Positions 1 to 44,237 of a stretch of 44,237 bases of DNA are shown here, one piece after another. Source of the stretch: Victivallales bacterium (GTDB lineage Bacteria; Verrucomicrobiota; Lentisphaeria; Oligosphaerales; Oligosphaeraceae); assembly GCA_017964325.1 (NCBI GenBank), contig JAGCSE010000135.1, positions 1 through 44,237 on the forward strand, given 5' to 3'. Each line of letters starts with the position of its first letter. Within the stretch, counting starts at the first letter, position 1. The notes under the pieces are model-generated. The model searched no databases and was not told the DNA's origin. It saw only the letters and a list, made by a program, of their open reading frames with translations. A program made the position numbers and the translations under genes.

Positions 1-1
1 A

Positions 2-214
2 GGAGGAAGGGAAGGAAAGGAAGAAGGCAGAAGGGAAGGAAAGGAAGAAGGCAGAATAGAAGGAAAACTAGAGGCATGGGCGGAGACATACGCCAATATG
101 AAAACACAATTTGACGATTTGCGCATACGCTCGCTGCTCGGAATCACCGCAAGCCAGTTTGACCAAGTGAAGAATTTCTATAAAAAGCGGTTCATACAAC
201 AGGAGATTGTTTGA
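2..214 (+). CDS. C-terminal part of a gene with EGK/EGR repeat tail (Rpn/PD-(D/E)XK transposase-like), cut by the window edge
   Basis: An open frame with no stop runs from base 2 to TGA at 212-214, so only the C-terminus is visible. It begins with a charged repeat (two copies of REGKEEGR), then LEAWAETYANMKTQFDDL and ends in a basic tail (FYKKRF, then IQQEIV). Tails of EGK/EGR repeats followed by a short helical end are typical of the Rpn/PD-(D/E)XK nuclease (putative transposase) family. The catalytic domain, if present, lies to the left of the window. The family call is by resemblance only; the frame itself is clear. The next gene starts about 350 bp downstream. Confidence 0.5.
   Translation, partial: GGREGKEEGRREGKEEGRIEGKLEAWAETYANMKTQFDDLRIRSLLGITASQFDQVKNFYKKRFIQQEIV
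7..54 (+). repeat. Two perfect 24-bp tandem repeats, all purine except one C per unit
   Basis: Bases 7-30 and 31-54 are identical 24-mers. The unit is a multiple of three, so it adds eight codons per copy (REGKEEGR-like) without breaking the frame. The array may extend left of the window, and copy number could vary by slippage. Confidence 0.9.
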
Positions 215-563
215 ATTGAATTTTTATGCCCATCTCGGGCAATGGTAGCGTTGGAATACAACCATTCTACCGTTTATATCACATAAAAAACATCCTGCTT
301 CATCATAGACAGCAACAAAAAAGAAAAACGTGCGCCGATGAGAGTCGATATGGCAAACAAGACCATGCTTTTTCAGTTGTATGGATTGGATTTTTTGTTG
401 CTGAATCCGATATTGACAATGCAATCACAAAAGATAATGCTATAGTATTGTCTTTATAAAGGAAAAATGCACAGTCGCACAAAATGCGATCCTCCCAACA
501 AAACCTTTAATGACCATGCTTTTTTGACCATAATCCATTGAAATCCAACTAACAAGGAGCAGA
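215..563. other. Intergenic region without a convincing gene
   Basis: Short open frames exist on both strands (226-459 plus, 224-424 minus), but they overlap each other, lack ribosome-binding sites and have no recognisable domain. The right part probably holds the promoter and leader of the sugar-binding protein gene at 564. Confidence 0.5.
413..446 (+). promoter_or_regulatory. Possible promoter for the sugar-binding protein gene
   Basis: TTGACA lies at 413-418 and an extended -10 (TGC followed by TATAGT) at 438-446. The 22-nt spacing between TTGACA and TATAGT is longer than the usual 16-18, so the call is weak. The extended -10 could act alone. It would give a leader of roughly 110 nt. Confidence 0.25.
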
Positions 564-1547
564 ATGATGAAAAAGTTGCTGACGTTCTTCGTCGTGTCGA
601 TGATGGTATTGGCGGTGTCCTGCAAGAAACAGGATGGCAGCACCTCAAGTGAAAGCTCAAATGAAAGGAAGATTCTCGTGGGCTTCAGCCAGATTGGAGC
701 CGAATCCGATTGGCGCAAGGCGAGCACGGTGTCCATCCAGGAGGAGGCCGCGAAGCGCGGCATCAATCTGCTGTTCTCAGATGCGCAGCAGAAACAGGAG
801 AACCAGCTGAAAGCTGTCCGCTCGTTCATCGCGCAGGGTGTGGATATCATTTGCCTTGCGCCAGTTGTGGCAACGGGCTGGGAAGACGTCCTCAAAGAAG
901 CGAAGGCCGCAGGCATTCCCGTCATCCTCATCGACCGCAAAGTGACGGTTTCGGAGGAAGGCCTCTACAGCTGCTACATCGGCTCCGACTGCACGGAGGA
1001 AGGTCGCAAGGCGGCCCGCTGGGTCATCGAAAACGTCGGCGAGAACGCGGGCATTGCGGAACTGGTCGGCACGGTTGGCTCCGGCCCCGCCATCGAGCGC
1101 AAAAAAGGCTTTGAGGAGATCATCAAAGACCATCCCGGCCTGAAGATCATCAAGTCGCAAAGCGGTGATTTCACGCGTTCGCAAGGCAAGGAAGTCATGG
1201 AACAGTTCATGAAATCGCCTGAAAAAGACCAGATCAAAGTCCTCTATGCACACAACGACGACATGGCTCTGGGTGCCATCCAGGCCATCGAAGAAGCCGG
1301 CAAGGTCCCCGGAAAAGACATTGTTATCATCTCCTGCGACGGCGTAAAGGAAATGTTCAAGATGATTCTGGCCGGCAAGGCGAACTGCACGGTTGAATGC
1401 AACCCGATGATCGGTCCGCAGCTGTTCGACGTGATTGAAGCTTACATCAAGGAAAAGAAACCGATTCCGCCGCGTGTCGAATCCATTGAAGGCGTGTTCG
1501 ATTCGAAGAACATCACGCAGGAAGTCGTCGATGGTCGCCGCTACTAA
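564..1547 (+). CDS. YtfQ-like sugar ABC transporter substrate-binding lipoprotein
   Basis: A periplasmic sugar-binding protein of the ribose/galactofuranose type (PBP1 fold). The sequence closely follows E. coli YtfQ from memory: FSQIGAESDWR, the QQKQENQLKAVRSF stretch, APVVATGWE, KIIKSQSGDFTRSQGKEVME and YAHNDDMALGAIQAI all have direct counterparts. The N-terminus is a lipoprotein signal with lipobox LAVSC and Cys20, so the mature protein should be lipid-anchored, unlike soluble YtfQ. AAGGAG at 554-559 places the start at 564; a second ATG follows directly. Length (327 aa) fits the family. No permease or ATPase gene lies nearby, so its transporter is encoded elsewhere or it serves as a sensor. 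The GH2 gene follows after 27 bp and is probably co-transcribed, suggesting uptake of sugars released outside the cytoplasm. Confidence 0.9.
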   Translation: MMKKLLTFFVVSMMVLAVSCKKQDGSTSSESSNERKILVGFSQIGAESDWRKASTVSIQEEAAKRGINLLFSDAQQKQENQLKAVRSFIAQGVDIICLAPVVATGWEDVLKEAKAAGIPVILIDRKVTVSEEGLYSCYIGSDCTEEGRKAARWVIENVGENAGIAELVGTVGSGPAIERKKGFEEIIKDHPGLKIIKSQSGDFTRSQGKEVMEQFMKSPEKDQIKVLYAHNDDMALGAIQAIEEAGKVPGKDIVIISCDGVKEMFKMILAGKANCTVECNPMIGPQLFDVIEAYIKEKKPIPPRVESIEGVFDSKNITQEVVDGRRY

Positions 1548-1574
1548 GTTGATTTTCAACAACAGGATACGAAA

Positions 1575-3839
1575 ATGAAAAGACTATTCGTCGTATGTCT
1601 GCTCATGGCGTTGTTGCCGCCGTTGTTCGGCGACTATCAGATCCAGCCGAATCCGCTGATGACGCCGTGGGGCGAGAAAATCACGCCCGAAAACGCCTGG
1701 CGGGAATATCCAAGACCGCATCTTGTCCGCCAGAACTGGCAAAATCTCAATGGGTTATGGCAATATGCCGTCAATGAACGCAAAGCTGACCGTCCTGCAA
1801 AATGGGAGGGTGAGATTCTCGTGCCATTTGCGATTGAGACGCCGCTTTCCGGCGTGAAACGACTGCTGGAGCCCAGTGAACAACTGTGGTACCGCCGTGC
1901 GTTCAACGTGGCGTTCAACGCCGCGAAAGAGCGTGTCTTGCTCCATTTCGGAGGTGTCGATTTCCGCACGCAAGTCTTTGTCAATGGCGTGGAAGCGACG
2001 GATGTGCCACATGAAAGCGGCAACCTGCCATTTTCGCTGGACATCACGGATTTCGTCAAGCAGGGCGAAAACGAACTCGTCCTGCAGGTTTGGGATCCAA
2101 CGGATGCGGGCAATCAATCCCGCGGCAAACAAGTGCAGCGGCCCGGCGGATGCATGTACACCCGCATGAGCGGCATTTGGCAGACGGTCTGGACGGAAGT
2201 CGTTCCCGCAACCTATATTACGGGATACAAAGTCGTGACGGACATCGATCAAAACACGGTTTCCGTGACGTTGCAAGCCACAGGTGATCTGATGAATGCG
2301 AAAGCGACGGTCGCCGTCTTGGATAGGAAAGACGGCAGTACGCTGACAACAGGCGACGTGACGGCCTGGGGCCGTCCCGTCACTCTGAAGCTGGAGAATC
2401 CGCTGCTGTGGTCGCCTGGATCGCCGAATCTGTACTTTCTGGAGTTCACGCTGACAGCGCAGGACGGTTCGAAAGATGTCGTCCGCGGCTATTTCGGCAT
2501 GCGCAAAATCGATTGGCGGAAGGACGAAAAAGGCATTCCGCGGCTGTATCTGAACAATGAGAAGACGTTCATGATGGGCACGTTGGATCAAGGCTGGTGG
2601 CCAGACGGATTCCTCACGCCGCCTTCCGACGAAGCGATGGCTTTCGATATAGGTTTCCTGAAGCGCTGCGGTTTCAACATGATGCGCAAACACATCAAGA
2701 TCGAGCCGTTGCGTTACTACTACCTATGCGATACGATGGGCATCATGCTGTGGCAGGACATGCCGTCCGGCGGCGGAGATGTGGAAAACCGCTATCAGCT
2801 TTACCGCGAAGAACTTAAAGGCATGATGGACTTGCTTCAGACCTTCCCGAGCATCGTGATATGGGTGCCCTACAACGAAGGTTGGGGACAGCCTGGAAAA
2901 GAGAAGACCAACCAAGTCATGCAGTGGGTGAAGCGCTATGATCCGACGCGCCTCGTCGATGGTCCCTCCGGCTGGACGGATTACGGCGTCGGCGACACGA
3001 AGGACATGCACCATTATTCCGATCCGCGTATGTTCCCTGTCATGGACGACCGTGTTTCCGTTCTCGGCGAGTTCGGCGGCATTGGCTTCCAAGTGAAGGA
3101 TCATCTGTGGGCGGAGAAGACATGGGGCTATGTGAGCGATGCTTCGCCAGATGCTTATTTCGCACGTTACACACGCCAAATGAACAGCTTGGCCCGCATG
3201 GCGCAGGAAGGCCTCGCCGCCTCCGTCTATACGCAGACGACAGATGTGGAGATCGAGACGAACGGCCTATTGACCTATGACCGCAAGGTCGAGAAAGTCC
3301 CTGCCGAAAAGTTCTTGGATATTCACAGCATGGTCTATAACGCCGCCAGATGGACGCTCATCCCCGTGCGGACGGTCATCATGCCGTCGAGCCAGAACGA
3401 GCCGTTGGAATGGCGCTATACGTTTGAAAACAAGGCTGATAACTGGATGACGGCGGATTTCGACGATTCATCGTGGAAAACAGGCCAGGCCGGCTTCGGC
3501 AACACGGAGATCACCCGTGCCCACAAGGCGTCCCGCGTCCGCACCAGCTGGGAGACGAACGACATCTGGCTCCGCAGGGCGTTCGATTACGACGGCGATC
3601 CCGCCGCCTTCAAGAAACTCGGCTTCAGCATCTTCTATGATGAAGACACTGAAATCTATCTGAATGGTGTGAAGATCGCAGAATTCCATAACTACAATGT
3701 CAATTATGACCATCTCGATGCTTTGCCCGAAGCGTTGAAGGCTCTGAAGAAAGGCCGCAATGTCGTCGCCGTTCACACGAAGAACACGACAGGCGGCGCG
3801 TACATTGATTTCAGCATACTTGGAATAAACTATAAGTAA
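1575..3839 (+). CDS. Secreted glycoside hydrolase family 2 (beta-galactosidase/glucuronidase-like)
   Basis: A 754-residue GH2 enzyme hydrolysing beta-linked sugars by a retaining mechanism. A signal peptide covers about residues 1-19 (ends LLPPLFG). The order is the GH2 sugar-binding domain (about 40-210, with WYRRAF and the FGGVDFRTQVFVNG strand), an immunoglobulin-like domain (about 215-310) and the TIM barrel (about 320-600). The acid/base Glu435 is visible in VPYNEGWGQ and the nucleophile Glu499 in LGEFGG. A C-terminal beta-sandwich (about 620-750) contains WRYTFENKADNWMTADFDD and IYLNGVKIAEF and resembles a galactose-binding-like module. Exact substrate cannot be read from sequence. The gene follows the sugar-binding protein closely and ends before a strong hairpin terminator. 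Confidence 0.92.
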   Translation: MKRLFVVCLLMALLPPLFGDYQIQPNPLMTPWGEKITPENAWREYPRPHLVRQNWQNLNGLWQYAVNERKADRPAKWEGEILVPFAIETPLSGVKRLLEPSEQLWYRRAFNVAFNAAKERVLLHFGGVDFRTQVFVNGVEATDVPHESGNLPFSLDITDFVKQGENELVLQVWDPTDAGNQSRGKQVQRPGGCMYTRMSGIWQTVWTEVVPATYITGYKVVTDIDQNTVSVTLQATGDLMNAKATVAVLDRKDGSTLTTGDVTAWGRPVTLKLENPLLWSPGSPNLYFLEFTLTAQDGSKDVVRGYFGMRKIDWRKDEKGIPRLYLNNEKTFMMGTLDQGWWPDGFLTPPSDEAMAFDIGFLKRCGFNMMRKHIKIEPLRYYYLCDTMGIMLWQDMPSGGGDVENRYQLYREELKGMMDLLQTFPSIVIWVPYNEGWGQPGKEKTNQVMQWVKRYDPTRLVDGPSGWTDYGVGDTKDMHHYSDPRMFPVMDDRVSVLGEFGGIGFQVKDHLWAEKTWGYVSDASPDAYFARYTRQMNSLARMAQEGLAASVYTQTTDVEIETNGLLTYDRKVEKVPAEKFLDIHSMVYNAARWTLIPVRTVIMPSSQNEPLEWRYTFENKADNWMTADFDDSSWKTGQAGFGNTEITRAHKASRVRTSWETNDIWLRRAFDYDGDPAAFKKLGFSIFYDEDTEIYLNGVKIAEFHNYNVNYDHLDALPEALKALKKGRNVVAVHTKNTTGGAYIDFSILGINYK

Positions 3840-3880
3840 TTAGTTAAAATCATTTTACAATTCAAAGAAAAGTAATTCAA

Positions 3881-3921
3881 GCGGCCTCCCCGTCCTTTTG
3901 ACTGGGGAGGCCGCATTCTTT
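3881..3921 (+). terminator. Hairpin terminator after the GH2 gene, probably shared with the convergent gene
   Basis: A perfect 11-bp inverted repeat (GCGGCCTCCCC at 3881-3891, GGGGAGGCCGC at 3904-3914) encloses a 12-nt loop and is followed by ATTCTTT. It sits between convergent genes and may act on both strands. Confidence 0.7.
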
Positions 3922-3957
3922 ACAATGAAGAATTCAAGAGCGGCTTTCCACCCAAAA

Positions 3958-4794
3958 TCAATACAAACTCTTTAGAAACAATGCTATTTCCCGTTGTTCT
4001 CCTGGAAGTTTTTCAATATCTTCTTCCCATTTTATATAATTTGCCCATTCTAGCGCAGCATTATGATTACGAAGGGGAATGACAATTGAACCAATGATGA
4101 TAAAAAAGATGATTATCGTTGAATCAAAGAAAATAGTAAACAATCCGACGCATACAATTGCAGTGTAGAACATCCAGCAAAACTGAATAAGGCGGGCATG
4201 GCTCTCAACGGATATATTCAAGCTCGAGTTTGTTGACCAGGCAATCACCATGCTTTCCATTGATATGAACAACAGAAAAAAGAAATTAAGAATCGTCAAC
4301 AAAGGTCTTATCATCAGATATTGTATATGAACTAACTTGCAAATAAATTGCTCTACCCCAACCACAACCTGCATTCCCCATGGATATATCTGCTTGTCGA
4401 ATAACGCATATACTGCAATCCAAAGGAAAACACCACAGAAAAACTGCTTCAAGTTCTTGCGGACAATCCCATTGACAACACCGACATTCAACCCTGCGTA
4501 ATAAAAGGAAAATATCAGTTTATGGAACCATCCATGTTCCGGTGCCCAGAAGAAATGGAAATAGAAGACGGGAATCGAATAGATGAATAAGTAGAGTGCC
4601 CATCCTCTTATTCTATCAACAAAAGTCGTTCTCCGCGGCGTCTGGCTGCTTTCGCCATAAGACGGCTCCCATCGGCCATACATATAATTATATGACCAAT
4701 TCTTCAATTCTGAATCACTAATGTAAAAAGGAGGTGGCGGCAGTATATTTCCCCCATCAAAATAACTTCCATTTAAGTTTTTGATTTCACCCAT
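3958..4794 (-). CDS. AT-rich multi-pass membrane protein of unknown function
   Basis: A 278-residue protein I do not recognise. The N-terminus is soluble and polar, with a proline run (ILPPPPFYI) and aromatic residues (NWSYNYMYGRWEPSYGE). About five or six hydrophobic segments follow, for example LYLFIYSIPVFYFHFFW, FFCGVFLWIAVYALF, LLTILNFFFLLFISM, and FTIFFDSTIIIFFIIIGSIV. The C-terminal tail is charged (KWEEDIEKLPGEQREIALFL). Base composition is clearly richer in A+T than its neighbours, suggesting recent acquisition. No strong ribosome-binding site is seen before the ATG, and no partner gene is adjacent. The frame is long and uninterrupted with plausible membrane topology, so it is probably real. 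Confidence 0.65.
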   Translation of the reverse strand: MGEIKNLNGSYFDGGNILPPPPFYISDSELKNWSYNYMYGRWEPSYGESSQTPRRTTFVDRIRGWALYLFIYSIPVFYFHFFWAPEHGWFHKLIFSFYYAGLNVGVVNGIVRKNLKQFFCGVFLWIAVYALFDKQIYPWGMQVVVGVEQFICKLVHIQYLMIRPLLTILNFFFLLFISMESMVIAWSTNSSLNISVESHARLIQFCWMFYTAIVCVGLFTIFFDSTIIIFFIIIGSIVIPLRNHNAALEWANYIKWEEDIEKLPGEQREIALFLKSLY

Positions 4795-4974
4795 TTTTCC
4801 ATCACTAATATTTAATTAAAGATTTATTGTAAAAACGTCTCCAGACATTTCTTGATGCCTTCAAGCATCTCGTTTGCAAACTTATAGCAGATTTCCGCAG
4901 TTTTTTCTAAAGACAGTCATTCTTTTTTTGTTTTTGATAAAATGGCATCACATCTGCATTCCGGCAAAATACAA

Positions 4975-5010
4975 TCAAGGCGGAGGACGTTTTTGCCGTC
5001 TCCGCCTTGA
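4975..5010 (-). terminator. Hairpin terminator after the DUF3857 gene
   Basis: TCAAGGCGGAGGACG (4975-4989) pairs with CGTCTCCGCCTTGA (4997-5010) with a single bulge. On the minus strand it is followed by TTGTATTTTGCC. It lies just past the stop of the gene at 5031-8948. Confidence 0.6.
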
Positions 5011-5030
5011 TGATGTTTCTACGCAATGAC

Positions 5031-8000
5031 TTAAGCCGCCTTCTTCACAGGCTCTTCGGCCTTCTTCTCCGGCTCTGCCGCCTTCTTTTCCGGCTCCGCC
5101 TTCTTGGCGGGCTCGACCTTCTTCTTTTCGGGCTCGCCTGTCTTCTGGAGCAGCAGCGTCGTAAACGATGGATGGCGCAGCGTCCGCGCCATGTCCATCA
5201 ATTTCTGGTAATAGGTCGCGGAAATGATTTCAGGATTCATATCCGCCTCGTAATACATATCATAGCCTTTATTATCGGCTTTGACCTTGCGCGAAATCCA
5301 GCCGTGCTTCGTCGGCGTCTTCCATTTCATGGTTTTTGGAAGCATCATGACTTTGGCGTAATGCGGGGGAATGTCGAAACGGATATGGTTGTCCAAAATA
5401 CGATGGGAGCTCCAGTAGATGGGGGAGATTCTCGTGTCGGCGCGCGGATTGACATAGCTGGAGAGCGGATTGCCGCTCTTGATGTACATGTATTCACCTG
5501 CACGCGTGCTGTAGAACTGGACATGGACTGTGTAGGACATTTTGCCTGGATATGACTCAAAATCCGTCACCAGTTCGCCAACGGCATTGGCGGATTTTGC
5601 ATGATTGGAGACAAGTTCCTGCCAATAGCGACGGCGAGCCTCGGGCGTCTGTTCGGCGAAGAAGCGCTTCTTGGAGGCATGGTCGAGGCCATAGTAGTAG
5701 TATGTGTCGGTGACATCGGCGGAGCCGTCGTCATTCATCTTGACATGACCGTCGAACGCCGTGCGGGTCTTGTATTCCTTCGGCACATTGATTTTGGAGA
5801 ACTTTCCGTTTTCGAGCAGTATGGAACGGTCGTCGTAGGACGTGCATTGCAGTTCCGCATATTCGCCTGCGTCGTTGAGCCAGAAATCCTGCTTGCCGAG
5901 GCAGATATGGACGAGGACGCGATTCCAGGCGTTGTAGTGGAAGCTTTCGCGGTCGTAATCGACAGCCTTGTCAAATGCCGTCGGATTCGCAAGTACGAAC
6001 TCTGGCTTGAAGCCAAGGTGTGACAGCATGGCGTACATGAGGATGGCGCGGGCGGCGGGATTGCCGTAGCCGTCGCGCAAAGTCTCCTCAGCATCACAGA
6101 TGTTGCTGTATGACAGATAGTTGAAATATGGCCCCGCGATGCGGATGTCTTTCATCACCTTGTTGCGGACATTACGCAGCGTCTCCAAATCATCATTCCC
6201 GCGAAGCTCCTCCGCGAGCTTCTGGACTTCAGGCCCTGCCACCGCGTGCCGCTTCAACTGCGAGAACACTTCGATGGCATGGTTCTTCCAGTTGCCGAAA
6301 CCAATGACAACGCTCGGTGTAAACATGCTAAACGACGGCAGATCGACTTCACGCGCGAGCGCGGGAATATCATTCGCATCCCATACAAGCGTCTTCACGC
6401 CGTCCTTCTTTTCGACAGTGCTGGTGACGAGCTTATCGTAGCCTTTCGTCTTCACAAGCCAGCCTCCCGGATGATATTTGGCATACAGCGGCAGCTTTTC
6501 GGGCACGTTTACAACAAGCCTGCGATGGACGACGTGCGCGTAATCCTGCAAGATGAACGTCGCCTGGCAGGGCCATGTGCCTGTGCAGTCCATTTCATAT
6601 TCATATTCGATGATGCTGCCGATTTCGACGCCAGGCAGGCTGCAGACGAGAATCTTCGTAGGATCGTATTTCGGCGCGCTAGCGACCCACGATGAGTCCA
6701 TGAGGTTCTTCTCCTGCTCGCTGATCTCCTGGACTTTGTCGCCGTTGATGACGCGGGCGTAGTTGAGCTTGACGGATTCGCGTACGGGTGCATAGTTCAG
6801 CTTCAGTTCGGAGAAATCCTTCTTCCCCTTGTAGGTGAGGATCTTGCGGCGAACCGTTGTTTTGACGTTCCAATGGCAGGCATCCGTGAACGTATAGATA
6901 TCCTGCCTGTCCAGCAGTTCGAAATCCGCTTCCGGCTGGGTGGACGGTTTCTTCGCCGCCTGAATGTCCGTCTTGATGGGCTTCCGACGAGGGACGGAAC
7001 GATCGAAGATAGGCATCTTGCCGATACCGGGGAAGCGGCGCAAATCCTTCTTCAACTGAAGATATTGTTCGGGCGAGAACTCGACCGTCTTGATGGCGTA
7101 TGTGCTCTCCTGCGTCAGCGTGTCGTTGCTGAAGGAGACCTTGCAGGTCTTCAGCATCGTGTCGCTGTCGATTTTCGGATAGGACGGGACATAGACCGGG
7201 GCGCCCCACGAGGAGTCGAACGTGCAGTTGACAGTCTCATGGATGCCGCAGGCGACCCTCACCATCATGGGATATTTGCGCTTGTCCAAAGTCGTGCTGC
7301 CCAGCATGCTGTTGGCGGAGCCGACAGTTGAGAAGAAGCCTGGAACCTTCAGCATGCCGATCTTGCCGTTGTCGATCATGATGGAATCGGCTGCGAAGGT
7401 GAGGCGGAGCGTCATGGGGGTGTTGGTGTCCCGCATGTCCGTCGGCTTCATGTCCATTTCCAGCAGTCGCGTGCCAGGGGCGATGTTTTTGACGATGCTC
7501 TCGAAGAACTCACGCTGCTTTTCGGGCGTGCGGCGAGCCATGGTGGCGCGGTAGCTGTTGTCGTTGTAGCCGTTGAACTGGAAGAAGCTTTCGCCTGTCA
7601 GGTTGCCTTTGTTGTCGATGTACAGGTTGGTGGTGATTTCCATCATGTTCTTTTCGGCGGGCGTGATGGGCGAAATGCGGAGGTCTTCGCCTTCGGGCGT
7701 GCCGATGATGATGCTGCGGTGGCAGAGGTAAGCGGGGAAGAGCTCCTTCGTCGTCTCGTTGGTGGAATCCATGAAGATGTATTCGCCGTTCTTGCGTCTC
7801 ACGGCGGTGATGGCGTGATTGAAATAGGGGATCGGGATTTCCGCGTCTTTCAACGGCCCTGTGTCGATGAGGACGGGATAGGCGTCGATGCCGGCCATGC
7901 GGAGCATGGCGACGAGCAGGCCCGCCTTGTCGCGGCAGACGCCGTGGCGGTTGTTGAACGTCAGCGACACGTCATGCGGCTCGTATCCGGGGGCGTCCTT

Positions 8001-8948
8001 TTCCAATGTGATTCCCATGTAGCGGATTTCCTGTGAGACGAACTTGAAGATGGCTTTGATCTTCTGGTCTTCGTTCTTCGCGTCTTTGCACAATTCATTG
8101 ACCTTGGCGGTGATTTCAGGCGTCTCCTGGAAATGCATCGCGTTGATTTTCCAGAACCACTGCGAGACTTCCTTCCAACTGGCGGCGGTGCTGACGCCCA
8201 GGCGCTGCACGACTCTGGAGAGCGACGGCATGTTCGGCTCGGAGAACATCCTTGGCACGTCCTTCACCGTCCATGTGTAGAGGATGCGGCCGTTCTCCTC
8301 CTTCTTCTCATGCGTGACCGTCCCGGGGATTTCGTCCTTCAGGGCGATGCTGCGGAGCGGATGTTCGGCGGGACCGTTGATTCTGACGGTGTAGTTCAGC
8401 ATCGGGCTGGAGTATTCGAACAGCTCTGTATGGCAGAAGAGGCCTGGGAGACGTGTGTTATAAACTTTCGTGTTCTTGATGTAATGGAGGATGTCGCCGA
8501 CTTCAAGCCCTGGAACGCCGACGCGCAGCGACTTGTGGTTCGGATTGTAGATGTTGGAGTCCATCTGTCCCGAGCTGACCATTTCCTTCGAGTTTTTCTC
8601 GATGTCGATGGGGATGATTCGTCCGTCCGGCTTGATGATTTCGATGGTGGTGAAAAACGCTTTGGCGTAGCTGATGTTGTAGCCCGCGCCGAGCGTCCTG
8701 TTATTGCGCACCCCCTTGTCCGTGAGGATCTTGACGCATGTGTCATCCCACGTTTCGGACGTACCGTCCTTCTGGTAGGTGATGGAGATGATGTCGTCGA
8801 TCATGACGTCTTCGGCGTCGGGATACTTTTCCTTTGTGACGCCGGCGGCGATTTCCTTTACTTTGTTCAAGTCGAGCATGGCGTGTTCGTCCGCGAAGCA
8901 AACCACGCAGAAGATGAGAAGCAGTAGGCTGGCTAGATGTCGTTTCAT
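5031..8948 (-). CDS. Large secreted protein with two DUF3857/transglutaminase-like halves
   Basis: A 1305-residue exported protein (signal peptide MKRHLASLLLLIFCVVCFA). It looks like an internal duplication. The first half has a DUF3857 domain (about 50-260) and a transglutaminase-like domain with a complete Cys-His-Asp triad: GVCRDKAG (Cys near 336), YFNHAI (His near 377) and FMDST (Asp near 393). The second half repeats DUF3857 (from about 670, CHWNVKTTVRRKILTY onward) and a transglutaminase-like fold, but the Cys site reads DGYGNPAARA and the His site HYNAWNRV, so this copy appears catalytically dead. The tail is a lysine/glutamate/alanine low-complexity stretch (repeats like EPEKKA). AAAGGAG at 8961-8967 supports the ATG at 8948. 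DUF3857 plus transglutaminase proteins are common in Bacteroidetes and PVC bacteria; their substrate is unknown. Confidence 0.88.
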   Translation of the reverse strand: MKRHLASLLLLIFCVVCFADEHAMLDLNKVKEIAAGVTKEKYPDAEDVMIDDIISITYQKDGTSETWDDTCVKILTDKGVRNNRTLGAGYNISYAKAFFTTIEIIKPDGRIIPIDIEKNSKEMVSSGQMDSNIYNPNHKSLRVGVPGLEVGDILHYIKNTKVYNTRLPGLFCHTELFEYSSPMLNYTVRINGPAEHPLRSIALKDEIPGTVTHEKKEENGRILYTWTVKDVPRMFSEPNMPSLSRVVQRLGVSTAASWKEVSQWFWKINAMHFQETPEITAKVNELCKDAKNEDQKIKAIFKFVSQEIRYMGITLEKDAPGYEPHDVSLTFNNRHGVCRDKAGLLVAMLRMAGIDAYPVLIDTGPLKDAEIPIPYFNHAITAVRRKNGEYIFMDSTNETTKELFPAYLCHRSIIIGTPEGEDLRISPITPAEKNMMEITTNLYIDNKGNLTGESFFQFNGYNDNSYRATMARRTPEKQREFFESIVKNIAPGTRLLEMDMKPTDMRDTNTPMTLRLTFAADSIMIDNGKIGMLKVPGFFSTVGSANSMLGSTTLDKRKYPMMVRVACGIHETVNCTFDSSWGAPVYVPSYPKIDSDTMLKTCKVSFSNDTLTQESTYAIKTVEFSPEQYLQLKKDLRRFPGIGKMPIFDRSVPRRKPIKTDIQAAKKPSTQPEADFELLDRQDIYTFTDACHWNVKTTVRRKILTYKGKKDFSELKLNYAPVRESVKLNYARVINGDKVQEISEQEKNLMDSSWVASAPKYDPTKILVCSLPGVEIGSIIEYEYEMDCTGTWPCQATFILQDYAHVVHRRLVVNVPEKLPLYAKYHPGGWLVKTKGYDKLVTSTVEKKDGVKTLVWDANDIPALAREVDLPSFSMFTPSVVIGFGNWKNHAIEVFSQLKRHAVAGPEVQKLAEELRGNDDLETLRNVRNKVMKDIRIAGPYFNYLSYSNICDAEETLRDGYGNPAARAILMYAMLSHLGFKPEFVLANPTAFDKAVDYDRESFHYNAWNRVLVHICLGKQDFWLNDAGEYAELQCTSYDDRSILLENGKFSKINVPKEYKTRTAFDGHVKMNDDGSADVTDTYYYYGLDHASKKRFFAEQTPEARRRYWQELVSNHAKSANAVGELVTDFESYPGKMSYTVHVQFYSTRAGEYMYIKSGNPLSSYVNPRADTRISPIYWSSHRILDNHIRFDIPPHYAKVMMLPKTMKWKTPTKHGWISRKVKADNKGYDMYYEADMNPEIISATYYQKLMDMARTLRHPSFTTLLLQKTGEPEKKKVEPAKKAEPEKKAAEPEKKAEEPVKKAA

Positions 8949-9028
8949 GACTTTTGGACACTCCTTTGTTATGTTCTATGGTGAAACCAATTACATTACA
9001 TAATAATATAGAGCAAGAACGGAAAATG

Positions 9029-9937
9029 TCAGCTAGTTTTCCGTGAATTCAGCGCGGCGGCGGAAAGCCCCAGCAGGACGATGGCGATTCCAAATACGTT
9101 CCACACCGTAATTGGTTCGTGAAGAATGAAATAGGAGCCAATAAGCGTGAAGACGGGCGTGAGGTTCTGTGTAAGATTCAACTGCCACAGCGGCAGCAGA
9201 GCCATCGCCTCCCCCCATGTCATGAAGGCGATGGCCGTCGGAAAGACCGCCATTCCGAGTATCGCCCACCAGGCGGACGGCGAATTCGGAAATATCAACG
9301 ACTTATGCATGATGACGAGGACAGGCAGCTCCAGCAGTGCGCAGATCAGCATGCACCATGCGACGGCCGTGATGCGCGGCCCGCTTTTCATAAGATCCTT
9401 TCCAAAATAGCCGCCGATCACCCAGCTGACGGCCGCCATGAACACACAGAGGATTCCCCAAGGGTTGCCGTAAAGATGTAATCCTTTGGGGGAGATGATG
9501 TTGAGGACGAACATACTGCCGATGAAACCCAAAACACAAGCCACGAGCTCCGCCTTCGTCGTCTTCTGCCGCGAAATGATTTTCCAAAGGATGAGAATGA
9601 TGGCGGGGCCGGATTCGATGAACAGCGAAGACGTCATCGCCGTAACCGTCCGCTGCCCAATGAAAAACAGCATCGACATGAGCCAATAGAGGAAAATTCC
9701 CGTCGTAACCATTCCTGAAAACTGCTTCCATGATTTCGGAAATAATGGCTGTCGCTTGCATCGTGCATAGATGAAAAGGATTGTGGATGCGATGGAAAAC
9801 CTGTAGAACACAAGGGAATACGGGTCGATTTTCTGCGGACTTCCAAGAAGATACCGTGCGAATATGAACACGCTGCCCCACAGGAAACAGGACAGGACAG
9901 CCAAAATGGCTCCTTTTATGATAGATTGATTGGACAT
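9029..9937 (-). CDS. EamA/DMT-superfamily transporter
   Basis: A 302-residue inner-membrane protein of the drug/metabolite transporter superfamily, made of two EamA repeats of five helices each. Typical features are the start MSNQSIIKGAILAVLSCFLWG, an FYRFSIAS segment in the first repeat, SWVIGGYFGKDLMKSG at the start of the second and LTQNLTPVFTLIGSYFILHEP near the end. The open frame extends 33 codons further upstream (to 10036), but the family normally begins near MSNQS, so I place the start at 9937. Neither candidate start has a clear ribosome-binding site. Substrate cannot be predicted. It is divergent from the GH9 gene. Confidence 0.85.
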   Translation of the reverse strand: MSNQSIIKGAILAVLSCFLWGSVFIFARYLLGSPQKIDPYSLVFYRFSIASTILFIYARCKRQPLFPKSWKQFSGMVTTGIFLYWLMSMLFFIGQRTVTAMTSSLFIESGPAIILILWKIISRQKTTKAELVACVLGFIGSMFVLNIISPKGLHLYGNPWGILCVFMAAVSWVIGGYFGKDLMKSGPRITAVAWCMLICALLELPVLVIMHKSLIFPNSPSAWWAILGMAVFPTAIAFMTWGEAMALLPLWQLNLTQNLTPVFTLIGSYFILHEPITVWNVFGIAIVLLGLSAAALNSRKTS

Positions 9938-10047
9938 GACGACAAATGGTTTTAAAAACGAAAAATCGACCTCCGTGAATGGCAATGGCAAAATAACATA
10001 ATATAATAATGAAAGGAAAATAACCATAAGCATCATAACCGGATAGT

Positions 10048-12771
10048 ATGTTCTTTTTTATGAAATGGACGTTTTTTTTATTGAGTTTGACAATCGCATA
10101 CGGCTGGGCTCTGGAAGCCGATCCGGGAATCGTGTCCAGCACGGACAAGAAGCCCGCCATCTGGAAGGTTTATGGCGTGCGAAAGGCGGAGGCGATTGAT
10201 TCGAAGAACATTCGCCTGACTATAGGCCATGCCACCAATCATGGCGTCTTGGGGAAAAACAATTCCTATCGCATTGTAAGCGAGGAAGATCCTTTCTATG
10301 CCTATAATCGTTTCGTGAAGCCGTTGAAAGCAACTGTGCTGAACAAGGGGCATGAGAAAGAACTGTCCGTCAACGAAGATGAAAAACAGGTCTTCAACCG
10401 TCATCTGGTGGCGTTGCAGCTGCCGAAGGCGATGGAGGAAGGAAAACGCTATTCGGTCGTTTGCCTTGGCGTTGACGGATTGATGGTGTCTTCCGCGTGC
10501 ACAGCGGCGACACTGACATACCGTGCTGGCAGACTTGTCAAGCCACTTGATGTCCAGACGGACATCAAGGCGTTGACCGTGATGGGGCTGCGCGGGGCGG
10601 ACCCCGTTGGCGGCGACATCATCCGCCTAGAGTTCGGGGCGACATATTTTCCTGAAGCAGGAAACCACCTAAAACATTATGAAATAACAATTAACGGTAA
10701 GAGAGCCAATGTCTTGAACATGGGGCGCAGGAGCAAAATAGACGCCTATCTTCCCATTGGATGGCCGTTTAAAACCATCATGATGCATGAAATATTCCTA
10801 CAGTTGGACCAACCGATTTCCGACGGGGCGGACATAAGGGTGAAAGTCTCTCCGAAAGTCTGTTCGGGAGCGAACGAGACTGGCTTCACGTTCCATTCGC
10901 GTCGCACGTTCAGCGAATCCATCAAGGTGAACCAAGTCGGCTATCTGGCTGAACTGCCGTTGAAACGGGCGTATCTCGGACGGTGGCTCGGCTCGTTTCC
11001 CGACAAGAATGCCGTCAACCCAAATGATGAGAACAAAAAAATAGTTATTGATGCAAAAAGTTTTTACAACGCAGCTTCAGGCAAACCGGCCAACAACGGG
11101 AATGCGACTGTCGCCCCCTTCGCGCTTTCCTTCATCAAGCCGCCCGTGTTCTATTTGATTGACGCAGAAAGCGGCGTTGAAGTTTATCGCGGCACTGCGG
11201 TTTTGGGCCACAACGGTCTTGAGATGGACGGCAAGGTGAATCATTCCGCTGAAAATGTCTATTATCTGGATTTCAATGATTTCAACAAACCCGGGCGCTA
11301 TTTCATTTCAGTGGAAGGCGTTGGGCGGAGCCTTGAGTTCACCATCGACGACGATGTTTATCAGTCCGCTTTCAAGATGGCCTCGCTTGGCGTTTTCCTT
11401 CAACGTTGCGGCATTGAGTTGGGACCTCCCTATACATCGTGGCGGCGAATCGCCTGCCATGCGGACGGAATCATTGAGACAAGCCAGGAGCGAATCAATT
11501 CCAAAGGGTTCATCGACCCGAAATATCAAGTGACAATCGAAAATCCCAAACGCATTGCAGCATCAGGTGGCCACCATGATGCAGGTGACTACAATCCGCG
11601 TTCACATATAGATGTGGCTCAAAATCTTATGGATGCTTACGAACTGGCTCCGCAAAAATTTTTTGACGGGCAGTTGGACATTCCTGAAAATGACAATGGC
11701 ATTCCCGACATTCTGGATGAAGCCCTGTGGGCATTGAAACTGTGGATTGGATTGCAGGATAATGACGGCGGCGTGTTTAACGGGACGGAGTCAGACGGAG
11801 ACCCTAATTTCATACAAACTGTTGAATTGGATCCAAAAGGTGATTTTGCCTGGGCGAAGGATTGCAAGGCATCGTTTCTTTTCGCGGGAGCAGTTGCCCA
11901 GGCAGCCCGCATCCTGAAGAGCCTGGGACAATCGCAAATGGCGGAAGATTATCTTAACCGTGCGCGGCGTGCGTATGAGTGGGGGAGCCTCAACAAGCCG
12001 AATACAAAGGACATGAAAGCATACGGAGATTATGCGATTACATCACGCACATACGCGGCGGCGCAATTGTACCATACAACTGGAATGGATACATATCATC
12101 AAGATTTCAAGGAATTTACACCATGGCTTCAAACTCCTTCGGCAAAGATGATCACAGACGACAACAGTTATGATCTGTCATTGGCGGCATACGCCTATTC
12201 GATGATTCCAGACGATATGGCGGACAAGTCGTTGAAAGACGCCGTCATACGAGCCATCGAGGAAGAAGTGCAAATGTATATAAATGCTTCGGAACAAATG
12301 GCCTACAAATTCATTCGCCATCCCTTCGCCCCTATCACCTGGGGGACCGGCGCGTATGAACATTTTCTCGTACCCGTTTGGCATGCCTGGGGGGTAACAA
12401 GAGACGTGAAAAAGCGCAATGAATATTTTGAATGGATGGTGCGGACAGCAGACAACACGCTGGGCGCGAATCCGATGAACATCAGTTGGATTGTCGGGTT
12501 GGGTGAACGCACCGTCCGCGCGCCATTGCACAACAGCCGTTACAATCCAAGTGGGATGTGCATGCCCGGGCAGCAAGTCCAAGGCCCCAACAAAAATGGA
12601 CAAGGCTATAATTATACATCGAGTGTCTATCCTTCTCATGACAGTTCCTTCGCCGTTATGCATGCTTTTGTGGACTGCCATTGGGCGATTGCCATGGACG
12701 AAGGGATGGTGAAAACACAGGCGGAAACAATGGCCGCTTTCGGATTACTGCTGAAGGATAAAAGTAAATAG
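10048..12771 (+). CDS. Secreted glycoside hydrolase family 9 enzyme (endoglucanase-like)
   Basis: A 907-residue exported protein. The signal peptide is FFLLSLTIAYGWA; initiation could be at the first ATG (10048) or at the second (10060). About 480 residues of beta-sandwich and Ig-like sequence (ending with YYLDFNDFNKPGRYFISVEG) precede an alpha-barrel GH9 domain. The GH9 signature GGHHDAGDYNP is at about 507-517, with Asp511 and Asp514 in the positions used to activate water; it is followed by PENDNGIPDILDEALW. NPMNISWIVGLGERTVRAP matches the substrate-cleft region. At the C-terminus, where the general acid usually lies in an NE motif, I read SHDSSFAVMHAF, so the usual Glu is not obvious. It is followed by the SGNH esterase and both probably act on plant cell-wall glucan or xylan. 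Confidence 0.88.
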   Translation: MFFFMKWTFFLLSLTIAYGWALEADPGIVSSTDKKPAIWKVYGVRKAEAIDSKNIRLTIGHATNHGVLGKNNSYRIVSEEDPFYAYNRFVKPLKATVLNKGHEKELSVNEDEKQVFNRHLVALQLPKAMEEGKRYSVVCLGVDGLMVSSACTAATLTYRAGRLVKPLDVQTDIKALTVMGLRGADPVGGDIIRLEFGATYFPEAGNHLKHYEITINGKRANVLNMGRRSKIDAYLPIGWPFKTIMMHEIFLQLDQPISDGADIRVKVSPKVCSGANETGFTFHSRRTFSESIKVNQVGYLAELPLKRAYLGRWLGSFPDKNAVNPNDENKKIVIDAKSFYNAASGKPANNGNATVAPFALSFIKPPVFYLIDAESGVEVYRGTAVLGHNGLEMDGKVNHSAENVYYLDFNDFNKPGRYFISVEGVGRSLEFTIDDDVYQSAFKMASLGVFLQRCGIELGPPYTSWRRIACHADGIIETSQERINSKGFIDPKYQVTIENPKRIAASGGHHDAGDYNPRSHIDVAQNLMDAYELAPQKFFDGQLDIPENDNGIPDILDEALWALKLWIGLQDNDGGVFNGTESDGDPNFIQTVELDPKGDFAWAKDCKASFLFAGAVAQAARILKSLGQSQMAEDYLNRARRAYEWGSLNKPNTKDMKAYGDYAITSRTYAAAQLYHTTGMDTYHQDFKEFTPWLQTPSAKMITDDNSYDLSLAAYAYSMIPDDMADKSLKDAVIRAIEEEVQMYINASEQMAYKFIRHPFAPITWGTGAYEHFLVPVWHAWGVTRDVKKRNEYFEWMVRTADNTLGANPMNISWIVGLGERTVRAPLHNSRYNPSGMCMPGQQVQGPNKNGQGYNYTSSVYPSHDSSFAVMHAFVDCHWAIAMDEGMVKTQAETMAAFGLLLKDKSK

Positions 12772-12800
12772 AACAATATATCGTTAAAAAGGAAATGGTT

Positions 12801-14492
12801 ATGAAGAAATTTTTCTGTTTGATGTTGTCTCTGGCATTGACTGGCTTGGCGTTGGACGCTTTCCAACTGGATCCATTGGACAAGCCAGATCATTGGAAAG
12901 CAAATGGCGGCGTCACTGTCGAAAAGACCGCTGGCCCCAACGGTGCCTCCGCGATGTTCTTCAGCCATCTGCCAAAAGGCATCGCGCAGTTGTCATTGTC
13001 GTTTGACGACGATGTACAGGATTCCTTCGACCAGTACCAAGGCGTGTCGTTCTATGTAAAAGGCGATGGTTCCGATTGTTGGGAGACGATCAGCCTCGTC
13101 CACAACGGCAGTTACACTTACAATTACTTTGTCCCGCTGAAGAATACGGACTGGGTGAAATACACGGTCGCATGGCGTGATTTCATTCCTGAAGGGCAGT
13201 GCGGTCTGATTGGACAGCCGGGTGGCGTTCCCCCCTGCGGCATAACGACGTTGCGTGTCGGCTGCCGTTGGAAAATCTGGTACGACAACGCCACGATTCC
13301 CGAACATTCCATTGCGATTTCAGACATCAAATTGGAGCCCGTTGTTGCCCGTCCCGCCAATCAATACCGCCCCGCGCCATTTGACGGCGTTCTTGCAAAA
13401 CTGAAGAACGGTGAACCGTTAGTCATTCAATTCCAAGGAGATTCGATTACGGCGGGAACAAGCCTGCACGATAAGGTGACGGAACGGTATTCCATCAAGA
13501 CGGAGGAACTTCTGCGGAATTGGCTGAAGAACGACAAGATTAGATGCGTCAACCGTGCCGTCGGTGGAGCACGGACAAATGACGAAAGAGCTTGGCTGCC
13601 AAGGGATTTCGACGGTGATGTCCCAGATTTAGTGACGCTGTGGATCGGCTACAACGACAAGTCGAGCTGCAACACCATCGCGTATTACAAGCAGTCGGTC
13701 GCAGACTACATCGACCGCGTGGCGGAAATCACGAAGGGACGGAGCGCCTTCCTGTTGATAACGCCCGGCCCGGGCAAGGGGGCGCGATTCACGATGATGG
13801 ACGACTATGCGCAGGCCATCCGCGAACTCGCCGCCGAGCGCAACCTGCCATGCCTTGATGTCAGCAAGTTGCTCAAAGCATTCGGAAAGAGGGATTTCTG
13901 CGATACCTACATGGCAGACACGGCGCATCCGAACGCAAAGGGCCATGAAATCGTGGCGGACGCCCTGTGCGAATATCTTGTGAGGGCGGCGGGAATCACC
14001 ACGCCGAAGCCTCTGCCGCCGCCGGAGCCTGTCGTCGAAAACCACACCTCCCTGTCATGGGATTTCGAAGATGCGTTAGACAACTGGATTTTGGAAAAGA
14101 ACGCAGGCCCGACGGATGAGAAGGCGAAGAGCGGAAAGCGTTGCCTGAAGCTGTTTTGCGCAAAAGGCGAAAAAGACCACACCCGCGCCTGGTCACAGGC
14201 GATTCCCGTCAAGCAGTGGCAGAAATTCACCGTGTCAGGCGATATGTGCTCCGAACTGGAACACGATGAAGGGATTGGCGTATATGTTGTTGAGTACGAA
14301 GATGATGAAGCGAAAGGCACGTTCCGCTATCCGCTGGTGCTCATGAGCCGCAAATCGACGCGGAACTGGTCTCATTTCGTCTCTGAATACAAAGTGCCCG
14401 CTGGCGTGAAGGCCATCCGCCTCCTCTTCTGGTCCTTCAAGACCAACGTAGGAACCGTCTATCTGGATAACCTCTCCATCCAGCCGAAATAG
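12801..14492 (+). CDS. Secreted SGNH-family carbohydrate esterase with flanking carbohydrate-binding-like domains
   Basis: A 563-residue exported esterase. I place the start at 12801 (MKKFFCLMLSLALTGLALDA) because AAGGA lies 7 nt upstream; an in-frame ATG at 12795 is too close to it. Residues about 20-180 form a beta-sandwich resembling CBM11/CIA30 (DQYQGVSFYVKGDGS, WKIWYDNATIPE). The SGNH hydrolase core follows: block I QFQGDSITAG, block II AVGGARTND, block III WIGYND and block V DTAHPN, giving the Ser-Gly-Asn-His set. Residues about 410-563 form a CBM4/9-like jelly roll (LSWDFEDALDNW, GTVYLDNLSIQ). It likely removes acetyl or similar groups from plant polysaccharides. It follows the GH9 gene by 29 bp and is probably in its operon. 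Confidence 0.87.
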   Translation: MKKFFCLMLSLALTGLALDAFQLDPLDKPDHWKANGGVTVEKTAGPNGASAMFFSHLPKGIAQLSLSFDDDVQDSFDQYQGVSFYVKGDGSDCWETISLVHNGSYTYNYFVPLKNTDWVKYTVAWRDFIPEGQCGLIGQPGGVPPCGITTLRVGCRWKIWYDNATIPEHSIAISDIKLEPVVARPANQYRPAPFDGVLAKLKNGEPLVIQFQGDSITAGTSLHDKVTERYSIKTEELLRNWLKNDKIRCVNRAVGGARTNDERAWLPRDFDGDVPDLVTLWIGYNDKSSCNTIAYYKQSVADYIDRVAEITKGRSAFLLITPGPGKGARFTMMDDYAQAIRELAAERNLPCLDVSKLLKAFGKRDFCDTYMADTAHPNAKGHEIVADALCEYLVRAAGITTPKPLPPPEPVVENHTSLSWDFEDALDNWILEKNAGPTDEKAKSGKRCLKLFCAKGEKDHTRAWSQAIPVKQWQKFTVSGDMCSELEHDEGIGVYVVEYEDDEAKGTFRYPLVLMSRKSTRNWSHFVSEYKVPAGVKAIRLLFWSFKTNVGTVYLDNLSIQPK

Positions 14493-14502
14493 AGGCTGGA
14501 TT

Positions 14503-14546
14503 TTCTAGAGGATCTAGAAGCTATAGATTTTCTAGAGACTCTAGAA
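14503..14546. repeat. Two 17-bp TTCTAGA dyads in a 27-bp duplication
   Basis: TTCTAGAGGATCTAGAA (14503-14519) and TTCTAGAGACTCTAGAA (14530-14546) are each inverted repeats, spaced 27 bp start to start, within an imperfect direct repeat. They lie between the esterase stop and the terminator of the convergent kinase gene. They could be protein-binding sites or a local duplication; no function is known to me. Confidence 0.8.
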
Positions 14547-14560
14547 CCGCCAGATACCAC

Positions 14561-14585
14561 AAAAAATCGGCCGCCTGACGGCGGC
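14561..14585 (-). terminator. Intrinsic terminator of the kinase-lectin gene
   Basis: On the minus strand GCCGCC, loop GTCA, GGCGGC is followed by CG and six T. It lies about 150 nt past the stop codon, so the transcript carries a long structured 3' untranslated region. An identical copy is at 43930-43955. Confidence 0.85.
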
Positions 14586-14731
14586 ATCGTTTTCGCGCGG
14601 CCGTCTTCGCCTCGGAGCCGTCGCCGTCCCGCCTGTGCCCGCCTGACGGCGACGCGCTCCGCGCTGGCACTTGGGCGTGACGTGCTCGGCTCCTGTGGCG
14701 AAGACGGCTTTTTGGCTGTCAGAGGATTCCC

Positions 14732-16507
14732 TCATTGAACTGGAGCAAGGGCGAGGCGAAACCCAACGTAGTTGCGGCTAATCGACGGGTCGCGGTCGTG
14801 GCGGCTCGCCGAGCGGCAGTACCCGGCGAAGTTGCGCCACGAGCCCCCGCGTAGCACACGGTTCGAGCCACTGCAACACACCGGATCCACCACGCCATCC
14901 CGATATGTATCCGTCGCAACGCCACCTGCGTACTTGCAGTTGTCTCTGCACCATTCCCATACATTGCCATGCATATCATAAAGTCCCCAGGCATTCGGCT
15001 TCTTCTGACCGACGGGATGTGTCTTGCCGCCGCTGTTTGCGTCATACCACCCAAGTTCGTCCAACCTCGAATCATAACCATTTCCATTCAGCAGATTCTG
15101 ATTGCTGTTCAGCGCCCTCGTCGTCCCCGCGCGGCAGGCGTACTCCCACTGCGCCTCCGTCGGAAGAGCGAACTTATACCCGGAAGGCAGTTCCGATTCA
15201 TGCGTTTCATTCAATACATAACAGAAATGGCCAATTTCATCCCAAGATACACTTTCCACAGGATTGTCCTTTTTCATACCACCAAAAAAAGAAGTAAAAT
15301 GTGACGGATTCCCCCCAGTGACTCCCTTGTACTGCGCCTGCGTCACTGGGTATTTACCTATCCAGAAGCCTTGTGTCAACGTCACCTGATGCTGAGTTTC
15401 ATTATCATATCTTCCCAATTCATCTTCCGGACTCCCCATCATAAAAGTCCCTGCGGGAATCCAGATCATCTCCAAATCCACGCCGTCCGCCAATTTGAAT
15501 GTCAAATTGTCCTTCTTTTCCGCAGATGCGGCAGCAGGCGATGACGGTGTTTGGTTGGCAGCCTGTGGAGGCGCTGCCTCCACAACGGAAATATCGGCAG
15601 CCGCCCTGCCCTCCAACGCCTTTGCGAACGCAACGCAGTTCTCAAACCGGTCGTCTGGCTTCTTCACCAGCGCCATCTGCAAGGCGGCGTTCACGGCTTC
15701 CGACACGCCGACGATTGTCGAAGGTGCCGTATGCAGGACGGAATAACCCAACGTCTCAAAATCACATCCCGCAAATGGATACGTCCCATTCAGCATCTCG
15801 TAGGCCAATGCGCCAAGCGAGTACTGGTCTGATTTCGCGGTCGGATTGCCAAATGCAGCAGGATTCCACTGTTCGGGCGACTTGTAGGCGGGCGTACCGC
15901 CCGTCATCCATTGCCCCGTCGTGCGGGAGAAGCTCTCGCGGATGCAGCGTCCGAGGCCGAAATCCAGCAATTTCACGGATTTGACTTTTTCGCCGTCAAT
16001 CTGAACCATCACGTTGGCAGGCTTCACGTCGCGATGGATCAAGCCCTTTCCATGCGCGTAGTCCAGAGCCGCCGCCAGACGGCGGACGACCTCCTGCGTA
16101 ACCGCCAGCCCTGGCTTCGGATGATTTTTCAGATATGACTCCAGTGTCTCGCCATCCGCATAGTCCATCACGACATAGTATCGGAAAACATCATCGACAA
16201 GATTCCGCACGGCGACGATGCCGTCATGCGTCAGCTCGTACATGGTGTTGTATTCCTGCTTCAATTCCGCCACCGCCTCCGTGTTATTGCGCAGGATATC
16301 GGGAACGGTCTTTAGGGCCATTTCGCGGTTGTCCGCCCGCATATCGCGGCAGAGGAAGACACATCCCATGCCGCCGCGCCCCAGTTCGCGCACGAACTCA
16401 TAGCGCCCCGCGATGACATCGCCCGGCTGGAAATACAGATTACGCAACCGTTCATGAGAATCCATCTTCGTAGTCTTGTAATTATTCTCCTGTTCCATAT
16501 TTGTCAT
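14732..16507 (-). CDS. Hanks-type Ser/Thr protein kinase fused to an FGE-sulfatase/C-type-lectin domain ending in a DGR variable region
   Basis: A 591-residue protein numbered from the ATG at 16507 (AAGGAA just upstream; TTG at 16528 and ATG at 16498 are alternatives). The kinase domain (about 36-300) has every catalytic motif: GRGGMG (43-48), Lys66, HRDVKPAN (Asp160, Asn165), DFG (182-184) and SPE (210-212). A Pro/Ala linker (about 310-333) leads to an FGE-sulfatase domain (about 340-591) with MIWIPAGTFMMGSPEDE, LPTEAQWEYACRAGT, GNVWEWC, VLRGGSW and VGFRLA. The usual second active-site Cys of true formylglycine-generating enzymes is not seen, so this is probably a ligand-binding C-type-lectin fold. 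Residues about 549-581 are a DGR variable region. No signal peptide or membrane segment is visible, so both domains should be cytoplasmic. An FHA-protein gene lies upstream on the same strand. Confidence 0.92.
   Translation of the reverse strand: MTNMEQENNYKTTKMDSHERLRNLYFQPGDVIAGRYEFVRELGRGGMGCVFLCRDMRADNREMALKTVPDILRNNTEAVAELKQEYNTMYELTHDGIVAVRNLVDDVFRYYVVMDYADGETLESYLKNHPKPGLAVTQEVVRRLAAALDYAHGKGLIHRDVKPANVMVQIDGEKVKSVKLLDFGLGRCIRESFSRTTGQWMTGGTPAYKSPEQWNPAAFGNPTAKSDQYSLGALAYEMLNGTYPFAGCDFETLGYSVLHTAPSTIVGVSEAVNAALQMALVKKPDDRFENCVAFAKALEGRAAADISVVEAAPPQAANQTPSSPAAASAEKKDNLTFKLADGVDLEMIWIPAGTFMMGSPEDELGRYDNETQHQVTLTQGFWIGKYPVTQAQYKGVTGGNPSHFTSFFGGMKKDNPVESVSWDEIGHFCYVLNETHESELPSGYKFALPTEAQWEYACRAGTTRALNSNQNLLNGNGYDSRLDELGWYDANSGGKTHPVGQKKPNAWGLYDMHGNVWEWCRDNCKYAGGVATDTYRDGVVDPVCCSGSNRVLRGGSWRNFAGYCRSASRHDRDPSISRNYVGFRLALAPVQ
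14768..14863 (-). other. DGR variable region 1 (VR1) at the 3' end of the kinase-lectin gene
   Basis: Between the first and last variable codons compared with 44138-44233, 13 codons differ. Coding-strand pairs (this copy/other copy) are AAC/GAC, CTA/CTT, CGC/TAC, GGG/AGG, TAC/TTC, AGC/TAC, CAC/TTC, GAC/AGC, CGC/AGC, GAC/ATC, CGC/AAC, AAC/ATC and TAC/TGC. Eleven pairs are NNC in both copies, as expected if the template is AAC. Twelve of the 13 change the amino acid. Invariant residues between them (GGSW, NF, CRSA, PSIS, VGFRLALAPVQ) would keep the lectin scaffold. Adenine-directed substitution in AAY codons at the 3' end of an FGE/CLec gene is the known DGR pattern. The reverse transcriptase and template are not in the window. 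Confidence 0.87.
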
Positions 16508-16811
16508 GTTCCTTAGAGGTGATTTCAAAAGTCTTTATATTGTCTGGCTGTCTCCTGGCTCATCCTTCACTCGCGTCTCGCGTCTCGCATCTCGTCTTAA
16601 GCCTCGCGTTTCGCATCTCGCGTCATGTCTCGTCGTCTTACGTCTTAAGCCTTGCATCTCGCGTCTCGCATGTCTTGTCATCTTATACCTCGCGTCTCAC
16701 GTCTCACGTCTCACATCTCACGTCATGTCTCGTCGTCTTACGTCTTAAGCCTCGCGTCTCACGTCTCACGTCTCACGTCATGTCACCACTATCAAACTAA
16801 CAACTATTGTT
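16508..16811. repeat. Degenerate 7-bp repeat region (GTCTCAC/GTCTCGC type) between kinase and FHA genes
   Basis: From about 16570 to 16785 the sequence is built from variants of GTCTCAC and GTCTCGC with interspersed CGTCTTAAGC. A 35-bp segment at 16621-16655 recurs at 16721-16755 with one mismatch, exactly 100 bp apart. Small plus-strand frames here are repeat artefacts. The region would be transcribed as leader of the kinase gene if that gene is co-transcribed with the FHA gene, or would hold its own promoter. Confidence 0.85.
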
Positions 16812-18257
16812 TTACTCTTCCACGGCCATTTCCACGCCGTTGTCCATTATCTCTTGATTTGGTGACAGATAGATAATCCTTCTATTTTCCATTAAAAGAT
16901 AGAACGCACCCTCCGACCCCTGTGCGCCGTGCAGATACACAACACGCCAGTTCGGAAGCCGTGAATCTATCCTCGCAAGCTCACAGCACTCCCAGACGAA
17001 CACCTTGTACAACGCCGTCCAGCCTGGATACTCCAACACCACCGATTTCACGCCATGGGCATTGCAGCCGTCGCAGCACGGCAGCCGCAACCGCCCCGTG
17101 CACGTTTGGACATGCATCCTCCAACTGACGTCCGACGAAAAGCCCACGTCCGCATCCCGCCTGATTTCCATCCCGTCCACAGGTACTTCCTTTCCATCGA
17201 CATACGTCCTGTTGGTGCCGCTCAAATTCTTGAGCCTCACGGTGTCGCCACGATATTCCAGCCGTGAATGCGCACGGCTGATTTTGCCACATTCATCCTG
17301 CCGTTGCCGCTCTTCCATGGCCCCTGCGGGAATCGTTACGACAACATCCGCGTTGGGCTGCATCCTGCCCAATATCACATCCCGCTTCGCACACAGTTCA
17401 AGACATGCGCTCTTGAATTTCAGCACAAGCCGTTCCGCCGGATAGGGTTCGCCCTCTACATGCTGCTTTCCAAATGACGGCCTGTCAGTGATCTGCGTCA
17501 TAAGGAGCGTGTCGCGCATCGTGCGGAGCATTGCGATTCGACCGCCGTTTTCCACATCGGCCTTTTCCGCCTTCATCTTCGCCAACTCGTTTCCCAGCTT
17601 TTGGATTTCAATTGCTTTCACAAGCGCCTCGCGCTCCCTGTCCTTCTGTGCGAGCTCCTCCTGATGTTTGCGTTCATCTTCTTCCCGTTTCTTTGCGAAA
17701 CGATCGCGTTCAATTTGCGTCTGTGTCAGGATTTCCTTTGCATCCATCACCTTGCATTCCACGGCCAGCCAACGCTGGAACACGTCGCGAAGGGCATCCG
17801 CGCCAAAACACAGACCACGCAGTTCCTCTAATGATTTACCGGACAACTCCAGACGGTCTTCCAAGATGCCCGCTGTCAATGTCTTCTGCAAGAAACTTCT
17901 CATGTCTTCGCTGTCAACAGCCTCCTTCCCGCGTCCCGCCAACCAGTCGGCAAGCCCTTTGCCCGAATCGGAGTTCTGCATATCCAATTTCACCGTCAAA
18001 TTCAACGCAATTCCAATCGGTCCATTGATCTCCGCTTCCATGGAAATGGACAAGTGATTCGGATTGATATAGTAACAGTTATCCAACCTGTTATGGCCAA
18101 TCAACTGGTCCAGCCAGCCAGGCTCCTTCACAGAGCATGGCATGAATAACCTTTCGCCGTCGTTGTTCTGCACAAGCTCGTAGATGTTCAAGACCGCAAG
18201 CGGATCCTCCAACAACTTGATTTCCCGATAATCCTTCACCTTCTGTATCAAAATCAT
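16812..18257 (-). CDS. FHA-domain protein with coiled coil, partner of the kinase-lectin gene
   Basis: A 481-residue cytoplasmic protein. AAAGGAGGT 5 nt upstream fixes the start at 18257 (MILIQKV), 8 codons inside the longest frame. Residues 1-170 are of unknown fold; the stretch IGIALNLTVKLDMQNS followed by helical sequence faintly recalls SPFH/band-7 proteins. Residues about 175-235 form a charged coiled coil (QIERDRFAKKREEDERKHQE). An FHA domain at about 280-370 carries the phosphothreonine-binding residues: LGR (296-298), SRAH (327-330) and SGTN (346-349). The C-terminal 100 residues are cysteine-rich at first (CTGRLRLPCCDGC) and unassigned. FHA domains bind phosphothreonine, so it is a natural substrate or reader for the adjacent kinase; that partnership is inference from position. 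Confidence 0.83.
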   Translation of the reverse strand: MILIQKVKDYREIKLLEDPLAVLNIYELVQNNDGERLFMPCSVKEPGWLDQLIGHNRLDNCYYINPNHLSISMEAEINGPIGIALNLTVKLDMQNSDSGKGLADWLAGRGKEAVDSEDMRSFLQKTLTAGILEDRLELSGKSLEELRGLCFGADALRDVFQRWLAVECKVMDAKEILTQTQIERDRFAKKREEDERKHQEELAQKDREREALVKAIEIQKLGNELAKMKAEKADVENGGRIAMLRTMRDTLLMTQITDRPSFGKQHVEGEPYPAERLVLKFKSACLELCAKRDVILGRMQPNADVVVTIPAGAMEERQRQDECGKISRAHSRLEYRGDTVRLKNLSGTNRTYVDGKEVPVDGMEIRRDADVGFSSDVSWRMHVQTCTGRLRLPCCDGCNAHGVKSVVLEYPGWTALYKVFVWECCELARIDSRLPNWRVVYLHGAQGSEGAFYLLMENRRIIYLSPNQEIMDNGVEMAVEE

Positions 18258-18567
18258 ACATACCTCCTTTGATGTTCCCAACGACTGACTATTATTCCCA
18301 TATCAACGATTTGCCACACAATTATATAACTCACAGCAAGTTACATCTTGCAACCCTTGCCGCATCTTCCTGCCTCATATAGGATATCCCTACATGATGG
18401 CAAAATATCTCTTAAAATATAAATGTCTTTTTCCATTTTGCCCTGCCATTAAGATGACAACCAATGTTTTTTTCAGACTGTACAATCATGGAAGACTTGC
18501 CTGTTTCTTGCATTTGCTCATTTTCATGCCATTTTAGATACAATTGCAAAAACACAAGGAGACGTTC
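18258..18567. other. Divergent intergenic region between the FHA gene and the unknown gene
   Basis: AT-rich, about 310 bp, with no open frame worth calling. It must carry promoters for both directions. A TACAAT hexamer at about 18538-18543 is a possible -10 for the rightward gene, with only a poor -35. I see no repeat or RNA gene. Confidence 0.4.
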
Positions 18568-19377
18568 ATGGCGGAAGACAACACCCAAACGAACAACACA
18601 ATTTTGGCGGAAAGCTTTTTCCCATCATTGGAAAACAACCTGAAAAACGGTTCCCACCCACTTCCGTATGATCTTTTCCAAGAACGCAAGCCATTAATTT
18701 TCAAGAAGAAAACACAACTTGGCGCTCCGCAGGACATTTCGGGCCGATTCATGGGCTTCATCCACGAAAATGCCGTGGCGGATCAAGCCTTGAAAGGAAT
18801 CGTCAAAATCTTCCCCCTGTGCAACGACGGCTCCTTCCGTATCATCGCCACCGTCCTCTACCATGACGACGGCGCATCCGTCACGTCGGACGCCATCACC
18901 ATCCTGCGAAATTTCCTTTGCAGACGGCTGTCCGTGGCATCGCGCACATCCTGCCACGACCTGCTTATCATCGCCGCAACCGCCCTCTCGGACGACTGCC
19001 GCCCCGCCCTGTCGCCCCCCACCATCCTCTGCACACCTAACTCATTCGGATTATGGGATATACGTCTGCCACAGACGAATTTTACGCCAGAAACTGTTGA
19101 GTTTCTTCTCCACGCCCTGCCCGTTTCCCCCGAAACATACGCTGACAATCTCGCCACCGTCATCGACCACTGGCCGAAGGATTCATACATTAAAAAAGAC
19201 GCCCTCCGTGAAAAACTCGCCATTAGTCCCTCCGTTCCAGACACTTTCCTTGAACAATGGCTGAACATTCTCTTCGCCCGCGGCGGCTATGCAAAAGACA
19301 ATCGCGGCTACATCTATCCGCCGAATACGGAATTGCCAGAAGGCCATGGCGCACAAATAACAAAACGCTATAAATGA
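18568..19377 (+). CDS. Unknown cytoplasmic protein divergent from the kinase/FHA genes
   Basis: A 269-residue protein I do not recognise. AAGGAG six or seven bases before the ATG at 18568 (MAEDNTQTNN) supports this start over the ATG at 18544. There is no signal peptide or membrane segment. The first two thirds contain alternating strands and helices (IVKIFPLCNDGSFRIIATVL, SCHDLLIIAATALSDDCR). The last 90 residues (SYIKKDALREKLAISPSVPD, then LEQWLNILFARGGYAKDNRG) look like a winged-helix-type fold, so DNA binding or a protein-interaction role is possible. Its position beside the kinase and FHA genes, and a shared intergenic region, suggest but do not prove that it belongs to that locus. It ends at a strong bidirectional terminator. 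Confidence 0.7.
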   Translation: MAEDNTQTNNTILAESFFPSLENNLKNGSHPLPYDLFQERKPLIFKKKTQLGAPQDISGRFMGFIHENAVADQALKGIVKIFPLCNDGSFRIIATVLYHDDGASVTSDAITILRNFLCRRLSVASRTSCHDLLIIAATALSDDCRPALSPPTILCTPNSFGLWDIRLPQTNFTPETVEFLLHALPVSPETYADNLATVIDHWPKDSYIKKDALREKLAISPSVPDTFLEQWLNILFARGGYAKDNRGYIYPPNTELPEGHGAQITKRYK

Positions 19378-19410
19378 CGATTCCCAAAAGCTTTGTAAAA
19401 TTATGAAAAG

Positions 19411-19451
19411 AGGCTGTTGCCTGCCATTTAAGGTTTAGCAACAGCCTTTTC
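19411..19451. terminator. Bidirectional terminator between convergent genes
   Basis: AGGCTGTTGC (approximately 19411-19420) and GCAACAGCCT (19438-19447) form a perfect 10-bp stem, flanked by AAAAG on the left and TTTTCAGTTTT on the right. It serves the unknown gene ending at 19377 and the permease gene ending at 19478. Confidence 0.85.
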
Positions 19452-19477
19452 AGTTTTACTTCAGAACAATAACTTTG

Positions 19478-20770
19478 TTATTTCTTCATGAGTTTTATAT
19501 CGACAGTTCCATTATCATCCAAGACATGGCCAAACGCCTTGAGGATGATTAAAACGCAATTGAACAACACATAGCACACAAATGCAACGACCATGCCGTT
19601 GATGGCTGTGAATCCGACCGTTACGAAATTCGCCACCAGCGTGCCGCATGCCCATGCAAGAATCGCGGGAATCCCGTTGCCAGGAACAGTCTCTTTCTTG
19701 ATATAGCGGCGGATGACGAAGAAATCGGCCATCAGCACGGCGCCGACAGGCGGGATGAACGTGTTCAGGATGTTCAGGTAGCCGCAGAAATTATTGTACA
19801 GCGCAACGGCGAAAATCGTGCCCAGCGTGCCGCAGACAAGAACCAAATATTTTTTCGGAAAGCCCGTGATGTTCGCGAGACCGAGGCCGGAGGTGTAGAG
19901 GGCGTTGTCGTTCGTCGTCCAGATATTGAACGTCAAAACAATGATACCAGGAACCAGAAGTCCTTGTGCAACAAGCACATTGGAAATGTCGTTCGTTTGG
20001 TAGAACATACCGCCGACCGCGCCAAAAAGAAACATCAAACTGTTGCCGATGAAGAACGCAATGGCCGTCGTGCTGACGGCGATTTTACGGTCTTTTGCGA
20101 AACGGACAAAGTCTGGCGTACATGTGCCGCCGGAGATGAAGGAGCCGATGGTCAGAGCCACTGCCGCGCTCAACGTCAACGCCTTGTCGCCTTCGGGGAC
20201 GAAATTCATCAATTTGTCCCATGCGTTCGGATTGTCGAAGAAGACTTTCAGTGCGGAGAATCCGCCGCCGATGGCGATGGCGGGAACCGCCACAAGCGAC
20301 ACGATAGTCAATGCCTTAATGCCGAAATATGCGGATGTTGTGAACAGAATGCCCGAAATGATGACGGGAATCCAGATGTTGCAGTTCATCCCCTTCTCTT
20401 TCAGATATGTCTGAATCGGAATCGCGCACATTGCGACGCCGACGCCGAACCACCCGATCTGCGTGATCGCCAGAATCGCCGACGGCAGCGCCGAACCGCG
20501 TTTTCCGAACGAGCGGCGGGCCAGAAGATGCACGGAAAGCCCCGTCGATGACGCCATATACGCCAACGCCGATGTATAAACGCCCAAAATCAAATTGCCG
20601 ATCAGCACCGCCCAGATGAATTTCGAGACCGTCAGCCCGCTGCCAAGCGTCGTGCCAGTCCACATGGACGCCGAGAAAAACGTGAATCCAAGCATGACCA
20701 CGAACATGGCCCAAAAGCCACGCCTCTGCTCCTGCGGCACGTTCGATTGCGAATAATCATAATCTGCCAT
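19478..20770 (-). CDS. codB: Cytosine permease (NCS1 family, CodB-like)
   Basis: A 430-residue inner-membrane transporter importing cytosine or a related base with a cation. AGAGGA about 7 nt upstream points to ATG at 20770 (MADYDYSQSNVPQEQRRGFW) rather than the longer frame to 20842. About 12 hydrophobic segments are present. Typical CodB-like stretches are MLGFTFFSASMWTGTTLGSG, LLARRSFGKRGSALPSAILA, GWFGVGVAMCAIPI, and NIWTTNDNALYTSGLGLAN. It lies downstream of a phosphoribosyltransferase gene on the same strand, separated by a hairpin terminator. This arrangement fits salvage of pyrimidine bases. Exact base specificity is inferred from family resemblance. Confidence 0.9.
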   Translation of the reverse strand: MADYDYSQSNVPQEQRRGFWAMFVVMLGFTFFSASMWTGTTLGSGLTVSKFIWAVLIGNLILGVYTSALAYMASSTGLSVHLLARRSFGKRGSALPSAILAITQIGWFGVGVAMCAIPIQTYLKEKGMNCNIWIPVIISGILFTTSAYFGIKALTIVSLVAVPAIAIGGGFSALKVFFDNPNAWDKLMNFVPEGDKALTLSAAVALTIGSFISGGTCTPDFVRFAKDRKIAVSTTAIAFFIGNSLMFLFGAVGGMFYQTNDISNVLVAQGLLVPGIIVLTFNIWTTNDNALYTSGLGLANITGFPKKYLVLVCGTLGTIFAVALYNNFCGYLNILNTFIPPVGAVLMADFFVIRRYIKKETVPGNGIPAILAWACGTLVANFVTVGFTAINGMVVAFVCYVLFNCVLIILKAFGHVLDDNGTVDIKLMKK

Positions 20771-20804
20771 TGTCCTGTCCTCTTTTCTGATTTTTCTTTT
20801 CCAA

Positions 20805-20835
20805 ACAAAAAAAAGTCCCGTCAAAAACGGGACTT
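20805..20835 (-). terminator. Intrinsic terminator after the phosphoribosyltransferase gene
   Basis: On the minus strand AAGTCCCGT, loop of five, ACGGGACTT is followed by a run of eight T. It sits between the phosphoribosyltransferase stop and the permease start, so it separates the two genes or allows partial read-through. Confidence 0.9.
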
Positions 20836-20843
20836 GTGACAAT

Positions 20844-21824
20844 CTATTGATTCTGCAAAAGCGATGTCATCGCATTGATCTGCCTGACGGCGACTTCACG
20901 AAGCGACGCACCGACAAAACGGCTGGCATCCAAACTTGGGAATCTGTCCTTCAAATATGCGTTGAACGTCACCCCCTGATCCGCCAAATCCAATACCTGC
21001 TTCCAGTAACCGCGCACATCCTCCGCATATTCGCTGACATGGAATGCACGGGAGCCAGCATCGTAAATCGTACATCTTTCAATGGGATATGACGGATTTT
21101 CATACTGCGATTCGATGAATTCGGGCGCCATGACGGCATCCCCGCGCGTCAAATCCGTGCCAGTCAGACGAATCATCAGCCGCGACTCCAAATCCGGAAC
21201 GCCGAAGCATCCCTCGAAATAGACCAATACTGTCCGACGATATCCCGAAAACAGGCGGCGGCATTCCGTATCGACTTCCTCCAGTATCTTCGAGGCAATC
21301 GCCCCGCCGATTGTGAAGAAGACGATATCCTGCAACTCCGTGTCCATGGCTTTCGCAGAGGCGACCAATTCATTCAATCCATAGCGCAAACTGGTGCCAG
21401 TCGCCACGACATCACCGATGAAAAGCGATGCGGTGTGCGGCAGATAGACCTTGCGGTAGGCGTTTTCCGTGATGTGCCATTCCTCCGGGTCGGCGTTGTC
21501 CCGTGCGCGCTGTGCGCTGATGAAGCAGGTTGTATGGCGGTTCCATCCGAAGGCGTCGTGCAACGCATGACGAAGACCGTAGTTCAAGCCGCCTCGCAGA
21601 ATGTTCACAACGACTCCCGCACTCTCCTTAATGTTCAGATCCAACGTCTTAAGTACGGAGACACAGGCTTGTTGCAACTTGTCCGTGTAGTCGATGCCCG
21701 CAATTTGCGGGTCATTGCAGATGGCGCGTGTCTCGGGTGTCGTCGCAACATAGCGTTCGACCTTTCCGTCGCCTTCCATTCTGTAGATTTTCGCCCAATC
21801 TGATTCAAAGGCTTGCTTCAGCAT
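20844..21824 (-). CDS. Phosphoribosyltransferase-like protein, probably nucleobase salvage
   Basis: A 326-residue type I phosphoribosyltransferase-fold protein. The PRPP-binding loop is visible as FIGDVVATGTSLRYG (137-145 core), and VNILRGGLNYG (about 73-83) resembles the pyrophosphate-binding loop of uracil and orotate enzymes. The protein is over 100 residues longer than a usual uracil phosphoribosyltransferase; the extra C-terminal part (from about 200) is unassigned. CAGGAA 7 nt before the ATG supports the start. Position directly upstream of a cytosine permease suggests a role in pyrimidine base salvage, but substrate is not certain and the protein could be a regulator that senses PRPP. 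Confidence 0.75.
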   Translation of the reverse strand: MLKQAFESDWAKIYRMEGDGKVERYVATTPETRAICNDPQIAGIDYTDKLQQACVSVLKTLDLNIKESAGVVVNILRGGLNYGLRHALHDAFGWNRHTTCFISAQRARDNADPEEWHITENAYRKVYLPHTASLFIGDVVATGTSLRYGLNELVASAKAMDTELQDIVFFTIGGAIASKILEEVDTECRRLFSGYRRTVLVYFEGCFGVPDLESRLMIRLTGTDLTRGDAVMAPEFIESQYENPSYPIERCTIYDAGSRAFHVSEYAEDVRGYWKQVLDLADQGVTFNAYLKDRFPSLDASRFVGASLREVAVRQINAMTSLLQNQ

Positions 21825-21922
21825 CGTATTTCCTGTGGATTGACCTTTCTTTGTTCAGTTGGGAAAATTTAAGATAGCTTTACTCTTTTCTTTTTCAAAT
21901 GAAAAGGGCCGCTCAACAACAA

Positions 21923-24439
21923 TCAAAAGGAAGCTTTGAAGCCCGCTTTTCTCACGGCTTCAGCCAATTGTTCCTTCGGCACGGGATGCGACAATTTCAC
22001 GACCGCCTTCTTCCCTTCCAGCGACACGGATACGTCCGCCACGCCATCCACGGCACGCAACGCTTCTGTCACATAGCGGACACAATGTTCACAATGCATA
22101 CCACGCACTTTCAACACGATTGTATTTGGATCATCGACTGCTGTCTTGTCATCTTTTCCACGACGGAAGAAGCGCAAACGAAGCGCATTAGTAACTACAA
22201 ATACAGAACTTACGCTCATTGCCGCCGCTCCGAGCATCGGCGTCAGGCGGAGGCCGCACAACGAAACCAACGCTCCCGCCGCGATTGGAATCCCCAACAG
22301 ATTGTAGAAAAACGCCCAGAACAGATTCATCTTGATGTTGCGCATGACTGCCTGGCTCAAGGCCAAAGCCGTCTCAAGCGTGGACAAGTCACTGCCGCTT
22401 AACACGATATCCGCCGATTCGATGGCGATGTCCGTCCCCGCGCCGATGGCGACGCCCACATTGGCGCGTGTCAAGGCGGGAGCGTCGTTGATGCCATCGC
22501 CGACCATCGCCACGCGATGGCCTTCCGCCTGCATTTCACGCACAATTCGTTCCTTGTCATTGGGATACAACTCTGCATAAACTTTTGTGAAGCCTAACGA
22601 TTTGCCGATGGCCTCCGCCGTCCGCTTGTTGTCTCCCGTCAGCATGACCAAATTGATGCCGTGTTGCCGCAGGGCGTTCAATGCTTCGACGGCGTTGGCT
22701 CGCGGCTTGTCCGCAACAGTCAAAAAACCTAGAAGTTTCTTGTCATCAGCGAGATACAATGGCGTTTTTCCAGCTTCCGCCTGTGATTCGGCCTGCTCTG
22801 CCAAAGAAGATTGATTTTCGAAGCTTTCCAAAATGCGGCGGTTGCCAATGGTAAGCCGGCGACCTTTCACCGTTGCCGTCACGCCGATGCCTGGTAACGT
22901 TTCAAAGTCCTCCGCATGAAGCTCTTCCACATTCAAATCCTTCGCTTTGGCGAGAACCGCCTGCGCCAGTGGATGTTCAGAGGAACGCTCCAATGCCGCT
23001 GCCAATGACCAAAATTCCACTTCATTGACGCCATCCGCCAACGCACAATCAATGACGGCGGGGCGCCCTTCCGTCACCGTTCCCGTCTTGTCCAAGACAA
23101 TCGTATCTACATGATGGAAAGTCTCTAACGCCTCTGCATTTTTAAAGAGAATGCCCAGTTCCGCACCGCGGCCTGTGCCGACCATGATCGCAACGGGTGT
23201 CGCCAGCCCCAACGCACATGGGCAACTGATGACCAAGACGGCGATGCCATACGTCAATGCGACGCCAAATGCGGCTCCCGCCAACAGCCAGCAGACTGTC
23301 GCCAGCAACGCAAGTCCAAGAACGACAGGGACAAATACACCGCATACGCGATCCGCGATTTTCGCAATCGGAGCCTTCGAGGCGGAAGCCTCTTCGACCA
23401 TCCGCACAATCTGCGCCAACGTCGTGTCGTCGCCAACGGCGTCCGCACGGATTTGCAGATAGCCGCCGCCGTTGACCGTCGCGCCTGTCACACTGTCGCC
23501 GACGGTCTTCTCCACAGGCATACTCTCGCCTGTGATGGCCGACTGATCGACGGCGGATTTCCCCTCCAACACCATGCCATCAACAGGGATGCGGCTGCCT
23601 GGCCGCACAATCACCGTGTCGCCTTTCACGACTTCTTCCAGCGGAATCTCCGATTCGACACCGTCGCGCAAGACGACCGCTGTCGCGGGAGCCAGTTCCA
23701 TCAGCTTGGAAATCGCCTCGCCCGTTCGTCCTTTCGCCCTTGTTTCCAACATCTTGCCGAATGTAATCAAGACGAGAATCATGCCCGATGACTCGAAATG
23801 CACATCCATTCGCAACATTCCGACAGCCTCCCAATTTTCCGCCGCCATCAACGTCCCGAGCTTGAAGATGCCCGCCACGCTATAGACGAGCGCCGCCCCC
23901 GAGCCGAGTGCGATCAGCGTATCCATGTTCGGTGAACGCAACAGCAGATGACGTAGGCCGTTGCTGAAAAATTTTCGGTTCAAGAACAGAATCGGCAACA
24001 GCAGGAGAAATTGCAAGAATAGAAATTGCAGTGTGTTACGCTCACCAAGCAGACAGCTCGGCAACGGCCAATGCGCCATGCTTTGCATGGACAGATACAT
24101 CAGTGGGATGAGAAACGCCAGCGAACGGAAGAAACGCTGCTTCATCTGTGTGAATTCCGACGGTCCGCTTTCCGTCTTCTTTGTTTTTTTCCGCGCCGCA
24201 TCATCACCGCTTCTGGATACGACGGCTTCATATCCAGCCGATGCAACCGCTTGGCAGATAGCATCTTCTGATGTCGTATTCTCGTCAAGCTCCAGATCCA
24301 TGCAGTTCTTCAACAGATTGACATTGACACGCGAGACGCCCGCCACGCCTTCCGCCGCCTTTTGCACATGGGCTTGGCAGGACGAACAGGACATTCCCTT
24401 GATGTCAAAATGGACTTTCTTCATGGTTATTTTTGCCAT
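21923..24439 (-). CDS. copA: Copper-translocating P1B-type ATPase with metal-binding domains at both ends
   Basis: An 838-residue inner-membrane pump exporting Cu(I). The N-terminal HMA domain has GMSCSSC (Cys18, Cys21), and a second HMA domain sits at the C-terminus with GMHCEHC (about residue 783), an unusual extra placement. Between them are eight membrane helices, the actuator motif [10 protein letters not shown], the CPC metal site in [12 protein letters not shown] (about 405), the phosphorylated Asp in DKTGTVTEG (about 447), the SEHPLA nucleotide-binding motif and [10 protein letters not shown]. Length and order match bacterial CopA apart from the C-terminal HMA. Neither the ATG at 24439 nor the in-frame ATG at 24424 has a clear ribosome-binding site. 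It lies between the Nudix and phosphoribosyltransferase genes on the same strand. Confidence 0.95.
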
Positions 24440-24491
24440 TAATAAATGCTTTTAATTAAGAAATTAGAATTTATCATTCTTAATTATATGA

Positions 24492-24983
24492 TTATTTTCC
24501 TTGAATAATCTCCAACTTGTTGCTTCCACTGATGCCATAAGCCTGTGTGACATCGTCATCTAGGATGACGCGGATATGCTTGTCCATGTGCGGAGCGAGA
24601 CCGCCGCGACGCATTTCGTCCAGCGTCATCCATTCCATCTTCCCTTCTTCTGACGATTTCAGTTCTCCCGTGAACGTCTTCGTCCTGAAAAGGAAGACGA
24701 TGTATTTCGAATCGGCCGTCACTTCGGCGGCGTCATCCTCCGAAGGCTCCCCGATGATTTCCCATTCAACGATGCCGCACAACCGCAGATTTGAAACGAC
24801 AAGTCCCGTCTCCTCATGGACTTCGCGTATGACTGACGCGGTAACGGATTCACACGCCTCCACGTGTCCACCTGGAAACACGAGGCCACACCATCGGTTC
24901 GTCGCCTTTGGCAGACGATGCTGCACGAGGACGCGGCCTTGCTCATCTTCAATCATGCACATGTTGCATAGTGTGACATCCAT
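24492..24983 (-). CDS. Nudix hydrolase (MutT-like, 8-oxo-dGTP diphosphatase type)
   Basis: A 163-residue cytoplasmic pyrophosphohydrolase. The complete Nudix box spans residues 39-61: Gly39, five residues, Glu45, seven residues, then REVHEETGL. The start is placed at ATG 24983 (MDVTLCNMCM); a TTG two codons earlier also fits. KATNRWCGLVFPGGHVE before the box resembles MutT/YtkD-type proteins, which clean oxidised nucleotides. It starts 9 bp after the flavin reductase stop, so the two are probably translated from one message. Exact substrate is unknown. Confidence 0.87.
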   Translation of the reverse strand: MDVTLCNMCMIEDEQGRVLVQHRLPKATNRWCGLVFPGGHVEACESVTASVIREVHEETGLVVSNLRLCGIVEWEIIGEPSEDDAAEVTADSKYIVFLFRTKTFTGELKSSEEGKMEWMTLDEMRRGGLAPHMDKHIRVILDDDVTQAYGISGSNKLEIIQGK

Positions 24984-24992
24984 TGGCAACTG

Positions 24993-25553
24993 TCACTTTT
25001 TCAACGTCTTACCGACGTTGAACGCCTTGGCGACAGCCTCGCCCATCAGCCGGTAAACATGTTGGCAGCAGTCAAAGCAGATTGGCTTCATCTTCGCGGC
25101 ATCCGGCTGGCCGTCTGTCAGAACAGATTCTTCGACGGCGCAGTTGACGATGCGTCCAACCACGTCGCAAGTCTCGTCATTCATGGAGATCAATTCGCAT
25201 TCCAGCACAAGCGGAAGTTCCGCCATGACAGGCGCATCCACAAATTCTGACTTTGTGGCGGTAAAGCCGCTTTTCGCGACTTTATCTGCTGTCTGGTTGC
25301 CGCTGACGATGCCAAGATAATCACAAGCCGCGACTGTATCGGCAGTTCCAAAAGCGACAGTGAACGCTTTCTTCGCCACGATGTTCTTCCAAGTCTTGTG
25401 ATTTGGGTCGATGCAGATGGTGATTTGGTCTTCCATCGTCACGCCGCCCCATGCGGCGTTCATCATGTTCGGCGTCCCGTCATCATTGTACGTGCCAATC
25501 ATCAGCACGGGCATCGGAAACATCCAATTTTTTACTCCGAAATTCTTTTTCAT
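24993..25553 (-). CDS. Flavin reductase family protein (FMN-binding split barrel)
   Basis: A 186-residue FMN-binding protein of the flavoredoxin type. Characteristic stretches are MPVLMIGTYNDDGTPNMMNA at the N-terminus, the phosphate-contacting ICIDPNHKTWKNI and ELPLVLECELI in the barrel. The C-terminal KPICFDCCQHVYRLMGEAV is often seen in this branch. GAGGAG about 8 nt upstream supports the ATG at 25553. The protein probably transfers electrons via FMN, partner unknown. It is the first gene of a minus-strand group with the Nudix gene and the copper ATPase. Confidence 0.88.
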   Translation of the reverse strand: MKKNFGVKNWMFPMPVLMIGTYNDDGTPNMMNAAWGGVTMEDQITICIDPNHKTWKNIVAKKAFTVAFGTADTVAACDYLGIVSGNQTADKVAKSGFTATKSEFVDAPVMAELPLVLECELISMNDETCDVVGRIVNCAVEESVLTDGQPDAAKMKPICFDCCQHVYRLMGEAVAKAFNVGKTLKK

Positions 25554-25756
25554 GACTTGTGCTCCTCTGTTAAGAAAAGTCTTACAATAATCTTCTGCTT
25601 TAATTTATCTACAGTAGCATTTATTGCTTTTTTTTCCATGAAAACCGCCCCCAATTCCTCCTGCAATACCTTATTATTTGTCCTGTCGGGCAGATTGCAA
25701 ACAGGCGTTTTCATGGTAAAATAATCATTGTATGACAATCAAGCACAGGAGGCCAC

Positions 25757-26380
25757 ATGGCATATTGCGACTGGGATACGACATCTGAAATCAACATCCG
25801 CTACCATGACACGGAATGGGGCGTCCCCCTTCATGACGACAGACGGCAATTCGAATTTCTCATGATGGAAGTCATGCAATGCGGCCTCAACTGGAACATG
25901 ATGATGCTCAAACGCAACATCTTCCGCCAATGTTTCGATGGTTTCGACTACGACAAGATCGCTGACTATGGCGAAACAGACATCGTGCGGATTCTCGAAA
26001 CGGACGGCATGATCCGTTCACGGCGAAAAGTAGAGGCGGTCATCGCCAACGCCCGTTGCTTCCAGGCGGTCCGCCGCGAGTTCGGCTCGTTCTGCAACTA
26101 TCTTTGGGGCTTCTCCAACGGCAAGACCATCCTCTATTCACGCCATGCGAATGGCTGGATTCCCGTCAGCAACGGCCTTTCAGACCGCATCAGCCGTGAT
26201 CTCAAGAAACGCGGTTTCAAATATTTGGGAGCTATCACCGTCTATTCCCACCTGCAGGCGTGCGGCATCATCAACGACCATTCCAAAGACTGCCCATGCT
26301 ATGCCGCCATCAACGCCGCCAATCCTACGATCCACAAAAAGGCGGACGCGGAGGTTGGCGTAGCATATTATGGTGATTGA
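25757..26380 (+). CDS. tag: DNA-3-methyladenine glycosylase I
   Basis: A 207-residue base-excision repair enzyme removing 3-methyladenine from alkylated DNA. The zinc ligands sit at the same positions as in E. coli Tag: Cys4, His17, His175 and Cys179. Glu38 in LMMEVMQCGLNW matches the base-recognition residue. The N-terminal CDWDTTSEINIRYHDTEWG and the C-terminal YLGAITVYSHLQACGIINDH are typical. AGGAGG 5 nt upstream of the ATG is a strong ribosome-binding site. It stands alone on the plus strand between two minus-strand groups. Confidence 0.96.
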   Translation: MAYCDWDTTSEINIRYHDTEWGVPLHDDRRQFEFLMMEVMQCGLNWNMMMLKRNIFRQCFDGFDYDKIADYGETDIVRILETDGMIRSRRKVEAVIANARCFQAVRREFGSFCNYLWGFSNGKTILYSRHANGWIPVSNGLSDRISRDLKKRGFKYLGAITVYSHLQACGIINDHSKDCPCYAAINAANPTIHKKADAEVGVAYYGD

Positions 26381-26483
26381 TGCGGCCCCGTCTTGTTCTT
26401 TTATCGTCTCAATGCATCAGTTCGCGTTCACGTCAAAACGCGTCATGACAATGCCATTGCACCCATGCCCGATCATTGTCTTA

Positions 26484-27173
26484 TCATGCTTCTATGTCTG
26501 GCGTCTTCGCATTGTTGTCCGCCAGCGGGTCTTTGGCAGATTCGCCATCTTCAGCCTTTCCGCCCATCCGCTTCTTCACGACTTTCATCGTGAAAAACGA
26601 ATCCAGCTCTTTGCTTTCAAGAACTTGGTCAACGTATTTCAGCGTTTCCTTGTAATCTGGAATGAAAATGTGCTCCAGTGCGTTCACATGGCGCTGTGTC
26701 TTTTTCAGTTCGCGGGCCAACAGCCACACGGAAGATTCCAATTCCGCCAACTTGCCAGTCGCCTCCAAAAGGCTCAAAAAGTCTTGCATCGTCTGGTCAA
26801 CCAATGAATCCGTACCCGCCAAACCGTACTGCGATTTGAATTCGCCTTGCTTGAACTCCAACGACGGAATGCGGATTCCAGCCGCGACACGGGTCGTTGA
26901 CGTCACCTTGTGGTCGTAGTGGATGCCTGTCGCCACGTTGCGTATATGATGATATCCATTAAAGGCAACGGCTTTTTTCAGTGTATTGTACGCTTTTTTG
27001 CGGCGCGTTTCGACCTCTTCCTGGACTTCCTTCACCATGTCCATGAGATGCATCAATTCCATGACGAGAATCTCACGCTTCTGTTCGAGCAGCGTGTATC
27101 CCTCGGTGGCCATGGCGAGATCTTTCTTCAAGGCCAATTGGTTCGTTTTGGTTGGAGGCAGATTCAGACGCAT
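26484..27173 (-). CDS. atpD: V-type ATP synthase subunit D
   Basis: A 229-residue central-stalk subunit of the V-type ATPase. MRLNLPPTKTNQLALKKDLA is close to the invariant start of subunit D, and the protein is two long helices (about 10-75 and 130-200) as expected for the rotor axle. The last 30 residues are charged (MGGKAEDGESAKDPLADNNA), an extra tail. It is the last gene of the operon, 7 bp after subunit B. I see no convincing terminator in the 26381-26483 gap that separates it from tag. Confidence 0.94.
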   Translation of the reverse strand: MRLNLPPTKTNQLALKKDLAMATEGYTLLEQKREILVMELMHLMDMVKEVQEEVETRRKKAYNTLKKAVAFNGYHHIRNVATGIHYDHKVTSTTRVAAGIRIPSLEFKQGEFKSQYGLAGTDSLVDQTMQDFLSLLEATGKLAELESSVWLLARELKKTQRHVNALEHIFIPDYKETLKYVDQVLESKELDSFFTMKVVKKRMGGKAEDGESAKDPLADNNAKTPDIEA

Positions 27174-27180
27174 GGCTCAA

Positions 27181-28581
27181 TCACCCCTTGTTGGACGTGA
27201 CGTTGGCGGATTGGTCGTAGTATTCGGCCAGCTCTTCTTCGGAGACGCGCAGGAGTTCGGAGCGCGGCAGGATGCGCAGGACTTCCCAGCCGATGGACAA
27301 CGTTTCTTCGATGGAACGGTTTTCGTATTCCCCCTGCGTGATAAGGCGGTTCTCGAACTCCATGCCAAATTTTAGGTACTGCTTGTCAACGGGACTCAGT
27401 TCCTCTTCGCCGATGACGGACGCCAGCGAACGGATGTCCTTCACTTTCGAATAGGCCGCGAACAGCTGCGACGCGATGTGCGGGTGGTCGGGCCGCGTCC
27501 GCCCCTTGCCGATGCCGTCCTTCATGAGACGCGAAAGCGACGGCAGGCCTGCCACAGGCGGGTAGATGCCACGCTGATGCATATCGCGATCCAACACGAT
27601 CCGGCCTTCCGTGACGTATCCCGTCAGGTCCGGAATCGGGTGGGAAATGTCGTCCGACGGCATGGTCAGAATCGGCATCTGCGTGATGGAGCCTTCCCTG
27701 CCGCGCAATCGGCCCGCCCGTTCGTACATGGATGCCAAATCAGAGTACAAATAGCCCGGATAGCCTTTTCTGGAAGGGATTTCGCCGCGAGCCGTCGCGA
27801 TTTCGCGCAACGCTTCACAGTAGTTGGACATATCCGTGATGATGACCAAAACGTGCATCCCCAAATCAAACGCGAGATACTCCGCCAGCGTCAAGGCGGA
27901 ACGCGGCGTGATCAATCGTTCGACGGACGGATCGTCTGCCAACGACAAGAACATCGCCACGTTCTGCAGGACGCCCGACTTCTCAAACGAGTCGATGAAA
28001 AACCGCGCCACGTCATATTTGACGCCCATGGCCGCAAATACGATGGCAAAATCAACGTTTTCGTTCAACAGCTTCGCCTGTCGCGCAATCTGCGCAGCCA
28101 TACGGTTGTGCGGCAGGCCGTTGCCTGAGAAAATCGGCAATTTCTGACCGCGCACAAGCGTGTTCATCAAGTCGATGGACGAAATGCCTGTCTGGATGAA
28201 ATCCCGCGGATATTCGCGAGCGTAAGGATTTACAGGCATGCCGTTTACGTCACGCCGATCCGCCGTCAACGGCGCGGGAAGGCCGTCTTTCGGACGTGCC
28301 AATCCGTCGAACACGCGCCCCAGCATGTCTTTCGAGACGGGTATCCGCAGCGACTCGCCGAGAAAACGCGCCTTCGTGTCTTTCTGCGACAACGTGTCCG
28401 TCCCGCCAAACACCTCCACGACCGCCGAATCTGCCGTCACATCAAGGACTTGGCCTAGCCGTGTCGCACCGTCGGGAGACGTGATTTCGACCAATTCGTC
28501 GTAGGCGACGTTCGAAATGTTCTCGATGAAAACCAACGGGCCGTCGATGGACGACACGCCTCTGTATTCCAAGCCTTTCAT
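27181..28581 (-). CDS. atpB: V-type ATP synthase subunit B
   Basis: A 466-residue non-catalytic nucleotide-binding subunit of the V1 head. [37 protein letters not shown] and [20 protein letters not shown], together with [20 protein letters not shown], are diagnostic of the B subunit. The P-loop of the A subunit is absent here, as in the family. The gene lies between A and D in the usual order; the gap to A contains an octamer repeat array. Confidence 0.97.
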
Positions 28582-28589
28582 ATAATGAG

Positions 28590-28679
28590 TGGTTAGTGAT
28601 TAGTGGTTAGTGGCCGAAAGTGTGAATTGTGAATTATGAATTGTGAATTATGAATTGTGAATTATGAATTGTGAATTGA
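28590..28679. repeat. TTAGTG repeats and an 8-bp AATTGTG/AATTATG array between V-ATPase A and B genes
   Basis: 28590-28614 holds repeated GTGGTTAGTG-type units. 28621-28679 holds about seven 8-bp units alternating TGAATTGT and TGAATTAT. The array supplies the last five codons (SIHNS) and the TAA stop of subunit A at 28662. Arrays of this kind occur between genes of many bacteria; here it separates two subunits that must be made in fixed ratio. Confidence 0.9.
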
Positions 28680-30440
28680 AAGATTGTCCAGCGCGGAACT
28701 GATTTGCTTGTCGAGTTCCGTCATGGCGGCCTTGTCGTCGTTCTTGATTTCGGATTTCATGCGGAGGAGGCGCGGCAACGCGGGAATGGCGTTGATTTCC
28801 GCGAGCGTCGTACCCTTTTTGATGAGATTCCGCGCATGGGATGTGAATGTCGCCAGCAGGCGGAGCATCCATGTCTGCTTGGCGGGCGAACAGTACATGT
28901 CGATGTCGTCAAACGAGTTCTGTTGCAGGAACGCATTTTTGATGATGTCGGCGACGAGCAGTGTCAGCCGCTGGTGGTCCGGCAGGGCATCCGGTCCGAT
29001 GAGCTTGGCGATTCGCTGCAAAGCGACTTCCTCCTGGAGGACTTCCATAAGCAGGTCGCGGCTCGCCTTCCATTCCGTATCCTGACGGCTCCACCAGTTC
29101 TGGATTTCCACAAGATATTCCGAATAGCTGTCATGCCAACTGATGGCGGGATAGTGGCGGGCATTCGCAAGGCTGCGGTCCAACGCCCAGAAACAGCGGA
29201 TGAAACGCGACGTATGCTGCGTGACAGGCTCTGAAAAGTCGCCGCCAGGAGGCGAAACGGCTCCGATGACCGTCACGGAACCATTGGTTCCATTCAGATT
29301 GTGCACATAGCCCGCCCGTTCGTAGAAACTGGCCAGACGAGCAGGAAGATACGCTGGAAATCCTTCATCCGCAGGCATTTCCTCCAAACGGCCCGACAGT
29401 TCGCGCAGAGCCTCCGCCCAACGGGAGGTCGAATCCGCCATGATGGCCACGTGATAGCCCATGTCACGGTAGAACTCCGCCAGCGTAATTCCCGTGTAGA
29501 TGGATACTTCGCGCGCCGCAACGGGCATATTGGACGTGTTCGCGATAAGAATTGTCCGCTCCATCAGCGACCGTCCCGTGCGGGGGTCCGTCAGTTCCGG
29601 AAATTCACGCAAAACTTCTGTCATTTCGTTGCCGCGTTCGCCGCAGCCGATATAGACGATGATGTCCGCATCGCACCATTTCGCCAACGCCTGCTGCGTC
29701 ATGGTCTTGCCCGTTCCGAAACCGCCTGGAATGGCTGCCGCGCCGCCTTTTGCTATCGGAAAGAACGTGTCAATGACACGCAGTCCTGTTAACAGTGGTT
29801 CTTCCAATGGTTTGCGTGAAAGGACAGGGCGTGGCTTGCGCACAGGCCAATACTGGTAGAAGCCCAACGGCTTTGTCGAGCCGTCATCGTATTCAACCTC
29901 TGCCAAAACCGTGCGGCCGTTGTAGTCGCCTTCCGCCTTCATGGATTTCACGCGGCCCGGCTTGAATGTCGGAGGCGTGATGAGCTTCAAGAGGACGGAC
30001 GGCGTCTCCTGCACTTCGCCATACTGCACGCCTGGCTTCACGATGTCGCCTTCTTTTACGCACGGCTTGAAATGCCAGATTTTGTCCAAATCCTGCGCAT
30101 CCGTCTTTTCGCCGCGATGAATCATCGCGCCAGAAATCGCCGCAATGCGGTCGAGCGGACGTTGGATGCCGTCGTAAATCGTTCCAATCAAGCCAGGTCC
30201 GAGTTCAACGGACAGCGGCCGCGTTGTGCAATACACACCTTCGCCAGGCTTCAGGCCCGACGTGTTTTCATAGACTTGAATCGTCGCAAAGCCGCCTGGA
30301 CGGATGCGGATCACTTCGCCGATCAGCCGTTCTTCCCCGACTTCGACCACTTCAAGCATTCCCGCCCGCTCCATTTCGCGGGCCTCCACAATCGGCCCGT
30401 TAATGCGCGTAATGATACCTTTTGCCAAAATGTCTGCCAT
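28662..30440 (-). CDS. atpA: V-type ATP synthase subunit A (catalytic)
   Basis: A 592-residue catalytic subunit of the V1 head. The P-loop GGFGTGKT is at about 238-245 and is followed by [20 protein letters not shown]. The family's extra non-homologous region is at about 110-200 and [20 protein letters not shown] lies in the expected place. The C-terminus ends inside the octamer repeat array, so its last residues (LSIHNS) are repeat-encoded and probably dispensable. It follows subunit E by 24 bp. Confidence 0.97.
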
Positions 30441-30464
30441 TCAGCATCCCCTAATTCCATTCAT

Positions 30465-31076
30465 TCAAGAATCCTGTACGTCGCCGGCGACGATAATCCG
30501 CAAAACATCTTTCATGCGCAAAAGGCGCGTTTTGTACGAATTATCGACCTGGCGTGCGCCGTCCGTCGTCTCCAGCACGATGCCACCGTCCACCGATGGG
30601 TCTGGTTTCAATGTATAAGTAATTGTCGATTCGGGATATATCTCTTTTGACAATTCCTGTAGCCATGTTGTTGTGACAATATTGCCGTCAGCGGGATTGA
30701 ACGACACCGTGCAGTCGCGGTCGCCGATTTCGCACAGAGCTCCTTTGGCGAGCGAAGCGAGAGAAGCGGCGCGATCAAAGCCCTCCGCCTTGTCCGCTTT
30801 CGCCAATGCCGTCTGCAAGAGGTCGTTTATACAGGCCTCCCGCTTCAACAGCCAGCGGCGGTTCATCTCCATGCCGATTCCCGTGAACATGGCCTGGGCC
30901 TGCCGTTCCGCTTCAGCGTTCGCCTCAGCCAACATAGCCTCCCGTTTCTTCGCAACGTCGCGACGGGCGCGGTCAACGATTTCGTCGGCTTCGGCCTGCG
31001 CATGGGCGGCGGTCTCCTCCGCCTGCGCTTTCGCCTCCGACATGATTTCCTGCTTGAGTTTCTCTTCCTGGTTCAT
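30465..31076 (-). CDS. atpE: V-type ATP synthase subunit E
   Basis: A 203-residue peripheral-stalk subunit. The first 80 residues are an alanine/glutamate coiled coil (AKAQAEETAAHAQAEADEIV), and the C-terminal globular part has VDGGIVLETTDGARQVDNSY, typical of subunit E. The ATG overlaps the stop of subunit F by four bases (ATGA), indicating coupled translation. Confidence 0.9.
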   Translation of the reverse strand: MNQEEKLKQEIMSEAKAQAEETAAHAQAEADEIVDRARRDVAKKREAMLAEANAEAERQAQAMFTGIGMEMNRRWLLKREACINDLLQTALAKADKAEGFDRAASLASLAKGALCEIGDRDCTVSFNPADGNIVTTTWLQELSKEIYPESTITYTLKPDPSVDGGIVLETTDGARQVDNSYKTRLLRMKDVLRIIVAGDVQDS

Positions 31077-31411
31077 GGTTTGTCGTCTTCTTCCTCATCC
31101 GTCGAAATGCGGACTCCGACAGCTTCGTTGATCAACTCCTGCAACGACTTGCGATTTCCAATCGGCCCTTGCACGCTCTGTACGACCGCCAGATACGGCG
31201 GCTGAGCGGCAAGTCGATGGCGCGTAACACCTTCTGATATCATATCCTCCACCGCCTCCGTGATCAGAAGAACGGTGACTGACGGATCATCCAACGCTTT
31301 CCGAAACGCGGCCTCCGCTTCGTCAGCCGTTTCGACGACATCGCCTGAAACGCCCGCAAAACGGTATCCGAGAACCGTGTCCTGGTCGCCGATGATGTGA
31401 TACACAGACAT
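31073..31411 (-). CDS. atpF: V-type ATP synthase subunit F
   Basis: A 112-residue rotor subunit. The start MSVYHIIGDQDTVLGYRFAG, the central VTVLLITEAVEDMI and PPYLAVVQSVQGPIGN follow the family pattern. It lies 12 bp after the K subunit and overlaps E by four bases. Confidence 0.92.
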   Translation of the reverse strand: MSVYHIIGDQDTVLGYRFAGVSGDVVETADEAEAAFRKALDDPSVTVLLITEAVEDMISEGVTRHRLAAQPPYLAVVQSVQGPIGNRKSLQELINEAVGVRISTDEEEDDKP

Positions 31412-31423
31412 GAAATGCCGCTC

Positions 31424-31771
31424 CTATTTATTAATTAGGAATAGCGAAATCAGAAAACCGAACAGCGCAATACCTTCGCCCAGACCGACATAGATGATGG
31501 CTTTCGACAGCACTTCCGGCTTTTCGGCGGCGGCTCCCATTGCGGCGGAACCAATTTTGCTGACGGCCATGGAAGCCGCCAGACTGCCGCACACCATGAT
31601 GACGGCGATGGCCGTGTATTTTGCGATATTCGAGGCATCGCCCGTGCCCGCCGCAACGACGCCTTCCGCCGCCGGTTCCGCAATCGCCGCCATCATCATC
31701 AATGGCATCAACAGCACGGAAAGTCGCGCAGCCTTCATCACTCGGGAAAACCTTGTTACGTTCATTTTCAT
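31424..31771 (-). CDS. atpK: V-type ATP synthase subunit K (membrane ring)
   Basis: A 115-residue proteolipid forming the membrane rotor ring. A signal-like hydrophobic N-terminus (RLSVLLMPLMMMAAIA) precedes a single hairpin of two helices (about 50-80 and 85-113), so this is the short c-subunit form rather than the duplicated four-helix form. The ion-carrying Glu is in VGLGEGIALFG. The polar residues next to Glu that mark sodium rings (a Gln in helix 1, Ser/Thr after Glu) are not visible, which slightly favours protons; this is inference. Confidence 0.9.
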   Translation of the reverse strand: MKMNVTRFSRVMKAARLSVLLMPLMMMAAIAEPAAEGVVAAGTGDASNIAKYTAIAVIMVCGSLAASMAVSKIGSAAMGAAAEKPEVLSKAIIYVGLGEGIALFGFLISLFLINK

Positions 31772-31812
31772 TGTCTTTGACTCCTTTGTTTTTCTATCTT
31801 ACTGTGGTTGAG

Positions 31813-33408
31813 TTATTTCTTTTCATTAAGCCGAAATGGTCTGTAGGCCACGCCCGCGCCGGAGAAATATTTGCCGAAAAGCTCGTAGTATTCCAGACGG
31901 ATGCACTGGATCATCGCGACCATCCCCTCGAAGGCGATGACCATCACATTGCCGATGACAATGATGATGAACTGCCACAGCGGACTGGCGGGCAGCTTGG
32001 ACATCATGCCGACAATCAAAAACACCGCCATGCACAACGCCGCGTGGGAAATCGCGAACGCGCCTACGCGGACAAATGAAACCGTGCCGCTGATGTATCC
32101 AGTGAACGTCTCCATCAAGTCAATAATCCCTTCCAGCATAACGCCGAATGCGCTTTCACCATGGAACAAGCTGTGTTTCCTCAACAAGTTGTGCAATGGT
32201 TCGCGGATGAACAGCAGCACCAGAGGAGAGATGATGATGACAATCTGCCAAATTGCAATCGAGCCGTTGAAGACCATCCACAGCCCAGTCGCCAAAACAC
32301 TCCAGTAGAAGACAAGCCCCAACAGGCCGAATTTGTCAAAAACTCCTTCATAGTAATGCCTTGAAAGAAAATGGTTTATGATGTTGATGATGATGGCGAC
32401 GGAGGTGAAGACGATGCCCATGCCGACCGCCGCCAGCAGGAGTCGCTGAATATCGCTTAATAAGCTGCCTTCGGAAATTTCCATCTCCAACGGGTTCACC
32501 CAAAGATGATGGAACAGATGCTCGTAACCGAATACCGAACCGTAGAAAAGGCCGAACACCATTGCGCACAGGCCACACGCCATCAAAAGCACACCGCCGT
32601 TGCGGATGCCATCGGAAAATTTCCTCTTGGAGTATTTCATGAATAGCCCTGCCAAAAGCAGAACCAGCCCCTGCCCTACGTCGCCGAACATGAAACCGAA
32701 CATCAATACAAAGGAAATGCCAACGAATATCGTCGGATCCAATTCGTTGTAGCGCGGCATCCCAAAATTCGATATCAACATTTGAAACGGACGGCGCCAC
32801 GGACTGTCTGTGAATTTCACAGGAATGTTCTCCAGCCCCGCTTTGACTCTTGCATCTTCTTCCGCTTCAATTACTTCGACTATACCCATGCCATTCGTCG
32901 CATCTTCTACAAGTTTCTTGACTTCATCGACTTCTGACTTTGGAATCCACCCCGATATGCAAGACAGATGGGATGACTGCCCAAAATGCCTCCGGGCGTC
33001 ATTCACGGAAAGAAGCCTCTGTAGTTGCAGACGAGCCGCTAACAGTTTGTCACCAAATTCCTTACGCAACGCCTTCGTGCCATCATCGTCATCCTGCGTC
33101 TTGAATCGAGCGGAAATATCATCAATCAAAGTAGTTATGTCCTGTTGTGACATATCCGAAGATTCTGCCGTCTCGCTGTTTTCATTCATGCCAAGACGGT
33201 TGATCAACTGCTCCGTCTTGTCCATGAGCTGACGAAGAGCCGTCAATTCGCTTTCAACGTCACAGTTGTTCAGAAGACCGGTTTCCGTTTGGGCAGCCGC
33301 ATCGACCAGATGCAGGATGCCTCGATCCCCGAGCTTCCAAGTCACGTCCTGTAAATGCCTTGTGAGCATCAGAACGTTGATTTTACACATTTCAACAGGT
33401 TTGAACAT
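31813..33408 (-). CDS. atpI: V-type ATP synthase subunit I (membrane stator)
   Basis: A 531-residue stator subunit, somewhat shorter than the usual 600-650. I place the start at MFKPVEMCKINVL (33408) because GGA lies at a normal distance; ATG 33414 and TTG 33429 are alternatives. The N-terminal half (about 1-215) is cytoplasmic and partly coiled (ESELTALRQLMDKTEQL). The C-terminal half has about seven membrane helices: LDPTIFVGISFVLMFGFMFG, GLCAMVFGLFYGSVFGYEHL and the family's conserved SFVRVGAFAISHAALCMAVF. It follows subunit C closely. Confidence 0.93.
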   Translation of the reverse strand: MFKPVEMCKINVLMLTRHLQDVTWKLGDRGILHLVDAAAQTETGLLNNCDVESELTALRQLMDKTEQLINRLGMNENSETAESSDMSQQDITTLIDDISARFKTQDDDDGTKALRKEFGDKLLAARLQLQRLLSVNDARRHFGQSSHLSCISGWIPKSEVDEVKKLVEDATNGMGIVEVIEAEEDARVKAGLENIPVKFTDSPWRRPFQMLISNFGMPRYNELDPTIFVGISFVLMFGFMFGDVGQGLVLLLAGLFMKYSKRKFSDGIRNGGVLLMACGLCAMVFGLFYGSVFGYEHLFHHLWVNPLEMEISEGSLLSDIQRLLLAAVGMGIVFTSVAIIINIINHFLSRHYYEGVFDKFGLLGLVFYWSVLATGLWMVFNGSIAIWQIVIIISPLVLLFIREPLHNLLRKHSLFHGESAFGVMLEGIIDLMETFTGYISGTVSFVRVGAFAISHAALCMAVFLIVGMMSKLPASPLWQFIIIVIGNVMVIAFEGMVAMIQCIRLEYYELFGKYFSGAGVAYRPFRLNEKK

Positions 33409-33430
33409 GGTCATATCCGTATGGATCAAT

Positions 33431-34453
33431 TTAAGAACAAATCATCATTTCCATGATGTCGTGCGGCTGCATCTCGAAATGGATTCCCTCGTAAATCCGC
33501 CCGAGATTCAACGTTTCAAAATGCTGCAAAAACGGGAAAGCCACGATTGACAGCTCAATGCGGCTGTAGTCCCCAAAACAGCGTTTCGCCTTTCTATACA
33601 ACATCTTCCACAAGGCATTTTCGGACTGATGCAGGTCTTCATCTGCAAGTGGTTGCAACTGTTCGCGATAAGTGGCTGGCAACTTGGAGAGAAATTCATC
33701 GCCCGTCTTCAGGCGCGACAGCTCCGTCAAGACGTCAGGCAACAGCGTGCCGCCGTCAATCCAGATATCTTTCACGGTTTTTTCGTCCAGTCTGTACGTA
33801 CGCACAATGCGCAACAGCATACACAGGTTGACGACATCTATCTCCGTCTGCACCAACGACATGGCGGCCTCTCGCACGACATGCGGAAGGCGTTTGGCAT
33901 GGGTCAGGAAGTTGCGGTAAGCCAGCCTGTCCAAGGCGTATTCAGCGAACATGATATCCTTGTCTTCATGCAATTTTTTCACAATCTCTTGGATTTCAGA
34001 TGGATATATCGCAGGATGAAGTGCTAGGACGAAGGCGTCCTCAGATTTCAACGACAGCAGTTCAGCCGCCGCCATCTCCGGCAGACATGGCGCGTTGACG
34101 AGCAGATGATCGATGTCCGCTTCACGTTCAGGAAAGAACCTGTAGTGCAAAAGCACTTGCAGATTTTCAAAATATCTGCGTTCCATGAAGGCGCGGTAGA
34201 AAGCCGCCGTTTTCTCGTCCAATTGTGTGGAAATATTCGTCAAGATATTGATTTCACGGAGGATGAGATTCTGGTGGAACTGCTCGCGGCTGGCCGCGCC
34301 CAGTTTACGCTCCTCCAAAAAGCGCAAGATGCCGTCCGATTTGCCAGCGGAAACCAATTGCGACAGCCTGCTGTCTTTTGCCGCATTCGCCCAAACGCCA
34401 TGCATCCTTGCGAAGATGTATTCTTGGCTAATATTGGCGACTGGTTTCTGCAT
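33431..34453 (-). CDS. atpC: V-type ATP synthase subunit C (AC39-type)
   Basis: A 340-residue mostly helical subunit that couples the rotor ring to the central stalk. EYIFARMHGVWANAAKDSRL at the start and the three-fold helical pattern (EIDVVNLCMLLRIVRTYRL; RIELSIVAFPFLQHFETLN near the end) match the C/AC39 family. Sequence similarity in this family is low, but context and length agree. It lies between the G/H-like stalk gene and subunit I. Confidence 0.9.
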   Translation of the reverse strand: MQKPVANISQEYIFARMHGVWANAAKDSRLSQLVSAGKSDGILRFLEERKLGAASREQFHQNLILREINILTNISTQLDEKTAAFYRAFMERRYFENLQVLLHYRFFPEREADIDHLLVNAPCLPEMAAAELLSLKSEDAFVLALHPAIYPSEIQEIVKKLHEDKDIMFAEYALDRLAYRNFLTHAKRLPHVVREAAMSLVQTEIDVVNLCMLLRIVRTYRLDEKTVKDIWIDGGTLLPDVLTELSRLKTGDEFLSKLPATYREQLQPLADEDLHQSENALWKMLYRKAKRCFGDYSRIELSIVAFPFLQHFETLNLGRIYEGIHFEMQPHDIMEMMICS

Positions 34454-34512
34454 GGTGTTCTGTAAATGAAAAAAACGCCTGCCTCCTGGCGGCGTGGTCT
34501 GAAAATTTTTTG

Positions 34513-34827
34513 TTACTCATTGAAAGCCAAGGCTTTCACGACGGATTCCAATTTGCTGGAGATTTTCATGGAAAAGGCTTTTGCACGTTCTTCCATCTCC
34601 TTGTCCGCATTTTCCAAACGGCGGGTGCGCTCCTTTTCCGTTTGCGCGATTCTGTTCGCGATGACGGCATCCCGCTCGCGAACCAATTCAGTCTGTGCTG
34701 TCTCCTCCAACTCGGCGGCCTGGCGACGGGCCTGCGCACGAATCTCCTGCGCTTTCTTCTCTGCGGCATCCGTCAAGTCCTGTGCGGCTTTCTCCGTTTC
34801 CAGCAATCGTTTCAGTAAATCGTCCAT
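34513..34827 (-). CDS. V-type ATP synthase peripheral-stalk coiled-coil subunit (G/H-like)
   Basis: A 104-residue protein that is almost entirely coiled coil (MDDLLKRLLETEKAAQDLTD, then many AEKKAQEIRAQARRQ-type heptads). It pairs with subunit E to form the outer stalk in V-type enzymes. Homology is read from pattern and position in the operon rather than from specific residues. It starts 4 bp after the EIIA gene stop. Confidence 0.83.
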   Translation of the reverse strand: MDDLLKRLLETEKAAQDLTDAAEKKAQEIRAQARRQAAELEETAQTELVRERDAVIANRIAQTEKERTRRLENADKEMEERAKAFSMKISSKLESVVKALAFNE

Positions 34828-34831
34828 CTGC

Positions 34832-35284
34832 CTACTCCTGAGCGGTGATCAGCCGCAAGGTGTCTTCAGCACTTGCCGCGTTCATAAGTGCTTGCACAAA
34901 ATCATCTTCCGAAATCAGGCGTGAAATCCCTGAAAGCACATTCAAATGAAGCTCTGGTTTCCCTTCTTCGGATATCACGAGAAAAATGACGTTCACAGGA
35001 TTGCCGTCCATTGAATCATACTCAACGCCTTTCTTGGAAACACCCAAGGCCAATGCGACATTCTTCATGTCTTTCAACTTCCCATGCGGCAGCGCAACAC
35101 GAGGGATGATGCTGGTTGACATCTTTTCTTCGCGTTCCACGACGGCGTTGTACGCCGCCGCGGCATTCTCCACCTGGCCGCTAGCGGAAAGCAGCGCAAT
35201 CAGCTCCTTGAAAGCGGCATACTTGTCCGTCGCTTTCAAGTCTGTTTTGATCACTGATGAGCTTAATATTTCTGAAATCCGCAT
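34832..35284 (-). CDS. ptsN: PTS EIIA-Ntr-like protein (PtsN) heading the V-ATPase operon
   Basis: A 150-residue EIIA of the fructose/nitrogen family. The start MRISEILSSS at 35284 matches the family; the longer frame to 35389 adds 35 unrelated residues. The phosphorylated histidine is His67 in RVALPHGKL. LVISEEGKPELHLNVLSGIS and the C-terminal LISEDDFVQALMNAAS are typical. EIIA-Ntr proteins usually regulate other proteins, often potassium or energy-linked, according to their phosphorylation state. No transport EIIB/EIIC is nearby. Being the first gene of the V-ATPase operon, spaced 4 bp from the stalk gene, it may tune the enzyme; that is inference. Confidence 0.88.
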   Translation of the reverse strand: MRISEILSSSVIKTDLKATDKYAAFKELIALLSASGQVENAAAAYNAVVEREEKMSTSIIPRVALPHGKLKDMKNVALALGVSKKGVEYDSMDGNPVNVIFLVISEEGKPELHLNVLSGISRLISEDDFVQALMNAASAEDTLRLITAQE

Positions 35285-35327
35285 GGCAGAACGTCTTTTT
35301 ACCCCTTTATTAACAATAAAACCTATT

Positions 35328-35355
35328 AATATAGTTTTTATGTGGCAAACCTCAA
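35328..35355 (-). promoter_or_regulatory. Candidate promoter of the ptsN/V-ATPase operon
   Basis: On the minus strand TTGAGG (35355-35350) and TATATT (35333-35328) are 16 bp apart, giving a start of transcription about 37 nt before the ptsN ATG. The 119-bp gap also has to drive the divergent gene at 35404. Promoter preferences of this phylum are not known to me, so this is a pattern match only. Confidence 0.4.
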
Positions 35356-35403
35356 CGTATATTATAAAAAAAACATCAAGACTTTTCACATAAATCTACT
35401 GGA

Positions 35404-38400
35404 ATGCTATTAACCGAAACATTAAAAACCATCGTCGGAGCCTTGAGAAGAAGGCGACTTTTCGCCAGCGTCTCCAAAGCCCTCTCATGCCTGTCGCTTT
35501 TCTTCCTGCTATTAACCATTGTCAATGCCATAGTTCCGCTGACAGAGTCTTTCTGCGCCATCGTCGGATATCTAGCCATTGCCTGTGCAGTGGTTTATCT
35601 GGCGAAGAACATCCTTTCCCCAAAAAACCGCCTGTCTGTCCAAGCCCTTGCATTGGAAATGGAAAAGGCCCATCCTGAATTCATGGATTCCTTCATCTGC
35701 GCCGTGGAACTGGAGACTAAGGCCGAATCCGCCCCGCTCCGACCGCTGGAGGTCGATCTTCTGGACGATGTCCGCCGCCGTGTCAACGACGCGTCCATCG
35801 TGGAGGAGACCTTCAAAAAGAGCCTTAATCCATTTCCCGTCATCCTTTATGGATTTCTCGCCGTCTGTCTCGCCATAGCTGCCGTCCATGCTCCCGCCAC
35901 ACGTAAGTGGTTCCACGCCAACAGGAATCCGTTTACATTCACAAAAGCCACACTTGACGAATATCCCCGCCACGGAGACATCCAGCTGGTCGTCCACGCC
36001 AATCGTTGGGAACAGGATCTCTGGATTGAAATCATCGACGCCGACGGCTCCAAACAGCATCATCCCATGCACCCCATGAACGACGAAAATGCTTCCGCAT
36101 TCGTGTTTTACGATGTGCGGCAGCCTGTCCGTTACCGCGTCGGCTCCCCGTCCTTGCGTTCCAAATGGTTTTCATTCAGCGTCTTCGACCCGCCAGAAAT
36201 CACGTCTTTGTCCATCACCGTCACGCCGCCCGCCTACACGGGCGCGAAAGTGGCGACATTCACAGAGCTGCAGGATTTCTCCATCATCGAAGGTTCTGTC
36301 GTCAACATTGAGCTGAAGACTTCCGTCAAAGCAACACAAGTCATTGAAAGAAAGAATCATAAAGAAGAACTAGACATCCGTTCCTTTATGCTGAAAGAAA
36401 CGGATGACCTACGGATCGTCCTGACGGACGACCATGGCCGCCAGCAGATGACGCCGTGGTTCCATGTCACCGTCGAGCCCGACCTCCTGCCCGTCCTCGA
36501 ACAGCGACAGCCGACAAGTGACATCAAAATCAAGTCGTTCGATTTTGTTCGCCTGGATGCTTCAGCTTCAGACGATTTCGGACTTCAGTCATTCGGTCTT
36601 CAGTTCACGAAGAATGGAACGGAACGGCAAACCGTTCTGTTCCATGAACATAAAGACGGTACGCCAAGGGAGACGACATGGGATCACAACGCCCAATGGA
36701 ATGTCCCCGCCTTGAAATTGCAGGACGGCGATATGCTCTCCTGTTTTTTCTTCGTCGAAGACAACCGTGAGCCGAACCATCAGATGGTGCGCGGCGAGGT
36801 GTTTTTCATCACCGTCCAGCCTGATGAAGATGAAATCGAGGCCGACGGCAATGGCGGCGGCGATTCCCAGAAGACTTCCGTCGCGGATTTAATTGCGGAA
36901 TCAAAACGGCTTCTCCGCTTGACGTGGGACACGCTGTCCCTACCATCGCAAAGCCGTGAACGCCAGACAGATGAACTGCAACGCGGTTTGGTTGACTTGC
37001 AGTTGGAAATCGTCCGCCGAGAGAACAAATTAAAAGAGGAATTGATGAAGCTCGTCGTTCCTGAAAAACAAGAAAGAGACGATGAAACGCCGTCTGAGGA
37101 CGAACCAAATTACAGTCATTTAAGTCTTCCCGAACCGTTCAACAGCCTCTTCCAGGCGGCGGAAAAGGCAGAGGATGCATCCGTCCGCCTTGTAAAAGAC
37201 AGGCTTCTGGATGAAAGTTCCGTTACGCAAGAGCGTGCTTTGACGTCTCTTGTGAAAATCGAGAACGAATTACTCCGCAATGCCATGAAAAGCAAGAAAG
37301 GCGAGGAGGGGCAGAACGGAAAGGGCGAACAGAAACCGCAGGACAAAAAGCAAGACAGCGCAGATAAAAAGGAAAATGAACAGAACCGCCAACAGCAGGC
37401 CGAAATCTCCAAGCAGCTGGAGGAGGCAACGGAATTGTTGCGGCGGCAGATTGTGAAACAAGAGGCCATCAATGCTTCCGCTTCGTCACAAGATGCTGTC
37501 GCTACAGGTCTTGCAGACAAACAGAATCAACTTGAACAGGATACGGCGACACTTGAAAAGATGCTTCGCCCCTTGCAGGAGGCGGCTTCGGCCCGTGAAG
37601 CCATCGCCCAGGCTGCTGCGGAAATGCAGCATGGAGCGAACGCATTCCAGCGGAATGACATACGTACGGGAGCCATCCACGGCAACCGCGCCCACACCGC
37701 CCAATTGGATGCACTTCAAAGCCTTGAAGATGCGATTCAAGCGGCGGCAGCCAAACAACTTCAAAAACTTGGCGAAAAGGCCCGCGAATTAAGCGGTCGC
37801 CAAAATGACGCCGCCGGTCAGTCTGCTGATTTCCGACAGCAGCAGTCTGTTCCACAGGAGGCCGCGAAGGAGGCCCGTCAGCGACAGCAGCAGTTGAAAG
37901 ACGAAACTGAACAGCTCCGCAAGTCCTTGCAGGAGACGGCGGAACAATTTGATGAAAAACATCCCGATATCTCCCGCGCCCTTCGCGAATCCATCCACAA
38001 TATGGACGAACGGAAAATTCTCGCCGCCCAGCAGCGTGCCGCCAACGCATTGCTGTACAGGCGTTTCGACCGCGCAGAAAAGGAACAGACGGATGCCTCC
38101 AACCTCCTTTCCGCCCTGGCGATGGAACTGGACAGCGCCTCCGAGATGCTTCCGAAAATGACCGCGCAGGAATTGCGCGAAGCTCTTGAAAAGATTCAGG
38201 AGCAGGCTCGGCAGACGGCTCAAAACATGAACGGTGAAGGACAGCAGGCAACCGACAGGCTCAACCAACTCCGCCAGCAAGCCGAACAGAATCTCCAAAA
38301 ACTCGGTGAAAAGCTTAAAGATAACCGACTCAATCAGTTAAGTGACAACATGAGTCTTCCGTTCAACGGCGAAACACCCTCAGAAGCGGGACAGACAATT

Positions 38401-38553
38401 CTCCGTAACCTTCAGACAGCCTCCCAAATCCTAGCGGAGCATCTTGAAAAACTGACCATGGAGAAGAGGCACGAACTGTCACGTTCGCAGCTCGCGCCTC
38501 CTCTAAAATACCGCCGTCAAGTGGAAGACTATTTCAAACAGATGAGCAAGTGA
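35404..38553 (+). CDS. DUF4175-like membrane protein with long Gln-rich coiled coil
   Basis: A 1049-residue protein anchored near its N-terminus. Membrane segments are at about 27-47, 50-68 and 148-165 (PFPVILYGFLAVCLAIAAV). An extracytoplasmic part with Ig-like strands follows (about 190-480: SLSITVTPPAYTGAKVATF, DASASDDFGLQSFGLQFTKN). The remainder (about 490-1049) is helical, coiled and rich in Gln, Glu and Lys (KKENEQNRQQQAEISKQLEE). This layout resembles DUF4175 proteins of Planctomycetes, Verrucomicrobia and Proteobacteria. No MoxR or von Willebrand-type partners are visible here. No clear ribosome-binding site precedes the ATG, and the first later in-frame ATG is about 87 codons on. 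Function unknown, probably envelope. Confidence 0.8.
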   Translation: MLLTETLKTIVGALRRRRLFASVSKALSCLSLFFLLLTIVNAIVPLTESFCAIVGYLAIACAVVYLAKNILSPKNRLSVQALALEMEKAHPEFMDSFICAVELETKAESAPLRPLEVDLLDDVRRRVNDASIVEETFKKSLNPFPVILYGFLAVCLAIAAVHAPATRKWFHANRNPFTFTKATLDEYPRHGDIQLVVHANRWEQDLWIEIIDADGSKQHHPMHPMNDENASAFVFYDVRQPVRYRVGSPSLRSKWFSFSVFDPPEITSLSITVTPPAYTGAKVATFTELQDFSIIEGSVVNIELKTSVKATQVIERKNHKEELDIRSFMLKETDDLRIVLTDDHGRQQMTPWFHVTVEPDLLPVLEQRQPTSDIKIKSFDFVRLDASASDDFGLQSFGLQFTKNGTERQTVLFHEHKDGTPRETTWDHNAQWNVPALKLQDGDMLSCFFFVEDNREPNHQMVRGEVFFITVQPDEDEIEADGNGGGDSQKTSVADLIAESKRLLRLTWDTLSLPSQSRERQTDELQRGLVDLQLEIVRRENKLKEELMKLVVPEKQERDDETPSEDEPNYSHLSLPEPFNSLFQAAEKAEDASVRLVKDRLLDESSVTQERALTSLVKIENELLRNAMKSKKGEEGQNGKGEQKPQDKKQDSADKKENEQNRQQQAEISKQLEEATELLRRQIVKQEAINASASSQDAVATGLADKQNQLEQDTATLEKMLRPLQEAASAREAIAQAAAEMQHGANAFQRNDIRTGAIHGNRAHTAQLDALQSLEDAIQAAAAKQLQKLGEKARELSGRQNDAAGQSADFRQQQSVPQEAAKEARQRQQQLKDETEQLRKSLQETAEQFDEKHPDISRALRESIHNMDERKILAAQQRAANALLYRRFDRAEKEQTDASNLLSALAMELDSASEMLPKMTAQELREALEKIQEQARQTAQNMNGEGQQATDRLNQLRQQAEQNLQKLGEKLKDNRLNQLSDNMSLPFNGETPSEAGQTILRNLQTASQILAEHLEKLTMEKRHELSRSQLAPPLKYRRQVEDYFKQMSK

Positions 38554-38728
38554 ATGCCATTTAAGACATTTATTATTGAATATTTGCTGGCAAAACATGA
38601 ATGTTTTCAAGAATATCCATCATTCAATAAGCTTCTAAAACGCAATTTTCATGCGGAAAAGTTGGAATTATGCACGATACCGTGTAGATTATGGGAAGCC
38701 ATATAAATATTCGCTTTGGAGGTTTGAA

Positions 38729-39814
38729 ATGCTGGTATCTCTTGTAGAATACGCGAAAAAATACAATAAAAGCAGTGACACAATACGACGTTACGCCGAA
38801 AACGGCCATATCCATACGGCTCGTAAAATAGGAAGAAACTGGGTCGTCGAATTGGAAGAGCCTTATCCCGTTGCTTCTCGCTGGCGAGTCGCCCCTGTCA
38901 CTCTCATTTCACTCTTCAGCGGCTGTGGAGGAATGGACATGGGGTTCAAAGGAGATTTTGATTTTCTCGGCAAGCACTACGACAAGAATGGGATAGACAT
39001 CATTTGGGCCAATGAAATCAACCATGACGCTTGCGTTACTTACAAACGGAATATCGGGGATGTTATTGAAGGCGACATCCATGATGTTATCGACAGGCTT
39101 CCCGATTATGCGGATATTGTCATTGGAGGGTTTCCATGTCAGGACATCTCCATAAACGGCAAAATGGCGGGAATAAACGGAAAACGCAGCAGCCTCTACA
39201 CGGCCATTGTCGAAGCGGTCGAAAAGGTCAAGCCAAAAGTGTTTGTCGCCGAAAATGTCGGAAGCCTGATGCTTCGCAAGCATGATGAGTCAAGAAAGAA
39301 AATTCTAGACGATTTCAGTTCACTGGGCTATCGAATTCATTATCAAACATATCATGCAGAAGACTATGGTGTCCCACAGACCCGCGAACGTATATTCATT
39401 GTGGGGACCCGTGAGGACATGCCCGCCTTCATCCCGCCGCAGACAACGACTTTGTTCAAGCCTATCACGGCGAAAGAGGCTTTGGCGGACTTGGAGAACC
39501 ATCCACGTGATGTTTCCTTCGCACATATCTGGAGTGAAGCCAAGGTCAGCGGAGAACAAGGCAACCGCAAACTTGTAGCCAACAGGCCAGGCTACACCAT
39601 GAGGGCTGAATGCCATGGCAACATTCAATTCCATTATTCCCTGCCAAGGCGAATCTCCATGCGCGAAGCTGCAAGAATCCAGTCATTCCCAGATACCTTT
39701 GTATTTCCCGGTGGCTTGAGGGCGACGGAGCGCCAAATCGGCAATGCAGTCCCTCCGGTCCTTGCCTGGCATGTGGCGCAGTCCGTCTTGGCCGTCATCA
39801 GAAACAAGGGATAA
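38729..39814 (+). CDS. DNA (cytosine-5) methyltransferase with N-terminal helix-turn-helix domain
   Basis: A 361-residue C5 methyltransferase. GGAGG 7 nt upstream selects ATG 38729 (MLVSLVEYAKKYNKSSDTIR) over the longer frame from 38651. Residues 1-42 form an excisionase/MerR-like helix-turn-helix (VEYAKKYNKSSDTIRRYAEN, then GHIHTARKIGRNWVV). The catalytic domain has motif I ISLFSGCGGMDMGF, motif IV GGFPCQDIS with Cys137, motif VI ENVG, motif VIII QTRERIFIVG, motif IX RRISMREAARIQSFPDTF and motif X QIGNAVPP. It transfers methyl from S-adenosylmethionine to cytosine in a site that cannot be read from sequence. The endonuclease gene follows after 4 bp. The HTH may bind its own promoter and act like a controller. 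Confidence 0.95.
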   Translation: MLVSLVEYAKKYNKSSDTIRRYAENGHIHTARKIGRNWVVELEEPYPVASRWRVAPVTLISLFSGCGGMDMGFKGDFDFLGKHYDKNGIDIIWANEINHDACVTYKRNIGDVIEGDIHDVIDRLPDYADIVIGGFPCQDISINGKMAGINGKRSSLYTAIVEAVEKVKPKVFVAENVGSLMLRKHDESRKKILDDFSSLGYRIHYQTYHAEDYGVPQTRERIFIVGTREDMPAFIPPQTTTLFKPITAKEALADLENHPRDVSFAHIWSEAKVSGEQGNRKLVANRPGYTMRAECHGNIQFHYSLPRRISMREAARIQSFPDTFVFPGGLRATERQIGNAVPPVLAWHVAQSVLAVIRNKG

Positions 39815-39818
39815 GGTT

Positions 39819-40829
39819 ATGGACAAAGAACATTTCGAGAATCTTCTTGATGTTATCTGTGTGCAACTTACAAAAGACGCACAGACAAAATTGTTCACAT
39901 CTTCCACAGAATTCGAAAATCGTGTAAGGCATCTGATGAACGACCGTTTGAAGAGGAACAGTAAGTTCGCAATCAATATGAATCCACATCCACAGGCCTT
40001 TCCTGACATTGCAGTTGGCGAATTCGGCGTGGAAGTGAAATTCACATCGGATGACACTTGGCGTACTGTGGGCAACAGCATTCAGGAAAACCAGCGCATT
40101 GAGACGGTCAAGCACATATATCTTGTTTTTGGCAAGATGGGTGGGGTTCCGGAAGTGCGTTGGGGAGAATATGAAGCAAGTATCATCCATGTACGCACCT
40201 CCCATGTTCCTAGATTTGAAGTTGAAATTCAAGTAGAAGACATTCCTGGTCATCAGTCGCTTTTTGAGCAAATGGGAATTCGTTATGATGATTTCCGTCG
40301 GCTTAATATGAAAGATAAGATGAAATATATTCGACAATATGCAAGAAAAATACATCCTGACGGCAAGCTTTGGTGGCTGGAAGGTTTGGAAGAACATTCA
40401 TTGCCTATGCAAGTCCGTCTCTATACCAATCTTGAGCAAAATGAGAAAACACAGTTGAGGGCTGAAGCGGCTCTCCTTTTTCCTGCCATTGTCAAGTCGG
40501 GAAGAAACCGTAGGAAATATGATGAACTTGTACTTTTTCTTCTCACTTATCATGGTGTTCTCTGCCATCAGGCAAGAGATTTATTTTCCGCTGGAAGCGT
40601 CGCCAATCCAACAAATGACGATGAGGGAGGAGTTTACATCGCCCGTGCACTCAAATTGCTTGAAGATGAAATGATAAAGGCTGCAGAACGTCTTCCCGAT
40701 GAACTGTTTGTCGAATACTGGGGAGAAAGTGTTCCAAATGAAATGCGTATTGACAGATGGCTTGAAAAAGCAGATGCCTTAGCTACGAAATGGATTCCAT
40801 CAGAAGTTCTGTTTTTGAACAAAAAATGA
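39819..40829 (+). CDS. Type II restriction endonuclease (PD-(D/E)XK)
   Basis: A 336-residue protein directly after the methyltransferase. The start at 39819 (MDKEHFENLLDVICVQ) has AAGG just upstream; the frame extends to 39744 inside the methyltransferase, which is unlikely. The metal-binding nuclease core is FPDIAVGEFGVEVKF with Asp63, Glu72 and Lys74, the classical PD-(D/E)XK layout. The rest is helical and not recognised. Role in restriction is inferred from the pairing with the C5 methyltransferase. Low similarity between endonucleases is normal. The gene ends before a perfect hairpin terminator. Confidence 0.85.
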   Translation: MDKEHFENLLDVICVQLTKDAQTKLFTSSTEFENRVRHLMNDRLKRNSKFAINMNPHPQAFPDIAVGEFGVEVKFTSDDTWRTVGNSIQENQRIETVKHIYLVFGKMGGVPEVRWGEYEASIIHVRTSHVPRFEVEIQVEDIPGHQSLFEQMGIRYDDFRRLNMKDKMKYIRQYARKIHPDGKLWWLEGLEEHSLPMQVRLYTNLEQNEKTQLRAEAALLFPAIVKSGRNRRKYDELVLFLLTYHGVLCHQARDLFSAGSVANPTNDDEGGVYIARALKLLEDEMIKAAERLPDELFVEYWGESVPNEMRIDRWLEKADALATKWIPSEVLFLNKK

Positions 40830-40863
40830 ATCGATTGGGTCACGCAAGCCCCACTCGACACAG

Positions 40864-40893
40864 AAAGAGGGTTGCATGTTTGCAACCCTCTTT
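40864..40893. terminator. Bidirectional terminator between the restriction gene and the oxidoreductase gene
   Basis: AAAGAGGGTTGCA (40864-40876) and TGCAACCCTCTTT (40881-40893) form a perfect 13-bp stem with loop TGTT. Both sides end in A or T runs, so it can serve both convergent genes. Confidence 0.88.
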
Positions 40894-40939
40894 ACGACAA
40901 AGAAATGTGATTGTCTTCAACAAAAATGAAAAGTTCACC

Positions 40940-42010
40940 TCAGAATTTCACAGGCTTTCCGGACTTGCCTGAATCATACAGACCCATGATCATCTTGTGC
41001 GTCGTCGCATAGATGAGTTTGCCGCTGATTTCAGGCTCGACGCCTTCCTCCAACGCCGCGTAGAAATCGTCGATCTGCTTGGCATGGGACGCACCCCAGT
41101 ACGATGGGCCGCCGCCATAGTCGAACGTGTCGTTCGGGTCGGGCTTTGCGCTGAACGTACGGCCATCATACAATGTGACGACAGCTTCCTCCGCCGTGAT
41201 TTTCACATTGCCGTATTCGCAGTCCAGAGTGATTTCAATCTGGTCGTCGAAGCTGTAGTAGTTCATGCACCAGAAGGAGGCTTTGACGCCGTTCTTGAAG
41301 GCAATCAGGCCGTCCGCACTGTCTTCGACATCGACGAGGGCGCCGGATGCGTTGTGGATGTCATGGTGGGCGCGGTTGGCGATAGAAACGTCAGCATAAT
41401 CCAAATTGGAGCCGTTCTTGCCGTAGCCGATGAACCAGCACATAAGATCGATGGTGTGGATTGCCTGATCGATGATGGCGCCGCCGCCTTCCATCTCCCA
41501 CGTGCCCTTCCAGTTGCTGCTTGTATAGTATTCAGGCTTGCGGCACCACGTGACATTGCACTTGGCGGCTTTGATTTTACCCAAAAGACCAGAATCCAAG
41601 CACTTGCGAACAAGCTGCGACCCTGCGTTGTAGCGGTTTTGGAAGATGACTCCGAGCGTCTTGCCCGACTTTTTCTCAGCGTCGATCATTGCCTTCGCCT
41701 GTTTCATGGAGATGGCCATCGGCTTCTCGGTCAGCACGTTGCAGCCAAGTTCCAAGGCGCGGACGGCCACGGGACTGTGCAGATAATGCGGCAGACAGAT
41801 GTGGACGACGTCCAATTTCTCCTTCTTGATCATCTCCTCGAAATCCGTATAGACTTTCTTGCAGCCGAACAACTTGGCGCGATCCTTCGCCTTTTCGATG
41901 TCCAAATCGCAGCACGCCACAAGATTAACGCATTCCTGAGCCTTGGCGGGCATCCCATGGAATGGTGAAATACGACCACAGCCGATAATGCCGACTTTGA
42001 ATTTCTTCAT
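40940..42010 (-). CDS. Gfo/Idh/MocA family oxidoreductase
   Basis: A 356-residue NAD(P)-dependent sugar or inositol dehydrogenase-like enzyme. AAGGAAC before the ATG at 42010 fixes the start (MKKFKVGIIGCGRISPF); the open frame extends 42 codons further without support. The Rossmann motif is VGIIGCGRI and the conserved Glu-Lys-Pro is in VLTEKPMAIS. The C-terminal domain has GGGAIIDQAIHTIDLMCWF, with the His-Asp pair usually involved in catalysis. Substrate unknown; genes of this family are abundant in polysaccharide-degrading bacteria. It has an interesting leader (hairpin plus T run) upstream. Confidence 0.93.
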   Translation of the reverse strand: MKKFKVGIIGCGRISPFHGMPAKAQECVNLVACCDLDIEKAKDRAKLFGCKKVYTDFEEMIKKEKLDVVHICLPHYLHSPVAVRALELGCNVLTEKPMAISMKQAKAMIDAEKKSGKTLGVIFQNRYNAGSQLVRKCLDSGLLGKIKAAKCNVTWCRKPEYYTSSNWKGTWEMEGGGAIIDQAIHTIDLMCWFIGYGKNGSNLDYADVSIANRAHHDIHNASGALVDVEDSADGLIAFKNGVKASFWCMNYYSFDDQIEITLDCEYGNVKITAEEAVVTLYDGRTFSAKPDPNDTFDYGGGPSYWGASHAKQIDDFYAALEEGVEPEISGKLIYATTHKMIMGLYDSGKSGKPVKF

Positions 42011-42046
42011 CTTTGTTCCTTGATTAAGAATAGATTGATAGATTTT

Positions 42047-42076
42047 AAAAAAAACCTTCATGTAATGTACATGAAG
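42047..42076 (-). promoter_or_regulatory. Hairpin plus T run in the leader of the oxidoreductase gene (terminator or attenuator, or operator)
   Basis: CTTCATGTA (42056-42064), spacer ATG and TACATGAAG (42068-42076) form a perfect dyad. On the minus strand it is followed by G and eight T (42054-42047), 37 nt before the start codon. The upstream gene has its own terminator at 42134-42171, so this hairpin may regulate the oxidoreductase gene. A dyad of this size could also be a repressor site. Confidence 0.55.
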
Positions 42077-42133
42077 ACGCATCAATGTCAAAATCAATGG
42101 CAAAAACTCTAGTGTGCCGGCGGCGTCACACCA

Positions 42134-42171
42134 CAAAAAAACGCCTCGGCGATGATTGTCGCCGAGGCGTT
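42134..42171 (-). terminator. Terminator of the prepilin-like gene
   Basis: AACGCCTCGGCGA (42140-42152) and TCGCCGAGGCGTT (42159-42171) form a perfect 13-bp stem with a 6-nt loop. On the minus strand it is followed by seven T. It lies just past the stop at 42209. Confidence 0.93.
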
Positions 42172-42208
42172 TGCCATGTTTTCAGCTTACCATGTTTTCA
42201 CCAGAAAA

Positions 42209-42883
42209 TTACTGGTTGATCATCGGATTCTGATAGAGATCGTATGAACCGAAATCGCGGGTGTTCAGACCGGCGAAGCGGCGGCTTTCGCAGTGGCCAT
42301 CCAGGAAGACGGCGTTGTTCTGGTTGCCGTTGTGGACGGATTTCACACGGTTCCAGCAGGAGTTGTTGCCGGTGGAGTCGCCGGTCCAGTCCCAGATGTT
42401 GTTGTTGATGCTGTAATTGTCGATATGGGAGATGATCTGCGACGGTGCCTTGTAGTAGGACTCGTTGACGCGCTTCTGATAGGTGCGGGCGTTGCCGTCC
42501 GATCCGCCGTTGCCGATGCCAACGATCATGCCATAGCCAAAACCTCCGGAAGCCGTATTGCGGCCAGCGCAGCCTCTCAGGACCTTGATGTCGCCAACGT
42601 ACGGATAGATGAAGCAGAAGGAGGCCCACTGACCTTCGCCCGTGGCGGCCTTCAGGTCTTTGTATGCGTCCACGGATGCAGATGTGTACATCAGATAGTC
42701 GTCGTTGTCGTCCGCGTACATGCGGGCGGCCGTGCCGATCTGCTTCAGGCAGGATGTGCAGGCAATCTGACGGGCTTTTTCACGTGCCTTCGCCAACGCG
42801 GGCAGCAGCATGGCGGCCAAAATGGCGATGATGGCGATGACGACCAACAGCTCGATCAATGTAAACTGCAGCTTTTTCTTCAT
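42209..42883 (-). CDS. Prepilin-like protein with type II secretion/pilin N-terminus and H-X9-DG-type C-terminus
   Basis: A 224-residue exported protein. The N-terminus is a type IV prepilin leader and helix: [20 protein letters not shown], with Glu at position 5 of the mature helix, followed by [19 protein letters not shown]. The body is globular with [24 protein letters not shown], and near the end [13 protein letters not shown], the H-X9-DG region. Proteins of this layout are present in very many copies in Lentisphaera, Victivallis and related PVC genomes. They are pseudopilin-like, with unknown specific roles. GGAG before the ATG is a good ribosome-binding site. It is monocistronic with its own promoter and terminator. 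Confidence 0.93.
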
Positions 42884-42944
42884 GTGAGTCTCCTTTGTGG
42901 TTTGAATTTGTCTTTTATTGGTGAAAAATCATTAATTTAGCATT

Positions 42945-42973
42945 AATTTATTAAGGCAAACGGAAAAAGTCAA
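42945..42973 (-). promoter_or_regulatory. Candidate promoter of the prepilin-like gene
   Basis: On the minus strand TTGACT (42973-42968) and TAAATT (42950-42945) are 17 bp apart, in a very AT-rich gap, giving a leader of about 55 nt. This is the best sigma-70-like match noted in the window. Confidence 0.5.
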
Positions 42974-43014
42974 GGAAAAAATATAAAAAAAAATATCGAT
43001 TTCGTCTTTGATTT

Positions 43015-43782
43015 CTATAAATCAATGATTTCACGGTCATAGCCAATCTCCACGCGACCACCGTCCCCCAGTGCCGACTGCGCCGCCAGCAGCGCATCTT
43101 CATAATGCTCAAGGATTTCCCGACCATGATGGACGAATACGAGCCGTTTCACCTGGGGACGCGCCTTCACAAATTCGCAGATGTCCGCGACTTTATGGTG
43201 ACCCGTCTCCATGAAGAACAAGTCGCAGCCGCCGTCCATCCAGTCCGCAAGCTCTTCGATGGATTTTACGTCACCTGAAAACACGATGGTCTTTCCTTCA
43301 GCGCGGATTCGGAATGAAAACGACTGGCCGGATTTCAGATGCCAGTTGCGCAGAGCCTCGACGTAAACCGCCCCGTCGTCGAATATCACGCCTGGCAGTA
43401 TCAGCCTGTCCGCCAACGTAAAGTTCTTCTGGATATTGCCTTCCATCGCCGTCATGAACGCCATCAGACCAGGCCAGAGATTTTGGCTCGGCAGGAAGAC
43501 ATCAACCGTCTTCCCCTCCATGCTGCCGATATGACGTGAATCCAGCTTGCGCATGCACCATAGCAACTTAGGCATCCCGGCCAGATGGTCGATATGCGGA
43601 TGCGAAATGAAAATCGCCTTGATTTCCGTCAATTTCAGCCCAAGCAGATATCCCGTATGGCTGCATGACTCGCCTGCATCGAACCAATACAGCCGACCGT
43701 CTTTTTCCAATGCCCACGAAAGATGGTTCCGCCCGGGCATCGGCTCCGTTCCCGAACACGTTCCCAACAAATAGATTTTCAT
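43015..43782 (-). CDS. MBL-fold hydrolase, RNase Z-like
   Basis: A 255-residue metallo-beta-lactamase-fold protein. AGGTGG before ATG 43782 (MKIYLLGTCSGTEPM) sets the start; the frame runs to 44040 only because the upstream repeats happen to be open. The metal site is ISHPHIDHLAG (His61, His63, Asp65, His66), with FSGDVKS and FVHHGRE supplying further ligands. The start GTCSGTEPMPGRNHLSWAL resembles the RNase Z/ElaC branch. Members include tRNA 3' processing enzymes and phosphodiesterases, and I cannot tell which this is. Confidence 0.88.
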   Translation of the reverse strand: MKIYLLGTCSGTEPMPGRNHLSWALEKDGRLYWFDAGESCSHTGYLLGLKLTEIKAIFISHPHIDHLAGMPKLLWCMRKLDSRHIGSMEGKTVDVFLPSQNLWPGLMAFMTAMEGNIQKNFTLADRLILPGVIFDDGAVYVEALRNWHLKSGQSFSFRIRAEGKTIVFSGDVKSIEELADWMDGGCDLFFMETGHHKVADICEFVKARPQVKRLVFVHHGREILEHYEDALLAAQSALGDGGRVEIGYDREIIDL

Positions 43783-43816
43783 AATCCACCTATGATGTTT
43801 CAATGACAACACGACA

Positions 43817-43842
43817 CGGGAGGGTCGCACTCCCGTGCGACC
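43817..43842. promoter_or_regulatory. Two overlapping, mutually exclusive hairpins
   Basis: CACGGGAG (43816-43823) can pair with CTCCCGTG (43830-43837). Alternatively GGTCGCAC (43823-43830) can pair with GTGCGACC (43835-43842), loop TCCC. Both are perfect 8-bp stems and they share bases. They lie in the leader of the MBL-fold gene on the minus strand. They may be regulatory or only a by-product of the repeat. Confidence 0.5.
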
Positions 43843-43889
43843 GTATGCGCGAATGCGATCGTATGCGCGAATGCGACCGTATGCGCGAA
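43836..43889. repeat. Three 18-bp tandem repeats (unit TGCGACCGTATGCGCGAA)
   Basis: Copies are at 43836-43853, 43854-43871 and 43872-43889; the middle copy differs by one base (GATC for GACC). The unit contains near-palindromic TGCGC steps. Located between the lectin gene terminator and the MBL-fold gene. Confidence 0.95.
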
Positions 43890-43929
43890 TGCGCATACTC
43901 CGTCCCAATATATATCCCCTTCTCCCCCC

Positions 43930-43955
43930 AAAAAAATCGGCCGCCTGACGGCGGC
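43930..43955 (-). terminator. Intrinsic terminator of the second lectin gene
   Basis: Same hairpin as at 14561-14585: on the minus strand GCCGCC, GTCA, GGCGGC, CG and at least six T. It belongs to the gene whose stop is at 44102. Confidence 0.85.
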
Positions 43956-44101
43956 ATCGTTTTCGCGCGGCCGTCTTCGCCTCGGAGCCGTCGCCGTCCC
44001 GCCTGTGCCCGCCTGACGGCGACGCGCTCCGCGCTGGCACTTAGGCGGGACGTGCTTGGCTCCTGTGGCGAAGACGGCTTTTTGGCTGTCAAAGGATTCC
44101 C

Positions 44102-44237
44102 TCATTGAACTGGAGCAAGGGCGAGGCGAAACCCAACGCAGATGTTGCTAATCGACGGGATGCTGCTGAAGCGGTACGCCGAGCGGCAGAACCTGGCGAA
44201 GTTGTACCACGAGCCCCCGCGAAGCACACGGTCCGAG
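44102..44237 (-). CDS. C-terminal end of a second FGE-sulfatase/C-type-lectin protein with a DGR variable region, cut by the window edge
   Basis: The stop TGA is at 44104-44102 and 44 full codons are visible before the edge. The frame reads SDRVLRGGSWYNFARFCRSA, then YRFSSIPSISNIC, then VGFRLALAPVQ. The invariant blocks are those of the kinase-lectin protein at 14732-16507, and the last 11 residues are identical. Whether a kinase domain precedes it cannot be seen. The gene has the same terminator cassette, so it is probably a close paralogue or a second DGR target. Confidence 0.88.
   Translation of the reverse strand, partial: SDRVLRGGSWYNFARFCRSAYRFSSIPSISNICVGFRLALAPVQ
44138..44233 (-). 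other. DGR variable region 2 (VR2)
   Basis: Aligned codon by codon with VR1 at 14768-14863; 13 codons differ and 12 change the residue. Its variable codons are GAC, CTT, TAC, AGG, TTC, TAC, TTC, AGC, AGC, ATC, AAC, ATC and TGC, nearly all NNC. The rest of the codons are identical to VR1. Confidence 0.87.

Follow-up and report, generated by a model that had tools for sequence, protein, structure and literature searches.

Two lectin-gene ends, one of them on a kinase gene, are probable remote targets of a diversity-generating retroelement in a probably Lentisphaeria-related bacterium

In the window, by which we mean the whole analysed DNA stretch of 44,237 nucleotides, two genes with FGE/C-type-lectin sequence end in closely similar repeats, VR1 and VR2. 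Since the differences between these gene ends fall almost only at sites that diversity-generating retroelements (DGRs) change, the ends are likely DGR targets. Both repeats are, in our judgement, very probably variable repeats (VRs), and as such remote targets, of one DGR whose own genes would lie at another place in this genome. In the first copy, the repeat lies at the end of a gene that also encodes a Ser/Thr kinase.

RESULTS

Differences between the two copies

VR1 (positions 14768-14863) and VR2 (44138-44233) are read on the minus strand, which is the coding strand, and align without gaps at an offset of 29370. The repeats are the last 44 codons of the two genes, over which the copies differ at 19 sites, with 13 codons affected and 12 residues changed. 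Codon positions 1 and 2 hold 18 of these differences, and the sole difference at a third position is CTA/CTT, an A/T pair. At 17 of the 19 sites one copy carries an A on the coding strand, while the remaining two are C/T pairs. Both copies read NNC in 11 of the 13 variable codon pairs. No difference occurs in the 36 nt that lead from the VR to the end of the stop codon, and the 171 noncoding bases that follow the stop codon differ at 4 positions. The shared repeat was reported at 14561-14860 and 43931-44230, its 5' side being cut by the window end (44237). In the first-pass annotation, the alignment and its counts had been interpreted as the adenine-mutagenesis signature of a DGR. Every figure was reproduced, and the A counts and codon positions support the interpretation.

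The probability of finding an A at 17 or more of the 19 sites, at 50% per site, is 3.6e-4. For at most one of the 19 differences in codon position 3, with one third expected in each position, P is 0.0047. The density of differences, 19 in the 96-nt VR versus 4 in the 171-nt flank, gave a Fisher P of 2.3e-6. Not every site of a VR-to-VR pair in a DGR needs to contain an A, as mutation may have affected both copies. Among the listed viral FGE pairs with at least 18 VR differences, most of which come without proof of being DGR targets, the share of sites with A ranged from 37% (13/35, L008/L077) to 72% (13/18, L023/L039).

Genes carrying the repeats and their neighbourhood

VR1 forms the 3' end of a gene on the minus strand (14732..16528) whose 598-aa product contains, according to Pfam, a Ser/Thr kinase domain at residues 43-267 (PF00069, E 2.1e-38) with HRD and DFG motifs and a C-terminal FGE/C-type-lectin domain at residues 353-593 (PF03781, E 3.4e-47). 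No membrane helix was seen in this protein, in which no 19-residue window exceeded 1.31 on the Kyte-Doolittle scale. The second FGE gene, also on the minus strand, is represented by the 3' end of an open frame (44102..44237) with its TGA at 44102-44104. Both copies have the C-terminus LALAPVQ. The window ends 4 bases beyond VR2, inside the second gene, and the kinase fusion is seen for copy 1 only.

Upstream of the kinase gene and on the same (minus) strand, a 489-aa gene (16812..18281) encodes an FHA (phosphothreonine-binding) domain (PF00498, E 1.7e-6). To judge from adjacency only, the FHA protein is a possible partner of the kinase. Degenerate repeats lie between the two genes at 16575-16781. 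Elsewhere in the window, a V-type ATPase gene cluster occupies 26484-34453, with eight Pfam matches to V/A-ATPase subunits, and a restriction-modification pair lies at 38651-40829, in which the gene of a type II restriction enzyme (PADLOC REase_II, E 8.6e-131) overlaps that of a cytosine DNA methylase.

The FGE/C-type-lectin domain of copy 1 (14735..15481, minus strand) is predicted to bind a ligand, based on its match to 2y3c by sequence and fold. This structure, Treponema denticola variable protein 1, was the best of 24 solved sequence matches (E 2.6e-32; the next had E 1.8e-22) and outranked the listed catalytic FGEs. A model of the whole kinase-FGE protein was set aside at a mean pLDDT of 56, and the FGE domain was remodelled alone, which gave a mean pLDDT of 90.2. 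With this domain model, Foldseek returned 2y3c as the first match (E 6e-22, TM 0.81). We take the 2y3c protein to be TvpA and presume that it is the DGR target of T. denticola whose structure is known.

Templates of three other DGRs

Templates of DGRs on viral contigs served as a yardstick. A scan of viral_contigs with FGE proteins kept 79 loci from 332 confirmed stretches, and a reverse transcriptase family was found in 2 of the 30 FGE records searched (30 of 81 loci), both with a template. One, L033 (RGGSWNNNPQNCRSANRNNNTPDNRNNNIGFR), contains a reverse transcriptase (PF00078), an Avd protein (NF033474), a template and a target of 515 aa. The other, L017 (RGGSWNNNAANCRAANRNRNNPDNRNNNLGFR), contains a reverse transcriptase (PF00078) and a template, and L113 is the same element. 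A further scan of viral_contigs with the reverse transcriptases of L033 and L017 kept 80 loci, in 73 of which the detector reported a template/VR pair; these pairs were checked by eye in part, and L152 looks doubtful. L141 (RGGSWNNNANNCRVANRNNNNPSNTNNNIGFR), which also has a reverse transcriptase gene, provided the third distinct DGR template with the frame of the window. Of the 120 best relatives found for the yardstick reverse transcriptases, four carried an organism name, all four being Planctomycetota and none Lentisphaerota. The viral-contig DGRs L084-L088 have a related template frame, RGGNW or RGGNY followed by GFR, and were left out as yardsticks because their frame spacing differs. 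A strict template scan of the 81 loci and the window yielded a candidate in L041, which was rejected as pentapeptide repeats.

The templates of L033, L113/L017 and L141 encode the RGGSW...GFR frame of the window's VRs. Template codons reading AAC within a GGSW, CRSA and GFR frame had been predicted before any template was at hand, and the templates of these three other DGRs match that prediction. In the best 60-70-nt windows, the VRs of the yardstick DGRs differ from their templates only at template adenines. Before GFR, the VR of L033 carries an extra codon relative to its template, and the L141 VR reads RGGGW in place of RGGSW. The test on the templates used the 17 of the window's 19 variable sites that fall within the 32-codon frame; the other two precede it. 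Measured on these foreign templates, which come from viral contigs and not from the window's own organism, 15 of the 17 sites coincide with adenines of L033 (P 5.7e-8), 15 with adenines of L113 (P 1.3e-8) and all 17 with adenines of L141 (P 8.5e-11). When third codon positions were left out, P was 1.8e-5, 4.1e-6 and 1.9e-7, respectively.

Search for a template and a reverse transcriptase

Using 60-nt pieces of VR1 and VR2 on both strands and allowing up to 5 non-adenine mismatches, we recovered only the two copies and nothing elsewhere in the window. Pfam revealed no reverse transcriptase in its 32 main ORFs, and a tblastn search of the window with the yardstick reverse transcriptases and Avd stayed at or above E 0.49, the best value for the L033 Avd. 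In the contig collections, a DNA pattern of the VR frame matched 0 stretches in both genome_contigs and viral_contigs, and a 20-nt piece of the hairpin described below had 0 matches in viral_contigs. A scan with the kinase-FGE alignment matched its pattern 48 times in genome_contigs and 44 times in viral_contigs, without a single confirmed relative.

A window devoid of template and reverse transcriptase in these searches also fits the main rival explanation, according to which a past DGR diversified both copies and then lost its reverse transcriptase or template, leaving the variation frozen. There is a precedent in Thiohalocapsa, for which PMC10907252 describes disrupted DGR loci with still-variable targets. 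Against such a relic stands the contrast between 19 differing VR sites and 4 in 171 noncoding bases, because of which the diversification looks recent relative to drift. We regard the relic as improbable.

Protein-level signature in relatives and plasmid controls

A search of 5.8 billion proteins with 7993 candidates scored gave 7872 relatives at E <= 0.001. Among the best 120 of these relatives, which were listed, three kinase-FGE proteins carry organism names, one Victivallales and two Lentisphaeria, which makes a Lentisphaeria-related host probable. For a column count, 27 frames were obtained from 25 of 41 kinase-FGE proteins, the others not fitting the frame pattern. Eleven columns are AAY in the L033 template, one of them being AGG in L113, and at these columns the window has NNC codons in 22 of 22 cells. 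At the AAY columns, the kinase-FGE relatives have residues that no NNC codon encodes (K, Q, E, M and W) in 6 of 297 cells, compared to 21.8% in the upstream FGE region. In plasmid FGE controls, which comprise the 8 of 10 genes that could be framed and whose DGR-free status is without proof, the same residues filled 7 of 88 cells (P 0.013 versus the kinase-FGE relatives), and a C or T third base is already present in 71 of 88 codons, versus 22 of 22 in the window (P 0.022). At the level of these aligned sequences, the protein signature is weaker against the plasmid FGE control than against the upstream FGE region. The K/Q/E/M/W comparison of window plus yardstick with the plasmid controls (Fisher P 0.19) says little because the filter shrank the yardstick set to one VR, owing to the extra codon of L033 and the RGGGW of L141.

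The residue composition of the AAY columns was also recorded. Among the 297 cells of the kinase-FGE relatives, Thr and Pro, which need a C in codon position 2, are absent, and Ala, which needs it as well, occurs 6 times; Ser is ambiguous. His, Arg and Leu, possible from a C in position 1, are common (47/297). None of the variable NNC codons of the window has a C in position 2. Four of the related proteins (P0003, P0007, P0016 and P0023) contain two or three tandem FGE domains in one reading frame, each ending in a VR-like frame.

These controls bear on the view that ordinary duplicated FGE genes were altered by diversifying selection, or by gene conversion from paralogues, with no DGR involved. 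Loop residues vary in FGE proteins generally, including plasmid FGE genes not known as DGR targets, and many FGE relatives exist. The template match alone leaves selection possible, because the adenines of a template coincide with loop residues, which may be variable in any FGE. Neither selection nor conversion, however, explains why an A is found at 17 of the 19 sites and why only one of the 19 falls in a third position, nor the match to the template adenines of other DGRs, which holds even when third codon positions are disregarded. Gene conversion with a divergent donor would introduce changes at third positions. As far as sequence can tell, the A counts and the third-position counts within the window speak against loop-residue variation alone, and diversifying selection or conversion without a DGR is unlikely, even more so than the relic. 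An assembly artefact, in which a collapsed or misjoined repeat at the window end has made VR2 chimaeric, has next to no probability: assemblies often break at repeats and VR2 sits at the last bases of the window, but the sequence next to copy 2, below 43931, is unique, the VR1 gene product has an identical match encoded on a contig that at 45899 bases exceeds the window in length, and misjoining would not give adenine-specific differences.

The 3' cassette

The noncoding 3' element of copy 1 (14561..14731, minus strand) is shared with copy 2 except for the 4 of 171 bases mentioned above. It contains a long imperfect hairpin (14600..14708, minus strand) that starts 23 nt after the stop codon and is a candidate DGR target hairpin or cruciform. 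Folded as DNA together with its flanks (148 nt), it reached -52.3 kcal/mol (z -7.4), and 0 of 200 shuffles were as stable. It is followed by a GC-rich, terminator-like hairpin and six T (14561..14588, minus strand; -8.5 kcal/mol, z -3.3, 2 of 200 shuffles as stable). The element of copy 2 (43931..44101, minus strand) likewise has a predicted long hairpin (about 43970-44078) and a terminator-like hairpin; its 148-nt fold gave z -7.0, with 0 of 200 shuffles as stable. The predicted long hairpin after each stop codon measures about 109 nt. Between the second cassette and a gene with a metallo-beta-lactamase fold, 3.2 copies of an 18-nt repeat are located at 43836-43893.

In the BPP-1 phage, efficient retrohoming depends on a hairpin/cruciform that follows the VR, and the stems in the phage DGRs displayed in that work measure 7-10 bp (PMC3240598). 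The hairpin of the window is far longer and matches in kind, not in size. By analogy, it probably marks the retrohoming site and would serve as an address for the DGR. The similarity of the copies extends beyond what DGR homing would transfer, so that a duplication of the cassette or of the entire gene is probable.

DISCUSSION

A single DGR acting in trans on both copies remains our preferred explanation. Reverse transcription of an RNA copy of an AAC-rich template would introduce errors at adenines, and the resulting cDNA would replace the 3' end of each target gene, the hairpin after each copy acting as the retrohoming mark. About a dozen residues of the FGE/C-type-lectin domain would be rewritten in this way, while the RGGSW...CRSA...GFR frame stays fixed. 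In copy 1, the changes made by the element would fall on the sensor tip of a kinase. Because a kinase with HRD and DFG motifs precedes the variable domain and an FHA gene adjoins, this domain is probably a ligand sensor that controls phosphorylation signalling.

The two dispersed copies with their common cassette, one of them on a kinase beside an FHA gene, offer a testable case of a bacterium that mutates the input end of a signalling protein. The pattern was recognised from the VR-to-VR comparison and the templates of other DGRs, without the host's own template. A broader proposal, which we offer tentatively and consider rather doubtful at present, is that Lentisphaeria-related bacteria possess a DGR-fed repertoire of phosphorylation receptors. 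One trans-acting element might rewrite kinase-FGE sensor tips by means of a portable cassette of VR, long hairpin and terminator at each gene end, with FHA proteins as readout, and the tandem-FGE proteins of related bacteria might be served likewise.

Remote targets are easily overlooked. Roux et al. state for their own survey that requiring a target beside the reverse transcriptase misses them, and their paper uses a Lentisphaer- name in grouping PVC genomes (PMC8144416). In the literature searched, which covered few subscription papers, we found no report of a kinase-lectin DGR target from Lentisphaeria-related bacteria.

Among known systems, the viral-contig DGRs L033, L113/L017 and L141 have a 32-residue template frame equal to that of the window. 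They hold target, template and reverse transcriptase within a few kb, whereas no template or reverse transcriptase was found in the 44 kb of the window. The closest solved relative of the window's domain, in sequence and in fold, is T. denticola variable protein 1 (2y3c). PMC10907252 reports that the structure of a T. denticola DGR target is known and that this target is an outer-membrane lipoprotein; the window's domain, in contrast, follows a kinase, and no membrane segment was seen. Thiohalocapsa PB-PSB1 resembles the window in having several lectin-fold/FGE targets, some of them apart from the template. Trans action on some of its DGR targets was inferred, and they were proposed as antigen sensors (PMC10907252). 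The Thiohalocapsa targets are tied to NACHT/STAND and ternary conflict systems (PMC10907252), unlike the window, in whose 32 main ORFs Pfam found none of these domains.

The nearest arrangement is that of the remote variable proteins of cyanobacterial DGRs, in which a C-terminal CLec domain sits on an N-terminal serine/threonine kinase and for which ligand-controlled kinase activity was hypothesised (Vallota-Eastman et al., PMC7517822). Copy 1 likewise has an N-terminal Ser/Thr kinase and a C-terminal CLec domain, no reverse transcriptase being found in the window by Pfam or tblastn, and shows the same order of kinase and lectin fold with a VR at the 3' end. The cyanobacterial proteins are mostly described as cytosolic and encoded by dispersed copies (PMC7517822), a further likeness to the window. 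Kinase-lectin remote targets are thus already known from cyanobacteria. The window differs from the cyanobacterial examples in its probable Lentisphaeria-related host, in the adjoining FHA gene and in the conserved cassette of a long hairpin and a terminator-like element.
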